NCBI GenBank assembly: GCA_017539165.1
Contig: JAFYHN010000045.1
Location: 1-58,658 of the forward strand
Length of the DNA stretch: 58,658 nt
From: Eubacterium sp.
GTDB taxonomy: Bacteria; Bacillota; Clostridia; Lachnospirales; Lachnospiraceae
Direction of reading: 5' to 3'
Shown here: positions 1 through 58,658 of the stretch, in pieces
Numbering within the stretch: the first letter of the stretch is position 1
Layout: every line of letters starts with the position of its first letter
The notes under the pieces: model-generated
Database searches by the model: none
Told to the model about the DNA's origin: nothing
What the model saw: the letters and a program-made list of their open reading frames with translations, nothing else
Program-made: the position numbers and the translations under genes

Positions 1-843
1 CTCCTCATCGGAGACGATGAGCACGGCTGGGACGATGAAGGCGTATTCAACTTCGAGGGCGGCTGCTACGCTAAGGTGATCAACCTCGACAAGGATTCAG
101 AGCCTGATATCTACAACGCTATCAAGAGAGATGCTCTTCTTGAGAACGTAACAGTAGCAGCTGATGGCAAGATTGATTTTGATGATAAGTCAGTTACAGA
201 GAACACTCGTGTATCTTATCCAATCGAGCACATCAACAATATCGCTAAGAAAGTAAATAAGATTTCAGCTGGTCCAGATGCTCAGAATGTTATTTTCCTT
301 TCAGCAGATGCATTTGGTGTACTTCCTCCAGTATCAATCCTTACACCAGAGCAGACAAAGTATTACTTCCTTTCAGGATTTACTGCTAAGCTTGCTGGTA
401 CAGAGAGAGGAATCACAGAGCCAACACCTACATTCTCAGCTTGCTTCGGACAGGCATTCCTTGAGCTTCACCCAACAAAGTATGCTGAAGAGCTTGTTAA
501 GAAGATGGAGAAGAGCGGAGCTAAGGCTTACCTCGTAAATACAGGATGGAATGGAACAGGAAAGCGTATCTCAATCCCTGATACACGTGGTATCATCGAT
601 GCTATCCTTAACGGAGACATCAACAAGGCTCCTACAAAGAAGATTCCATTCTTCGATTTCGAAGTTCCAACAGAGCTTCCAGGAGTTAGCACAGAGATTC
701 TTGATCCTAGAGATACATACGCTGACGCTTCTGAGTGGGAAGCAAAAGCTAAGGATCTTGCTGAGAGATTCACAAAGAACTTCAAGAAGTATGAGACAAA
801 TGAAGCTGGTAAGGCACTCGTTGCTGCTGGACCTCAGCTGTAA
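1..843 (+). CDS. pckA: Phosphoenolpyruvate carboxykinase (ATP), C-terminal part
   Basis: The gene enters from the left edge, so the start and N-terminal half are missing. The frame is open from base 1, beginning [14 protein letters not shown] and then [10 protein letters not shown], the conserved block around the nucleotide and metal site of ATP-dependent PEP carboxykinases. The visible 280 residues cover the rest of the C-terminal domain, including the [12 protein letters not shown] stretch. The enzyme interconverts oxaloacetate plus ATP with PEP, CO2 and ADP in the cytosol. In rumen and gut Firmicutes it can serve gluconeogenesis or anaplerotic CO2 fixation; which applies here cannot be told. 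Codon use is of the highly expressed type (few rare codons). A hairpin terminator follows directly. Confidence 0.97.
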
Positions 844-870
844 GTCTTTTATAAGAATTAATATAAATCC

Positions 871-899
871 AAAAGTCCTCGAATTTCTCGGGGACTTTT
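871..899 (+). terminator. Rho-independent terminator after pckA
   Basis: AAAAGTCC pairs with GGACTTTT. The stem extends inward through a T-G wobble and CGA/TCG to about 12 pairs with a short A/T loop. The U-tract is the 3' arm itself. It lies 28 bases after the pckA stop. Confidence 0.8.
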
Positions 900-924
900 G
901 TAAAAAAAGGAAATATATCAAAAC

Positions 925-1173
925 ATGAATACATTGTTAATAGGTGTTTTTGTGGCAGTTGTATCTATAGTAGCAGTTATTATAGGTGTGAAGAATAAGA
1001 AAAAAGCATTATTGCTTTCTGAAGGGATTATAGGATTATTGCTTATAATACTCGGGGTTTCTATTTTTTCTGCTTCAATGTGGAGAAGTATTTCAGTAGG
1101 ATTTATAGTTATTGGTTCTGTTTTGGATTTACTGATGATCATTTCATTGTTGTCAGTAAATAAAAGGAAATAA
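925..1173 (+). CDS. Small hydrophobic membrane protein, unknown function
   Basis: An 82-residue protein with three predicted membrane segments: about residues 3-22, 31-50 and 55-77. A KNKKK cluster after the first helix and an NKRKK-type basic C-terminus suggest those ends face the cytoplasm. No family is recognised. An AAAGGA-like site lies a little far upstream of the ATG, so translation may be weak. The gene sits alone between the pckA terminator and its own terminator. It is a plausible real gene because its length and hydrophobic pattern are coherent, but there is no functional clue. Confidence 0.6.
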   Translation: MNTLLIGVFVAVVSIVAVIIGVKNKKKALLLSEGIIGLLLIILGVSIFSASMWRSISVGFIVIGSVLDLLMIISLLSVNKRK

Positions 1174-1183
1174 ACAATATATG

Positions 1184-1234
1184 TGTGTCACGGAGGGGGT
1201 TGATCTAAAGCAATCAGTTCTGTGACACATTTTT
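1184..1234 (+). terminator. Rho-independent terminator
   Basis: TGTGTCAC (1184-1191) pairs with GTGACACA (1222-1229), followed by TTTTT. The 30-base loop holds a weaker inner TTGAT/ATCAG hairpin. It closes the transcript of the small membrane protein before the ABC operon. Confidence 0.75.
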
Positions 1235-1237
1235 AAC

Positions 1238-1270
1238 GTGTATATGACAATTAGTTCACCTAATATACAC
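1238..1270. promoter_or_regulatory. Operator-like nested inverted repeat before the ABC operon
   Basis: GTGTATAT (1238-1245) pairs with ATATACAC (1263-1270) and encloses ATTAG-N5-CTAAT. The sequence TAATAT at 1261-1266 could be a -10 element, but no convincing -35 lies 17 bases upstream. The next gene begins 49 bases later. The placement fits an operator for the ABC operon; the cognate regulator is unknown. Confidence 0.4.
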
Positions 1271-1318
1271 AAAAAAGGTTTAATGTAGCTTTTTAGCAAA
1301 CAATGGAGGTTTAATGCG

Positions 1319-2446
1319 ATGATTGAGGTAAAGGGCCTGACAAAGGTTTATGGCGAAAATACAGCCGTAAAAGATCTGTCCCTGACCATCGAGAAGGGCA
1401 AGATATATGGACTTCTCGGCGCAAACGGAGCAGGAAAAAGTACTACAATGAATATCATTACGGGATATCTTGGAGCTACCAAAGGTGAAGTTATAGTTGG
1501 TGGACATGATATAGTAAAAGATCCCGTGAAAGCAAAGGCGCATATAGGTTATCTTCCAGAGATACCACCTGTATACCCTGATATGAGAGTTCACGAATAT
1601 CTTAGATTCGTGGCAGAGCTTAAGAGGGTTCCTGCAAAAGATAGAACCGAGGAAGTAAAACGTGTTATGGGACTTACGGGACTTACAGAAGTGAAGGACA
1701 AGCTTATTGCGAATCTTTCTAAAGGTTTTAAGCAGAGAGTAGGTCTCGCAGGTGCCATAACAGGAAATCCGGATATCATTATATTAGATGAGCCAACCGT
1801 AGGACTTGATCCGGTTCAGATCATCGAGATCAGGAGCCTGATAAGAAGTCTTGCTGAAGATCATGCAGTTATCCTAAGTTCACACATTCTGTCGGAGATA
1901 AGTGAGATATGTGACCATATCTTTATTATCGCCAACGGACGTCTGGTTGCAAGTGACAGTACAGAGAATCTGATACGTCAGCAGTCAGAGGGAAATGTAA
2001 GACGAGTTAAAGTTACATTTAAAGGAACAGAAGAAGCTGTGGAAGCTCTTCTTGGAAAGGTAGATGGAATCGAGCATTATGGATTCGAATCAGGTGAAGA
2101 AGGTGAGGTGAAGGCTGAACTGACAACACCATCTGATACTGACGTCAGAGAAGCTATGTTCTATGCAGCAGCAGATGCACGTATTCCTATTATCGCACTT
2201 GCAGAAGAGATTGAATCTCTTGAGGATGTATTTATTCAGATGACACAGGCTGCCAATGAGGAAAGTGATTCTTCTGACGAAAGCATATCGGAACAGCCTG
2301 CATCAGACTCAGATACCGAGAATCTTGCAACAGATTCTGACACAGAAGAGCTTACTTCTGATGAGGAGCAGCCAGAGACGAAATCGAATACAGATGTTCT
2401 TATTGATGGTCTAAGAAATACATTGAGTGGAAAGGAGAGTGACTGA
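1319..2446 (+). CDS. ABC transporter ATPase (GldA/CcmA-like) with acidic Thr/Ser tail
   Basis: Cytoplasmic ATPase subunit of an ABC-2 type transporter. Walker A GANGAGKST is at residues 34-42, the signature LSKGFKQR near 134, and Walker B IIILDEPTVGLDP near 154-166, followed by an SSH switch histidine. A normal ATPase of this class ends near residue 300. This one continues about 70 residues in a highly acidic Ser/Thr-rich tail with three Thr-x-x-Leu motifs (T333, T342, T358). The start is supported by TGGAGG nine bases upstream. The stop is two bases from the next start, so the pair is translationally coupled with its permease. The substrate is unknown; GldA/GldG-like systems in non-gliding Firmicutes are uncharacterised. 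Confidence 0.9.
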   Translation: MIEVKGLTKVYGENTAVKDLSLTIEKGKIYGLLGANGAGKSTTMNIITGYLGATKGEVIVGGHDIVKDPVKAKAHIGYLPEIPPVYPDMRVHEYLRFVAELKRVPAKDRTEEVKRVMGLTGLTEVKDKLIANLSKGFKQRVGLAGAITGNPDIIILDEPTVGLDPVQIIEIRSLIRSLAEDHAVILSSHILSEISEICDHIFIIANGRLVASDSTENLIRQQSEGNVRRVKVTFKGTEEAVEALLGKVDGIEHYGFESGEEGEVKAELTTPSDTDVREAMFYAAADARIPIIALAEEIESLEDVFIQMTQAANEESDSSDESISEQPASDSDTENLATDSDTEELTSDEEQPETKSNTDVLIDGLRNTLSGKESD

Positions 2447-2448
2447 AT

Positions 2449-4569
2449 ATGTTAGCTATATTTAAGAAAGAATTCAGGGCATTCTTCAACAATGTCCTGG
2501 GATGGCTTTTTGTGGCAGTAAACTTTGCTTTCCTAAGTTTATATTTCTTTGCATACAATCTTTTTCAGGGTTCCGCGGATGTAGGCTATGTATACAGCTA
2601 TGTAGTATTTCTATTCCTCATCATTATACCTGTACTTACAATGAAGATTATTTCTCAGGATAGAAGAGAGAAAACGGATCAGTTGATATTTACAGCGCCA
2701 ATATCACTTTTCAAGGTGATAATGGGAAAGTACCTGGCACTTGTTGCAGTATTTTCCATACCTGCCGCTATGTCGGCACTATACCCAGTAATACTTAGCT
2801 GTTTTGGAACTGTAAGTATGCCTCAGGCGTATACAGCTCTGCTAGGATACTGGCTATATGGAATCGCGCTTATCGCTGTTGGTATGTTCATATCCTCGAT
2901 GACAGAGAATACTATAGTAGCCGCAGTACTTTCAGTACTTGTATTTTTCCTGCTATACATCATGGCATTTTTTGAGACGATTTCATCGAGTATTCCGGGA
3001 ATCAGTAAGATCATCACTCAATTGGATATGAATAAAAGGCTGACTGACCTCACAACAGGAATGCTTGATTTCGGTGCTATACTGTACTTCCTTTCAATAT
3101 GTGCGATCTTCATATTCCTGACTATCAGTTTTATCCGAAGAAGAAGATGGACATTCAGTAAGAACAAAATATTAAAAGGACTCGGACATACTACTTCAAT
3201 AATAGTTGTGATTGCTCTTATAGTTGCGGCAAACTGGGGCTTTTCATATCTGCCTGAAAAATATAAATCAATAGATGTTAATTCACAGAAGATATATGAG
3301 CTGACTGATCAGACATGTGACCTTGTAAATAAGATCGACAAAGATATACTTATAGAAATATATAGTACAGAAGCGCAGGCTTCAGATGATATCAAGAAGA
3401 CTTTGAGACATTATAAAGAATTAGGAAATATATCTATAGAGTATATCAATCCTAAAGATCAGCCGAACTTCGCTAATAAGTACGGAGAAAGCTCACTCGC
3501 ACAGGGAAGTCTTGTTGTATCGTGTGGAGATAAGTATAAAGTAATAGATGAGTCATCAATATATAAATATGACGAGATGTCATACTATTATACCGGCCAG
3601 TCAACAACTACCGGATACGATGCGGAAGGTCAGATCACAAGTGCCATCGCATATGTTACATCTGATAAGAATCCTATCATATACAATGTTACAGGAAATA
3701 GTGAAGCAACGCTCGGAGCAAACTTTACATCTGCAATAAGCAAAGAGAATATCGATCTTAAAACTCTTGATCTTATGAAGGTAGATCAGATCCCTGAAGA
3801 TGCAGACGCTCTTATGATTCTTGCTCCTGCTACAGATATAAATGAAGGAGAACTTCAGATCCTTAGAGACTATGTTGAAAAGGGTGGAAATATATACATG
3901 ACATTCAGATATACAGAGAAACCTCTGGACAATCTGAATTCGCTGGTTGCTGATTATCATCTTGAAGTAAAGCGTGGCGTCATAATGGAAAGTGACAGAA
4001 ACGATTATTACAAGGAAGCAGATTATCTGATTCCTCAGATTCTCAGTAACAGCAAAGCAGGATCATCCTCAGGAGATACAATCCTTATGGTGCAGTCTGT
4101 TGGATTTACTGAGATAAAAGATTCGGTGGCTACAGCAACTGATGCTGATGCAGCTTCGTCGGATGTGGTTGTATTTGCTCAGACATCAGATAATGCGGTA
4201 CTGAAGACGAATATTACTAAAGCAACTACAACTGCCTTTGAAGAAGGAGATGAGAAGGGAAGCTTTATTCTCGGTGCTTATTCCCAGAAGGGTGATTCAA
4301 AGTTTGTAATATTCGGAACACCTCTTGTAACAGATGATAATGTTGATAATGCAGTTTCCGGATATAATGTGAAACTGTTTGGAAATATGATAAGTAACCT
4401 TGTAGATCATGAAACTACGGTATCGATACCGGTTAAATCTATAGAGCCACAGTACGTAACTGTACCAAGCAGTTATATGATAATAATCGGAGTTCTCTTT
4501 ATATTTGTAATTCCGCTTATTCTTATAGTTTTAGGCATATTCATATGGGTGAGAAGAAAGAAGAAGTAA
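2449..4569 (+). CDS. ABC-2 permease fused to GldG-like auxiliary domain
   Basis: A 706-residue membrane protein. The first ~235 residues carry six hydrophobic segments typical of an ABC-2 permease, with a cytoplasmic loop ISQDRREKTDQLIF that is conserved in GldF-type permeases. After a linker and another membrane segment (~245-262) comes a large extracytoplasmic region of the GldG/ABC_transp_aux type, containing APATDINEGELQILRDYVEKGG-like sequence (a ThuA/GldG-like fold). The chain ends with a final membrane helix and a basic RRKKK tail. So GldF and GldG are joined in one chain. It pairs with the ATPase just upstream. The role (polysaccharide, lipid or surface-protein handling) is not determinable. 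Confidence 0.88.
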   Translation: MLAIFKKEFRAFFNNVLGWLFVAVNFAFLSLYFFAYNLFQGSADVGYVYSYVVFLFLIIIPVLTMKIISQDRREKTDQLIFTAPISLFKVIMGKYLALVAVFSIPAAMSALYPVILSCFGTVSMPQAYTALLGYWLYGIALIAVGMFISSMTENTIVAAVLSVLVFFLLYIMAFFETISSSIPGISKIITQLDMNKRLTDLTTGMLDFGAILYFLSICAIFIFLTISFIRRRRWTFSKNKILKGLGHTTSIIVVIALIVAANWGFSYLPEKYKSIDVNSQKIYELTDQTCDLVNKIDKDILIEIYSTEAQASDDIKKTLRHYKELGNISIEYINPKDQPNFANKYGESSLAQGSLVVSCGDKYKVIDESSIYKYDEMSYYYTGQSTTTGYDAEGQITSAIAYVTSDKNPIIYNVTGNSEATLGANFTSAISKENIDLKTLDLMKVDQIPEDADALMILAPATDINEGELQILRDYVEKGGNIYMTFRYTEKPLDNLNSLVADYHLEVKRGVIMESDRNDYYKEADYLIPQILSNSKAGSSSGDTILMVQSVGFTEIKDSVATATDADAASSDVVVFAQTSDNAVLKTNITKATTTAFEEGDEKGSFILGAYSQKGDSKFVIFGTPLVTDDNVDNAVSGYNVKLFGNMISNLVDHETTVSIPVKSIEPQYVTVPSSYMIIIGVLFIFVIPLILIVLGIFIWVRRKKK

Positions 4570-4647
4570 TTCAAATTCTCTTTACACACCGGAGAATTCC
4601 CTGTATTATAAGTATCTGTACGGAAAATCATATTTAGGAGAGATACT

Positions 4648-5061
4648 TTGAAGAATGTAGTTGCATGTGTATTTATGATATTATTTCTCGTCGAACTGTA
4701 CTTCTGTTCGGCGGGAAGTGCACATAGAAAAAAGAAAAAACTTAAAGACTGGACTCCTGTAAAAGGAAAGATTAAGTCCATAGAAAAAGTTCATGATGAG
4801 CTGTTAAAAAGAAATGTTATGGAACTTACTATCGTCACCGATAGTGGCAACACTGCATATTCAAAACAGAGCCCTATGTTTTGTATATATGAAAAAGGTG
4901 AAGAAGTCGAACTGATAGAGAAAGAAGGGGTTCACAGATTTATCGGTAACGACAGAGTTCATAAGAAGGGTGTAAAAGAAACACTTATCGGAGTTGTTCC
5001 AATGCTCATATTTATCGCGCTTGCAGCACTGCTGAGTTATCTGGCGCATATTTGGAGCTAA
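4648..5061 (+). CDS. DUF3592-like membrane protein
   Basis: 137 residues. An N-terminal membrane helix (~3-22) is followed by a basic stretch, a small beta-rich domain (GKIKSIEKVHDE...VELIEKEG) and a C-terminal helix (~113-135). This two-helix plus beta-domain layout resembles DUF3592-type proteins, whose function is unknown. The start is TTG, chosen because AGGAG lies seven bases upstream and no ATG fits. It follows the ABC permease by 78 bases and may belong to the same transcript. Family assignment is by resemblance only. Confidence 0.65.
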   Translation: MKNVVACVFMILFLVELYFCSAGSAHRKKKKLKDWTPVKGKIKSIEKVHDELLKRNVMELTIVTDSGNTAYSKQSPMFCIYEKGEEVELIEKEGVHRFIGNDRVHKKGVKETLIGVVPMLIFIALAALLSYLAHIWS

Positions 5062-5098
5062 GAATCAGAGAAACTGATCTCGCAGAGGGGAGAAGCGT

Positions 5099-5353
5099 AT
5101 GGAGAAAAACGGAGTAAGCAAAGCCAAGAAAGCCGTAAACCTTGCTAAGAAAAATGCTAAAAAAGCGAAGAAGCTTGAAAAGAAGGCATTTAAAAAGCAG
5201 GAGAAGAGGGAACGGAAGGACATTCAGTCAGCATATATGAAGGCTCTCAAAAAGCAGAGTTCTGATAAAATGCTCACAGTTATCGCAATACTTCTGGCGA
5301 TAGCACCCATAGCGGCTCAGTATATAATGGATGCCAGGGATAAAAAGAAATAA
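5099..5353 (+). CDS. Small lysine-rich single-pass membrane protein
   Basis: 84 residues. The first ~58 are extremely Lys/Ala-rich (KKAVNLAKKNAKKAKKLEKK), predicted as a long basic helix. One membrane segment (LTVIAILLAIAPIAAQYIM) is followed by DARDKKK. No family is recognised. The basic helix would be cytoplasmic and could touch nucleic acid, ribosomes or acidic lipid; this is inference from composition. It begins 37 bases after the previous gene, with GAGGGGAG upstream of the ATG. Confidence 0.6.
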   Translation: MEKNGVSKAKKAVNLAKKNAKKAKKLEKKAFKKQEKRERKDIQSAYMKALKKQSSDKMLTVIAILLAIAPIAAQYIMDARDKKK

Positions 5354-5404
5354 TAGTGACCGCTGTGCGGTTACAAATAATAGAAGGAAATGTGAGGAAA
5401 AATT

Positions 5405-6325
5405 ATGAATAAGAGCTTTGATGATCTGTTAAAGAAACTGGCTACAGTTGAGAAGAAGAAAGTATCTGTTGCAGTTGCACAGGACAGTGAGGTTCTTCTT
5501 GCAGTAAAGGCAGCAAAGGAAAGAAACATTGCTGATTCTATTCTTGTCGGCGATGCTGATGAGATCAAGAAAGTCGCTGATGAGATCGGTATGAGTCTTG
5601 ATGGTTATGAGATCATCGATGTTAAAGACAAGATTGAGGCAGCTCGTACTGCAGTAAAGCTTGTATCTGATGGAAAAGCTGATATGTACATGAAGGGGCT
5701 TCTTGATACTAAGGACTTCCTGAGAAGTGTTCTTGATAAGGAGGTTGGTCTTCGTACAGGACGTCCACTTTCACATGTTGGTGTATTCGAGATGGAAGGT
5801 GTTGACCATCTTCTCTTCCTTACAGATGTTGCATTTGTTCCATACCCTACACTTGAGGACAAGGCAAATATCATCAGAAACACAGTTGAGATATGTGAAG
5901 CTTGTGGAGTTGAAAATCCTAAGGTTGCGCCACTTGCAGCAGTTGAGGTTGTAAATCCTAAGATGCCTGAAACAATTGAGGCAGATGAGCTTACAAAGAT
6001 GAATGAGCGTGGCGAGATAGAGAGATGTATCGTTGACGGACCTCTTTCACTTGATCTTGCTACAGTACCTGAAGCTGCAGAACATAAGGGAGCTACTGGT
6101 AGAAAGATAGTTGGAGATGCAGATGTTCTTCTCTTCCCAGACATTCATGCAGGAAATATCCTCTACAAAGGTCTGGTTCATTTTGCAAAGGTTAAGAACG
6201 GAAATCTTATCACAGGAACAGCTGCACCAGTTATCCTGACATCTAGATCCGATAGTTCTGAAGTAAAGGTTTATTCACTTGCTCTCGGAGCACTCGTAGC
6301 TGATTCACTTAAGAAGAATAAATAA
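5405..6325 (+). CDS. ptb: Phosphate butyryltransferase
   Basis: Converts butyryl-CoA plus phosphate to butyryl-phosphate and CoA, the penultimate step of the kinase route to butyrate, in the cytosol. The 306-residue length matches Ptb. The PTA/PTB fold is seen in conserved blocks such as [31 protein letters not shown] and [30 protein letters not shown] site precedes the ATG. It is followed after only 11 bases by butyrate kinase, making a clear two-gene operon. The phosphotransacetylase alternative is unlikely because of the partner gene and the sequence type. Confidence 0.95.
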
Positions 6326-6336
6326 GGAGTAGACAG

Positions 6337-7398
6337 ATGATTAAATCACTCATTATTAATCCGGGTTCTACATCAACTAAGCTCGGTATATTTGAAGATG
6401 AAACACTTGTGTCAGAAGAGACACTTAGACATTCAACAGAAGAGATCTCTCAGTTTGAGAAGATCGTTGATCAGATGGGTTTTCGTAAGAACCTGATCCT
6501 GAACTTCCTGAAGGAAAGCGGACAGGACATTAAGAGCTTCAACGTTATAGTAGGACGTGGCGGTCTTCTTAAGCCAATCCCTAGCGGAACATATGCAGTT
6601 ACTGATGCACTTGTAGAAGATCTTAAGAATGCAGTTGGTGGAGAGCATGCATCTAACCTTGGAGGAATCCTTGCTAAGTCTATAGCAGACGAGATAGGTG
6701 TTCCATCATACATAGTTGATCCTGTTGTAGTTGACGAGCTTGATGATGTTGCAAGAATCTCAGGTGTACCTGAACTTCCAAGAGTTTCTATATTCCATGC
6801 GCTCAATCAGAAGGCAGTAGCTAAGAGATATGCAAAGGAATCAGGAAAGAAATATGAGGATCTTAACCTCATAGTAGTTCATATGGGTGGCGGTGTATCC
6901 GTAGGAGCTCATAGAGATGGTAAAGTAGTTGATGTATTCAATGCACTTTCAGGAGATGGTGCATTTTCACCGGAAAGAGCCGGCGCAGTTCCTCCAGGAG
7001 CACTTGTTGAGATGTGCTTCTCAGGAAAGTATACACAGGCAGAGATAAAGAAGAAGCTTATCGGAAATGGTGGATTCAATGCTTATCTTGGAACAAATGA
7101 TGCAAGAGATGTTCTGAAGATGAGAGAAACAGACAGCAAAGCAAGTCTTGTTTATGATGCATTTATCTACCAGGTATGTAAGGATATCGGAGCTCAGGCT
7201 ACGGTTCTTAAGGGTAAGGTGGATCAGATCATCATTACAGGTGGAATCTCTTACAGTGATATAGTAACAAATGACATAAAAGACAGAGTTGGTTTCATAG
7301 CTCCGATTACTATCTATCCTGGAGAGGATGAGCTTCTCGCACTTGCTCAGGGCGCACTTCGCGTTATGAACAAAGAAGAAGAGGCTATGATCTATTAA
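6337..7398 (+). CDS. buk: Butyrate kinase
   Basis: Transfers phosphate from butyryl-phosphate to ADP, giving ATP and butyrate. 353 residues, normal for Buk. ASKHA-fold signatures are present: N-terminal [13 protein letters not shown] (phosphate 1), [12 protein letters not shown] (phosphate 2), [10 protein letters not shown], and the adenosine motif ITGGISYSD. Directly behind ptb with an AAGGAG site, so the two are co-expressed. Together they mark a butyrate producer using the Ptb-Buk route; whether a butyryl-CoA:acetate CoA-transferase also exists cannot be seen here. Confidence 0.96.
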
Positions 7399-7471
7399 GA
7401 TAATGTCTTAAAGTTGGAACATTTGTGTGGTGTGGGAGTTATCAGTAGTGTTCTTACAAGGAGGTAGGATC

Positions 7472-9286
7472 ATGAATGAAAACATGCACAATGATGATAT
7501 ACAGGAAATGAACGATTCATATACTTCCGGCAGTGGAGATGCTGCCATGAAGTATGATGAACCGGATTTTTCGTATGTACAGAGTGATCTATATGTTCAG
7601 GACAAGGGAGAGACAAAACACACTTCTCCAAAGAAGAAGCATCATTTTAAGAATTATTTAATTGCGTTTGTTTTAATAGCTGCTGCGCTTCTTCTTATTT
7701 TTGGGGCAACATTTATTATGTTTAACCCGAAAAGGACTTTATATTCAGCATTCAGAAGAACATACAATGAGAAGAACATGACAGAAGGAGCTCCTGGTGA
7801 AGCTTTAAAGGCATTTGAAGTCAGTGGAGGAGAGCTTACGGGAACAGTTACATTTAAGGGTGGCGCTTTAGGCAATCCTGATGTGACTCCTGGTGTGCGT
7901 CTGGACCTTGTTAGAAATAGTGATAAGATGTCCGGGGATGTTGCGATCACCAAGGATAGTGAGGATGCAGCAGTATTAAAGGTTTTTTCAGAAGATGGAA
8001 AATCATATGTTACTGTTGAGAATGTCCTGGATGGATATCTGGCAGCAGATAACAACGGATTTGTAGATATATATAATAAGTCGGCTTTGGCCGGTACATT
8101 TGGAGAGATAAAACCTGATAAGGTTCGTGTCATTGAGATTCTTCTTCAGGGATCGAAGACTATTACCAGTGATGGTGCATCAAATGCAATTCTTAAGCTC
8201 TTTGATGGAGTGTGGAGAGATGCAAAGGTAAAGAAATCAGGAACCACAGAGGTCACTGTGGCAGGTGAACCGGAAACATGTAGAGTTTATAAGGTTACTC
8301 TTCAGAAGAGTGATGCTATAAAACTGATGTCGGGAATAGCTGAATATGTTGGTGACCAAGATGCTGATAAGGCAAAAGATAGAAAGCGTCAGTCTGATCA
8401 GAAAGATCTGAAGCCGGGTGAAGATGATCCGGATAATGTATTCAGTTTCAATATATTTGACGAATTTGGAAAAGAGATTCAGGAGAAGTTCGGAGTTCAG
8501 ACAGATGAACAGCCTGGGATTGAAACTCTCCTTCAGATATTTGAAAATGCTGAAGATGTGGTCACAGGACCGGTCACATTTGATATTTATGCCGACAGCA
8601 AGTATATCAGAGGTTTCTCGGTGGATATGGATATACTGGGCAGCAGTTCGGAATCTGCGACTCTTAGTATTGAAAGTCACAATACAGGTATTAAAAATCC
8701 TATATCCAGTATGGATATGAATGTTGATCTTGCGGATGGTAGTCAGTCTGTAAGTTGTGATTTCAAGGCTTCATATAACAATGACAGCAAGGTGCTGGAT
8801 ATGAAGGTCGTTTCTGAGGCAGGAAAAAAGAACACGACAGCAGAGCTTAGATTTGACACAGGGGCTAGTGTTCAGGTTGCTGAAAGAGATGCAAATCTTA
8901 AGGTTGTGGATATAGGTTCTGCAACAGATGAGGAAGTCAATTCATTTCTCACGCAGAATGCCGCTGAATTTATGGAATTTATCAGCAAGATATCTGATGT
9001 TGTAGGACTTCCTGAAGGAGCAGGAAAGTTATTTGACGATAAAGACGGAAGTAAGAGTATATCAGATTATTTTTCTGAGTTTTTCGACTACTTTAAGGAT
9101 AATAAGTTTTCAGAGTTCTTTGGGGACGACAGTTTTTCAGATTTCTTCGATGATGATTATTTCTCTGACCTTTTTGAAGACTATCCTAAAGATGGAAAGT
9201 CTGGGAACGATTCTGAAGAAAAGAATGATCGTCCGAGCAAAGATAGTGATCCGCTTGGAGATGATGAAGATTCGGAAGATTTTTAA
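7472..9286 (+). CDS. Membrane-anchored extracellular protein with acidic aromatic C-terminal repeats
   Basis: 604 residues from the ATG behind a near-perfect AAGGAGG site (7458-7464). An in-frame GTG 45 bases upstream is less likely. Roughly 65 polar cytoplasmic residues precede one membrane helix (HFKNYLIAFVLIAAALLLIF...), and the rest is extracytoplasmic. The long central part (~residues 90-500) is a beta-rich region without a recognised family. Near the C-terminus is a run of F-S-[DE]-[FL]-F units spaced about nine residues apart, rich in Asp and aromatic residues, ending in an acidic, Ser/Asp-rich tail. It precedes a MraY-like gene by 28 bases. A surface or sensing role is possible, but function is unknown. 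Confidence 0.7.
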   Translation: MNENMHNDDIQEMNDSYTSGSGDAAMKYDEPDFSYVQSDLYVQDKGETKHTSPKKKHHFKNYLIAFVLIAAALLLIFGATFIMFNPKRTLYSAFRRTYNEKNMTEGAPGEALKAFEVSGGELTGTVTFKGGALGNPDVTPGVRLDLVRNSDKMSGDVAITKDSEDAAVLKVFSEDGKSYVTVENVLDGYLAADNNGFVDIYNKSALAGTFGEIKPDKVRVIEILLQGSKTITSDGASNAILKLFDGVWRDAKVKKSGTTEVTVAGEPETCRVYKVTLQKSDAIKLMSGIAEYVGDQDADKAKDRKRQSDQKDLKPGEDDPDNVFSFNIFDEFGKEIQEKFGVQTDEQPGIETLLQIFENAEDVVTGPVTFDIYADSKYIRGFSVDMDILGSSSESATLSIESHNTGIKNPISSMDMNVDLADGSQSVSCDFKASYNNDSKVLDMKVVSEAGKKNTTAELRFDTGASVQVAERDANLKVVDIGSATDEEVNSFLTQNAAEFMEFISKISDVVGLPEGAGKLFDDKDGSKSISDYFSEFFDYFKDNKFSEFFGDDSFSDFFDDDYFSDLFEDYPKDGKSGNDSEEKNDRPSKDSDPLGDDEDSEDF

Positions 9287-9314
9287 AAGATACTTATAGA
9301 TAGGGGATTTTGAA

Positions 9315-10295
9315 ATGTTATACAGTTTATTAAGTGGTAGATTTTCAGATATAATTATCACTGTAATAGCAGCTGCAGTTGGCTTTGTCAGTACTTTTTT
9401 GGTGCTGGCAAGGCCACCTCGTTTTTTGCCTCGTGACGGAGGTAAGTTTATCGTAGATAAGGATGGAAACCGACAGTCAATAAATGAAAAGTCGAATGGT
9501 AAGGTGACAGGAGCGGGATTGATCTTTGTTATCATATTCTTTCTGTGTGCCCTGCTGTTTCTTCCTTTTTCAGTTGAAACATTGATATATCTCGTTCTGG
9601 GATTATTTATGATGCTGACGGGATATCTGGATGATACATCAATTAATCCATGGAGAGAACTGGTCAAGGGAATCCTTGATCTGATACTTTCCGTTTCGAC
9701 GGTAGTGGTATTTCTTGTGTACAATTCTTCAAAGATTTATTTCTTTGGGATGTCATTTAATATGCCTATTGTAGTATATGCGATTCTTGGAACGATGTTG
9801 ATCTGGGCATCAATAAATGTAACAAACTGTACTGATGGAGTTGATGGTCTTAGTGGTACAGTTGCGGTTATTGAGCTTTTTACTATGTTTGTACTTTTTA
9901 GGGATGCTATGGCTGAGAAGAGCGGACTTAGCCTGATCCTTGCATTTGTCCTGTTGGCTTATCTGGCGTATAACTGGCACCCTAGTTCGGTTCTTATGGG
10001 AGACGCAGGATCAAGAACTGTTGGATATGTAATAGCGCTGATCTGTATGCTTTCAGGACATCCTTTTATATTCCTTCTTGTTTCACTTGTATTTATCTTT
10101 GATGGTGGACTTGGACTTCTTAAGCTTGCGGTTATGAGAGTTTTCAAGATCAAGTTTCTGGATAAGATAAGATTTCCTTTTCATGATGAACTTAGGAAAG
10201 TGAAGGGCTGGAGCGTAGCAAAGATAGTGGTATTCTTTACCGTATGGCAGATCATAGACTGCCTGATCGCTGCTGCGATTGTAAAATTCATATAG
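9315..10295 (+). CDS. MraY/WecA-family glycosyl-1-phosphate transferase
   Basis: A 326-residue polytopic membrane enzyme transferring a sugar-phosphate from a nucleotide sugar to undecaprenyl phosphate. Visible family marks: GYLDDTSINPW (aspartate pair), NCTDGVDGLSGT (NxxNxxDGxDGL block), VLMGDAGSRTVG (GD[TA]GS block) and FPFHDELRKVKGWS in the place of the MraY TPxHHHFExxGW loop. Only one His of that triple remains. The overall match is to MraY rather than WecA/TagO, but the gene is outside a visible division cluster, so it could be the cell's MraY or a paralogue. About ten membrane segments are predicted. The start is preceded by GGGGA. Confidence 0.85.
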   Translation: MLYSLLSGRFSDIIITVIAAAVGFVSTFLVLARPPRFLPRDGGKFIVDKDGNRQSINEKSNGKVTGAGLIFVIIFFLCALLFLPFSVETLIYLVLGLFMMLTGYLDDTSINPWRELVKGILDLILSVSTVVVFLVYNSSKIYFFGMSFNMPIVVYAILGTMLIWASINVTNCTDGVDGLSGTVAVIELFTMFVLFRDAMAEKSGLSLILAFVLLAYLAYNWHPSSVLMGDAGSRTVGYVIALICMLSGHPFIFLLVSLVFIFDGGLGLLKLAVMRVFKIKFLDKIRFPFHDELRKVKGWSVAKIVVFFTVWQIIDCLIAAAIVKFI

Positions 10296-10323
10296 AAGTT
10301 AGACATGATTTTTGTCAGCCTTC

Positions 10324-10352
10324 TTGCAAGACGAAAGCGGTTAATGTATAAT
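10324..10352 (+). promoter_or_regulatory. Sigma-A-type promoter before aroD
   Basis: TTGCAA (-35) and TATAAT (-10) are separated by exactly 17 bases. The predicted start of transcription is about 50 bases before the aroD start codon. Confidence 0.7.
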
Positions 10353-10412
10353 GTTTACCATCTATCTGAATTTATAAAATAATGTTAGAAGTAATGGCTA
10401 CGGGGGCTCTTT

Positions 10413-11210
10413 ATGAATGAAGTAAAAGTGGGTGAGTATTCCTTTGGAAATGGCTCTCCCCGTGTATGCATTCCCCTTATGGGAAGGACAAGGGATGACA
10501 TACTTGAACAGTCTAAATTAATAATGGAAGAGTGTCACAGGCTTGATGAGTTATATAAGGATTATCCGGAACTCAAGGTCTCGGTTATAGAGTGGCGAGC
10601 TGATTATTATGATGATCTTGCCGACAGTGACAAGTTGTGGGAGATTCTGAATTCACTCCGACTTGCTTTCTCTGACAGACTTCTTCTCTTTACATTCCGT
10701 AGTGAGGAAGAAGGTGGAGAGCTGAGACATGACCGTGTCGGAACACATCTGGACAGAGTTTATGAAAAGGTTATCGAGAGCGGGCTTGTAGATCTGATAG
10801 ACGTTGAGGTTATGCGTGGTAACTATAAGGTTGTCCGTGCTGCAACACTTGCTCATGAAGCTGGTATCAAGGTTGTTATGTCTTATCATGACTTCCAGAA
10901 GACACCGCATGATACTGATATAGTTGAGATACTTCGTGATATGGATATTCTTGGCGGCGATATTCTGAAGATAGCAGTGATGCCTAAGAATGAGTTTGAT
11001 GTCAGACGTATGATGGAACTTCAGACAAGAATGAACGAAGAGTGTTTCAAACCGGTTGTACTTATCTCCATGGGAGAGAATGGCGTAATATCACGTATAA
11101 AGGGAAAAGAGACAGGCGCTTGTCTGACATTTGCTTCTGTGGGAGAAGAGAGTGCTCCCGGACAGATAGAAGCGGCAGATCTTATAGCACTTTTAAAAAA
11201 TCAGATTTAG
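10413..11210 (+). CDS. aroD: 3-Dehydroquinate dehydratase, type I
   Basis: Third step of the shikimate pathway: 3-dehydroquinate to 3-dehydroshikimate via a Schiff base. 265 residues, normal for type I AroD. Key pieces are EWRADYYDDL (substrate-binding Glu/Arg), MSYHDFQKTP with the catalytic His, and ILKIAVMPKN with the Schiff-base Lys. A CGGGGGC stretch lies about nine bases before the ATG. It has its own promoter and ends in a bidirectional terminator, so it is probably monocistronic. Confidence 0.95.
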   Translation: MNEVKVGEYSFGNGSPRVCIPLMGRTRDDILEQSKLIMEECHRLDELYKDYPELKVSVIEWRADYYDDLADSDKLWEILNSLRLAFSDRLLLFTFRSEEEGGELRHDRVGTHLDRVYEKVIESGLVDLIDVEVMRGNYKVVRAATLAHEAGIKVVMSYHDFQKTPHDTDIVEILRDMDILGGDILKIAVMPKNEFDVRRMMELQTRMNEECFKPVVLISMGENGVISRIKGKETGACLTFASVGEESAPGQIEAADLIALLKNQI

Positions 11211-11230
11211 ATCATATCCGAATAAGTAAA

Positions 11231-11262
11231 AAATAAGGCGGCCCAGGGCTGCCTTATTTTTG
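11231..11262. terminator. Bidirectional terminator between aroD and the oxidoreductase gene
   Basis: AAATAAGGC-G-GCCC pairs with GGGC-T-GCCTTATTT. T-runs follow on both strands (TTATTTTTG on plus, TTATTTTTTA on minus). It serves the convergent genes on either side. Confidence 0.85.
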
Positions 11263-11293
11263 CTATATAAGAAATAATGATTTCTATGAATTA

Positions 11294-12319
11294 TTAAACT
11301 CTGCGAACCTGAGGATCTCTTGCTGCTGTTGCATCTTCTCCTGGAAGAGGATAGATTACATCCCAGGTCTTACGGATTGTATCTGTAAAGTTATACATAT
11401 TGAGGATATTTGTTCTAGTATTCTCAGGTGTCTCAAGACGTCCTACGATTACAGCCTGTCGAGCAGCCATAAATTCATATTCATATCCGCTGATATGTTT
11501 CTCTGTGAGGTTAAGCTCCTGCTTAACTTCACCATTTGGAGCATATACGCGAACCTTCTGAGGATTGTTGATATTCTCAATCTCGATTCGTCCATTTGTA
11601 CCGTAAATCATACATCTGTTATCAAGTTCTCCGAGGATAGATGTTACAACTGTAGCAAACTTACCCTTAGGGAAGCTGATCTGTATTGTAGAATATGCAT
11701 CAACTCCTGAAGGGAACTTAGAATAGTTAGAAGCTACAGAGACAGGTGGTGCATTCATGATCATAAAAACAGCTGTAAGTGGATATATACCGAGGTCAAG
11801 AAGTGCTCCGCCGGCTAGTTCCATATTGGTAAGTCTGTCGATTCCTTTAAGATCATAACCAAGATCTGCTATAACAGTTCTTACATCTCCGATCGCTCCC
11901 TGATTGATAATGTCGAGGGTGAGTCTCATCATAGGAACATATCTGAGCCACATAGCCTCGCCACAGAAGATTTTCTTTTCATTTGCATAATCAAGAACTT
12001 CTTTTGTTGTCTGAAGATTGTATGAGAATGGCTTCTCAACGAGACAAGGCTTTCCGGCGTCGATACATTTCTTGGCAAGTTCTGCATGTGTTGATGTGAC
12101 AGTTGCTATATAAACAAGTTCCACTTCTTTATCTGCAAGAAGTTCGTCATATGAGCCATAGCATGTTTTGATGCCGTACTCTGTTCCGAATGCTACTGCC
12201 TTATCAAGGTCTCTAGAAGCTATGGCATAAGGTGTAAATCCTTCCAATTTATTTAGTGTATCTGCTATCGTACCGGCGATATTTCCGGCACCGATTATTC
12301 CAACTTTGAATTCGATCAT
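11294..12319 (-). CDS. Gfo/Idh/MocA family NAD(P)-dependent oxidoreductase
   Basis: 341 residues from the ATG preceded by AAAGGAG at nine bases. A longer reading starting 11 codons earlier would begin before that site and is rejected. The N-terminal Rossmann motif is VGIIGAGNIAGTIADTL, and the EKP motif typical of the family is at PCLVEKPFS. The C-terminal GFO_IDH_MocA domain includes GGALLDLGIYPL. These enzymes oxidise or reduce sugars, inositols or related diols; the substrate cannot be predicted. It is convergent with aroD and divergent from the ABC exporter, and stands alone. Confidence 0.88.
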   Translation of the reverse strand: MIEFKVGIIGAGNIAGTIADTLNKLEGFTPYAIASRDLDKAVAFGTEYGIKTCYGSYDELLADKEVELVYIATVTSTHAELAKKCIDAGKPCLVEKPFSYNLQTTKEVLDYANEKKIFCGEAMWLRYVPMMRLTLDIINQGAIGDVRTVIADLGYDLKGIDRLTNMELAGGALLDLGIYPLTAVFMIMNAPPVSVASNYSKFPSGVDAYSTIQISFPKGKFATVVTSILGELDNRCMIYGTNGRIEIENINNPQKVRVYAPNGEVKQELNLTEKHISGYEYEFMAARQAVIVGRLETPENTRTNILNMYNFTDTIRKTWDVIYPLPGEDATAARDPQVRRV

Positions 12320-12462
12320 TATTAGAGGCTCCTTTTGTTTTTTGTACTTCAATATTCACAGTATAAGATAATTTTATAAAATTGTAAAGAAATGTAAAAA
12401 GTGATAAACTACTGAATATAGTGGTATTAAAAGAAGAATTTTGAAGATAAGAGGACGAGGAA

Positions 12463-14226
12463 TTGAAGGTTTTAAAATCAATACTTAGCGAAGTAAAAGA
12501 TTATAAAGGAGCTTCCATAGCGACGCCGCTTTTCATGGTTCTGGAAGTTATATTAGAGACCATAATTCCCATAATGATGGGTAAAGTTGTAGATATCTCG
12601 GAAGGCGATACTATCGATATGTCGAGGATACTTCTTTACGGAGGTATTATGATCGTGCTTGCTCTCGGTGCGCTCTATGCGGGTGTAATGGGAGGTAAGT
12701 ATGGGGCTATGGCTTCAGCTGGCTTGGCGAAGAATTTGAGACGTGATATGTACAAGAACATTCAGGGATTTGCATTCTCAAATATAGACAGATTTTCATC
12801 GGCTAGTCTTGTAACACGTATGACTACTGATGTTACAAATGTACAGAATGCTTATCAGATGATACTTAGAACCATGGCGAGATCACCGGTAAATCTTTTG
12901 GTGGCTATGATCGCAGCGTTCTGGATCAGTCCGAGAGTGGCTTTGGTTTATCTTGGTGCGGTAATATTCCTTTCTATTGTGGGAGGATTCCTTATAAGCA
13001 GAGTAACAAAGTATTTTACGGCGGCATTTCCGAAGTATGACGAGATGAATGCGAGTGTTCAGGAAAATGTATCTGCCATCCGCGTGGTTAAAGGGTTCGT
13101 GCGTGAAGATTATGAGCGAGAGAGATTCAAGAAAGCCAGCGGAATGATATATAACCTGTTCGTGAAAGCGGAGAGTATCATGGCATTTACCATGCCACTA
13201 ATGCAGTTTACTATCTATTTCTGTATACTGATGGTCAGCTGGACCAGTGCTAAGCTCATAGTGGCAGGTGCTGGAGCTCCCGGGGCTCTTACTACAGGTG
13301 ATCTGTCAACGCTTCTCGCATACTGCATGCAGATTCTTATAAGTCTGATGATGCTTTCTATGGTCATAATCATGATCACTATGTCAGCGGCGAGTGGAAG
13401 ACGTATTGCTGAGGTTCTTGAGGAGGAGACGGATCTTAAGAATCCTGAGAATCCTGAGATGAATATCGCTGATGGAAGTATAGACTTTGAAAATGTAATG
13501 TTCAGATATAATGAGCACTCTGAACGTCCGGTTCTTGAAGATATCAATCTTCATATAGATTCTGGTCAGACTATCGGAATCATAGGTGCGACGGGTAGTT
13601 CCAAGACCAGTCTGGTCAATCTGATCAGCAGACTGTACGATGTTTCGGAAGGAACTGTTCGTGTTGGCGGCAAGGATGTTAGAAGCTATGATCTGGAAGC
13701 ACTCAGAAACACGGTTGCTGTTGTCCTTCAGAAGAATGTTCTGTTCTCAGGAACTATTCTTGAAAATCTGAGATGGGGCAATAAGAATGCAACTGAAGAA
13801 GAGTGTAAAGAAGCCTGCAGACTTGCTTGTGCAGACGACTTTATCGAAAGTTTCCCGGATCAGTACAATACGAAACTGGAACAGGGTGGAACAAATGTAT
13901 CCGGAGGTCAGAAGCAGAGAATATGTATTGCCAGAGCTCTGCTTAAGAAGCCGAAGGTTCTTATCCTTGATGATTCGACCAGTGCAGTAGATACTGCAAC
14001 TGATGCAAGAATAAGACAGTCATTTAAAGAGTTCATTCCTGAGACAACGAAGATCATCATAGCACAGCGTATTTCGAGTGTTATGGATTCCGATAAGATA
14101 ATCGTAATGGAAGAGGGAAGAATAAATGGATTCGGAACTCACGAAGAATTGCTTGCGACAAATGATATCTACAAAGATGTTTATGAATCACAGCAGGGCG
14201 GATCACGTGACTTTGACGAGAATTAG
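12463..14226 (+). CDS. Heterodimeric ABC exporter, subunit 1 (degenerate ATP site)
   Basis: A 587-residue half-transporter: six membrane helices (ABC_membrane, ~residues 15-310) then an ATPase domain. Walker A is G375-A-T-G-S-S-K-T, with Ser where the last loop Gly is usual. The signature VSGGQKQR is canonical. Walker B LILDDSTSAVDT has Asp504 in place of the catalytic Glu. Such a half usually pairs with a canonical partner, as in BmrC/BmrD-like exporters, and the next gene provides it. The TTG start is chosen because GAGGACGAGG lies just upstream and no ATG fits. Probable role: export of drugs or lipophilic compounds. Confidence 0.92.
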   Translation: MKVLKSILSEVKDYKGASIATPLFMVLEVILETIIPIMMGKVVDISEGDTIDMSRILLYGGIMIVLALGALYAGVMGGKYGAMASAGLAKNLRRDMYKNIQGFAFSNIDRFSSASLVTRMTTDVTNVQNAYQMILRTMARSPVNLLVAMIAAFWISPRVALVYLGAVIFLSIVGGFLISRVTKYFTAAFPKYDEMNASVQENVSAIRVVKGFVREDYERERFKKASGMIYNLFVKAESIMAFTMPLMQFTIYFCILMVSWTSAKLIVAGAGAPGALTTGDLSTLLAYCMQILISLMMLSMVIIMITMSAASGRRIAEVLEEETDLKNPENPEMNIADGSIDFENVMFRYNEHSERPVLEDINLHIDSGQTIGIIGATGSSKTSLVNLISRLYDVSEGTVRVGGKDVRSYDLEALRNTVAVVLQKNVLFSGTILENLRWGNKNATEEECKEACRLACADDFIESFPDQYNTKLEQGGTNVSGGQKQRICIARALLKKPKVLILDDSTSAVDTATDARIRQSFKEFIPETTKIIIAQRISSVMDSDKIIVMEEGRINGFGTHEELLATNDIYKDVYESQQGGSRDFDEN

Positions 14227-14261
14227 TTTCTGTTCGGACTTTAGAAAAGAGGAATAAATAT

Positions 14262-16193
14262 ATGGCAATGGGAAAAGGAACACCGCGCGGCATGAAACCG
14301 CAGGTGGAAAACCCGGGCAAGATTTTGAAACGCCTGATGGGTTATATATTCAAATACTATGGATTTCAGATGGTCCTGGTATTCATTTTCATTCTTGTGG
14401 GAGTACTTGCTAATCTACAAGGAACTATGTTTATGAAGTCTCTTATCGATGACTACATAGACCCGATGCTGAAGAGTGGAAGCAAGGATTTTAGCCCACT
14501 TCTACGAGCTATCATAAAAACAGCTATATTTTACGGAATAGGTATTGCTTCCACATATGCCTATAATCGTATCATGGTAAATGTATCACAGGGTACACTG
14601 AGAAGAATCAGAGACAGCCTGTTTGATCATATGCAGTCCCTTCCTATCAGTTACTTTGACAGGAACACTCATGGAGATATCATGTCGATATATACTAACG
14701 ACGTTGATACTCTGAGACAGATGATAAGTATGAGTATCCCTCAGCTATACTCAAGTGCGCTGACACTCGTGGGTGTTATCGTATGTATGGTCATAAGAAG
14801 TGTGCCTCTTACAATTGTTTCATTTATCATGGTTGGATTGATGCTTAGAGTGACAATGTCTATCTCTAAAAAGAGTGGAAGTTACTTTGTGGCCCAGCAG
14901 AAGGATCTTGGTAAGGAAAATGGATACATAGAGGAGATGATCACAGGACAGAAAGTAATCAAGGTATTCTGTCATGAAGAGGAGAGCATCGAGGAGTTCA
15001 ATAAGCTGAATGATCAGCTTTTTGACAGTGCTTATAATGCGAATAAATATGCAAATATCCTCATGCCTTCAATGGCTCAGCTAGGCAACTTAAGCTATGT
15101 TGTATGTACTGTTGCCGGAGCGTTTCTTGTGCTTTCACAGTTTGGTGTGAAGGGAGCGGGCTTTGCTGGTATAGCACCGCTTACTGTCGGAGGACTTGTA
15201 TCATTTCTGACCTTTAACAAGAGCTTTAATATGCCTATCAATCAGGTATCCATGCAGTTTAACTCTATAATCATGGCACTTGCAGGGGCTGACAGGGTAT
15301 TTAAACTTATGGACGAAGAGTCTGAGTCAGATGATGGATATGTAACTCTTGTAAATGCCAAGGAAGGTCCGGATGGAAAGCTCATCGAAACTACTGAGAG
15401 AACCGGGCTCTGGGCATGGAAGCATCAGCATCAGGCAGATGGAAGCATCGACTATGTTAAACTTGAGGGCGATATCTTCATGAATGATGTTGACTTCGGT
15501 TATGTACCGGATAAGATGGTGCTTCATAATGTTTCCGTATTCGCTAAGCCGGGACAGAAGATTGCATTTGTCGGTTCGACGGGAGCAGGTAAGACAACTA
15601 TAACGAACCTGATCAACAGATTCTATGATATTCAGGATGGAAAGATCAGATTCGATAACATCAATATCAACAAGATAAAGAAGGGTGACCTGAGGCGTTC
15701 GCTTGGACTGGTTCTTCAGGATACGCATCTCTTTACTGCGACAGTTATGGAGAATATACGTTACGGAAGACTGGATGCAACTGACGAGGAATGCATTGCG
15801 GCTGCGAAACTTGCAAATGCAGATACATTTATCAGACAGCTGCCGGATGGCTATAATACAATGCTCACCGGAGACGGAGGTAATCTGAGTCAGGGACAGC
15901 GTCAGCTTCTTGCTATAGCAAGAGCGGCGGTTGCAGATCCTCCGGCGCTTATTCTGGATGAGGCTACATCGTCTATAGATACGAGAACTGAGCGTGAGGT
16001 TCAGGAAGGAATGGATAAGCTGATGGCGGGCAGGACTACATTTGTCATAGCTCACAGGCTTTCTACAGTTAAGAACAGTGATTGTATCATGGTGCTGGAA
16101 CACGGACGTATAATTGAGAGAGGAACCCACGATGAGCTCCTTGCTGAGAAGGGTAAATATTATCAGCTCTATACAGGTCTCAGTGCGAGTTGA
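14262..16193 (+). CDS. Heterodimeric ABC exporter, subunit 2 (canonical ATPase)
   Basis: 643 residues: a membrane domain (~30-340) with an N-terminal GMKPQVENPGK-type cytoplasmic lead, and an ATPase domain with Walker A GSTGAGKTT starting at residue 438. Walker B ALILDEATSSIDT keeps the catalytic Glu. The signature is LSQGQRQ instead of LSGGQ. An insertion of ~40 residues (~350-400, with WAWKHQHQADG) sits at the start of the ATPase domain, as in several Lachnospiraceae paralogues. It follows subunit 1 by 35 bases with an AGAGGA site. The altered signature faces the altered Walker B of subunit 1, so a single active site is expected per dimer. Confidence 0.93.
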   Translation: MAMGKGTPRGMKPQVENPGKILKRLMGYIFKYYGFQMVLVFIFILVGVLANLQGTMFMKSLIDDYIDPMLKSGSKDFSPLLRAIIKTAIFYGIGIASTYAYNRIMVNVSQGTLRRIRDSLFDHMQSLPISYFDRNTHGDIMSIYTNDVDTLRQMISMSIPQLYSSALTLVGVIVCMVIRSVPLTIVSFIMVGLMLRVTMSISKKSGSYFVAQQKDLGKENGYIEEMITGQKVIKVFCHEEESIEEFNKLNDQLFDSAYNANKYANILMPSMAQLGNLSYVVCTVAGAFLVLSQFGVKGAGFAGIAPLTVGGLVSFLTFNKSFNMPINQVSMQFNSIIMALAGADRVFKLMDEESESDDGYVTLVNAKEGPDGKLIETTERTGLWAWKHQHQADGSIDYVKLEGDIFMNDVDFGYVPDKMVLHNVSVFAKPGQKIAFVGSTGAGKTTITNLINRFYDIQDGKIRFDNININKIKKGDLRRSLGLVLQDTHLFTATVMENIRYGRLDATDEECIAAAKLANADTFIRQLPDGYNTMLTGDGGNLSQGQRQLLAIARAAVADPPALILDEATSSIDTRTEREVQEGMDKLMAGRTTFVIAHRLSTVKNSDCIMVLEHGRIIERGTHDELLAEKGKYYQLYTGLSAS

Positions 16194-16200
16194 GAAAAAA

Positions 16201-16246
16201 AGAGTGTTGCAAGCGACACTCTCCGCGCGAGGCGCATCCTTAGCGG
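16201..16246 (+). repeat. Two short hairpins downstream of the exporter
   Basis: AGAGTGT-N8-ACACTCT (16201-16222) is followed by CCGC-N16-GCGG (16223-16246). They are GC-rich compared with the surroundings and lie between the exporter stop and the strong terminator. They may stabilise the 3' end of the exporter mRNA. Confidence 0.45.
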
Positions 16247-16250
16247 AAAA

Positions 16251-16288
16251 AAAAGCTCTTGCCATTAATCTTAATGGCAGGAGCTTTT
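16251..16288. terminator. Strong bidirectional terminator
   Basis: A 17-pair stem (AAAAGCTC..CCATTA with TAATGG..GAGCTTTT) and a four-base loop. On the minus strand the stem runs into TTTTTTTT, giving a strong terminator for the regulator gene. On plus it is followed by GTGTTTTA and ends the exporter transcript. Confidence 0.9.
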
Positions 16289-16293
16289 GTGTT

Positions 16294-16689
16294 TTAGTCA
16301 TTTTTAATCGATGTGAGGTTCTGTTTATACGCATGTTTCCACAGTGCGTCAAATGTTTTCTCTGTGAGATCATGCTCTATCTTACATGCGTCTTCTGCAG
16401 CGGTTTCTTCATCGATTCCAAGATGAATGAAGAAGTCTGTCAGAACTTTATGTCTTGTATATATTTTGGAAGCTATGGACATTCCCTCTTCTGTAAGAGT
16501 GATCATACCGTCTTCGTTGAAAGAAATGTATCCATTCTCACGAAGTCTTTTGGTAGCATAACTAACACTTGGTTTGGAGACATTAAGTTGGTTTGCAACA
16601 TCTATAGAACGAACATATCCTTTTCTTTCTTTAATCATGAGTATTGCCTCCAGATAATCCTCTGCAGACTGGTGAATCTCCATTGCCAA
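16294..16689 (-). CDS. DtxR/MntR-family metal-dependent transcriptional regulator
   Basis: A 131-residue cytoplasmic repressor. The N-terminal winged helix (~8-65) includes SAEDYLEAILMI, VANQLNVSKPSVSYATKRL and a wing DGMITLTEEG. The metal-binding/dimerisation part has the family pattern H...DFFIHLGIDEETAAEDACKIEHDL (Glu, Cys and His ligands). There is no SH3-like third domain, so it is MntR-sized rather than DtxR-sized. The TTG start is preferred because GGAGG lies eight bases before it, while the ATG two codons later would be too far. The metal (Mn or Fe) is not decided by the sequence. An operator-like palindrome overlaps its own promoter, suggesting autorepression. Confidence 0.9.
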   Translation of the reverse strand: MAMEIHQSAEDYLEAILMIKERKGYVRSIDVANQLNVSKPSVSYATKRLRENGYISFNEDGMITLTEEGMSIASKIYTRHKVLTDFFIHLGIDEETAAEDACKIEHDLTEKTFDALWKHAYKQNLTSIKND

Positions 16690-16729
16690 CGCAGTAGCCT
16701 CCTTTAAATTTCATTAAATTTATTAACTG

Positions 16730-16758
16730 ATGTTAGCATAATTTAACTAAAAAAGCAA
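16730..16758 (-). promoter_or_regulatory. Promoter of the DtxR-family gene with overlapping palindromic operator
   Basis: On the minus strand: TTGCTT (16758-16753), 17 bases, then TAACAT (16735-16730). The 16-bp near-palindrome GTTAGCATAATTTAAC (plus strand, 16732-16747) covers the -10 and part of the spacer. That is where a repressor would block polymerase. TTAG/CTAA half-sites are typical of DtxR-family operators. Confidence 0.6.
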
Positions 16759-16766
16759 GTATAAGG

Positions 16767-16818
16767 TTGACATTTTATTTATATTATATTAATATAGCCA
16801 TGGTTAGATAGAACTAAC
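16767..16818 (+). promoter_or_regulatory. Strong orphan promoter with palindromic operator at the start site
   Basis: TTGACA (16767-16772), 17 bases, TAATAT (16790-16795). Just downstream, over the expected +1, lies GTTAGATAGAACTAAC (16803-16818), a perfect 5-6-5 palindrome with the same spacing and half-site as the one in the divergent regulator promoter. No gene follows before a terminator. Confidence 0.7.
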
Positions 16819-16875
16819 TTATATGATAAACTCCTTTGATACGAGGCTGTCGATATTTCGGCAGCCTTTTTCTTT
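16802..16875 (+). ncRNA. Candidate ~70-nt metal-regulated small RNA
   Basis: The orphan promoter would start transcription near 16802. A terminator hairpin (AGGCTGTCGA with TCGGCAGCCT, 16844-16867, then TTTTTCTTT) ends it near 16875. Only a 21-codon reading frame without a ribosome site is inside or overlapping. It may be a small RNA or the leftover leader of a lost metal-uptake gene. No known RNA family is recognised. Confidence 0.45.
16844..16875 (+). terminator. Rho-independent terminator of the short orphan transcript
   Basis: A ten-pair stem (one T-G wobble) with a four-base loop, then TTTTTCTTT. It is well upstream of the alaA promoter and belongs to the orphan promoter. Confidence 0.85.
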
Positions 16876-16884
16876 AAAAACCTC

Positions 16885-16914
16885 TTGAAGGGTTTACTTA
16901 TGCGGTGATATAAT
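16885..16914 (+). promoter_or_regulatory. Extended -10 promoter before alaA
   Basis: TTGAAG (16885-16890), 18 bases, then TATAAT (16909-16914) with TGA directly before it (extended -10). The start codon of alaA is 39 bases downstream. Confidence 0.7.
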
Positions 16915-16952
16915 ATTCAAATTGTAATATTCTCATACGAGGAGTGAGGAAA

Positions 16953-18173
16953 ATGAGAAAATTTGAGAAATCAGTAAAGCTGAATAATGTTTGTTATGAT
17001 ATCAGAGGTCCTGTTATGGATGAAGCAAACAGGATGATAGCTGCAGGAGAGAAGATACTAAAACTTAATATCGGTAATCCGGCCCCATTTGGATTCAGGG
17101 CGCCTGATGAGATAATAAAAGCGATGGCTGAAAACCTGACCAGTACAGAGGGTTATTCTGATTCGAAGGGACTTATCTCTGCGAGAGAAGCCATAGTTGA
17201 ATATGACAAAACAAAGAATATCCCTAACGTAAATGTAGATGATGTCTACACAGGAAATGGCGTTAGTGAACTTATAACCCTTTCCATGCAGGGACTTCTG
17301 GATTATGGTGATGAGATTCTCGTTCCGGCTCCGGATTATCCACTTTGGACCGCTTCAGTTACACTTGCAGGTGGTACGGCTGTTCATTATTTATGTGATG
17401 AAAGTTCCAACTGGTATCCTGATGTAAAAGATATTGAGAAAAAAATCACACCAAGAACGAAGGGTATAGTTATCATAAATCCAAACAATCCTACGGGTGC
17501 GCTTTATCCGGAAAGTATTCTTAGGGAGATTGTTAAGCTAGCAGAGAGAAATGATCTGATCATATTTGCAGATGAAATATATGACAGACTCATTATGGAT
17601 GGAAAGACTCATACTTCTATTGCGAGTCTTGCGCCGGATTGTCTCTGTCTTACATTTAACGGTCTTTCAAAATCACATCTGATCGCAGGCTACAGAGTCG
17701 GATGGATGTCTATCTCAGGCAACAAGAGCAATGCTACAGGATATATTGAAGGAATCAAACTTCTTTCGTCGATGCGACTTTGTTCAAATGTACCGGCACA
17801 GTCACTGATCGCACCTGCACTTAAGCATCTGGACGAAACAAGGAAGCTTGTGGCTCCAGGAGGAAGAGTGTATCAGCAGAGAGAATGTATAGTGAAGCTG
17901 CTTAATGATATACCGGGTGTATCAGTTGTAAAACCGGAGGCCGCTTTCTATTGCTTCCCTAAGCTTGACACAAAGAGATTTAACATACATGATGATGAAA
18001 GATTCGCACTGGATGTTCTCAGGAACAAGAAGATCCTGTTCACGCATGGAGGTGGATTCCACTGGGAAGTTCCAGACCATTTCAGGATAGTTTATCTGCC
18101 TGATATTGAGGTTCTGACAGAGGCTGCTACAGCGCTTGGAGAATTCCTTGCAGACTATAGACAGATAGATTGA
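16953..18173 (+). CDS. alaA: PLP-dependent aminotransferase, AlaA-like (glutamate-pyruvate)
   Basis: 406 residues of the class I/II aminotransferase fold. Marks: LNIGNPAPFGF at the start, the NNPTGA motif (INPNNPTGALYPE), DEIYDRLIMDG, and the PLP-lysine motif GLSKSHLIAGYRVGWM. This is the AlaA/YfbQ subgroup, which makes alanine from pyruvate with glutamate as donor. The ATG is chosen because GAGGAG lies eight bases before it; a GTG three codons earlier overlaps that site. It has its own promoter. No terminator is obvious, so mltG may be partly read through. Confidence 0.9.
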   Translation: MRKFEKSVKLNNVCYDIRGPVMDEANRMIAAGEKILKLNIGNPAPFGFRAPDEIIKAMAENLTSTEGYSDSKGLISAREAIVEYDKTKNIPNVNVDDVYTGNGVSELITLSMQGLLDYGDEILVPAPDYPLWTASVTLAGGTAVHYLCDESSNWYPDVKDIEKKITPRTKGIVIINPNNPTGALYPESILREIVKLAERNDLIIFADEIYDRLIMDGKTHTSIASLAPDCLCLTFNGLSKSHLIAGYRVGWMSISGNKSNATGYIEGIKLLSSMRLCSNVPAQSLIAPALKHLDETRKLVAPGGRVYQQRECIVKLLNDIPGVSVVKPEAAFYCFPKLDTKRFNIHDDERFALDVLRNKKILFTHGGGFHWEVPDHFRIVYLPDIEVLTEAATALGEFLADYRQID

Positions 18174-18307
18174 TAACAGTTGCGGATTTAGCTGAAAGAT
18201 GGTAGTATATAAGGGATAGTGGATAAGTGTCGGCAGAGGTCGATTTGTATCCCGATTTTCTTACAGAATAATAATTTCAAGAAGAGCATTTAAAGGACAA
18301 AAGTATA

Positions 18308-19450
18308 ATGATTAAAGCAGTAAAGCTTATGATTATCCTTGCAGCTGCTTTTCTGCTTTTTGTGGTTGTAAGCGATTATATTTCAGACTACAAGGAACAG
18401 TACGAAAATGAGCTGACAAGTACAGAATCAAATCCAGGGGAAGAAGTAACAATAAAGATTCCGAAGAATTCTTCGGCCAAAGAGGTTGCAGAGATTCTTA
18501 AGAGGAACGGCCTTATCAAGTTTGAGAAGGCATTTGTTACCAGACTTCAGCAATCAGAATATAGAGGAAAGCTTCAGTCGGGAGAATTCAAACTGAGAAA
18601 AGGTATGAATACTCTCGAGATGATGGAGATCTTATGTAAGGAGGACGAGGATTCCAAGATTGTAGATCAGCTGGTTATTCCGGAAGGGTACACTGTTGAT
18701 ATGATCGGCGAAGCTTGTGAGGAAGAGGGCATCTGCGATAAGCAGGATTTTATAAATGTTGTTAAATCAGTCACATCCAGTGACTTTGAGTATCTTGTAG
18801 ATGTTCCGTCGGGTGCCAATGTCAGATATGCACTTGAAGGATATCTTTTCCCGGCAACGTATGACATCTCTAAGAATACAACAGCCGAGGATGTGGTCAA
18901 CATGATGTTGGATGCCTTCAAGGATTACTATACTGATGAGATGAATGCGGTTGCGACTGAGAAAGGTATGAATTCATTTCAGGTACTTACACTCGCTTCT
19001 ATGATCGAGAGGGAGGCTAAGTTAGAATCAGAAAGACCTATCATAGCATCGGTTCTCAACAATCGTATCAATTCGGATATGCTTTTGCAGATTGATTCTA
19101 CAGTTCTTTATCCGAAGACTAATGGAATGTATGACAGCGGAGATCCGGCAATTGAAGATCTTTCACTTGATTCACCGTACAATACTTACGTTTATAGTGG
19201 ATTACCTGTTGGACCTATCTGTAATCCAGGACTTTCCTGCATAAAGGCAGTTCTGAATCCTGAAGAAACTGATTACCTGTATTATCATGTTATTGATGAG
19301 AAAACAGGTAGACATATATTTACAGAAACTTACGAAGAGCATGTGGAAACCATGAAGGGTAAGGAAGATAAGATAGGTGGAACTGATACAAACGGAGACG
19401 GTATCCCAGATATCGAACCCGGACAAACAGATTACGAGGAAGAAGAATAG
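18308..19450 (+). CDS. mltG: Endolytic murein transglycosylase MltG
   Basis: 380 residues: one N-terminal membrane anchor (~5-24), a short acidic linker, a LysM-like segment (VTIKIPKNSSAKEVAEILK) and the YceG/MltG catalytic domain. The catalytic Glu is in LASMIEREAKLESERP, followed by VLNNRINSDMLLQIDST and SPYNTYVYSGLPVGPI. The enzyme cleaves nascent glycan strands at the outer face of the membrane and limits strand length. The C-terminal tail is acidic (DTNGDGIPDIEPGQTDYEEEE). AAAGGA precedes the ATG. The next gene begins the phosphorylation locus 92 bases later. Confidence 0.95.
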   Translation: MIKAVKLMIILAAAFLLFVVVSDYISDYKEQYENELTSTESNPGEEVTIKIPKNSSAKEVAEILKRNGLIKFEKAFVTRLQQSEYRGKLQSGEFKLRKGMNTLEMMEILCKEDEDSKIVDQLVIPEGYTVDMIGEACEEEGICDKQDFINVVKSVTSSDFEYLVDVPSGANVRYALEGYLFPATYDISKNTTAEDVVNMMLDAFKDYYTDEMNAVATEKGMNSFQVLTLASMIEREAKLESERPIIASVLNNRINSDMLLQIDSTVLYPKTNGMYDSGDPAIEDLSLDSPYNTYVYSGLPVGPICNPGLSCIKAVLNPEETDYLYYHVIDEKTGRHIFTETYEEHVETMKGKEDKIGGTDTNGDGIPDIEPGQTDYEEEE

Positions 19451-19542
19451 TGTTGAAGACGAATCTGGAGTAACAGTGATTACTGATACTCGGCCGTTCA
19501 GAACTCGTTATCACATTTACATATAGGAGGGGCAAACACACC

Positions 19543-20997
19543 ATGAGAACTTTTAGTTTTATAGCTAAAAACATTGGAGCAGAGCGTTATCTTACATACA
19601 CCATGGGCGAGGGCATGGAGTTGGATGAAGACGTTCTTGACTATTGCGAAGAAAATGCAATAGACGAGATTGTGAATATCATTTATCAGGAAGATGATGA
19701 TTTTGATTATCTTACCTATGATGTATCCGGCAAAATGACTCTTGAGAAATTCACCGAAAGTGTTGTTAACAAGGAAAAAGTATTCAAGCTTTTAAGAAAC
19801 GTCGCGATCAATATGATAAATATAAAGGAACATGCGATTCCTTTATCATATATTCTTCTTAATAAGAATTTCATGTACATAGATCCGGACAGTCTTGCAC
19901 TTAAATTCTTATACCTCCCGGTTGAAAGTGATGGTTCCGTAGCTATGGAATTTAAGAGCTTTACAAGACAGCTCCTGGCTACGATGAGATATAACGTTGA
20001 TGAAGACCTGTCTTATGTAGGACAGCTCCTCACATATGTTAACGGAGAAAACTTCAATCTGAGAGGACTTATCAATCTGACAGAAGCTCTTATGAAAGAT
20101 GCAGGAATCGACTACTTAACGGAGGGCCAGATTTCTACAGATGATGGAGCGGAAGTTGTCAGCAATGTTGAACTTGCAGGAGAGAAAACAGAAGGTGCAA
20201 CAGACTTTATAAAGGATCTTCAGGATGCTAAGGATCTTCCGGAGATAGGCGATGATGAAGATGAAGACGAAATAGAGGTACAGGAAGAACCTGTTAAGAA
20301 GCCTGTTCTGAAGGAAGTAGAGCCTGCTTCGGCAAGAAAGAAAGCTGCAGCGTCAGCTGATAAAGAAAAGAAAGAAACTGCAAAAACTGAGAAGTCGGCA
20401 GAATCTCTTGATGATATAAAAGCTAAGATTGAAGAGATTGTCGGAAATGAAGACAAAGTCGCTCAGAGCGAAAATAAGCCAAAGCCTGTAAAGGTAAGTA
20501 AAGCTGCTATGCTTAAAGCTGCTGCTGAAAGTATAGAAGAGGAAGAAGCTGAAGAGGCAGCAAAAGAAGCTGCTAAAAATCACGATGAAAAGAAAGACGA
20601 TAAAGGCGATGAAGAGAAGAACGAAGGTGGTGGACTTCTCGGAGCAGTTACAGGCGCTGTGTCTAACGTGGCAGATAAGATTGGAAATAACACAATCAAG
20701 ATCAACCCTTACCTGATAAGAAATGAAACTGAAGAGAAGGTTATAATTGCTAAGCCGGTATTTAAGATTGGTAAAGCAAGCAGAGGTGTTGATTTCCACG
20801 TTGGAGGAAATGGAGCTATCAGCCGTCAGCATGCTATTATCCTTCACAAGGGTGATGATTATTTCTTAAAAGACAATAAGTCTACAAATCATACATACCT
20901 TGATGGAAAACAGCTTGAGCCAGATGAGGAAGCTCAGCTTAAAGACAACAGCATAATCCGTCTTGGAGATGAAGACTTTACATTTAAGATGGGCTAA
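19543..20997 (+). CDS. FHA-domain protein with DUF6382-like N-terminus (A)
   Basis: 484 residues, cytoplasmic. The N-terminal ~190 residues form a DUF6382-like domain shared with the second FHA protein (SVVNKEKVFKLLRNVAINMI...IPLSYILLNKNFMYIDP). A ~200-residue very charged Glu/Lys/Ala linker follows, and a C-terminal FHA domain spans ~405-484. FHA domains read phosphothreonine. Here the usual Gly-Arg is Gly-Lys (FKIGKASRG), SRQH is kept, and NGT is changed to NHT (STNHTYLDG), so binding may be altered. A TAGGAGGGG site lies before the ATG. It opens the locus with FHA-B, phosphatase and kinase. Confidence 0.88.
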   Translation: MRTFSFIAKNIGAERYLTYTMGEGMELDEDVLDYCEENAIDEIVNIIYQEDDDFDYLTYDVSGKMTLEKFTESVVNKEKVFKLLRNVAINMINIKEHAIPLSYILLNKNFMYIDPDSLALKFLYLPVESDGSVAMEFKSFTRQLLATMRYNVDEDLSYVGQLLTYVNGENFNLRGLINLTEALMKDAGIDYLTEGQISTDDGAEVVSNVELAGEKTEGATDFIKDLQDAKDLPEIGDDEDEDEIEVQEEPVKKPVLKEVEPASARKKAAASADKEKKETAKTEKSAESLDDIKAKIEEIVGNEDKVAQSENKPKPVKVSKAAMLKAAAESIEEEEAEEAAKEAAKNHDEKKDDKGDEEKNEGGGLLGAVTGAVSNVADKIGNNTIKINPYLIRNETEEKVIIAKPVFKIGKASRGVDFHVGGNGAISRQHAIILHKGDDYFLKDNKSTNHTYLDGKQLEPDEEAQLKDNSIIRLGDEDFTFKMG

Positions 20998-21069
20998 ATA
21001 TATAGACAACGATCAGTTCAGAAGCAAAAATGCGGCTGGACTTTTCGTGTTTAATGAGATACGTGCAAA

Positions 21070-21290
21070 AGCGGACCAAATGATTCAAACGAGAGTGGGA
21101 ACGAGTGCTTGCACTCAGTGAAAACTATCGTTTGAATCTTGGGAGGCTTGCGAAGCAAGCAGCGAAAAAAAGCGTGATTTAGTGCCACCGAAGGTGGCAG
21201 TAGAGCGCCGCTTAACAAGGCGGTGAAAGCTTGCTTATCACAGCCGTTAAGCGAGTGCGTACTCAAGAACGTGTTTTTTCGAGGTCCGCT
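21070..21290. repeat. GC-rich multi-hairpin element between the two FHA genes
   Basis: AGCGGACC (21070-21077) pairs with GGTCCGCT (21283-21290) and encloses several stems: GATTCAAACGA with TCGTTTGAATC (21082-21092/21128-21138) holding GAGTGC/GCACTC; GCTTGC-GAA-GCAAGC (21146-21160); GCCACC-GAA-GGTGGC (21184-21198); CGCTTAAC with GTTAAGCG (21209-21216/21246-21253) holding GTGA/TCAC. It has no coding potential and no T-run terminator. It fills nearly all of the 319-base gap and may be a structured RNA or a dispersed repeat. Confidence 0.6.
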
Positions 21291-21319
21291 AGCCAAGATA
21301 AAGCCATAGGGGGAGAATG

Positions 21320-23266
21320 ATGGAAATAAATAATATCAGGATTGAAGGAACCGGTAATATGATGACGATGAAGTACTCGCTTCTGCCGTCAGATGAAATA
21401 GATGATACCGCGTTGGAAAGAATTAAAACGAATTCACCGGAAGGGATAGTGCCTGTCCAGGTCATGGATATATCGGGAGTAAGAACTCTGTTTGCTCAGT
21501 TTTCAGGCGGAGTTACTCTGAAAAACTATCTGAAGAATGTACTGGATAAGCGTTCTGTATTGGAACTGCTTAAGAGCCTTATCGCATGTATGGATATAGG
21601 TAAGTTTGGAATACCTGTAAGCTATATCGCGAAGAAGTCTGATTATATCTATGTGGATACACAAACGCTTAAGGCAAGTTGTTTCGTTATTCCTGTAAAA
21701 GGAGATACGAATGATCCTAACGAAGTTCGCAGATTTTTGAGAAGCGTTGTTTCAAGGATGAGATTCAGTGATAGTGATACGGATAATTATGTTGCAAGAA
21801 TGCTGACCATCCTTAATTCAGATAGATTTTCGCTTAATGAAATGAACGTTTTGGTGAGTGAGGTACAGCTTGAGATGGAAGAGGCTCAGCTAGGTGACGC
21901 GCCAACAGGTGAGGCAAAGGTAGATAAGATGGGAGTCCTTAGAAACAGGGCATCTCAAAGTTTTCCTCAGCAGCCCCCATTTGGAGGACAGCCACAGTTT
22001 CAGCAACCACAGTTTGGTCAGCAGCCGCCTTTTGCAGCACAGCCACAGTTCAGTCCTCAACCGCAGTTTGGCCAGCAGCCGCCATTTGTACCACAGCCAC
22101 AGTTCAGTCAGCAACCATCGTTTGCGGCACAACCTCAGTTCCAGCAACCACAGTTTGATCAGCAACCCCAACTTGCACCACAACCAGTTTTAAATGAGCC
22201 TCCTGTTAAAAGATTTGATCCGATGACAGGACAGCCTTTAAATAATCCATTACCGGCAGAGGAGCCACGACCAGAAACTCCGATTGAGGAAGTGACGCCA
22301 GAAGCACCAGTAGAAGAAACAGCACCGGAAGTGCCGGCAGAGGAATCACAACCAGAAACTCCGATTGAGGAGGTGGCACAGGAAACACCAGTAGAAGAAA
22401 CAGCACCGGAAGCCCCGACAGAGGAGCCGCAACCAGAAACTCCGATTGAGGAAGCGGCACCAGAGACAGCACCGGAACATCCGCAGGGACCGACGGGAAT
22501 GCCTGGTTTCGATTTCCAGACAGGACCTTCGTTTGATGATCCTATTGGGGACGATATTCCAAGGTTTGAGGTTCCTTCTCAGGAAGAGATTTCAAGATAT
22601 AACGATGGATTAGATAGCGGAACAGAAGAACCTGCTCCTGTTAAGAGGTTTGATCCTATGACGGGACAGCCGTTAGAGAATAACAATATTCCGATGGGCC
22701 AGCCGTTTAATCCTTTTACTGTGGAAAGTCCGTTTATTCCACAGAATCCAATCTATAATCCGTTTGGTGAACCGTCACCAATGGATAATCCATTCGCAGG
22801 TGAGCTGCCGGTAGCGAATCCTTTTGCAGGACAGCCACCGATGGATAATCCGTTTGTAGGACAGCCACCAATGGACAATCAATTCATAGGGAATCAGTCA
22901 GGACCGGTTCCTCCTGCAGAGATGCCTTCCGATGGGCAGCCAGAACAGGATCCGAACCTTCCGAGACCACATTTTGTCAGAGAAAAAACTGGCGAAAAGA
23001 TATTTATTGACAAAGACGAATTCAGAATTGGAAAGTCGAAGATTCACGCCGACTATGCCATTGAGAATAATACCGCGATCAGTCGTGTTCACGTAGTTGT
23101 GACAAAAAGGAATGGAGTTAGCTATCTTAGGGATAATGAATCTACAAATGGAACATGGATAGAAGGCGAAAGATTAGAGCCGGGGAGAGAGGTACTTCTC
23201 AAGGCAAATATGAAGGTTAAGTTCGGTGACGAAGACTTCACATTCTACCTTAGAGAGGGAGTATAG
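21320..23266 (+). CDS. FHA-domain protein with DUF6382-like N-terminus and Pro/Gln/Glu repeats (B)
   Basis: 648 residues. The N-terminal ~190 residues are paralogous to FHA protein A (VLDKRSVLELLKSLIACMDI...IPVSYIAKKSDYIYVDTQ). A ~360-residue disordered part follows with three repeat types: [FPQ]-rich QPQF/QQPPF units, Glu/Pro units of the PETPIEE/APVEET kind, and NPFAGQPPMD units. The phrase VKRFDPMTGQPL occurs twice (22205 and 22640). The C-terminal FHA domain (~565-645) has FRIGKSK, AISRVHV and ESTNGTWIEG, more canonical than in protein A but also Gly-Lys. The second of two adjacent ATGs is favoured by spacing from AGGGGG. The stop is four bases before the phosphatase. Confidence 0.88.
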   Translation: MEINNIRIEGTGNMMTMKYSLLPSDEIDDTALERIKTNSPEGIVPVQVMDISGVRTLFAQFSGGVTLKNYLKNVLDKRSVLELLKSLIACMDIGKFGIPVSYIAKKSDYIYVDTQTLKASCFVIPVKGDTNDPNEVRRFLRSVVSRMRFSDSDTDNYVARMLTILNSDRFSLNEMNVLVSEVQLEMEEAQLGDAPTGEAKVDKMGVLRNRASQSFPQQPPFGGQPQFQQPQFGQQPPFAAQPQFSPQPQFGQQPPFVPQPQFSQQPSFAAQPQFQQPQFDQQPQLAPQPVLNEPPVKRFDPMTGQPLNNPLPAEEPRPETPIEEVTPEAPVEETAPEVPAEESQPETPIEEVAQETPVEETAPEAPTEEPQPETPIEEAAPETAPEHPQGPTGMPGFDFQTGPSFDDPIGDDIPRFEVPSQEEISRYNDGLDSGTEEPAPVKRFDPMTGQPLENNNIPMGQPFNPFTVESPFIPQNPIYNPFGEPSPMDNPFAGELPVANPFAGQPPMDNPFVGQPPMDNQFIGNQSGPVPPAEMPSDGQPEQDPNLPRPHFVREKTGEKIFIDKDEFRIGKSKIHADYAIENNTAISRVHVVVTKRNGVSYLRDNESTNGTWIEGERLEPGREVLLKANMKVKFGDEDFTFYLREGV

Positions 23267-23270
23267 AAGA

Positions 23271-24041
23271 ATGGAATTCACAGCGACCTATAATACTGAT
23301 ATTGGTATCAGAAAAAGTACCAATCAGGATTCGCTTGCTATGCGAATTATAGACACGCCTGACGGGGAAGTGGCGTTTGCCATTGTGTGTGATGGAATGG
23401 GCGGTCTTGCAAAGGGTGAACTTGCTTCGAAAGAAGTTATAGATGCTTTTTGTAAATGGTTTGATGAAGATTTTTGTGCTCAGGTAGTTGATGGAACATT
23501 TACAGCACTGAGGTTGAGAGATGATTGGAACGGAATAATTCAAAACGAGAACCGTTTGTTGGGAATATATGGTTCTGATCACAATATTATGCTGGGGACC
23601 ACGATATCCGCATTGCTTATTTACAGAGATGAATTCTACATAGTACATGTAGGTGACAGTAGAGTTTATGAGCTTGCAAATAATGTCAGGATACTTACAA
23701 AGGATCAGACATTTGTTGCAAGAGAAGTGGCGGCGGGGAGAATGACTCCTCAGGAAGCAAAGATAGATCCGAGACGAAGTGTTCTTTTGCAGTGCGTGGG
23801 GGCGTCTGCAACAGTAGTACCGGATTTTCTGAAAGGTAAAGCACAGAAGGGGGCAGTATATTTTGTTTGTTCTGATGGATTCAGACATCAGATATCAGAC
23901 GAAGAAATAATGGAGAAGTTGGGGCCTGACAGCACACCAACAGTAGAAGAGTTAAAGTATGGTTGTGTATATCTAACAGAGCTCGTAAAAAATAGGAAAG
24001 AGACAGACAATATAACAGTAGCAGCAATAAAAACTATTTAA
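23271..24041 (+). CDS. PP2C-type Ser/Thr protein phosphatase
   Basis: 256 residues of the metal-dependent PPM family, cytoplasmic. Metal and phosphate motifs in order: RKSTNQDSLAM, VCDGMGGLAKG, TTISALLIYRDEF, HVGDSRVYEL, LTKDQTFV, VCSDGFRHQI and a closing DNITVAAI. It removes phosphate from Ser/Thr, here presumably from the kinase and its targets encoded next door. The ATG is chosen because GGGAG lies shortly before it and the conserved domain begins at once. A GTG 15 codons upstream would overlap the previous gene. The tight packing suggests coupled translation. Confidence 0.95.
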   Translation: MEFTATYNTDIGIRKSTNQDSLAMRIIDTPDGEVAFAIVCDGMGGLAKGELASKEVIDAFCKWFDEDFCAQVVDGTFTALRLRDDWNGIIQNENRLLGIYGSDHNIMLGTTISALLIYRDEFYIVHVGDSRVYELANNVRILTKDQTFVAREVAAGRMTPQEAKIDPRRSVLLQCVGASATVVPDFLKGKAQKGAVYFVCSDGFRHQISDEEIMEKLGPDSTPTVEELKYGCVYLTELVKNRKETDNITVAAIKTI

Positions 24042-24054
24042 TGGGGATTAAAGA

Positions 24055-26196
24055 ATGTTAAAAGAAGGTACCGTACTGGACGGAAAATACGAAATATTGA
24101 GACGAATAGGCGAAGGTGGTATGTCTATCGTTTATCTTGCTCGTAATAACCGTATGAACATGCAGCTTGCCGTTAAGGAGATTAAGAATGACGGCTCCAA
24201 AAGCATGGAAATACTTCTGAAGGGGTTGGAACGTGAGGCAAATATCCTGAAGAACGTGGATCATCCTGTTATTCCACGAATCGTCGATATTGTTAAGCAC
24301 GGCGGCACTATCTGCGTTGTTATGGATTTTATCGAAGGGGAAAACCTTGCAGATAAGCTCAAAGAAGTAGGAAGTTTCTCTCAGGAGCAAGTTATTGAAT
24401 GGGGTCTTGAACTTGCATCTGCTCTAGATTATCTTCACTCGATGAACCCTCCTATCATTTACAGAGATATGAAACCTTCCAATGTCATGCTTAAGCCGGA
24501 TGGAGGAGTTAAGCTGATCGACTTTGGAACGGCCAAAACATATGATATAGAGAATAATGCTGATACCACAGCTCTCGGAACTAGAGGTTATGCTGCTCCG
24601 GAGCAGTTTGGTGATGCATTTGGACGAGGAATATACAAAACGGATGCCCGTACAGATATATATAATCTGGGCGCCACTCTGTATCACATGGTTACAGGAA
24701 AGAATCCTCAGGAACCACCATATGAGATGGTTCCGATCAGACAGGTAAATATGTCGCTGTCTACCGGACTTGAGGAGATCATCCTTAAATGTACGAAACC
24801 TAATCCGAATGAGAGATATCAGTCCTGTTCGGAACTTATATATGCACTGGAACACTATACAGAGCTTGATGAGAGTTATATAAGACAAAACAGAAAGAAA
24901 GTTACTCTTTTTGCAGCTACAGCAGCACTTACTATGATATGTGCACTTCTTTCGGTCGGCGGCAAAGTTGGAATGAACAGAAAGGCTGCCGAGAATTACT
25001 CCGCGTATGTAGAAGCGGGAGATATGAAAAGAGTTGAAGGCGACTATACAGGTGCGGCTCTGGAGTATAAGAAAGCATTTGACTTGAATGAAAAAGAGAC
25101 GGATGCCTATATAAAGTTTATAGATCTATATATAGATGCACATTCGGATGTTGAGTCAACTAGTGGAGTTGATCTTAATTCGGGATTGACTGTAATCGCC
25201 AATAAGATAAAGGACGGAGTTGGTGGAGTTGACGAGAACAACGAAGTACTCTACAGAATGGGTCTGGCTTACTTTGTTGAACTAAAGGATCCAAAAACTG
25301 CGGCAAAGTATTTTACCAAGGTCGATCCGGAAGATGAAGTATATGGTCAGCTGGCAGGATATTACGGACATATATCGACAATCCTCATGAGTGCCAATCC
25401 GAATCCGAATGAACTCATTCAGAACGTTGATGAGTTTGCAGAGTACAACAAGAATAATATTTCAAATGATAATGAACAGAAGTTTATAAATTATAAAACT
25501 ATAGGTTCGCAGTATACGACTTATTTATCGGTTGAAGGTGTTCCTGAGAAATCCATCCAGAGGATGGAGGAGGCGCTTGAGGCGCTTGACAGTTACACGG
25601 GAGATGGTCAGGCGGACTATGCATATGAATTCAGTCGTAATCTGGCTGAAACTTATTTCCAATATGGACAGAGTAAGATAACTGAGGAAGGTGATGTTAC
25701 TGAAGCAAAGGATGATCTCCTCAGTTCAGTGGATTACTATCAGGAAGTGGTTGATCTTATAAGTGGTAAAGTAAATGTAGGAGCTACTACTTCGAATGAA
25801 ACTGTTAAAGGATATATCACCAGTTATGTTGTTGCTATGAATCGCATAGCGGAGATATATGGACTTATTGGTGACAAGGATAAAGCGGTTGAAGCATATA
25901 AGAAAGCAGAGGCTGACTTGGGAGAAGGAAATCCTGAAGCTAAAGCGGTATATGCTGCACATCTATATTTTCTGTATTCGATATTTAAGAATACCAATCA
26001 GGATCCGGCAAAGTGGACGGCAGATCAGAAGAGAGAGATCCTGGAGGTGTATCATAATGGTAACAAGATAGATGGAATACAGGATAATCAGACCTGGAGA
26101 AAACGTTCCAGCGATATGGAGAATCTGGAAAGTGGTATGGGTTCTTCTTCCAAGGATAAAGCTGATGATAAAAATTCATCAGAGGAAGGAGAGTGA
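24055..26196 (+). CDS. Transmembrane Ser/Thr protein kinase with extracytoplasmic TPR-like region
   Basis: 713 residues. The kinase domain spans ~12-275: Gly loop GEGGMS (19-24), Lys41, YRDMKPSN catalytic loop (136-143, Tyr for the usual His of HRD), DFG 156-158, an activation segment with NADTTALGTRGYAAPEQ, and DARTDIYNLG. One membrane helix follows (~284-302). The outer ~400 residues hold TPR-like helical repeats (GDYTGAALEYKKAFDLNEKE, GDKDKAVEAYKKAEADL) and end in an acidic Ser-rich tail. There are no PASTA repeats, so it is not a PrkC orthologue. The outside part may sense or bind a protein. It follows the phosphatase by 13 bases. Confidence 0.95.
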   Translation: MLKEGTVLDGKYEILRRIGEGGMSIVYLARNNRMNMQLAVKEIKNDGSKSMEILLKGLEREANILKNVDHPVIPRIVDIVKHGGTICVVMDFIEGENLADKLKEVGSFSQEQVIEWGLELASALDYLHSMNPPIIYRDMKPSNVMLKPDGGVKLIDFGTAKTYDIENNADTTALGTRGYAAPEQFGDAFGRGIYKTDARTDIYNLGATLYHMVTGKNPQEPPYEMVPIRQVNMSLSTGLEEIILKCTKPNPNERYQSCSELIYALEHYTELDESYIRQNRKKVTLFAATAALTMICALLSVGGKVGMNRKAAENYSAYVEAGDMKRVEGDYTGAALEYKKAFDLNEKETDAYIKFIDLYIDAHSDVESTSGVDLNSGLTVIANKIKDGVGGVDENNEVLYRMGLAYFVELKDPKTAAKYFTKVDPEDEVYGQLAGYYGHISTILMSANPNPNELIQNVDEFAEYNKNNISNDNEQKFINYKTIGSQYTTYLSVEGVPEKSIQRMEEALEALDSYTGDGQADYAYEFSRNLAETYFQYGQSKITEEGDVTEAKDDLLSSVDYYQEVVDLISGKVNVGATTSNETVKGYITSYVVAMNRIAEIYGLIGDKDKAVEAYKKAEADLGEGNPEAKAVYAAHLYFLYSIFKNTNQDPAKWTADQKREILEVYHNGNKIDGIQDNQTWRKRSSDMENLESGMGSSSKDKADDKNSSEEGE

Positions 26197-26202
26197 TGGA
26201 CC

Positions 26203-27084
26203 ATGGGAATATATAGTGTAATGTATTATGGCGGACTGGTTCTGTCGATACTCTTCCTTATCGCTTCGGTTATCATATTCTTCGTAATGAAGATTCCTCA
26301 CGCTTTTGGAATAGTTACAGGTAGAACTCAGAAGAAGGCTATAGAGGAGATCAGGGCCGGGGGAACATTTAGAAAAGGTAAAAGGAAAGTAAAGCAAAGC
26401 GATATTCTCGTAAGAGATGTAGATGTTTCTGGAATGTCATCTGCACCACTAAAAAAAGATAAGTCAGGTGCGATGGAAGAGGCTAGAAAAAGAGCTGAAG
26501 CCGATGCAAAAGCGGCGGTTGAAAAACAAGCTGAAGAGATGGCTATTCAGGAAGCAGAGGCTGCTAAAAATGTTGAGGAACAAGATACTGAAGTCCTCAC
26601 ATATAATGATATGAAAAACAAGAACAGAGCGGTTCCATCTGGGGAGGAATCTACTTCCGTTCTTGGAGCGGAGCAGGATACAGATGTTTTAAGAATTTCA
26701 GAAACTGCTTCCAATACAGATGAAAATGACAATTCGGTCGATATAAAAGATTCCGATAGGACGGCAAGAGGTGCTTCGGTGGGGATGCCTCCGAAAGCAA
26801 ATGCTTCAGTAGATGAAGAAACTCCAACAGATCTTCTCAGAAACAAACCTAGAGGTAATATAGTGCCTGATGCTGATGTGACGGATGTTCTGATAGCGCC
26901 GAATATAGGATTTGATTCAAACAGCAATGATATATACGGAACTGTAAGTCCGGAGACAACATCAGTGCTCAGAGCTGATATGGTTATGGGGGTTGATTCT
27001 GTCAAACCGGCAGGGAAAAGAGATTTTCCTGAAATAACTGTCATCTACAGTGAGACGGTGGTCCACACAGATGAGAGTTTATAA
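26203..27084 (+). CDS. Single-pass membrane protein with six Thr-x-[V/L]-Leu motifs (candidate phospho-scaffold)
   Basis: 293 residues: one N-terminal membrane helix (~10-30), a basic juxtamembrane stretch (RTQKK...FRKGKRKVK), a Glu/Ala/Lys helix (~90-125), then a disordered acidic tail. The tail has T129-EVL, T151-SVL, T160-DVL, T209-DLL, T227-DVL and T253-SVL, each with Leu three residues after the Thr in an acidic setting. The last sits in ETTSVLRADM, nearly the ETTSVFRAD motif phosphorylated in actinobacterial GarA/OdhI. Because FHA domains favour phospho-Thr with a hydrophobic or Asp at +3, I infer a kinase substrate that docks the neighbouring FHA proteins. No family name is recognised. 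Confidence 0.8.
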   Translation: MGIYSVMYYGGLVLSILFLIASVIIFFVMKIPHAFGIVTGRTQKKAIEEIRAGGTFRKGKRKVKQSDILVRDVDVSGMSSAPLKKDKSGAMEEARKRAEADAKAAVEKQAEEMAIQEAEAAKNVEEQDTEVLTYNDMKNKNRAVPSGEESTSVLGAEQDTDVLRISETASNTDENDNSVDIKDSDRTARGASVGMPPKANASVDEETPTDLLRNKPRGNIVPDADVTDVLIAPNIGFDSNSNDIYGTVSPETTSVLRADMVMGVDSVKPAGKRDFPEITVIYSETVVHTDESL

Positions 27085-27098
27085 CAAGGAGGGGAGAA

Positions 27099-30000
27099 AT
27101 GAAAAGTATTAAGAAAGGCGGCGATAAGCTGAAAAGGCCAATGAGCATCAGAGTGCTTGCACTTGTGATGGCATTTATCATGGTCCTATCAGTAATTATC
27201 ATTACCAATCGTGATGGTGAGGTTAGTGCCGTTAGTGAAATGGTTTCCGAGACTACATATCTTTCTGGTATGCAGATCAGTTATGGTGATACCTATACGG
27301 TGCATGTGCCGTGCGATAATATAAGATTTACGTTGCCTGCACTTCCAAGTACAGAACCAAGCTCAGAGAATGTTGATATATATACAAATGAAGGTAAGAC
27401 AGCTTGGTCTTTGACGGAAACAGATGATTTAAAAATAAAATATTCTGCAAAGAAAACCAGTACAGTATCTTATGAATGGGCTGGTGATGTGAGTTCAGAT
27501 GGAGAAAGTCATTTTATTACTTCTGCGGAAAGTGGAACTAAAACCGCAGTTATAAAAAAATCTGAAGAAGTTGAATATAAACGTCCAGAAGATAATACAG
27601 TTATAGGTGAACTAACTTCGAATTCATCATCTGATAGTAACTCATTTATAATTCAGACAGATGTTCCGGAGAAAGTTACTATCAATTATGAGACTTGCAG
27701 AGTTATTGATAAAGATGGTTTAAGAACTGATAGTGCAACTGAATTCTATTATGGAGAGCCTCAATATATTGTTGAAGTTAAAGAGGGTGATGAATATAAG
27801 CTGAAGGGGACTGAAAATTACGAAACTCTCGATAACCTTATTAGCAGTGGACCCGATGAGACGTATTATGTTACTAAGTACATGATTGGTGAATATAGTT
27901 CGAGTGGTATAGAACTATATAAGGCATCTACTGAAACACTGGTTAAGAATTCGGTAGTAATACTAAACAATTCAATTAAAGAGGTTGATGGTGCAGCTGA
28001 ACTAAGTAAAGAATATGATGGTTCTTTAAGTCTTAAAGGAGTAAATCCTAATCATAAGGTAAAGGTTTCTTTTACAACAGATGACGATAGTTGTACCTTT
28101 GTGACGAATCCGTCAGTGCCTATTGAGGGAACAGGATATAATTATGAGTTTACTGTAGATGGTGATATAAGCAAGAATAATAAAACAGTTGATTATGTGG
28201 TTTCAGTCACAGATCATCATGGTTTAACAAAAGACCTTGCAGTGAGCATTGTATATGGTGACGGAACTCCGGTTATTACAGGAGATTCCTTATCAGGTGT
28301 AACTGAAGTAGAAGGTGAGAATTATGTGAATGGTGAGCTGGAGACACTCACTGTCAGTGCAAATGCTTCTGCTCCAAATTCTTCGATAACTTCAGGAAAA
28401 GTGGGAATCTCTACAAGCTATGATATGACAGGAGAGACACTTGGTGATGCTTCCGTAGATACAGACGGAAATATCACAAAAGAATATACATTAAGTGATC
28501 TTACAGAGGGAAATAATTATTTCCGAGTATGCGCTACAAGCGATTACGGAATAGAGAGTAAATCAAATACTAAACTTAACGTAGTACTGGATTCAAAGAA
28601 GCCGACGATTTCTAACGTTGCACTTAAACAGGATGGAAAATCAATAGCTGATGGTTCTCATATAACCTGTATTAATGATGCTGAGATCTCATTTGATATA
28701 GCTGATGAAACTCCTTCAAGTGGTATTGACAGTGTTGAAGTAAAAAGGGCAAAAACAGGAGGAGAATATCAGCCGGTTTCAGAAATTCCGGAGATATCAG
28801 GAGGAAAAGCAACATTAAAGATTCCTGCGGATAACGATAACTCAGGAAATACATATACCTATAAGTTTGTAGCATATGATAAAGCGGGAAATAAGTCTTC
28901 AGAGACTGAAAAGGAAGTTACTTTTGATAATGATATGTCTTTGAAGATCGCTCGAACAGTTACGCCTTCTGTGGTTAATGACTTTACAGTATGGACTGAC
29001 AGCACAAAAGTAGCAGTAATAGAGTATGAAGTTACTTCTGATGTAGATATAGATGAATTTGCTACTATATCTCTTGACGGAGAAGACGTATCCGATTCAT
29101 CTGCTTTTGAAAAAACAGATAAAAAACATTATAAGTATACACTTAATTATTCTCAAAGTAAGACTGTTAAGAACATAGTATTAACAGTAAAGAATAAAAA
29201 TGGACATAGTGTTTCGGATACACTTGAAGTTCTTCACATTGATGTGGCAGATCCTCAGGATAATGGAATCTCAGGTGATTCAAAATGGCAGAAGAGTTTT
29301 GTTCTGACAGGAACTGTCAGCGATCCTCAGGATGGAGATTCAGATGCTGTATCCGGACTCGAATCAGCTAAGTATACTATTACTAATTCTACTAAAGATG
29401 CATCTCAGACTATAGATGTTTCGAGTGGAACCGGAAATGTCAGTATATCTGTACCAGAGTCTAAAACAAGTGCGGGTACTAGCATAACATTTGACTTAAA
29501 AGATAAAGCAAATAATAGTTATACAAAAACATATACTTACTACATAGATAATACTGCCCCTAAAGCAAATCTTAGTGTGTCTGGTAAAGATCTATCAAAA
29601 CTTTCCGATTACTATCTTAAGAATGATCCTGTCATTAAGTATAGCGGAAGTGATGGATTAAGTGGTCTTGCGGATACTGATGGAATTGTATTTAAGATTA
29701 ATGGAAATGAGTACAAAAATGTATCTGGAAAGAAACTTAGTGAAATAGTAGGCGGTACAAGCGATACTACAGAATATAATATTGAGCTTATAGTTACAGA
29801 TAAAGCCGGAAACAGTTCGGTTGAAAAAGCTAGTTTCATGGTTGATATATCTGAACCGGATATTACTATCGATAAGTCGATTGATGGAAAGTATACCAAT
29901 TCAAATGTAACAGTAAAGGTTGAAGTTAAGGAATCAAACCTTAAGGAATATACAATCAAGAGAAATGGTAAGGATGTTAATGTAAAACTTACTAAGAAGA

Positions 30001-32462
30001 ATGATGTATATGTTGGTTCATTTACAGTAGATAAGAAAAACTATGGTACCAACAAGATTGTAGCGGAAGTTACTGATGAGAGTGGTAATAAAGCTGAATC
30101 TTCATTGTCATTTGTAATAGATACAAAGGCTCCATTAGTAACGACTCAGATTTCGAAGGATGGAAATACGTGGTATGACTTCAGTGTGGACGAACCACTT
30201 GATGAGTTCCTTAAGTTCTATCCATATGTAAGAGTTAAGGTTAAGGATGACTATGAAGATCCTGATAGTGAAGATGTCGAAATGACATTTACACCATTCG
30301 ATGATTCGGATGGATATACAGATACTGTTTTAGGAAAGAAATATCGTCTGTCTGCAGCGAAAGGTAATGAAGAAGGTCAGTACGAATTTGACTTTACAGT
30401 AAAAGATAAAGCTGGTAATAAGGGTATAAATGTTACCGGTGATCATACTGAAGAAGAGGCTTCAACTGATCTAAGAATGTGCTTCTCGATCGATAAGACA
30501 GCACCAAAGCATAACTTGTATATTACAACGCCAAATCCTGCTAATTTTGACAAGTTCAACAATACCTATAAGAATGTTGTTCACAAGTTCAAGAACAAGA
30601 AGGATCAGGAGAATTATCAGTACGGACAGTATTATAACGGTAGGGTTACGATTGATCTCAGCGCATATGATAATTCGCTTAACTATGATGGAGAAGTAAC
30701 TATAATGCACAGTTATAAGGCTCCGGGAGCTTCATCTGCTACGCTCTATGAGAATGATGAACATATAGTATATGTTAGCGATTATGAATGGTCCGGTGGT
30801 TCAAATGTACATTATAAGTACAATACGATATATGTTGATGAGCCAGGTGAACATGAGATATGGCTTAAGTCTAATGATCATGAAGATCCGGGTGATGAAA
30901 TAGGCGGTTACAATACTACAAATGATAGTGTACATCTCTTCTTTACGATAGATAATGCAGCTCCTGCTATTGGACTTTATCTGAATAATAGTCCTTACAG
31001 TGCCGGAGCAGGCAATATGTATTCATCAAATGTATCTGCATATGCTTCAGTATCGGATTACAATCTGGATTATATTGTAAGAAATTACACTATTAATCCT
31101 CCACTTGGTAATTCGGTATCATCAACAAATGAGAATTACGAAAATGCAACAAGCGAATTATTTGATACAGAAGCTGATTATGTAATTGATTATACTGCTT
31201 ATGATAAAGCGGGATATGCTTCAGCCGGAACGAACTCGATGACATTCCGTATCGATAAGACTGCACCGGAACTTAGTATTTCCGGACCTGGAGATTCCAC
31301 AACTCAAAAGTCAACGGTGACATTTAGCATGAAGGAAGCCTTTTATGCAGATATGGAACCAGGAAAGATTACTATATATAGAAGAGTAGATGGAGCGGGT
31401 GAATCGGTTTATGAAACTATCGACTTTAAACCGAGCGGACCAAGTGATAGTATAAGCCGATCATTTGATCAGGACGGCGAATACAGGATGGAGTTCACCG
31501 CAACAGACAGAACAGGAAATACTTCAAAGACTGATTATACATTCTTCCAGGATGCGGATGCACCTCTTATCACACTTGGAGGTGTTAAGAATTACGATAT
31601 GACTGATACCGATGTTGAATTCGGAGTAACAGTTAATGAGACATTTTATTCAACCAACAATGTAAAGCTTTCAGGAACAAGAACTGATATAGATGGAAAT
31701 AAAGAAGCGCTAAAGTTTGACAGCTTCCCATCTAACAGCTCGATTTCAACACTGAAGCAGATGTTTACACTTGATGGTATCTACGATATCAACGTTACTT
31801 CAAGAGATAAGGTTGGAAATGAAAGCTCAGAAGATATTCATTTCACAATAGACAAGACAGATCCTCTCATTGGAATTATTCCTATAGAGGATGGAGCGGT
31901 TCTGAAGGAATTCGCTTGGGATGTCAAGGAAGACAAACTTATCAGAGACCTTACAGTTTGTGAAGTGAGTGTATATATCGATGGTGTACTTTACGACGGA
32001 GTTTCAACAGTTGAAGACGGAAGTCATGTTCTTAAAGTAGAAGCAATAGATGAGATGGGAAATAAGTCTTCTAAAGAGATTACATTCCTTATTGATTCTA
32101 TAGCTCCAAATATCATGATCTCTGGAATTGAAGACGGACAGCGTGTTGAAGTAGCACCTACAGTAAGAGTTTCGGTTCAGCTGGATGATGATACCTTGAA
32201 CACCGTTAAGCTGGATGGCAAGGTGGTCAATATCGAGAATAATGAAGCTGAATTTACAGTAAATGATAAAGGCAACCATAAGATTGAGGCTACTGCAGTT
32301 GATAAAGCCGGAAATGAATCTGAAGTTACTCTTAAGTTCTCGTATGGTGATAAAGTCAACTTGTTACCTATATTTATAATAGCAGGAGTTATCATTCTTC
32401 TCTTGATAGCGGCATTTATAATAATTAAAAGAAGGAATGCAAATAAATATTCCGCATTATGA
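27099..32462 (+). CDS. Very large Ig-like repeat surface protein, anchored at both ends
   Basis: 1787 residues. An N-terminal signal or anchor helix (RVLALVMAFIMVLSVIIIT) comes first, and a C-terminal membrane helix with a short KRRNANKYSAL tail last. Between them are about ten to twelve Ig-like beta domains recognisable by recurring joints such as DNTAPKANLSV, DTKAPLVTT, DKTAPKHNL, DKTAPELSI, DADAPLITL and DKTDPLIGI, and by DKAGN turns. There is no LPxTG sorting signal. A role as adhesin, wall-binding stalk or surface sensor is plausible. It starts 14 bases after the scaffold gene behind an AAGGAGGGG site, so it belongs to the phosphorylation operon, and the terminator that follows closes it. 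Confidence 0.9.
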   Translation: MKSIKKGGDKLKRPMSIRVLALVMAFIMVLSVIIITNRDGEVSAVSEMVSETTYLSGMQISYGDTYTVHVPCDNIRFTLPALPSTEPSSENVDIYTNEGKTAWSLTETDDLKIKYSAKKTSTVSYEWAGDVSSDGESHFITSAESGTKTAVIKKSEEVEYKRPEDNTVIGELTSNSSSDSNSFIIQTDVPEKVTINYETCRVIDKDGLRTDSATEFYYGEPQYIVEVKEGDEYKLKGTENYETLDNLISSGPDETYYVTKYMIGEYSSSGIELYKASTETLVKNSVVILNNSIKEVDGAAELSKEYDGSLSLKGVNPNHKVKVSFTTDDDSCTFVTNPSVPIEGTGYNYEFTVDGDISKNNKTVDYVVSVTDHHGLTKDLAVSIVYGDGTPVITGDSLSGVTEVEGENYVNGELETLTVSANASAPNSSITSGKVGISTSYDMTGETLGDASVDTDGNITKEYTLSDLTEGNNYFRVCATSDYGIESKSNTKLNVVLDSKKPTISNVALKQDGKSIADGSHITCINDAEISFDIADETPSSGIDSVEVKRAKTGGEYQPVSEIPEISGGKATLKIPADNDNSGNTYTYKFVAYDKAGNKSSETEKEVTFDNDMSLKIARTVTPSVVNDFTVWTDSTKVAVIEYEVTSDVDIDEFATISLDGEDVSDSSAFEKTDKKHYKYTLNYSQSKTVKNIVLTVKNKNGHSVSDTLEVLHIDVADPQDNGISGDSKWQKSFVLTGTVSDPQDGDSDAVSGLESAKYTITNSTKDASQTIDVSSGTGNVSISVPESKTSAGTSITFDLKDKANNSYTKTYTYYIDNTAPKANLSVSGKDLSKLSDYYLKNDPVIKYSGSDGLSGLADTDGIVFKINGNEYKNVSGKKLSEIVGGTSDTTEYNIELIVTDKAGNSSVEKASFMVDISEPDITIDKSIDGKYTNSNVTVKVEVKESNLKEYTIKRNGKDVNVKLTKKNDVYVGSFTVDKKNYGTNKIVAEVTDESGNKAESSLSFVIDTKAPLVTTQISKDGNTWYDFSVDEPLDEFLKFYPYVRVKVKDDYEDPDSEDVEMTFTPFDDSDGYTDTVLGKKYRLSAAKGNEEGQYEFDFTVKDKAGNKGINVTGDHTEEEASTDLRMCFSIDKTAPKHNLYITTPNPANFDKFNNTYKNVVHKFKNKKDQENYQYGQYYNGRVTIDLSAYDNSLNYDGEVTIMHSYKAPGASSATLYENDEHIVYVSDYEWSGGSNVHYKYNTIYVDEPGEHEIWLKSNDHEDPGDEIGGYNTTNDSVHLFFTIDNAAPAIGLYLNNSPYSAGAGNMYSSNVSAYASVSDYNLDYIVRNYTINPPLGNSVSSTNENYENATSELFDTEADYVIDYTAYDKAGYASAGTNSMTFRIDKTAPELSISGPGDSTTQKSTVTFSMKEAFYADMEPGKITIYRRVDGAGESVYETIDFKPSGPSDSISRSFDQDGEYRMEFTATDRTGNTSKTDYTFFQDADAPLITLGGVKNYDMTDTDVEFGVTVNETFYSTNNVKLSGTRTDIDGNKEALKFDSFPSNSSISTLKQMFTLDGIYDINVTSRDKVGNESSEDIHFTIDKTDPLIGIIPIEDGAVLKEFAWDVKEDKLIRDLTVCEVSVYIDGVLYDGVSTVEDGSHVLKVEAIDEMGNKSSKEITFLIDSIAPNIMISGIEDGQRVEVAPTVRVSVQLDDDTLNTVKLDGKVVNIENNEAEFTVNDKGNHKIEATAVDKAGNESEVTLKFSYGDKVNLLPIFIIAGVIILLLIAAFIIIKRRNANKYSAL

Positions 32463-32498
32463 TCAATCATATTATGGCCAATATATAAACATGTGAGT

Positions 32499-32524
32499 AG
32501 GACAGAGGGGCAATCCTCTGTCCT
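32499..32524 (+). terminator. Terminator closing the phosphorylation locus
   Basis: AGGACAGAGG pairs with CCTCTGTCCT around a six-base loop, a ten-pair stem followed by GCTTTGTTGT. The T-run is poor but the stem is strong. Confidence 0.7.
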
Positions 32525-32566
32525 GCTTTGTTGTATATCATTCATTTGCGCAACTCAAAAAACTGC

Positions 32567-32596
32567 TTTACTTAAGTTGACATGGTAGGGTATAAT
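32567..32596 (+). promoter_or_regulatory. Probable promoter of the NlpC/P60 gene
   Basis: TTTACT (32567-32572), 18 bases, TATAAT (32591-32596). The start codon is 58 bases downstream. A TTGACA at 32577 is only eight bases from the -10 and cannot be its partner. Confidence 0.5.
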
Positions 32597-32653
32597 GTAC
32601 TTTGGCTTATCGCAATTGTAAAAAATGGATCTTTATTATAGAGAGAGGGATTT

Positions 32654-34174
32654 ATGAGAATAATAAAGAAAATAACCGCAATAATGTTAACAGCTGCATT
32701 GCTAGTTGGAGTACTACCGATGATGCAGCTTGGACATGGAAGTGGAGTGAAGGCAGCATCATCTGATGAGATAGTAAATGATGCAGCCAGTTGGGTCGGT
32801 GTTACTCCGTATTCATATGGAGGCACAAATCTAAAAACGGGTTGTGACTGTTCGGGTTTTGTATGTGCTATATTTCTAAGACATGGTCTTGATCTGATAA
32901 ATGAGTATGGTGTCAGAGATGCAGAAGATATGTATGTTTATGCTTCGAGGTATGGAACCGTTGTTGGTAATGCTGTGAGCGCAATGCAGGATGGTTACAT
33001 CATTGTATTAGATTATGAAGGCGAGTTTTGTGGGCATGCAGGAATCTGTACTCATGATAAGAATGGTAACAAACAAGTAATTCATGCAGCCAATTCAAGA
33101 GAAGGAACAAAGATAGATAATATATCAGATCTCTTGAGATGGGGATTCAGTATAAGGGGAATTATAAAACCGAATATAGTTACCGATAGTAATGATGATT
33201 ATAATAAGGCGGTTACAACAAAGAATCCGGGTTATCCTTATGCTAATCAGAAGAAAGCAATCAATACAGGAAAAATAGATGCGGTTAAGTGGTTACAGAC
33301 TGCTCTCAACAATGTAGCGTTTTCAAACCTGACTGTTGATGGAGTGTATGGTGAAGAAACAATTACTTCGGTAAAAAGAATCCAGAGAGTAAGTGGTTTA
33401 GAGATAACAGGAACGCCTGACCTTGAAACGGTAAAGGCCATAAAGAATATGTTTCTGGAGGCGCAGAAGATTACCAAACTTAATTTTAATCAGCCAAATG
33501 TGAAAACTTTAGAGGCTGGCACGGGAGTCAAACTTACAGCAAAGATAACACCGGAATCAGCTGAGAAAGTTATTCTTCAGTGGAAGACATCCGATCCGAA
33601 GATTGCAAAGGTTAATCAGGCTGGAAAGGTTAATGCTGTTAAGGCTGGAAAGGTTACTATCACTGCTACAGCTCCAAATGGAGTTGAAGTTAAGAAGAAG
33701 ATTACGGTTACTCCTAAAGTTCGTAAGAATCAGTTCTTCAAAGGCTATTATTATGATGATAATGGAAGTAAAACAACATTTGCTAAGTGTAGATGGAGAA
33801 AAGATTCTATCGGAAGATGGTATGGTAATGATTCCTGGTATGCAAAGCATGAGTGGATGTATATAGATGACAACTGGTACTATTTTAATGCAAAAGGATA
33901 TGCATTACAGAAGGGCTGGGCAAAAATCCGTGGAGTAAAATATTACTTCTATCCTGAGAATGGACGTATGGCATCTAATGAGTGGATTAAAGGTAAGTTT
34001 GTTTCTAAGGATGGTTCACAAACCTATAAGTATAAAGGTAAATGGGTTCAGACAGAAAACGGATCCTGGATGTTCAAAGATTCATCCGGTTGGTATGCTA
34101 AGAATTCAACCATAAAGATTGATGGTGTAAAGTATAAGTTCGATAAGAACGGAATATGTACGAATAGTAATTAG
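32654..34174 (+). CDS. Secreted NlpC/P60 peptidoglycan hydrolase with wall-binding repeats
   Basis: 506 residues with a signal peptide (~1-35). Domains in order: NlpC/P60 endopeptidase (~38-175; catalytic Cys66 in CDCSGFVC, His in CGHAGICTH); PG_binding_1 (~205-265, VKWLQTALNNVAF...DGVYGEETITSVKRIQ); a bacterial Ig-like BIG2 domain (~285-350, WKTSDPKIAKVNQAGKVNAV); and C-terminal WYYFN/GW cell-wall-binding repeats (WYYFNAKGYALQKGW). It would cut stem peptides in the wall. AGAGAGGGA precedes the ATG. A short TAGTCC-GAA-GGACTA hairpin spans its stop codon. Monocistronic in appearance. Confidence 0.92.
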   Translation: MRIIKKITAIMLTAALLVGVLPMMQLGHGSGVKAASSDEIVNDAASWVGVTPYSYGGTNLKTGCDCSGFVCAIFLRHGLDLINEYGVRDAEDMYVYASRYGTVVGNAVSAMQDGYIIVLDYEGEFCGHAGICTHDKNGNKQVIHAANSREGTKIDNISDLLRWGFSIRGIIKPNIVTDSNDDYNKAVTTKNPGYPYANQKKAINTGKIDAVKWLQTALNNVAFSNLTVDGVYGEETITSVKRIQRVSGLEITGTPDLETVKAIKNMFLEAQKITKLNFNQPNVKTLEAGTGVKLTAKITPESAEKVILQWKTSDPKIAKVNQAGKVNAVKAGKVTITATAPNGVEVKKKITVTPKVRKNQFFKGYYYDDNGSKTTFAKCRWRKDSIGRWYGNDSWYAKHEWMYIDDNWYYFNAKGYALQKGWAKIRGVKYYFYPENGRMASNEWIKGKFVSKDGSQTYKYKGKWVQTENGSWMFKDSSGWYAKNSTIKIDGVKYKFDKNGICTNSN

Positions 34175-34220
34175 TCCGAAGGACTATAATGATAAACATT
34201 AACAGAGGAGACATTTAACA

Positions 34221-36455
34221 ATGAAGAAGGCAAAGAGAAATGCGGCTATAGGACTTATAGTCTTCATACTGCTTGTTGCAGGAGGGGTATATGCAGTACT
34301 TCAGGGACTTGGTTCTGACGCAGTAGGACGTGCAAAGGACATTCCACTTGGACTTGATCTGCAGGGTGGCGTCAGTGTCACTTATGAGATTCAAGAGAAG
34401 GATGCAACAGATGAGCAGATAGATGCAACTATCGATAAGCTCCAGCGAAGAGTTGATACATACAGCCCTGATGCAGAAGTGTATAAGCAGGGGAACAGAC
34501 GTATCACTGTTGAAATTCCTGTAGACACAAGTAAGTATGATCCAAATGCAATCCTTGATGCTCTTGGTCGTCCGGGAAAACTTGAGTTCCTTGATTCTGA
34601 GAATTACGAGAAGTTCGCCGGTGGAAATGGCGACTATAAAGCAGCACTTACAGGTTCAGATGTAAAGAACGCTGAAGGTGGACGTATTCAGGACAATACA
34701 GGAGCAGATGAGTATGTCGTATCTCTTCAGTTCTCTGATGAAGGAGGACAGAAGTTTGCAGATGTTACCGGAGCAAATGTCGGAAAGCCTATTTATATAG
34801 TATATGATGGAAAAGTAGTAAGTGCTCCAACAGTTCGTGAGCAGATATCTGGTGGCAGTGCTCAGATTGATGGTATGAAGGATTATGAAGAAGCTTCAAA
34901 TCTTGCAAGTACTATCAAGATCGGTGCGCTTCCTCTTACACTTAAGGAACTTTCATCTCAGGTAGTTGGTGCAAAGCTTGGTTCAGATGCTCTTAGAACA
35001 TCACTCATAGCAGGTGCGATAGGTCTTATGCTTATCTTCCTTCTTATGATCATTGTTTTCAGATTCCCTGGATTTATTGCAGCAGTAGCACTTTCAGTAT
35101 ATACAGTTCTTGAGCTGTTCTTCCTGAACTCACTTCATATTACACTTACACTTCCGGGTCTTGCAGGTATCATCCTGTCAATCGGTATGGCGGTAGATGC
35201 GAATGTTATCATCTTCACACGTATCAAGGAAGAGATTGGACAGGGAAAGACAGTTAAGACTGCAGTTAAAGCCGGATTTGAGAAGGCTATGTCAGCCATC
35301 ATTGATGGAAATATAACAACAATCATTGCCGGTATCGTACTTCTTATCATGGGTACAGGTACAGTTAAGGGATTTGCAAGAACTCTTATCCTCGGTATTG
35401 TTTTATCAATGTTTACAGCTCTTGTTATTACAAGATTCCTTCTTAATGTATTTGTATCACTTGGGCTTACAAGCAAGAAGTTCTATGGTGCTGCAAAGAC
35501 ACCAAAGGTTTCAAAGTACTCAAAGGGATTCAGATACTCAGCTGTTTTCTCAGTTGCCGTTATCCTTATCGGTATCGCTTTCGTATTTGTTAACAAGGGA
35601 ATCGGTACAAGAGGAAATGGACTTAACTACTCGCTTGAGTTCAGTGGTGGTACATCAACATCTGTAACATTTAATGAACCATATACACTTCAGAAAGTTG
35701 AAAGTGATGTTCTTCCTGTATTTGTTGAAGCAGGAATTGATTCAAGTAAGGTTCAGATCCAGATAGTAGATAATTCTAATCAGGTAGTATTCAAGACATC
35801 AAATCTTGACGAAGAAGCTCGTGCGACATTGGCTGGTAAACTTAAGGAGAAGTTCTCTATTACAGACGATAAGATTGATTCTCAGAACATTTCCAGTACG
35901 ATCAGTCAGGAAACACAGAGAGATGCTATTCTTGCTGTAGTTATCGCTTCACTTCTGATGTTAATCTATATTGCTATCAGATTTAGTGATGCAAGATTCG
36001 GTGTTAGTGCCGTTCTCGCACTTATCCATGACGTACTTTTCGTGTTCTGTGCATATTCGGTTATGTACCTTTCGGTTGGTGGTACATTTATCGCATGTAT
36101 GCTTACTATCGTAGGTTACTCAATCAACTCATCGATCATCATCTTCGATCGAATCAGAGAGAACCTAAAGGAGATGAATCCTTCAAAGTACAGCTATGCT
36201 GAGATAGTAGATACTAGTATTTCACAGACATTTACACGTAATATATATACAAACCTGACAACATTCCTTACAATCTTCATGCTCTTCATCCTTGGAGTTG
36301 CATCACTTAAGGAATTTACACTTACACTTATGGTTGGTGTAGTTGCAGGTACATATTCATCAATCTGTATCACAGGACCACTGTGGCTGTGGCTTAGAAC
36401 TAAACTTAATTCTAAGGAAGATAACAGCGAGCCAAAGAAGGTTGCTAAGGCATAA
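34221..36455 (+). CDS. secDF: Protein translocase SecD-SecF fusion
   Basis: 744 residues, joining SecD (~1-430) and SecF (~440-730) as in many Firmicutes. SecD shows GLDLQGGVSVTYEI near the start and the membrane block GMAVDANVIIFTRIKEE; SecF shows the corresponding YSINSSIIIFDRIREN. There are twelve membrane helices and two periplasmic-type P1 domains. The proton-driven complex pulls exported proteins out of SecYEG. GAGGAGA precedes the ATG. The order secDF-recJ-apt-rel is conserved in Firmicutes. A strong terminator follows. Confidence 0.97.
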   Translation: MKKAKRNAAIGLIVFILLVAGGVYAVLQGLGSDAVGRAKDIPLGLDLQGGVSVTYEIQEKDATDEQIDATIDKLQRRVDTYSPDAEVYKQGNRRITVEIPVDTSKYDPNAILDALGRPGKLEFLDSENYEKFAGGNGDYKAALTGSDVKNAEGGRIQDNTGADEYVVSLQFSDEGGQKFADVTGANVGKPIYIVYDGKVVSAPTVREQISGGSAQIDGMKDYEEASNLASTIKIGALPLTLKELSSQVVGAKLGSDALRTSLIAGAIGLMLIFLLMIIVFRFPGFIAAVALSVYTVLELFFLNSLHITLTLPGLAGIILSIGMAVDANVIIFTRIKEEIGQGKTVKTAVKAGFEKAMSAIIDGNITTIIAGIVLLIMGTGTVKGFARTLILGIVLSMFTALVITRFLLNVFVSLGLTSKKFYGAAKTPKVSKYSKGFRYSAVFSVAVILIGIAFVFVNKGIGTRGNGLNYSLEFSGGTSTSVTFNEPYTLQKVESDVLPVFVEAGIDSSKVQIQIVDNSNQVVFKTSNLDEEARATLAGKLKEKFSITDDKIDSQNISSTISQETQRDAILAVVIASLLMLIYIAIRFSDARFGVSAVLALIHDVLFVFCAYSVMYLSVGGTFIACMLTIVGYSINSSIIIFDRIRENLKEMNPSKYSYAEIVDTSISQTFTRNIYTNLTTFLTIFMLFILGVASLKEFTLTLMVGVVAGTYSSICITGPLWLWLRTKLNSKEDNSEPKKVAKA

Positions 36456-36492
36456 CAAAAAAATAGTTATAATCGTATGGTTATTATGAATT

Positions 36493-36515
36493 ACGGGGGA
36501 ATTATATTCCCCCGT
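36493..36515 (+). terminator. Rho-independent terminator after secDF
   Basis: ACGGGGGAA pairs with TTCCCCCGT around TTATA, a nine-pair stem followed by TTGTGTTT. Confidence 0.85.
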
Positions 36516-36580
36516 TTGTGTTTAAAAAAATTATTTTTGAGACTGTAAATGTATTGATAAAAAAGGAGCTCGTAACAGAT

Positions 36581-38347
36581 ATGAAACAAGACTGGCGTAT
36601 ATATGCAAAAAAAGCGGATTTTAACGCGCTGGCTGCAAGGTTTGGGATTGACCCTGTTCTTGCAAGAATAATCCGTAACAGGGATGTTATAACAGAAAAA
36701 GAATATGAAGAATATCTGTTCGGGACACTTGACAGCGTTCATTCTCCGGAAACGATGATGGATATAGAACTCGGTGCAGATATCATTGCTTCTTCTATAG
36801 AAGCCGGTGAAAGTATCAGGATAGTAGGAGATTATGACGTGGATGGCGTGATGTCAACATGTATCCTGTTTGATGCACTGAATAGAGCGAATGCCAGGGT
36901 ATCTTATACTATTCCGCATAGAGTTAATGACGGATATGGGATAAATGAACAGATAATACAGAAAGCATATGAAGATGGAATTGATACGATTCTGACATGC
37001 GATAATGGTATTGCGGCAGTAAGTGCAATAGAAAAAGCAGTGGAGCTTGGGCTCACAGTTGTAGTAACTGACCATCATGAAGTTCAGCCGGTCATACCAG
37101 AAGCGGATGCGATAATCGATCCTCATCAGGATGGGGACGAATATCCGTATTCTGATATCTGCGGAGCTCTTGTAGCTTATAAATTTGTACAGGTTTTGTA
37201 TGACAGAATGGGTATGGCTCTGGGAAGATATGATTATCTAGAAGAGGTGGCGCTTGCAACTGTATGTGATGTTATGCCTCTTCTTGATGAGAATAGAATA
37301 TATGTACGTGAAGGACTAAAAAGATTAGAAGTGACCGAAAAGGTTGGACTTAAAGCGTTGATCAAGGTTCAGAATCTTGAAGGTAAGAAGCTTACAGGTT
37401 ATCATTTGGGATTTGTACTCGGACCAACGATAAATGCTGCAGGAAAACTTGGTGATGCAACTGATGCAGTGGAACTTCTTCTGTGTGAAAATGAATCAGA
37501 AGCTCTTAAGCGTGCGGAAGCTATGAAAGAACTGAACGATAGCAGGAAGGCAATGACTGAAGAGGGAGAGCAGAAAGCTATTGAGATCATAGAGAAACAG
37601 CTTGTTAGTGTAGACGGAGAGGAAGTTCCTAAAGACGATGTGCTTCTAATCTATATTCCGGATCTTCATGAGGGACTTGCCGGGATTGTGGCAGGAAGAA
37701 TCCGTGAAAGATATTACAGACCGACTATAATATTTACAGATACAGATAAAGATCCATCGATTTTAAAGGGTTCGGGAAGATCCACGGATTCATATAATAT
37801 GTTTGAGAAGATAAATGTACATAAAGACATGCTGGTAAAATTCGGAGGTCATCCTCTGGCAGCTGGGTTATCCATAGAAAGAGATAAGCTTGATGAATTC
37901 AGGAAAATCCTTAACGATGAATCGGGACTGACTGAGACAGATAAGATTCCAAAGCTTATGATAGATGTTCCAATGCCTATCAGTTATGCTAGTATGAAAC
38001 TGGCTGAACAGATCAGTTCTCTGGAACCATTTGGAAAAGGAAACGAAAGTCCGCTTTTTGCTGAGAAAGCTCTGGAGATTCTTGGATATAAGATATTCGG
38101 CCAGCAAAATAATGCAATGAAGCTCAAGGTAAGAGGATCCAGAGGGATCGTTTCAGAGATTCTATATTTCAGACCACAGCAGTTTGAAAATGATATAAAG
38201 AGGTGGTTTGGAGATGACATTTGTGATAAAATAAAGAATGGTGTTTATACAGGTTGTAAGCTGGATATAGCTTATGAAGTAGGTATAAATGAATATAATG
38301 GCGGCAGATATCTGCAGCTTATAATGAAAACGTATGACAAGAGTTAA
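36581..38347 (+). CDS. recJ: Single-stranded-DNA-specific exonuclease RecJ
   Basis: 588 residues. The DHH-family 5'-3' exonuclease acts in recombination and mismatch or base-excision repair. Motifs: VGDYDVDGVMSTC (metal motif, usually DxD), CDNGIAAVSA, VVTDHHEV (the DHH signature), and the DHHA1 part with GSGRSTDSYNMF and KFGGHPLAAGLSIE. The ATG behind AAAAGGAG is chosen. An in-frame upstream start at 36518 would begin inside the region after the secDF terminator and adds no conserved sequence. The protein is shorter than gamma-proteobacterial relatives only at the C-terminus, normal for Clostridia. Confidence 0.95.
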   Translation: MKQDWRIYAKKADFNALAARFGIDPVLARIIRNRDVITEKEYEEYLFGTLDSVHSPETMMDIELGADIIASSIEAGESIRIVGDYDVDGVMSTCILFDALNRANARVSYTIPHRVNDGYGINEQIIQKAYEDGIDTILTCDNGIAAVSAIEKAVELGLTVVVTDHHEVQPVIPEADAIIDPHQDGDEYPYSDICGALVAYKFVQVLYDRMGMALGRYDYLEEVALATVCDVMPLLDENRIYVREGLKRLEVTEKVGLKALIKVQNLEGKKLTGYHLGFVLGPTINAAGKLGDATDAVELLLCENESEALKRAEAMKELNDSRKAMTEEGEQKAIEIIEKQLVSVDGEEVPKDDVLLIYIPDLHEGLAGIVAGRIRERYYRPTIIFTDTDKDPSILKGSGRSTDSYNMFEKINVHKDMLVKFGGHPLAAGLSIERDKLDEFRKILNDESGLTETDKIPKLMIDVPMPISYASMKLAEQISSLEPFGKGNESPLFAEKALEILGYKIFGQQNNAMKLKVRGSRGIVSEILYFRPQQFENDIKRWFGDDICDKIKNGVYTGCKLDIAYEVGINEYNGGRYLQLIMKTYDKS

Positions 38348-38397
38348 AAACGGATCCCATGCGAAGGATCTTAAATATATCACGGAGGATTTGTGAA

Positions 38398-38922
38398 ATG
38401 AAAACTGTTGAGGATTTTATAATTACTATTCCGGATTTTCCGGAACCTGGTATCATGTTCAGAGATGTAACAGGAGTTCTGGACGATGCTGAAGGACTTA
38501 AGATTGCTATAGATGAACTGTATAAAAAGCTGGACGGAGTTGAGTATGATGTGATAGCAGGTGCAGAGGCAAGAGGATTTATCTTCGGTATGCCACTTGC
38601 ATACAAGGCTGGTAAGCCATTTGTTCCTATCAGAAAGAAAGGAAAACTCCCTAGAGAAACTGTTGAAAAATCTTATGATCTTGAATATGGTACTGCGACC
38701 ATTGAGATTCATAAGAATTCTATAAAGCCGGGACAGAGAGTTGTTGTAGTAGACGATCTCATAGCAACCGGAGGTACTATGAAGGCTTCAGCAGAGCTTA
38801 TCGAAGAGCTGGGCGGAAAGGTCGTAAAGATGCTTTTCCTTCTTGAACTTGAAGGGCTCGAGGGAAGAAAGAAGCTTTCGGGATATGATGTTGATTCGGT
38901 TGTTAAATATCCTGGTAAATAA
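38398..38922 (+). CDS. apt: Adenine phosphoribosyltransferase
   Basis: 174 residues. Makes AMP from adenine and PRPP (purine salvage, cytosol). The PRPP loop VVVVDDLIATGGTMKA and the N-terminal IPDFPEPGIMFRDVT and GAEARGFIFG blocks are diagnostic. The ATG lies nine bases after GGAGG; a longer frame beginning 13 codons earlier overlaps that site and is rejected. It is 50 bases after recJ and 53 before rel, in the conserved gene order. Confidence 0.97.
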   Translation: MKTVEDFIITIPDFPEPGIMFRDVTGVLDDAEGLKIAIDELYKKLDGVEYDVIAGAEARGFIFGMPLAYKAGKPFVPIRKKGKLPRETVEKSYDLEYGTATIEIHKNSIKPGQRVVVVDDLIATGGTMKASAELIEELGGKVVKMLFLLELEGLEGRKKLSGYDVDSVVKYPGK

Positions 38923-38975
38923 ATGGAAAGTATATATTGCTTAAAAGTAAATGATTATGGGAAGGAGGAGTGAGT

Positions 38976-41297
38976 ATGTCAGATATGATTACAGAAGATA
39001 TGGGCTTGGAGGATAACGGTGTAGATAGAAGACCGGTCCAGGAGATAATAAATGACAGCGCAAAGACGGGTGTACTCGCAACTCCGGAAGATTTTACTTC
39101 GCCGGACGAGATATATAATGTGCTTATAGAGAAGATAAAATTATATCATCCATCAGACGACTTTTCATTGATCGAGAAGGCTTATCATATAGCTGATGAT
39201 GCACACAAGAATCAAAAGCGTAAGTCAGGTGAGCCTTATATCATCCATCCATTGTGTGTGGCTATCATTCTTGCGGAACTGGAAATGGATAAGGAGACTA
39301 TTGTTGCTGGTCTTCTTCATGATGTCATAGAAGATACTGAGTATACCAAGGAGGATCTTGCAAAAGAATTTTCTCCTGAGATAGCTCTTCTGGTTGATGG
39401 TGTTACAAAGCTGACTCAGCTGAATCTCTCTCAGGATAAGATTGAGATCCAGGCAGAGAATCTTCGTAAGATGTTCCTTGCAATGGCTAAGGATATCAGA
39501 GTTATCATCATCAAGCTGGCCGACAGACTTCACAATCTCAGAACTCTTCAGTACCAGACTGCTGCAAAGCAGATTGAGAAGGCTCGTGAGACCATGGATA
39601 TCTATGCTCCTATAGCTAATCGTCTCGGTATTTCCCGTATTCAGGTTGAGATGGATGATCTCTGTATGCAGTACCTATACCCTGAGATATACAAAGAGCT
39701 TAGGGATAGTATAGGGGAGAGGCTAACAGAGAAAGAAGACTTCATCAATGACATGGTCAGGGAAGTCACACAATATATTCATGAGGCTGAGATAGATGCT
39801 GAGATAGAGGGACGCGTTAAGCATATCTTTAGTATCTATAAGAAGATGAAGACTCAGGGCAAAACCCTGGATCAGATATATGATATATTTGCTCTTCGTG
39901 TAAAGGTTTCTTCGGTGAGAGACTGTTATGCGGCATTGGGTATCATTCATGAAAAATATAAACCTATTCCGGGAAGATTCAAAGACTACATAGCTATGCC
40001 TAAGGCAAATATGTATCAGTCTCTTCATACTACCCTTATAGGTCATGGCGGAATTCCTTTTGAGATACAGATCAGAACTTACGATATGCACAGGACAGCA
40101 GAGTACGGAATCGCTGCTCATTGGAAATATAAGGAAGACGGAAGTAAGAGTGTATCAAGAGAAGAAGAGAAGCTGAACTGGCTTCAGGAGATTCTGGACT
40201 GGCAGAATGATACAAAAGATAATAAGGAATTCATGAATGCGGTAAAGACAGATCTGGATATGTTCCAGGATCAGGTTTACTGCTTTACTCCTGCGGGGGA
40301 TGTTAAACCTCTTCCGAGAGGTTCGAATACCATCGATTTTGCTTATGCTATTCATACCGCAGTCGGTAACAGAATGGTTGGAGCAAGAATAAACGGACGT
40401 CAGGTTCCGATTGAAACAACTCTTCATTCAGGTGACAGAGTGGAGATCATAACTTCACAGAATACAAAAGGTCCAAGTATGGATTGGCTCAAGCTGGTCA
40501 AGAGTACTCAGGCCAAGACTAAGATAAATCAGTGGTTTAGACAGGAACTTAAGGAGGAAAACATCGTCAAAGGAAAAACGGCGATGGAAGAATATTGCAA
40601 AGCTAAAGGCATAGTTCTGTCTGAGCTTCTAAAGCCTGAATATATGGCAAAAACACTGAAGAGATACAATTTCCCTGATTGGGATTCGCTTGTTGCTGCT
40701 ATAGGACATGGTGGTCTCAAGGAAGGTCAGATTATCAACAGACTTCAGGAAGAAGTACGCCGTGAGAATGAACAAAACACTACTGATGAAGATGTTATCA
40801 GAGAGATTAATAGTCAGGCGCGAGAGTTCCATATTCCTAAGGGAAGTATCAAAGTTCGTGGAATTCATGATGTAGCTGTTCGTTTTTCTAAATGCTGTAC
40901 ACCTGTTCCTGGTGATGAGATAGTTGGATTCGTCACAAGAGGAAGAGGAATTTCTATCCACAGAACTGACTGTGAAAATGTACTCTGCATGAGCGAAGCT
41001 GAGAGACAGAGACTTATTGAGGCAGAGTGGGTTTCTGAGGATAATCGCGGAGAAGCAGAGTTCACTACTGAAATCAATGTTTACGCAATGGATAGAAGTG
41101 CGCTGATATTTGATATAACAAAAGTCTTTATGGAAGCAGAGATTCCGATAAAGAGGATTGAAGGACGTATCAATAAGCAGGGTAAGTCTACTGTGAATGT
41201 ACAGTTTGGAATTAAATCAAAGGACGAACTTAATACGCTTACTTCGAAGATCAGAAGTATAGAGGGTATTATTGATATTGAGAGGACACAGGGATAA
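38976..41297 (+). CDS. relA: Bifunctional (p)ppGpp synthetase/hydrolase Rel
   Basis: 773 residues, the stringent-response alarmone enzyme. The HD hydrolase domain (~75-230) carries IIHPLCVAIILAEL, LLHDVIEDTEYT and DRLHNLRTL; the synthetase domain (~265-380) carries GRFKDYIAMPKANMYQSLHTT. TGS (~415-475, VYCFTPAGDVKPLPRGSNTIDFAYAIHT), a zinc-finger/helical region (RFSKCCTPVPGDEIVG) and a C-terminal ACT domain follow. Both halves look intact, so it should make and break ppGpp. The ATG is seven bases from AAGGAGG; the GTG two codons earlier touches that site. Its stop is six bases from a perfect inverted-repeat element. Confidence 0.97.
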   Translation: MSDMITEDMGLEDNGVDRRPVQEIINDSAKTGVLATPEDFTSPDEIYNVLIEKIKLYHPSDDFSLIEKAYHIADDAHKNQKRKSGEPYIIHPLCVAIILAELEMDKETIVAGLLHDVIEDTEYTKEDLAKEFSPEIALLVDGVTKLTQLNLSQDKIEIQAENLRKMFLAMAKDIRVIIIKLADRLHNLRTLQYQTAAKQIEKARETMDIYAPIANRLGISRIQVEMDDLCMQYLYPEIYKELRDSIGERLTEKEDFINDMVREVTQYIHEAEIDAEIEGRVKHIFSIYKKMKTQGKTLDQIYDIFALRVKVSSVRDCYAALGIIHEKYKPIPGRFKDYIAMPKANMYQSLHTTLIGHGGIPFEIQIRTYDMHRTAEYGIAAHWKYKEDGSKSVSREEEKLNWLQEILDWQNDTKDNKEFMNAVKTDLDMFQDQVYCFTPAGDVKPLPRGSNTIDFAYAIHTAVGNRMVGARINGRQVPIETTLHSGDRVEIITSQNTKGPSMDWLKLVKSTQAKTKINQWFRQELKEENIVKGKTAMEEYCKAKGIVLSELLKPEYMAKTLKRYNFPDWDSLVAAIGHGGLKEGQIINRLQEEVRRENEQNTTDEDVIREINSQAREFHIPKGSIKVRGIHDVAVRFSKCCTPVPGDEIVGFVTRGRGISIHRTDCENVLCMSEAERQRLIEAEWVSEDNRGEAEFTTEINVYAMDRSALIFDITKVFMEAEIPIKRIEGRINKQGKSTVNVQFGIKSKDELNTLTSKIRSIEGIIDIERTQG

Positions 41298-41302
41298 AGA
41301 AA

Positions 41303-41454
41303 TATGAGCGAGAGTATAGATGTTCGACATCGCTCTCGCTCATGGCGGGATCTCCCGAACGGCCGCTTCGCTCGCTAAGCTCTCACATTGCACAAGTGCT
41401 TGTGAATCGCTAAGCGCCGCGACCCTTATGGTCGAACATCTATACTCTCGCTCA
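41303..41454. repeat. Long perfect inverted repeat element after rel
   Basis: Two 25-base arms (41303-41327 and 41430-41454) are perfectly complementary and flank 102 bases of GC-rich sequence. An inner copy of CTCTCGCTCATGG (41332-41344) matches the 3' end (41444-41456), so the 5' arm can pair with either (11 or 25 pairs). The inside also holds CGGG-ATCT-CCCG and two TCGCTAAGC copies. TTTT follows the right arm, so it may also act as the rel terminator. It has no transposase and no obvious target duplication. Confidence 0.75.
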
Positions 41455-41509
41455 TGGTTTTAAAGAGAGACAGTAGGAATGATAGAAGATAAAGGAGAAT
41501 TACGGATAG

Positions 41510-42142
41510 ATGTATAAGATGACATGCAGGACGCAGGGGCCGGTTGCAACGAATTGTTATACGGTGATCAATGAGGATACGAATGAGGCTATCCTTGTGG
41601 ATGCATCTGGAAGTACGGATTCTCTGCTGAGTGCGGTTAAGGATGCGGGAGCAAAGCTTGTTGCGGTTCTTCTTACACATGCGCATTTTGATCATGTTGA
41701 TGCTGTGGAAAAGGTTAGGGATATTTTTCCTGAGGTACAGGTTTATATCGGTGTTAATGATGAGAAGCTTCTGAGTGATCCTGGTCTTAATCTTTCGCTT
41801 GCATTTATGGGTAATCCTGTATCGGTTAAATCTGATAATACGGTTTCGGATGGTGAGGAGATAGAGCTGATCGGTCTTAAGATTCGTTGTATCGAGGTTC
41901 CAGGGCATACGATAGGTGGTATGTGTTATTATATCGAGAGTCTGGGAACTCTGTTTGATGGAGATACACTTTTCCATGGAAGTATAGGACGTTCAGATTT
42001 TCCGACTGGAAATGGTGAGGATCTTATAAAGAATATTGAGGATAAACTTCTTGTTCTTCCGGAAGAGACGAAAGTTTTTCCGGGACATGATTCGGAAACG
42101 ACTATCGGAAGAGAGAAGACGAGTAATTATTACTTTATTTAA
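41510..42142 (+). CDS. Metallo-beta-lactamase-fold hydrolase (glyoxalase II-like)
   Basis: 210 residues, cytoplasmic. Metal ligands are visible: THAHFDHVD (HxHxDH), GHTIGGMCYY (third His), LFDGDTLF (bridging Asp) and PGHDSETTIG (last His). This matches the YcbL/YqgX glyoxalase II-like branch of the MBL fold, probable thioester hydrolases acting on hydroxyacyl-glutathione or other thiols. The natural substrate in a low-molecular-weight-thiol-variable Firmicute is uncertain. AAAGGAG lies 12 bases before the ATG. It is 48 bases before hemZ. Confidence 0.9.
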   Translation: MYKMTCRTQGPVATNCYTVINEDTNEAILVDASGSTDSLLSAVKDAGAKLVAVLLTHAHFDHVDAVEKVRDIFPEVQVYIGVNDEKLLSDPGLNLSLAFMGNPVSVKSDNTVSDGEEIELIGLKIRCIEVPGHTIGGMCYYIESLGTLFDGDTLFHGSIGRSDFPTGNGEDLIKNIEDKLLVLPEETKVFPGHDSETTIGREKTSNYYFI

Positions 42143-42190
42143 TCAGGAACTGCAGACTTTTAAGTGAGATTAATGAGGTATTTCTAAACG

Positions 42191-43792
42191 ATGATTCTAC
42201 TTGTTCAGAACAGTCTTGAATATGAAACGGATTTACGCGCTATGATTGGCGCGTTTTTTCCAGCAACAAAGATCGTATCTGCTTCACCGGATGAGGTGGC
42301 AGGTTTTGATAAGAACAGACATAATGAGTTTCAGTTTGTTTTTACGGCTCTTTATGAGGGAAATAACACTCGTCTTCGTATAGAGGAGAAGGGGCATGTT
42401 CTTTATTCTGCATATGCGTATGGTGACTTTACAGATAGAAAGAGATACAGAAATAAACTAAAACTTGCTTCTTACAGAATCCTTTCGGAATATACCGGAC
42501 GTGTTCTTCCGTGGGGAAGTCTTACTGGAATGAGACCAACTAAGATTGCTACTTCAGCACTTGAAAAAGGTAAGAACCGTACGGATATAATCGATTATTA
42601 TCAGAATACTTATGATACATCTCATGAAAAAGCTGGCCTGGCAACTACTGTTGCTATCAAGGAACAGTCTATACTCAGAACATTTAATCCGATAAGGGAT
42701 TACTGTCTTTATATAGGAATTCCTTTCTGTCCAACTAGATGTCTCTATTGCTCATTTGCTGCATACCCGATATTTGAATATAAAACAAAGGTCAAAGATT
42801 ATATTAATGCTCTAAAACAGGAGCTTCCATATATTTCATTTCTTAACAGACACAGGCATCTGGTTGCAATATATATCGGAGGGGGTACGCCGACCTCTCT
42901 TTCTGAGAAGGATCTGGAGGCGCTGCTAAAGTGTGTCGAAGATACATTTGATCTGACATATCTCAGAGAATATACTATCGAAGCTGGACGTCCTGACAGC
43001 GTGACAGTTGAGAAGCTTGAGATAATGAAGCGCTATGGTTGTACTCGTATCAGTATCAATCCGCAGACTATGAATGCTTCTACGCTCAGAACAATTGGTC
43101 GTGGTCATACACCTGCAGATATTAAGTGGGCATTCAATGAGGCAAGAAAAGCAGGATTTAAGAATATAAATATGGATCTTATTGCAGGTCTTCCAAATGA
43201 ATCTCTTGAAGATATGGAATATACGCTTTCAGAGATAAGGAAGATGAATCCTGAATCGGTTACGGTTCATTCTCTTGCTATTAAGAGAGCGGCGGAACTG
43301 AATCAGCAGTATGATTCCTTCAGAGAAACGATAAATCACGATATGGATAAGATGATCTCCCTTGCGTCAGTGACACTTGCTGACATGAAACTGAAGCCAT
43401 ATTATCTGTATCGTCAGAAGAATATAGCAGGCAATCTTGAGAATACCGGATATGCTAAAGAAGGAAAAGAGTGTCTGTATAATGTCCTTATAATGGAAGA
43501 AAAACTGGATACATTTGCGGCAGGGGCCGGAGGTATAACAAGACTTATCAGCGTTAAACCGAGATCGGGAGACGAGATAGATGATATGTCATACGAGCTC
43601 AGGGTTGATAGTGATGATAACGTGGTTGAAAAAGAGCCGGTAAATGTTATGGATCTCACAGCTGCGGATTTTGATGTTACGAGAGTCGACCGCGTTGAGA
43701 ATGTTAAGAACATCGATGATTATATCGACCGTGTTGATGAGATGCTTGAGCGAAAGAATGCGGGTGTCGAGGCCAGGAATTTCGACATATAA
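42191..43792 (+). CDS. hemZ: Oxygen-independent coproporphyrinogen III oxidase-like radical SAM enzyme HemZ
   Basis: 533 residues. An N-terminal ~165-residue region is typical of HemZ. The radical SAM core has the 4Fe-4S motif CPTRCLYC in YIGIPFCPTRCLYCSFAAYP, then YIGGGTPTSLSEK, EAGRPDS, RISINPQTMN, NMDLIAGLPNES and the C-terminal YLYRQKNIAGNLENTGYA block. HemZ of Bacillus is described as a coproporphyrinogen dehydrogenase, but the activity of clostridial copies is unproven, and haem use by this organism is not shown here. The AUG is preceded by only a weak TGAGGT site. Confidence 0.92.
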   Translation: MILLVQNSLEYETDLRAMIGAFFPATKIVSASPDEVAGFDKNRHNEFQFVFTALYEGNNTRLRIEEKGHVLYSAYAYGDFTDRKRYRNKLKLASYRILSEYTGRVLPWGSLTGMRPTKIATSALEKGKNRTDIIDYYQNTYDTSHEKAGLATTVAIKEQSILRTFNPIRDYCLYIGIPFCPTRCLYCSFAAYPIFEYKTKVKDYINALKQELPYISFLNRHRHLVAIYIGGGTPTSLSEKDLEALLKCVEDTFDLTYLREYTIEAGRPDSVTVEKLEIMKRYGCTRISINPQTMNASTLRTIGRGHTPADIKWAFNEARKAGFKNINMDLIAGLPNESLEDMEYTLSEIRKMNPESVTVHSLAIKRAAELNQQYDSFRETINHDMDKMISLASVTLADMKLKPYYLYRQKNIAGNLENTGYAKEGKECLYNVLIMEEKLDTFAAGAGGITRLISVKPRSGDEIDDMSYELRVDSDDNVVEKEPVNVMDLTAADFDVTRVDRVENVKNIDDYIDRVDEMLERKNAGVEARNFDI

Positions 43793-43831
43793 TAAGGAAG
43801 AAAAGAAACTTCAGGAGTTAGTGGTTTTATA

Positions 43832-44650
43832 ATGAATAGTGATAACGGCAGAAAGATATTCCTGTCCGATCTGGACGGAAGTCTTCTGACTAAGGATAAA
43901 AAAGTTTCCCCGAAGACCATGGATGTGCTTAAAAGATTCGTGGCTGAGGGGAATACATTTGCTATATGCACAGGAAGAGATATCAACAGTGCTCTTTCGG
44001 TGTACGAAGGATTGGGTGTGACATTTAAAGGCAGCTACGTTGTTGCTTATAATGGCGGACAGATATACGACGTTGATAACAAATGTACGGTATTTCGCCA
44101 GGGTATCGAACAGGGACTCGCAAGAGAACTTCTGGATATGGCCAAGGAATATGGAATATACGTTCATACATACAATGATCATTTCATCCTTTCTGAAGTT
44201 TATAATGAATGTACGGAATATTACAGGAGGGTTATAAAAACTCCGCTGATCATTGCGGATGATATCACTCCTTATATGGATGTTCCTCCATGCAAGATTA
44301 TATGTATCGAGCTTCATGATCATGAAAAGCAGGAGCGGTTCCGCCTTGCGGTGCTGGATAAGTATTCGGACAAACTTGATCTTATGTACTCGAATGATTA
44401 TTATCTCGAACTTATTCCTAAGGGCTCCGGTAAGGGAAATGCCCTCATACGTCTCAGCGAATATCTGAATATTTCTCGCGAGAATACGATAGCAGCCGGT
44501 GACGGGGAGAATGATATATCCATGATTGAGGCAGCCGGACTTGGAATTGCTATGATAAATGCACCGGATGTCGTAAAACAGGCAGCCGATGTTGTGACAA
44601 AAACTGACAATGATCATGACGGACTTGCAGACATTTTAGCAAGTCAGTAA
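43832..44650 (+). CDS. HAD-superfamily Cof-type phosphatase
   Basis: 272 residues. The HAD motifs are complete: motif I FLSDLDGSLLTKDKK, motif II CTGRDIN, a Lys in PKGSGKGNALI, and motif IV GDGENDISMIEAAGLGIAM. This is the Cof/IIB subfamily, which typically dephosphorylates sugar phosphates, flavin or pyridoxal precursors. The substrate is not predictable. It follows hemZ by 39 bases and precedes the symporter by 31, possibly one transcript. Confidence 0.92.
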   Translation: MNSDNGRKIFLSDLDGSLLTKDKKVSPKTMDVLKRFVAEGNTFAICTGRDINSALSVYEGLGVTFKGSYVVAYNGGQIYDVDNKCTVFRQGIEQGLARELLDMAKEYGIYVHTYNDHFILSEVYNECTEYYRRVIKTPLIIADDITPYMDVPPCKIICIELHDHEKQERFRLAVLDKYSDKLDLMYSNDYYLELIPKGSGKGNALIRLSEYLNISRENTIAAGDGENDISMIEAAGLGIAMINAPDVVKQAADVVTKTDNDHDGLADILASQ

Positions 44651-44681
44651 GATATAAAAATTTAATGTGGAGGCTAGTATA

Positions 44682-46226
44682 ATGACAGTTGCACAAATTG
44701 GTATCGTAGTTTCTATTGTTATCTATCTGACAGGTATGCTTGTGGTCGGATTTCTGGCATCAAGAAAAACAAATGATGTCGGCGACTTCTATCTGGGTGG
44801 ACGTAAGCTTGGACCATTCGTTACAGCTATGAGTGCGGAAGCATCGGATATGAGTTCATACCTTCTGATGGGTGTTCCGGGAGTAGCATACTTTTCGGGA
44901 GTGGCGGATGCTGGATGGACTGCGATAGGACTTGCGGTGGGAACTTATCTCAACTGGCTTTTCGTGGCTAAAAAGCTCAGAAACTATACTGCAAAACTGG
45001 ATGCTATTACATTACCTGAGTATTTTAAGAAGAGATACAGAGATGAGAAGAATATAACTCTCCTTCTTGGAGCTTTTACGATCATCGTCTTCTTTATTCC
45101 ATATACAGCATCGGGATTTTCTGCGTGTGGAAAACTATTTGCAAATCTATTTGGTGTAAACTATCAGCTGGCAATGGTTGTTTCGGCCATCATTATTGTT
45201 GGATATACAACAACCGGTGGATTCCTGGCGGCTTCGCAGACAGACTTTATTCAGTCCATAGTTATGAGTATTGCTTTAGTGATAGTGCTTATCTATGGAG
45301 TTCATAATGCCGGAGGAATCGATGCGGTTATTTCAAATGCAAATAATCTTCGGGGATTCCTGGATTTTAATGCTACATATAATAACGTTACTTCTTCAGC
45401 GGATTCATACGGTCTCTTTAGTAAGATCACTACATTCTGCTGGGGACTGGGATACTTCGGTATGCCACATATCCTTCTCAGATTCATGGCTATCGAGAAT
45501 CCAAATAAGCTTAAGCTTTCGAGAAGAGTCGCATCTGTTTGGGTTGTTGTTTCACTGGCGGTAGCAACATTCCTTGGAATCGTCGGACGTGCCATGACTC
45601 AGGCTGGTGCACTTGATTCTCTTATTGAAGATCCTACATCAGCTTCCAAGGCAGAAACACTTATAGTTGTTCTTTCAGATCATATATCACAGAATGGATT
45701 CGGATATGCACTTATTGCCGGACTTATAATCGCCGGAATTCTTGCATCAACGATGTCTACTGCGGATTCACAGCTTATTGCTGCTTCATCTGCAGTGTCT
45801 GAAAACATAGTACAGGATGTGTTCAAGATCAAGCTTTCGGAAACGGCGGCTATGCTGACTGCGCGTCTGACACTTGTGATTGTTGCGATACTTGGTGTAT
45901 TCATCGCATGGAATCCTGATAGTTCTGTATTCAGCATTGTTTCATTTGCCTGGGCGGGCTTCGGCGCGGTGTTCGGACCGGCTATGATCATGTCGCTGTT
46001 CTGGAAGAGAACAAATAAGTATGGAACAGCAGCGGGAATGATAGCTGGAGCTGCTATGGTATTTATCTGGAAGTTCGGCGTCAGACCTATGGGTGGTGCA
46101 TGGAATCTCTATGAGCTTGCACCTGCATTTGTCGTAGCGCTTATCTTTATCGTGTTAGTGAGCCTTATTACTCCTGCGCCTGGTGAAGAAATAGCAAATG
46201 AATTTGAAGAAGTAAAGGCTATGTAA
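44682..46226 (+). CDS. putP: Sodium/proline symporter, SSS family
   Basis: 514 residues, about 13 membrane helices. The SSS-family signature is clear: DVGDFYLGGRKLGPFVTAMS, AEASDMSSYLLMGVPG (Na+/substrate site), GLIIAGILASTMSTADSQL (the STADS motif) and VSFAWAGFGAVFGPAM. It most closely resembles PutP, taking up L-proline with Na+; other SSS substrates remain possible. The ATG behind GTGGAGG is used; the upstream GTG is part of that site. A perfect bidirectional hairpin follows. Confidence 0.93.
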   Translation: MTVAQIGIVVSIVIYLTGMLVVGFLASRKTNDVGDFYLGGRKLGPFVTAMSAEASDMSSYLLMGVPGVAYFSGVADAGWTAIGLAVGTYLNWLFVAKKLRNYTAKLDAITLPEYFKKRYRDEKNITLLLGAFTIIVFFIPYTASGFSACGKLFANLFGVNYQLAMVVSAIIIVGYTTTGGFLAASQTDFIQSIVMSIALVIVLIYGVHNAGGIDAVISNANNLRGFLDFNATYNNVTSSADSYGLFSKITTFCWGLGYFGMPHILLRFMAIENPNKLKLSRRVASVWVVVSLAVATFLGIVGRAMTQAGALDSLIEDPTSASKAETLIVVLSDHISQNGFGYALIAGLIIAGILASTMSTADSQLIAASSAVSENIVQDVFKIKLSETAAMLTARLTLVIVAILGVFIAWNPDSSVFSIVSFAWAGFGAVFGPAMIMSLFWKRTNKYGTAAGMIAGAAMVFIWKFGVRPMGGAWNLYELAPAFVVALIFIVLVSLITPAPGEEIANEFEEVKAM

Positions 46227-46242
46227 AAGCTATGAAATAACA

Positions 46243-46270
46243 AAGAGGATGTCATGATCGACATCCTCTT
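46243..46270. terminator. Bidirectional terminator between putP and the CPBP gene
   Basis: AAGAGGATGTC and GACATCCTCTT form an 11-pair stem around ATGATC, followed by ATTTATA on plus and TTGTTATTTC on minus. It lies between convergent genes. Confidence 0.85.
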
Positions 46271-46299
46271 ATTTATATAGAAACAGTAAGAATGATTAA

Positions 46300-47154
46300 T
46301 TAGTGAGCGAGGGCTCTTACTGATTCTTTCTTCTTAAATGCCATGTGGAGCTGGATAAGTCCACAGATAAGCATTGGTACAAAAATAAGTAGAAGAGTTG
46401 CACTCTGTCCGAGTGTCATATCAACTGCCTTTGTAGCTTCGATAGATTCTGCTCTTTCAACGATGAAAAGATGCCAGAATTTATTTGAGAAATCAAAGAT
46501 TCCATGAAGTATGATACATGAGATGATATTTCCTGAAAGATAGTATATAGCACAGAATGCAATTCCGAAGACAAATGCATATGCCACCTGGGTAAGAGTT
46601 CCTACAACGTATTCAGGATGACCAGTCAGGTTTAAAAGATGGAATGCTCCGAATAAAGCAGATGAGATAAATGCAGCTTTAAATACGCCCTTCTTGTTGT
46701 CTCCGAAATATTCTTTGAATGAGTTGAAAAGGAAGCCTCTGCAGAGAATTTCTTCAAAAAGACCAGTGCACAGATTTGCAACCAGGTAAATAGCAACTAT
46801 AGGAAGAACAGAAAGTAAAGATTTTTCTGGTTTGGTATATTCGCTGTAAAACTGAAGACCTGTATAAATTAATATAAGGAATCCATGAATGAAAAGCCCT
46901 TTTCCAAGGTTCTTATCAGTAAAGCCCATTTTTATATCGTATATCTTTTTAACAACCAGGAGAATAGAAACAGAGAGTGCGATACGCTTAAATGTGTCAA
47001 ATAATTCTGAGAGAATATCATTTGATTTGATAGTTTCGCGAAGTCCTATTCCCTGAAGTAAAAATCTTGAACCTATGATTATCGCTAATGCTGCAACCAA
47101 TGCTAATCCTAGTGATAAAAAGAGTTTCTTTTTGTTTTTGAGATTTGTTTCCAT
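46300..47154 (-). CDS. CPBP-family intramembrane glutamic endopeptidase
   Basis: 284 residues, about eight membrane helices. The Abi/CPBP catalytic motifs are present: EEILCRGFLF (EExxxR), FGAFHLLN (FxxxH) and HGIFDFSN (HxxxD/N). Members process prenylated or other membrane proteins, and some give immunity to bacteriocins; the role here is open. AAAGGAAG lies before the ATG. Upstream is an elaborate promoter region with palindromes. The N-terminal KNKKK suggests a cytoplasmic start. Confidence 0.9.
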   Translation of the reverse strand: METNLKNKKKLFLSLGLALVAALAIIIGSRFLLQGIGLRETIKSNDILSELFDTFKRIALSVSILLVVKKIYDIKMGFTDKNLGKGLFIHGFLILIYTGLQFYSEYTKPEKSLLSVLPIVAIYLVANLCTGLFEEILCRGFLFNSFKEYFGDNKKGVFKAAFISSALFGAFHLLNLTGHPEYVVGTLTQVAYAFVFGIAFCAIYYLSGNIISCIILHGIFDFSNKFWHLFIVERAESIEATKAVDMTLGQSATLLLIFVPMLICGLIQLHMAFKKKESVRALAH

Positions 47155-47200
47155 TTTCTTTAACTTCCTTTCATGATTTGACGATACTATTGTGGTTCGT

Positions 47201-47277
47201 ATATTATTGCAATAAACATATTATTGCCACCGTCATACTATACGGTGTATAATATTATATGTTTTTGTGATTGTCAA
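47201..47277 (-). promoter_or_regulatory. Promoter of the CPBP gene with two palindromes
   Basis: Minus strand: TTGACA (47277-47272), 17 bases, TATTAT (47254-47249). Just downstream are CACCGT-N8-ACGGTG (47228-47247, around +1) and GCAATAA-N5-TTATTGC (47209-47227). ATATTATTGC is present twice, at 47201 and 47218. This is a consensus promoter with at least one probable operator; the regulator is not in the window. Confidence 0.7.
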
Positions 47278-47311
47278 GGATAAAATTAAAAAATTATGAA
47301 AATGGAAAAAA

Positions 47312-47347
47312 ATAAGAGAACGTATCTGATCGATATCGTTCTCTTAT
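47312..47347 (-). terminator. Terminator of ung
   Basis: On the minus strand ATAAGAGAACG pairs with CGTTCTCTTAT (11 pairs, with an inner partial TATC/GATA), followed by TTTTTTTT. It lies two bases past the ung stop. Confidence 0.85.
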
Positions 47348-47349
47348 GG

Positions 47350-48024
47350 TTAAATATTTTCAATCTGCCAGTCGATAGGAGTCTCTCCGTGTTCCTTCAG
47401 GAATTCATTTGCCTGACTGAAATGCTTGCATCCGAAGAATCCTCGATATGCTGAAAGTGGAGAAGGGTGCGGCGCTTCGAGTATGAGATGCTGAGGATTA
47501 TTCAGCATGCTTTTCTTGCTTCTTGCAAAACTTCCCCAAAGCATAAAGACAATCGGGCGGTTTTCTTCATTTACTATCTTAATGGCGGCGTCTGTGAATT
47601 CTTCCCAGCCTTTTCCCTGATGGGAAGCAGCCTGATGGGCGCGTACTGTAAGAACTGCATTCAGAAGAAGAACTCCCTGCTCGGCCCATTTAACAAGATA
47701 ACCATTATTTGGGATGGAACAACCGCAGTCGGATTCAAGTTCCTTATATATATTCTGAAGAGAAGGTGGTATATCTACTCCAGGTTTAACTGAAAATGAA
47801 AGTCCGTGAGCCTGTCCCGGTTCATGGTAAGGATCCTGTCCGATTATAACCACCTTAACGTCCTTGAGAGGAGTGAGGTGGAAGGCATTAAATATATCGT
47901 CTCCAGGTGGATAGACCGTGCAGGTGGAATACTCCCGACCAATATATTCAAAAAGTTTCTTATAATATTCTTTTCCGTATTCAGGTTTAAGGGCGGCTGC
48001 CCAGTCGTTAGTAATAGGTGGCAT
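47350..48024 (-). CDS. ung: Uracil-DNA glycosylase, family 1
   Basis: 224 residues, the normal Ung length. It removes uracil from DNA. The catalytic water-activating loop IGQDPYHEPGQAHGLSFSV carries the Asp, and the DNA-intercalation loop is EAPHPSPLSAYRGF with the catalytic His. AAAGGAG precedes the ATG by seven bases. It is a single gene on the minus strand with a strong terminator, and the dispersed repeat core lies just upstream. Confidence 0.97.
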   Translation of the reverse strand: MPPITNDWAAALKPEYGKEYYKKLFEYIGREYSTCTVYPPGDDIFNAFHLTPLKDVKVVIIGQDPYHEPGQAHGLSFSVKPGVDIPPSLQNIYKELESDCGCSIPNNGYLVKWAEQGVLLLNAVLTVRAHQAASHQGKGWEEFTDAAIKIVNEENRPIVFMLWGSFARSKKSMLNNPQHLILEAPHPSPLSAYRGFFGCKHFSQANEFLKEHGETPIDWQIENI

Positions 48025-48080
48025 GTGTTGGCTCCTTTTTGTGGAATTTGTGCGAATCTTGTATGCTCAACAACGCTTCC

Positions 48081-48110
48081 GCTCATGGCGGGCTCTCCCG
48101 AAGGACGCTT
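48081..48110. repeat. Copy of the repeat core found inside the rel-downstream element
   Basis: GCTCATGGCGGG-N-TCTCCCGAA and a following CGCTT match 41337-41368 apart from one substitution and a small indel. It holds the small overlapping hairpins CCGC-TCATG-GCGG and CGGG-CTCT-CCCG. It lies upstream of ung and 150 bases before moxR and lacks the long flanking arms. Confidence 0.55.
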
Positions 48111-48180
48111 ATTGTTCAATCAATTTTTTCATATTTTGAGAAAATTCGCAACACATAATTGGGGGAAGAAAGAAAAAATG

Positions 48181-48207
48181 TGATATAATATGAATATATG
48201 GTATAAT
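48181..48207 (+). promoter_or_regulatory. Tandem extended -10 promoters before moxR
   Basis: TGATATAAT (48181-48189) and TGGTATAAT (48199-48207) both have the TGn extension. No clear -35 boxes are seen. The interval 48025-48267 otherwise holds only the repeat core and A/T-rich sequence. Confidence 0.5.
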
Positions 48208-48267
48208 AATTTAATTACGAAGATAACGAATATTATAAAATATATTTTGCAGAGGGAGTTTTGTAAT

Positions 48268-49200
48268 ATGGATGTGAGTGTTCAGACACAGGCTGTTCAG
48301 GACAGTGTTAATTCGGTTATAAAGGGTAAGGAAAATGTAGTTAAGAAGGTTTTGGCTGCAGTTATAGCAGGTGGTCATATTCTGATGGAGGATATTCCGG
48401 GAGTAGGAAAGACAACGCTTGCAACTGCATTTGCCAAGAGCCTTTCTATGGAATATAAGAGAGTTCAGTTTACTCCAGACGTACTTCCGAGTGATATCCT
48501 GGGATTCTCTATGTACAACGCAGCTACGAAGGAATTTGAATACAGACCGGGTTCGGTATTCTGTAATCTGTTCCTTGCGGATGAGATCAATCGTACTTCT
48601 CCAAAGACTCAGTCTGCACTGCTTGAAGTTATGGAGGAGGGAACTGCTACGGTTGATGGGGTGACCAGAAAGCTTCCGGATCCTTTCGTTGTTATCGCAA
48701 CAGAGAATCCGTATGGTTCTTCTGGAACACAGCTGCTTCCTGAATCTCAGTTGGACAGATTCATGGTCTGTCTTTCTATGGGATATCCGGAGCATGAGGA
48801 TGCAGTGAAGATCCTTAAGGGAAATGCCTCTAATCCTATCTCAAAAGTACAGAAGGTTATAGGAATAGAAGAACTGGTTGAACTCAGACGTCAGTCGAAT
48901 GACATGTTTGTTCGAGATGAGATATATGAATACATAGTAGATCTTGTTGAAGAAACAAGAGTAAATGACATTTTCTCGATGGGTGCAAGCCCAAGAGGAA
49001 CCATTGCCATCCTTAAGATGGCTAAGGCTATGGCTGTAATCGATGGTCGTGATTTTGTAACGGCTGAAGATGTGCAGGATGTCGTTAAGGATACTCTGGG
49101 ACACAGGGTTAAGTTGGGACAGCGTGCAAGAGCACAGGGAATGAATATGGATGGAGCGGTTAAGGCTCTTATTCAGACTGTAAAAGTTCCTAGACTGTAA
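48268..49200 (+). CDS. MoxR-family AAA+ ATPase
   Basis: 310 residues, cytoplasmic. Walker A EDIPGVGKTTLA, Walker B FLADEINRTSPKTQSALLE (with sensor residues), ATENP and a C-terminal lid RAQGMNMDGAVKAL. MoxR ATPases act as chaperones for cofactor insertion or wall/periplasmic assembly with DUF58 and transglutaminase partners, exactly the genes that follow. The ATG after GAGGGAG is chosen; a longer frame starting at 48190 would begin near the predicted transcription start. It leads a four-gene operon. Confidence 0.93.
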   Translation: MDVSVQTQAVQDSVNSVIKGKENVVKKVLAAVIAGGHILMEDIPGVGKTTLATAFAKSLSMEYKRVQFTPDVLPSDILGFSMYNAATKEFEYRPGSVFCNLFLADEINRTSPKTQSALLEVMEEGTATVDGVTRKLPDPFVVIATENPYGSSGTQLLPESQLDRFMVCLSMGYPEHEDAVKILKGNASNPISKVQKVIGIEELVELRRQSNDMFVRDEIYEYIVDLVEETRVNDIFSMGASPRGTIAILKMAKAMAVIDGRDFVTAEDVQDVVKDTLGHRVKLGQRARAQGMNMDGAVKALIQTVKVPRL

Positions 49201-49220
49201 CACGGGAGAGATTAGATAAT

Positions 49221-50324
49221 ATGACTTTGTCTGCGCGACAGCAGCGAAAACTTCAGAAGGAACGTGAGAGGTTGAAGAAACCTCTGAGAACTGTTGTACA
49301 TCCAATGGGGATTATTAATTATGCGGTTCAGCTGGCGATAGCCCTTTATATGTACGACTTCCTTCGGAACTTTTTCATGATGCTGGTTGTTTCTATTGTT
49401 ATAGCTTCACCAATCTTCGACCTTCTTGGTCTTTTCTTTGCGTATAGAGGAATAAGTGTCCGTATAGTTGCTCCTGAGAAAAATGTCACCAGGAATTCCA
49501 TAGGATATCTGAGGCTTGTTCTGGATAACAGATCTATAGTTGTTTCATATGATACCTGTGTAAAACTGGATACTGAGAATACATTTTATCAGGATAAGAG
49601 CGGCGCTATCCTGTCTCTTCCTGCCAGCGCACGTAAAAGCTTCGAACATCATATCCCGTTAAAATACTCTATGAATGGTATATATAAATTCTCTGTAGAA
49701 AATATAACCATACGTGATCTTATGGGATTTGTTTCTATAAGAAAGAAACAGGATTCGTCTGCTGAGGTTCATGTTTTTCCGGAAAGTATCTCAAATATCG
49801 AACTGGATATGCAGGATATATCCAGAGGTATGACTGAGAGTGAGGAAACGGTGAAGAAGGGACATGACTTTGCGGATGTATCGGATGTCAGGGAATATAT
49901 TCCGGGAGATAAGCTTATGAGTATCCACTGGAAATTGTCGGCAAAGAGAGACATTCTGATGGTCAAAGACAGAGTATCTATGTCGGATCAACAGATGGTA
50001 ATCCTGACTGAACTCTGTGGGTCTGATGAAGAAGTAGATGAGATCCTCGGACTGACATATGCAGTGATTGAGAAGATGGTTCGGGATCAGACCTATGTCA
50101 GACTTATGTGGTGGAGTGAAGGGAACTTTGCTTTTGAAGAGAGACACATAATGAATCTGGAAAATCTGAGAGATGCATTTTCGGATATCTATTATGAGAA
50201 GATATATAATGATAGTGAAAAGACTAAGGGTTATATGAGAAGCATACATCCTGAACTTAAGGCATATGTAAATATATGTATGAAGGATGGAAAGGCAGAT
50301 GCGGTTGTGGTTGAGCAGGACTAG
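49221..50324 (+). CDS. DUF58-domain membrane protein
   Basis: 367 residues. A basic N-terminus (QQRKLQKERERLKKP) and two close membrane helices (~30-75) come first. A beta domain follows, then the DUF58 part with DVREYIPGDKLMSIHWKLSAKRDILMVKDR, the family hallmark, in a von Willebrand A-like fold. Function is inferred from context only: DUF58 proteins are nearly always encoded with MoxR and a transglutaminase-like protein and may be involved in surface protein assembly. CGGGAGAG precedes the ATG. Confidence 0.9.
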   Translation: MTLSARQQRKLQKERERLKKPLRTVVHPMGIINYAVQLAIALYMYDFLRNFFMMLVVSIVIASPIFDLLGLFFAYRGISVRIVAPEKNVTRNSIGYLRLVLDNRSIVVSYDTCVKLDTENTFYQDKSGAILSLPASARKSFEHHIPLKYSMNGIYKFSVENITIRDLMGFVSIRKKQDSSAEVHVFPESISNIELDMQDISRGMTESEETVKKGHDFADVSDVREYIPGDKLMSIHWKLSAKRDILMVKDRVSMSDQQMVILTELCGSDEEVDEILGLTYAVIEKMVRDQTYVRLMWWSEGNFAFEERHIMNLENLRDAFSDIYYEKIYNDSEKTKGYMRSIHPELKAYVNICMKDGKADAVVVEQD

Positions 50325-50355
50325 ATGCTTTGTCAGATAAGCCATTAGGCGGGTT

Positions 50356-52731
50356 ATGATGAGTATGAATGGAAATGGATTTAACACAGTTTCAAAAGAA
50401 AAGAAAAGAAGACGCAGATCTGCGTGGCAGAATGAGGATGTGCGTCCTTTTGAGATGTGTAAAGGTCTGGAAATCGACAGCTCTGTATATGAGATAAGTG
50501 AGAATAGATATTACTCGCTGATGTTGAAGGGTTTTGTCGTATATCTTATAACGGCGGGAGGACTTGGTTCGTATCTGACCGCTATGGATGTGGAGTTCAA
50601 TCAGCTCATATTTAATCTTATAGTATTTGCCACCGCCATATTATGTGCGATGCTTTATCACAGCTGGAAATCTGAAAATCTGGGATATCTTGTTTTCTTC
50701 GCTTTTTATGCTTCGCTTATGATACTTTTTAAAGACTATATTAACTCGGGTTTCTACGGTGTTCTGAATGCAACTATAGACAGGGCGTCGATTTATTTCG
50801 ATACAGAAGGTCTTCAGTTATATAATGAGCGTATCTCCAACAGATATGTGGCGGTAACGGTTTCCATGTCTATAATCGGTGTGGCTATGAATGTACTTTT
50901 GAATAACTACATTCTCAGGCGCGCAAGATATATGATAGCGATCGCGATGACGCTCACATTTAACGTTGCTGCATTTTACATGCATATGGAGCCGGATACT
51001 ATCTATATAGTGATGCTTATGGCCGGAATAGTTATGACTTACGTTCTGAAGAGTGGTGTTCACTATGAACTTAGTCGTCGTGATCATATCTTTGGAAGAA
51101 CGAAGAAGGGGCTGACTTATAAGCTGGATTATCGTTCGTTGTGGCAGGGGATTGTAACAGTGTCGCTATTTGTTCTTGCGATTATTGCCGCGATGAGTAC
51201 GATATATAATAAAGTGACGTATGATGCTGAACAGATTCAGAGTGAGAATAAGGAAGCAACTAGGGAAATGTTCCAGAACTTTATCATGCTCGGTGTCTTC
51301 GGTTTTATAAACTATTATCCTAACAACGGTGGTCTTTCGACTGGTGAGCTGGGAGGCGTTTCGACTATCAATCTGGATTACCAGCCGGATCTGAATGTTA
51401 TCTATACGCCGTACTCATATCAGATGTTGTATATTAAATGTTTTGAAGGGGATACCTATATTCCTCATGAGAATAAGTGGTACCGTGATGAAAGCTTTGA
51501 ACAAAAGAAATCAAGTTATCCTTCGGAGGTAAAGGCTCTTAAGGAGGCTTATGAAGCTGGTGAAGAGGGAACGAGTCAGGCTCATATTACAGTTACAAAT
51601 GTAGAAGCTTCGGCATTGTCATATCAGCCGTATTATTCTGAGGGAGATAGAAAACCCTTATTTACCAGACAGTCCATGACGTATACAGTTTATCCAAAAC
51701 TGGATCAGAATAAAACGGAGGCGAAGGCTTCTCTCGAGGGACAGAAGTCTACATATCTTTATGTAGCGGATGAGAATAAAGAAGTTATAGATGATTTTAT
51801 AAAAGAAGCAGGATTTACAAAGGGAACTCCTATGGAGGTGGTAAAGCAGATAAAAGATTACTACGAAGAAAATATACCATACACCATACGTCCTGGTGCA
51901 ACCCCATGGAGAAAAGATTTTGTCAACTATTTCCTTACAAAAAACAAGAAGGGTTATTGTGCACATTTTGCATCAGCAGCTACGCTTATTCTGAGAAGGA
52001 TGGGTATCCCTGCGAGGTATTGTGAAGGATATGCTATATCATTCAATCAGGTACTTAACAAAGGTGAAAGGGTTGAAAATGCAGAGTATAGCGATTATTA
52101 TGATGGTTACAACGAGCTGGGCGAAACGGCAGTTGTCAGAGTGACGGCAACAGATGCAGATGCTCATGCCTGGGTTGAGGTGTATGATGATAACTTTGGA
52201 TGGACGCAGGTTGAGGTGACCCCGCCTTCTGGTCTGGAAGAAGAGGATGATGGACAGTCATTCTGGGATACATTTAACAATCTCTTCGGTGATGGAAGTG
52301 AGAATGCCAACGAGAAGGTTGATACCGGAAATGGAGGTTTTACTCTTTCTGAGGCAGATGCATTTATGAAATATCTTGCGATAATATTCCTGGCAGTGAT
52401 AGCTGGAGGAGCACTCTTCTACTTTGGACTGAGGATGTATCCGGATCTCAGATATGCGGTTGACTATCAGAGGGCCGGTTTAAATGATAAACTGATCCTC
52501 AAGTATTCCAGGTTTGTACGGCGCAAAAAGAAGAAGGATGAATCTTTTAGAACTAAGATGAATTATTCGGATCAGATGGATTATCTTATGCCGTATTCTG
52601 AATCTGCAAGAGATCGTATGAAAGATATACTCGAGAGAGCGGGTTTCTCTAAGCATGAGATATCAGAAGAAGAATTCAGTTTCGCGGATCAGACTGTGGA
52701 AGAACTGAAAAAGAAGAAGGAAAAATTATAA
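50356..52731 (+). CDS. TgpA-like transglutaminase-domain membrane protein
   Basis: 791 residues. About seven membrane helices span the first ~280 residues, an extracytoplasmic transglutaminase-like domain follows (~460-630), then another membrane helix and a cytoplasmic charged tail (~700-791). The catalytic triad is seen in KKGYCAHFASAATLILRRMGIPARYCEGY (Cys), DADAHAWVEVY (His) and NFGWTQVEVTPP (Asp region). Such proteins may crosslink or cleave surface or wall proteins. Three closely spaced in-frame ATGs make the exact start uncertain. It is the third gene of the MoxR operon. Confidence 0.9.
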   Translation: MMSMNGNGFNTVSKEKKRRRRSAWQNEDVRPFEMCKGLEIDSSVYEISENRYYSLMLKGFVVYLITAGGLGSYLTAMDVEFNQLIFNLIVFATAILCAMLYHSWKSENLGYLVFFAFYASLMILFKDYINSGFYGVLNATIDRASIYFDTEGLQLYNERISNRYVAVTVSMSIIGVAMNVLLNNYILRRARYMIAIAMTLTFNVAAFYMHMEPDTIYIVMLMAGIVMTYVLKSGVHYELSRRDHIFGRTKKGLTYKLDYRSLWQGIVTVSLFVLAIIAAMSTIYNKVTYDAEQIQSENKEATREMFQNFIMLGVFGFINYYPNNGGLSTGELGGVSTINLDYQPDLNVIYTPYSYQMLYIKCFEGDTYIPHENKWYRDESFEQKKSSYPSEVKALKEAYEAGEEGTSQAHITVTNVEASALSYQPYYSEGDRKPLFTRQSMTYTVYPKLDQNKTEAKASLEGQKSTYLYVADENKEVIDDFIKEAGFTKGTPMEVVKQIKDYYEENIPYTIRPGATPWRKDFVNYFLTKNKKGYCAHFASAATLILRRMGIPARYCEGYAISFNQVLNKGERVENAEYSDYYDGYNELGETAVVRVTATDADAHAWVEVYDDNFGWTQVEVTPPSGLEEEDDGQSFWDTFNNLFGDGSENANEKVDTGNGGFTLSEADAFMKYLAIIFLAVIAGGALFYFGLRMYPDLRYAVDYQRAGLNDKLILKYSRFVRRKKKKDESFRTKMNYSDQMDYLMPYSESARDRMKDILERAGFSKHEISEEEFSFADQTVEELKKKKEKL

Positions 52732-52755
52732 AAAGGAAGATTAGAAGTATATTAT

Positions 52756-54078
52756 ATGAAGGAAGTATTCAAGAAGATAATATCGGGACTTGGAGCCTTG
52801 TGTGTTATAGCGGCACTGGCTTTTATAATAGTTTCGAATTTTGGAAAAAGTGATAAGTCAGCAATCCCTCAAAATGTAGGGGAGGCTCAGGATGGAGAAT
52901 CGGAAGGTGTGGATGATTCTTATAAAGAAAAGATAGCCAAGAGTTTTTCTTCCAAGAAGAATGACGATAATTCACAGGGATCAGGAGATACGGCTACAGC
53001 AACTAATGCGATAAAATCAAGCACCACTAATAAGGAAAGTTTATTTAATCGTGATCTTGGAGAAGGTGGCAGCAAACGTACTAAGAAAAAGGCTACTGTT
53101 ACGCCATCTTCTAATACATCAAACAGCAGTAATTCTACAGAAGCGGATATTTCTGTTTCGGATGATCACGAAAAACCTAAATTTCTTACATTCAATAGAA
53201 GCCCCAAAGTTAATATTGGAAATGAATTCAACGTTCATGATTTTATGGGGTATGGTGATAATCTTGATAGAGATATTCAGATGACCATAACGGGAACTGT
53301 GGATACATCAAGTCTTGGTTCTTATCCTATAACCATCACGTTGAAGGATGATGCTGGGAATTCTATTGAATCTGATATGACCGTAAATGTTGTATCCTCC
53401 GGAGGTTATGAACCATCATCCAAGGACGACGGAACGCCGAGTGCAGCAAACCCTTCAGAGACATTTGCAGAATTCAAGGAAAAATATAAAGGTGATAAGA
53501 GAGGCTTTGGAATCGATGTATCCAGATGGCAGGGCGCTATAGATTTCCAGAAGGTTAAAGCGGCAGGGTGCGATTTTGCGATTCTCCGACTTGGCGGATT
53601 CGATGATGGTGATCATTATACCGACAGGCAATACAATACATATATTGCAGATGCCAAGGCTGCAGGCCTGAAGATTGGAATATACTGGCATGCAGAGGAG
53701 AGGAATCCGGATGAGGTAAAGAAAAGCGTTGAATATCTCGATAAGGTTCTGAATGATGAAAAATTGGATTTCCCTATTGCGTATGACTGGGAAGACTTTA
53801 ATGGCTTTGAAGATTACGGAATGAACTTTAGTGATATAAACAAATGTTATGATACATTTTATGACGAGATAAAAGATCTCGGATATGAAGCGTGCTTATA
53901 CAGCAGTCTAAACTTCCTTGAAAATGTATGGACAAATAATAGGGGTGGAAAGGTTTGGCTTGCGCATTATACGAGCCAGACTGATTACACTGGTCCATAT
54001 TATATGTGGCAGCAGACCAGTTCTGGAGGAATTGACGGTGTATATACAAATGTAGACTTTAATGTATACTACGAATAA
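52756..54078 (+). CDS. Membrane-anchored GH25 lysozyme
   Basis: 440 residues. An N-terminal membrane anchor (~10-28) comes first, and a Ser/Thr/Lys-rich disordered stretch (~30-135) follows. An Ig-like DUF5011-type domain is at ~140-215 (KPKFLTFNRSPKVNIGN...SYPITITLKDDAGN), and the GH25 muramidase domain at ~240-440. GH25 residues seen: GIDVSRWQGAIDF (catalytic Asp), DFAILRLGG, GIYWHAEE and PIAYDWEDFNGFED (acidic pair). It cleaves the glycan backbone of peptidoglycan from outside the membrane. It is the last gene of the MoxR operon, 24 bases after the transglutaminase gene. The ribosome site is weak. Confidence 0.93.
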   Translation: MKEVFKKIISGLGALCVIAALAFIIVSNFGKSDKSAIPQNVGEAQDGESEGVDDSYKEKIAKSFSSKKNDDNSQGSGDTATATNAIKSSTTNKESLFNRDLGEGGSKRTKKKATVTPSSNTSNSSNSTEADISVSDDHEKPKFLTFNRSPKVNIGNEFNVHDFMGYGDNLDRDIQMTITGTVDTSSLGSYPITITLKDDAGNSIESDMTVNVVSSGGYEPSSKDDGTPSAANPSETFAEFKEKYKGDKRGFGIDVSRWQGAIDFQKVKAAGCDFAILRLGGFDDGDHYTDRQYNTYIADAKAAGLKIGIYWHAEERNPDEVKKSVEYLDKVLNDEKLDFPIAYDWEDFNGFEDYGMNFSDINKCYDTFYDEIKDLGYEACLYSSLNFLENVWTNNRGGKVWLAHYTSQTDYTGPYYMWQQTSSGGIDGVYTNVDFNVYYE

Positions 54079-54083
54079 AAAAC

Positions 54084-54113
54084 TTGACATATGGGGATAG
54101 GTTGTGTTAGTTT
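54084..54113 (+). promoter_or_regulatory. Possible promoter of the leucine T-box transcript
   Basis: TTGACA (54084-54089) is followed after 18 bases by TAGTTT (54108-54113) with TGT directly before it (extended -10). The -35 is perfect and the -10 poor. Confidence 0.45.
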
Positions 54114-54146
54114 ATCTCCATCAAACTAAATAATGTCAAATGCATT

Positions 54147-54478
54147 GACAGGGAATAGTAAGTAAGAGGAGGCCTGATGTTCAGATACCGTTTTTGATGG
54201 GTCTGCATCACAGAGAACTGCCGGTAGCTGCAAGGCAGAGGAATATTCCTACTGAACTCGCCCTTGAGCAGATTTGGTGAAAACATCGTGAAGCAAATGC
54301 AGATCGGAAAGTAGTCGAATCCGGAATCCCACCGTTATAAGGGAAAGGTATAAGAACTGTTTTAATCAGATCCGTACCGTAAAGTGCATATGGTGAGAAA
54401 ATCCCATATGAAGTAGAGTGGTACCGCGTGAATTCACGTCTCTACAGACCGCAAGGTTTGTGGAGGCGTTTTCTTTTT
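54147..54478 (+). promoter_or_regulatory. Leucine-type T-box riboswitch upstream of leuA
   Basis: The conserved T-box AGAGTGGTACCGCG is at 54415-54428. Stem I begins near GGGAATAGTAAGTAAG. The specifier region ACTGAACTCGCCCTTGAG offers CTC (54257-54259), a Leu codon like the specifier of the Bacillus ilv-leu leader. A terminator follows (ACGTCTCTACAGACC-GCAA-GGTTTGTGGAGGCGT, then TTTTCTTTTT, 54436-54478). Uncharged tRNA-Leu would favour the antiterminator and switch on leuA. It fills the 467-base gap together with the promoter. Confidence 0.92.
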
Positions 54479-54545
54479 AGTTTCTACTAAAACCTTGAAT
54501 AAACTTATTAAACAATGTACAATAAGAATTTGGAGGTAACTCGAG

Positions 54546-56231
54546 ATGAAGAATTATGAACACTACAGAAGAGGCTATTTTATGCCGCCAGTTGAATGTA
54601 ACGACTGGGTTAAAAAAGAGTACATTGACAAAGCGCCTATATGGTGCAGCGTAGATCTTAGAGACGGAAATCAGGCTCTCGTAGTACCAATGAGTCTTGA
54701 TGATAAGATCGAATTCTATAAGGAACTTATCAGAGTAGGATTTAAAGAGATTGAGATAGGTTTCCCGGCAGCAAGCGAGACAGAGTATGAATTCTGTCGC
54801 AGACTGATTGAGGATAATCTGATTCCTGACGATGTTACCATCCAGGTACTGACACAGGCGAGAGAGCATATTATAAAGAAGACATTTGACGCTGTAAGAG
54901 GCGCAAATCCAAAGAATGTAATTGTTCATGTTTACAATTCTACAAGTGTTGCACAGCGTGAGCAGGTATTCAAGAAGTCTAAGGAAGAGATAAAGCAGAT
55001 TGCTATAGAGGGAGCAGCGCTTCTTAAAAAACTTGCTGACGAAGATGGTGCTGAATATAGATTCGAATACAGTCCTGAGAGCTTTACAGGTACAGAACCT
55101 GAATATGCGCTCGAGGTATGTAATGCAGTTCTTGATGTATGGAAACCGACACCTGACAGAAAGGCTATCATCAACCTTCCTGCTACAGTCGAGATGTCAC
55201 TTCCACATGTATATGCTAGTCAGATTGAGTACATGAGCAAGAACATGAAGTATCGTGAAAATGTAATCCTTTCACTTCATCCTCACAATGACCGCGGATG
55301 CGGTGTGGCTGATGCTGAGCTCGGAATTCTTGCGGGCGCAGATCGTATTGAAGGAACTCTTTTCGGAAATGGAGAGAGAACAGGTAATGTTGATGTTATA
55401 ACACTTGGTATGAATATGTATACACATGGAGTAGATCCATGTCTTGACTTTTCAGATATGCCAAGAATTCAGGAAACTTATGAAAGACTTACCGGAATGG
55501 AGATATATCCTAGAGAACCATATTGTGGTAAGCTTGTATTTGCTGCATTCTCAGGTTCACACCAGGATGCTATCGCAAAGGGAATGAAGTGGCGTGAGGA
55601 AGATCCTAACCAGATGTGGACTACACCATACCTTCCTCTTAATCCAGAGGATATCGGACGTACATATGATGGAGATGTTATACGTATCAATTCACAGTCC
55701 GGAAAAGGTGGGGTTGGATTTATTCTGGAAACTAAGTATGGTTTCAACTTACCAAAGAAGATGAAGGAAGATGTTGGATATACAGTTAAGAGTGTATCTG
55801 ATCATGGACACAGAGAGCTTCAGCCTGATGAGGTTTATGAAGTATTTAAGGAAAGATATGTAAATGTCAAAAAGCCTATTGAATTTGTTGAGTGTCATTT
55901 CCAGCAGATAGATGGAATAACATGTGAACTTACGATAGAAAGAGATGGCGTACATAAGGTATATCATGGCAAGGGAAATGGCCGACTTGATGCTATAAGT
56001 AACGCTATTATGAGACATTTTGCAGTTACATTTGAGATAGTAAACTATGATGAGCATGCTCTTCAGCGTGGATCCAATTCTCAGGCATGTGCATATGTTG
56101 CCATATCTGTAGAGGGACATGATGATGACACATTCTACGGAGCAGGTATACATACTGATATCATAGAAGCTTCAGCATATGCTCTTATAAGTGCCGTTAA
56201 TAAGGCGCTTCAGGCTGATCACCTGAAATAA
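54546..56231 (+). CDS. leuA: 2-Isopropylmalate synthase
   Basis: 561 residues. Condenses acetyl-CoA with 2-ketoisovalerate, the first step of leucine synthesis. The HMGL-like catalytic barrel carries WCSVDLRDGNQALV (metal/substrate Arg-Asp), LSLHPHNDRGCGVADAELG (HxH metal ligands) and GNGERTGNVDVI. The C-terminal LeuA dimerisation/allosteric domain (~430-561, with HGKGNGRLDAISNAI and YGAGIHTDIIEASAYALISAVNK) allows feedback by leucine. The ~560-residue length is the longer LeuA type common in Firmicutes and Actinobacteria. It is controlled by the T-box directly upstream. GGAGG lies ten bases before the ATG. Confidence 0.96.
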   Translation: MKNYEHYRRGYFMPPVECNDWVKKEYIDKAPIWCSVDLRDGNQALVVPMSLDDKIEFYKELIRVGFKEIEIGFPAASETEYEFCRRLIEDNLIPDDVTIQVLTQAREHIIKKTFDAVRGANPKNVIVHVYNSTSVAQREQVFKKSKEEIKQIAIEGAALLKKLADEDGAEYRFEYSPESFTGTEPEYALEVCNAVLDVWKPTPDRKAIINLPATVEMSLPHVYASQIEYMSKNMKYRENVILSLHPHNDRGCGVADAELGILAGADRIEGTLFGNGERTGNVDVITLGMNMYTHGVDPCLDFSDMPRIQETYERLTGMEIYPREPYCGKLVFAAFSGSHQDAIAKGMKWREEDPNQMWTTPYLPLNPEDIGRTYDGDVIRINSQSGKGGVGFILETKYGFNLPKKMKEDVGYTVKSVSDHGHRELQPDEVYEVFKERYVNVKKPIEFVECHFQQIDGITCELTIERDGVHKVYHGKGNGRLDAISNAIMRHFAVTFEIVNYDEHALQRGSNSQACAYVAISVEGHDDDTFYGAGIHTDIIEASAYALISAVNKALQADHLK

Positions 56232-56272
56232 ATGGGATCATAAACCTATTATATATCAACTGCGAGGTCGCC

Positions 56273-57493
56273 ATGACAGAAGATAGAGACGACAATATAA
56301 TATACGTAGACAGCTCGGAGGAGCTTAGAGAAGAAAACTATAGACGTGCTGCGCATAAAATGCGACTTAGAAGCAATGTGATGCTGACGTTTTTGGTGTT
56401 GGTTGTTATAGCCGGAGTGACTTCATTTGTATATCTTAAGATGAGGTCATTTAACGGCTACAAAGTTATTCGTTCTTCGGAAACTAATTTTGAATCAAAT
56501 GCAGAATACCTTGAATTTGGAGGCAATCTTCTCAAATATACTCCGGATGGAGTTTCATATATAAATGAAGCTGGTGATACTGTATGGACGGCTGGAGTGG
56601 ATCTCAAGGTCCCTATAGCTGCGACAAATGGAGACTATGCTGTTGTGGCTGATAAAGGCGGGAATCTTGTCGCTGTATTTAATGTCGAAGGACAGGTGAG
56701 CTCCGTAAATATGCCATATTCTATCTGCGATATAGATGTTGCCAAGCAGGGTGCATTTACTGCTATCCTGGAATCTGATGATTCTAATTACATAAATATG
56801 TATGATAAGTCCGGAAATATCATTTATGAGATGAAGACCTCGATAGATAAGAGTGGATACCCTATGGATATATCTGTATCTGATGACGGGCAGAAACTAT
56901 TCTCGAGTTACTTTAAACTTGATGGTGTTAATATCAAGAATAATCTTACTGCATACAATTTTGGTGAGGTTGGACAGAATGAGAATGCCGACCGTATGGT
57001 GGGAGGATACTCATTTGAAGAGGAAATGATTCCTAAGGTGGAATTTGTAAATAATGATGTAGTAGCTGCATTTTCTGATAAGGAGATCATTCTCTATAAC
57101 ATGAAGGAGAAGCCTTCTGAAAGATGCACTATTGAATACGGCGGAGAGGTTAGCAGCATATTCTATTCAACAGATTATCTGGGATTTATCATGCTTAACT
57201 CAAATGCCGGAAATAATGCGGATTATGTCCTGCACGTATATGATCTTACGGGAAAGAGTTTATTCGATTACACGTTCAGTATGGATTATGATAAGATTCA
57301 TGCAACTTCTGATGAGATAATTATCACGGGAGGGAATAAGTGTCTTATAATCCAGAAATCCGGAAGAACTAAGTTTGCTTATACATTTGATGGAATGATA
57401 AAGGCTATGATTCCATCTTATAAGAAAAATGAATATGTAGTTACTCTTGAAAATAAAACAGAAACTATAAGACTCAAGACTGAAGATAAGTAG
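56273..57493 (+). CDS. DUF5711-like membrane-anchored beta-propeller protein
   Basis: 406 residues. An acidic N-terminus (EDRDDNIIYVDSSEEL), a membrane helix (~35-55) and an extracytoplasmic ~340-residue region of repeating beta strands (GVSYINEAGDTVWTAG, AVVADKGGNLVAVFN, IIYEMKTSIDKSG) suggest a WD/PQQ-type propeller. The pattern matches what is annotated as DUF5711 in Lachnospiraceae. No function is known. It is 19 bases before the CvpA-like gene and probably co-transcribed. Confidence 0.75.
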   Translation: MTEDRDDNIIYVDSSEELREENYRRAAHKMRLRSNVMLTFLVLVVIAGVTSFVYLKMRSFNGYKVIRSSETNFESNAEYLEFGGNLLKYTPDGVSYINEAGDTVWTAGVDLKVPIAATNGDYAVVADKGGNLVAVFNVEGQVSSVNMPYSICDIDVAKQGAFTAILESDDSNYINMYDKSGNIIYEMKTSIDKSGYPMDISVSDDGQKLFSSYFKLDGVNIKNNLTAYNFGEVGQNENADRMVGGYSFEEEMIPKVEFVNNDVVAAFSDKEIILYNMKEKPSERCTIEYGGEVSSIFYSTDYLGFIMLNSNAGNNADYVLHVYDLTGKSLFDYTFSMDYDKIHATSDEIIITGGNKCLIIQKSGRTKFAYTFDGMIKAMIPSYKKNEYVVTLENKTETIRLKTEDK

Positions 57494-57511
57494 GATAGTA
57501 AGGTAGTTTTT

Positions 57512-58276
57512 ATGTATTATGTAACAATAATCGCATTGGCGATAATTCTAATTTGTGGTTTGGTAGGACTTTGGCGAGGCCTCTTTAAGACGTTGTTTGG
57601 ACTTCTTGCGCTGATACTCTCTTTGGGTGTTACCTATTATGCCAGCCCTCATGTATCACAGTATATAATCGAAAAGACCGAGATAGATGACTATATCGAG
57701 AGCAGGATATATGACAAACTTGAGGCAGCCATGGAGAAGAAGGTAAAGGAGTCCCTTGAGAATGCTGGCATAACCAAGGATGTGGATGCTCTGGCTAAGA
57801 AAGAGACCGGAAATCTGATGGGGACAGATCCTGATAAGGCTACCCAGGTTCAGATGATAGATGGACTCAATGTTTCAGATACTATAAAAAGCAGTTTTAT
57901 TGAGAATAACAATGATGCTATATATAAGTCATTGGGTATAACAGGATTCTATAGTTATATAGCAAGATATGCAGCGGTTCTAATCACACGCATATTTTCG
58001 TTCGTGATGACATTTATAGTTCTTAGACTGTTCCTGCTTTTGGTATCTGTTATTGTAAATCATTTAACGGAAGAGGTTCCGGGACTTTCCGGGATTAATA
58101 GGTTCAGTGGATTTATTCTTGGACTGACGGGAGGCGTGTTGATAGTCTGGATAGTAATGACTATTGGAAGCCTTGCGTTCGGATCAGGATATTATGACTT
58201 GATAGCGAAAAGTGAAGTGCTTCAGAAGCTGGATGAATATAATATTCTTCTTGCGATGTTAAAGAGCAGATTTTAA
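57512..58276 (+). CDS. CvpA-family membrane protein
   Basis: 254 residues. The first ~45 residues hold two helices with the CvpA-like LVGLWRGLFKTLFGLLALILSLGVTYYASP. A ~90-residue soluble acidic/basic insert follows, then three more helices (~150-235) including GLSGINRFSGFILGLTGGVLIVWIV. CvpA proteins are linked to colicin V production, envelope integrity and wall enzymes, with no clear biochemical role. The insert is longer than in E. coli CvpA, as is usual in Clostridia. A terminator follows. Confidence 0.88.
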   Translation: MYYVTIIALAIILICGLVGLWRGLFKTLFGLLALILSLGVTYYASPHVSQYIIEKTEIDDYIESRIYDKLEAAMEKKVKESLENAGITKDVDALAKKETGNLMGTDPDKATQVQMIDGLNVSDTIKSSFIENNNDAIYKSLGITGFYSYIARYAAVLITRIFSFVMTFIVLRLFLLLVSVIVNHLTEEVPGLSGINRFSGFILGLTGGVLIVWIVMTIGSLAFGSGYYDLIAKSEVLQKLDEYNILLAMLKSRF

Positions 58277-58320
58277 TAGCTATATGCATGGTAAAAATAC
58301 AGTAAATAGTACAATATATT

Positions 58321-58348
58321 GAGGTCCCTTAGGGGACCTCATATTTTT
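58321..58348 (+). terminator. Rho-independent terminator after the CvpA-like gene
   Basis: GAGGTCCC-TTAG-GGGACCTC, a perfect eight-pair stem, followed by ATATTTTTTA. Confidence 0.92.
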
Positions 58349-58383
58349 TATATTATTCGCAGAAAATTTTTTTAAAAAAGGTG

Positions 58384-58412
58384 TTGACATTTCGGATTTA
58401 TAGTAGTATTAT
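58384..58412 (+). promoter_or_regulatory. Consensus promoter, probably of an rRNA operon
   Basis: TTGACA (58384-58389), exactly 17 bases, TATTAT (58407-58412). No protein gene follows within the remaining ~245 bases. Confidence 0.85.
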
Positions 58413-58419
58413 AAACAAG

Positions 58420-58658
58420 CTGTCGCTGATACAGAGCAACTGAGAAACACTCACGAGCCTAGTAAATTAGCGGGTTTCAAGGGTTTTGAGTAATCCTAAA
58501 AACAGCACAGTTCTTTAATAACTTAATAATGATGACAACCCCGAAAATTCTTTTAAATAAGAATATTCGGAATTGAACGAATCCAAATAAGAACAGTAAG
58601 TTTTGGAATGGTAAACGTTAACGTTTAACTATGACAAGGATAGTTGAGAAATCAACAC
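58420..58658 (+). other. Untranslated leader, probably of a 16S-23S rRNA operon beyond the edge
   Basis: The region has no reading frame of useful length. It contains AGTTCTTTAATAACTT (58509-58524), similar to the boxA antitermination signal of rRNA leaders, and a CGTTAACGTTTAAC stretch. Its length and the strong promoter fit an rrn leader ending just before the 16S gene; that gene itself is not in the window. Inference. Confidence 0.6.

Follow-up and report, generated by a model that had tools for sequence, protein, structure and literature searches.

Within the window (the whole stretch of 58,658 nucleotides analysed here) a run of neighbouring genes on the forward (+) strand specifies two FHA proteins, a phosphatase, a kinase, a small membrane protein and a large surface protein. 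The first FHA protein (reader 1; 19543..20997) consists of a DUF6382 domain (19648-20055), a linker and an FHA domain (20764-20967), as recognized with Pfam, structural models and fold searches; in the second (reader 2; 21317..23266) the DUF6382 domain (21401-21823) is joined to the FHA domain (23024-23227) by a linker rich in Pro, Gln and Glu (Pfam). The FHA fold is present in both. The PP2C-type phosphatase (23226..24041; Pfam PP2C_2, 38.8 bits) has its probable start, by reading, at the ATG at 23271. The Ser/Thr kinase (24055..26196; Pfam Pkinase, 160.9 bits, with TPR in its C-terminal part) possesses, again by reading, the Lys, [HY]RD, DFG and activation loop of the Hanks type (AVKE, YRDMKPSN at residue 136, DFG, and DTTALGT at 24562-24582) and a transmembrane helix at about 24901-24960; its TPR-containing C-terminal part probably lies outside the cell. 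Downstream of the membrane protein is a 1787-amino acid Ig-like, TsdI/TseI-like surface protein (27099..32462; Pfam Big_13 and Big_3_2) which by reading begins with a hydrophobic segment and ends with a C-terminal transmembrane segment (32361-32426).

The membrane protein, hereafter the dock, is a 293-amino acid ORF (26203..27084) in which one N-terminal transmembrane segment (26224..26292; read from the sequence and conserved in an alignment of relatives) is followed by a juxtamembrane stretch, likewise conserved, and then by an acidic tail that contains six T-x-[V/L]-L motifs. The first-pass annotation had described a membrane protein beside a kinase, a phosphatase and two FHA proteins, and this is borne out by the single ORF with its one hydrophobic segment (by reading) and by the Pfam assignments of the adjoining genes. 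The dock belongs to no Pfam family at E 0.001, and no NCBIfam model scores over cut-off. Because basic residues come after the transmembrane segment, the tail is probably cytoplasmic. It ends in EITVIYSETVVHTDESL (27031..27081), a stretch for which the alignment of relatives gives the consensus I-x-V-x-Y-S-E-T-[IV]-V-H-T-[DE]-E-S-L; a related HT[DEN][ED] ending is found in several, not all, docks from other families and orders. This conserved end is possibly a second binding element.

All six threonine motifs claimed earlier lie where they had been placed, inside the dock ORF. In a 24-row alignment, which takes in the window's own sequence, Thr and the +3 Leu are present in 100% of rows in motif 1 (TEVL, Thr129, 26587..26598), motif 3 (TDVL, Thr160, 26680..26691), motif 4 (TDLL, Thr209, 26827..26838) and motif 6 (TSVL, Thr253, 26959..26970), the last with its Val likewise at 100%; in motif 5 (TDVL, Thr227, 26881..26892) they reach 92%, and in motif 2 (TSVL, Thr151, 26653..26664), whose stretch is absent from several rows, 67%. 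It had been proposed to check whether Thr and the +3 Leu are conserved while the linkers are not, and the idea survived: identity to the window is 93% for the six motif threonines and 93% for the +3 leucines against 23% for the other tail positions and 16% for the other threonines (7 positions). As for the acidic context claimed for the motifs, an Asp or Glu does occur within -3 to -1 of each, though its position varies. Motif 6 lies in ETTSVLRAD, which had been likened to GarA and OdhI. Here the second Thr is invariant and the first is identical in 12% of the 24 rows, which leaves the second as the one good candidate site; in 24/24 rows it is followed by hydrophobic residues at +2 and +3 (T-S-V-L, Thr253), as in GarA/OdhI. 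The likeness holds for the type of motif but not for the architecture: GarA and OdhI of the Actinobacteria carry motif and FHA in one polypeptide, and their own FHA domain binds the phosphorylated N-terminus (PMC2784874), whereas the dock has no FHA domain, motif and FHA being on separate proteins and the motif repeated.

With a single-sequence search the dock was recovered from 32 of the 36 other genomes in the genus, and no genome from other families (0 of 24) gave a match; the four same-genus genomes with no match have a completeness of 73-87%, and dock loci are available for 30 of the 33 matching genomes. When 146 genomes of the order were searched with a profile, 11 gave a dock match, the window's own included; removal of L044 (genome G071), an apparently spurious match (E 0.007) to a 520-aa ORF with no kinase beside it, leaves 9 others. 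Nine of the 10 dock loci in those 9 genomes have at least two motifs and one (L037) has one. The 45 named contig loci come mostly from uncultured Lachnospiraceae and Eubacterium sp., many of them from the rumen, and include the dock locus of Eubacterium ruminantium ATCC 17233 (L118). For L078-L118, whose genus is unlabelled, "close relatives" denotes a grouping by matches and by the kinase tree, in which L103 groups with L067, from another genus; with midpoint rooting the close relatives and L067 form a group of 40 (ultrafast bootstrap 89, SH-aLRT 99) which is not a fully supported branch. Our count of 39 close-relative docks (38 loci and the window) leaves out, from the 45 loci, L105 (66 aa, near the locus end) and L109, L115 and L119, in which the ORF picker called no dock, that of L119 being seen by reading.

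The order MltG, reader 1, reader 2, PP2C, kinase, dock, Ig protein is kept in most close relatives where the flanks reach. Exceptions in the ORF maps, some of which may be ORF-picking artefacts, are L109 and L119 (one reader), L105 (three reader ORFs), L055 and L093 (a minus-strand ORF before the kinase) and L056 and L097 (no PP2C called). In other families and orders the genes are an FHA protein, PP2C, kinase and dock, and at L073 and L074 no FHA gene was recognized beside the last three. Docks poor in motifs are, besides L037, those of L125 and L126 with one each, and L122, which has the same gene order and a dock with none, two motifs being found on its reader instead.

The 39 close-relative docks have 5 to 9 motifs each; in another set of 30 the range is 2 to 9, with fewer than five solely in L025 (two). 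Since the two sets share genomes and every row is related to the others, these counts are not independent events. Within the 39 docks, in which Thr and Ser are nearly equal in overall frequency, there are 259 instances of T-x-[VIL]-L and two of S-x-[VIL]-L, and the residue after T-[DESA]-V is Leu 191 times, Ala, Asn, Lys and Arg once each, and Val, Ile, Met, Phe, Tyr or Trp never. The columns of Thr129, Thr160, Thr209 and Thr253 are invariant and each shows all four Thr codons, while the paired Leu columns show four to six Leu codons. A low-complexity or mutational artefact is excluded, since the codons turn over while Thr and Leu stay fixed; their retention amid drifting linkers argues that selection maintains the motif more than the surrounding protein.

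Chance clustering is ruled out as well. When dock residues 36-293 were shuffled 200,000 times, the motifs averaged 0.134 per shuffle and never numbered more than 3, let alone six, and the observed/expected ratio of the motif, 18.8 for the dock (37 proteins), compares at the same loci with 0.86 for MltG, 0.92 for reader 1, 3.84 for reader 2, 0.47 for PP2C, 1.15 for the kinase, 0.88 for the Ig protein, 0.56 for NlpC and 0.81 for SecDF. In reader 2, nine of the 14 matches are the TFLL or TYLL strand that ends the FHA domain. These ratios of the neighbouring proteins also reject the idea that the motif characterizes the operon as a whole. A DNA-pattern search of the genome for a related single motif gave 44 matches and its reversed control 32, a result so near chance that the cluster alone is informative. 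That such clusters follow any Ser/Thr kinase was likewise rejected: a scan for acidic T-x-[VIL]-L clusters behind the kinases of L130-L152, with flanks of only about 1500 bases, revealed none among ORFs of at least 80 aa.

The phosphothreonine pocket of the readers is largely intact. In 26 FHA domains the Gly, Ser, His and Asn of the pocket are invariant (26/26) and the Arg is replaced by Lys (26/26); the residues G-R-S-H-N correspond to G69, R70, S85, H88 and N107 of Rad53 (PMC5549992). Lys in place of Arg70 might weaken phosphate binding. FHA selectivity at +3, on which the first-pass annotation had drawn, is a debated rule (PMC4037201), and the dock pattern agrees with the peptides that the FHA domains of OdhI and DgcB bind. 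DgcB of Bdellovibrio, which the fold search placed with the structures nearest to the reader FHA, reads a tail peptide pT-S-I-V with Glu at -2, and differs from the dock in that the peptide is its own, the site single and the output c-di-GMP (PMC6733907). The DUF6382 model of reader 1 has a kinase-like fold, its best Foldseek matches being TraF (E 6.5e-5), Mnk1 (1.2e-4) and YukC/EssB (2.3e-4), with a query TM of about 0.4-0.65 for the fold matches; by reading, no HRD or DFG was seen in the printed part of the 26-row alignment, and literature searches found no description of such a fold for DUF6382. The model thus matches the folds of both the EssB/YukC pseudokinase and TraF, although in the readers DUF6382 is fused to FHA through a long linker and ordinary kinases score equally.

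From the sequences we consider it probable that the dock is a multivalent phosphothreonine dock for the FHA readers, written by the kinase and erased by PP2C. As we infer its phosphorylation, binding, multivalency, sensing and output, it would be anchored in the membrane and serve the adjacent kinase as both substrate and scaffold. The TPR part of the kinase, perhaps also the Ig-like surface protein, would sense the outside, and the kinase would phosphorylate several threonines of the T-x-[V/L]-L motifs; the FHA domain of either reader would then bind to each phosphothreonine so formed, its groove being occupied by the +2 Val and +3 Leu. Up to six readers with their kinase-like DUF6382 domains could cluster in this way under the membrane, and PP2C would reset the dock.

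The activation loop bears on another explanation. D-T-x-x-L-G-T is present in 29/29 module kinases in which the loop was found, and T-x-x-L in 7/7 module kinases against 2/21 other kinases, which hints weakly at a code common to kinase and dock. Given this loop the tail might do no more than mimic the site in the kinase itself, and the dock might be a kinase sink or threshold device whose threonines buffer or count kinase activity, with FHA binding secondary or absent. A sink should, however, tolerate Ser and other +3 residues, and their near-absence fits a selective phosphothreonine reader better; moreover, FHA genes accompany PP2C, kinase and dock in most loci with enough flank (not L073 and L074). 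We regard the sink as unlikely. It is also quite improbable that T-x-V-L acts unphosphorylated, as a linear motif for a hydrophobic groove of the reader, of DUF6382 or of another partner: the hydrophobic +2 and +3 residues alone could drive binding, and the unphosphorylated DgcB tail has been seen in the FHA groove (PMC6733907), but Ser takes the place of Thr in only 2 of 261 cases and the operon encodes both a kinase and a phosphatase.

If the dock is a phosphothreonine platform, its motif would be offered in trans. The position of the motif differs between lineages. Outside the close relatives the FHA proteins themselves often have the motif, in the manner of GarA and OdhI: T-x-[V/I/L]-L, usually TTVL or TSVL, stands ahead of the FHA domain in 8 of 10 module FHA proteins found by pattern; L067 and L068_8 lack it and L119 has TGLL. 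Three further proteins missed by the FHA pattern (L068_1, L069_6 and L075_2) have motifs before FHA by reading, and the FHA proteins of L125 and L126 likewise carry the motif. By comparison, in the close relatives, where the motif is almost confined to the dock, 4 of 52 readers carry one in the 15-110 aa that precede the FHA pattern. The window genome encodes four DUF6382 proteins, of which the two readers in the window are without the motif and the two encoded elsewhere each carry a single TTVL ahead of FHA. We infer from this distribution that the FHA ligand moved from the reader to the dock. The two proteins outside the window lie on contig C46 (L076, ORF 8606-9907, with FFETTVLM ahead of FHA), where the gene adjoins by reading an apparent Tad-type pilus locus, and on contig C53 (L077, ORF 7845-8771, 308 aa, with DGTTVL ahead of FHA), among apparently unrelated neighbours.

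A similar set of genes is known from type VII secretion. Accessory parts of T7SSe and T7SSj include kinase D (with TPR in TsjD), phosphatase F and the DUF6382-FHA protein J; component K has a single transmembrane segment and an unstructured cytoplasmic stretch, H, which is similar, occurs in T7SSe and not in T7SSj, and component I is a large surface protein with a C-terminal transmembrane segment, Ig-like in the T7SSd example (PMC11217815, 2024). The set D, F, J, K, I is recognizable in the window by architecture, not orthology, with K versus H unsettled: shared are the transmembrane kinase with TPR, a PPM phosphatase, DUF6382-FHA, a single-TM protein and an Ig-like surface protein, whereas here there are two J-like readers and dock tails with 5-9 Thr motifs, and no secretion core was found in the genome. 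To call the locus an undescribed signalling hub, as had been done, was therefore too strong; the part of PMC11217815 available to us makes no mention of a Thr motif in the small membrane component.

The dock might then be a TseK/TsjK-like part of such a system, its phosphorylated tail recruiting the FHA domains of an EssC-type ATPase and gating secretion. Apart from the gene set, L072 speaks for this, being a type VII locus with EssC (TIGR03928, 1044 bits, cut-off 778) and two WXG100 matches beside an FHA protein, PP2C, kinase, dock, a 164-aa membrane protein and a 1915-aa Ig-like protein; so does the finding that, of 12 genomes from outside the genus that were taken as module bearers, 9 match WXG100, 6 of them over cut-off. 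The window genome, however, has no match to WXG100 (TsxA) or YukD-like (TsxB) at E 0.1, and its best EssC/TsxC match is an FtsK-like stretch at 120 bits (cut-off 778), and for this genome the reading is unlikely. Of 41 genomes of the genus, uneven in completeness, 14 have a WXG100 match (11 over cut-off); among G001-G036, 13 have dock and WXG100, 19 the dock only, 4 neither and none WXG100 only. With the dock present and WXG100 absent in 19/36 other genomes, we consider a secretion part hardly probable.

Two known systems resemble the proposed phosphothreonine dock. PpkA-TssL-Fha of the Agrobacterium T6SS involves a membrane-protein Thr that is phosphorylated by the kinase and then bound by an FHA protein, but with one Thr, in type VI secretion and with no sequence link seen (PMC3953482). 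In PknB-MviN-FhaA of mycobacteria a phosphorylated membrane protein recruits an FHA protein and a pseudokinase is involved; in that system it is the membrane partner that bears the pseudokinase, whereas here the kinase-like DUF6382 is on the FHA reader (PMC12599244). Literature searches found no description of the dock Thr motif and, by titles, no paper related to ETTVL. If correct, the dock reading would provide a concrete ligand for the unexplained DUF6382-FHA proteins and give a function to the small "unstructured" membrane component in T7SSe/j-type loci, and it predicts the wiring of kinase and phosphatase in these loci. It would also mean that a bacterial signalling scaffold can be made by repeating one phospho-motif and that a secretion-associated control module can persist without a secretion system. 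A bolder version, which we offer tentatively and with some doubt, would be a LAT-like multivalent membrane scaffold with a surface-sensing kinase, 5-9 threonines and clustering of pseudokinase-FHA proteins, a module shared with T7SS having become autonomous through the move of the ligand from cis to trans and its multiplication.

The dock of L119 (8998-9789), from a neighbouring lineage, has six motifs, mostly TTLL, and is built on a repeat of its own, EGDExTTLLxRE, which suggests that motifs are renewed by repeat expansion. In L030 the dock has tandem repeats around GRGGYEDATDVLSG. Lastly, elsewhere in the window an ABC-transporter ATPase (1319-2446) has a long C-terminal tail rich in Asp, Thr and Ser with one NTDVLIDG.
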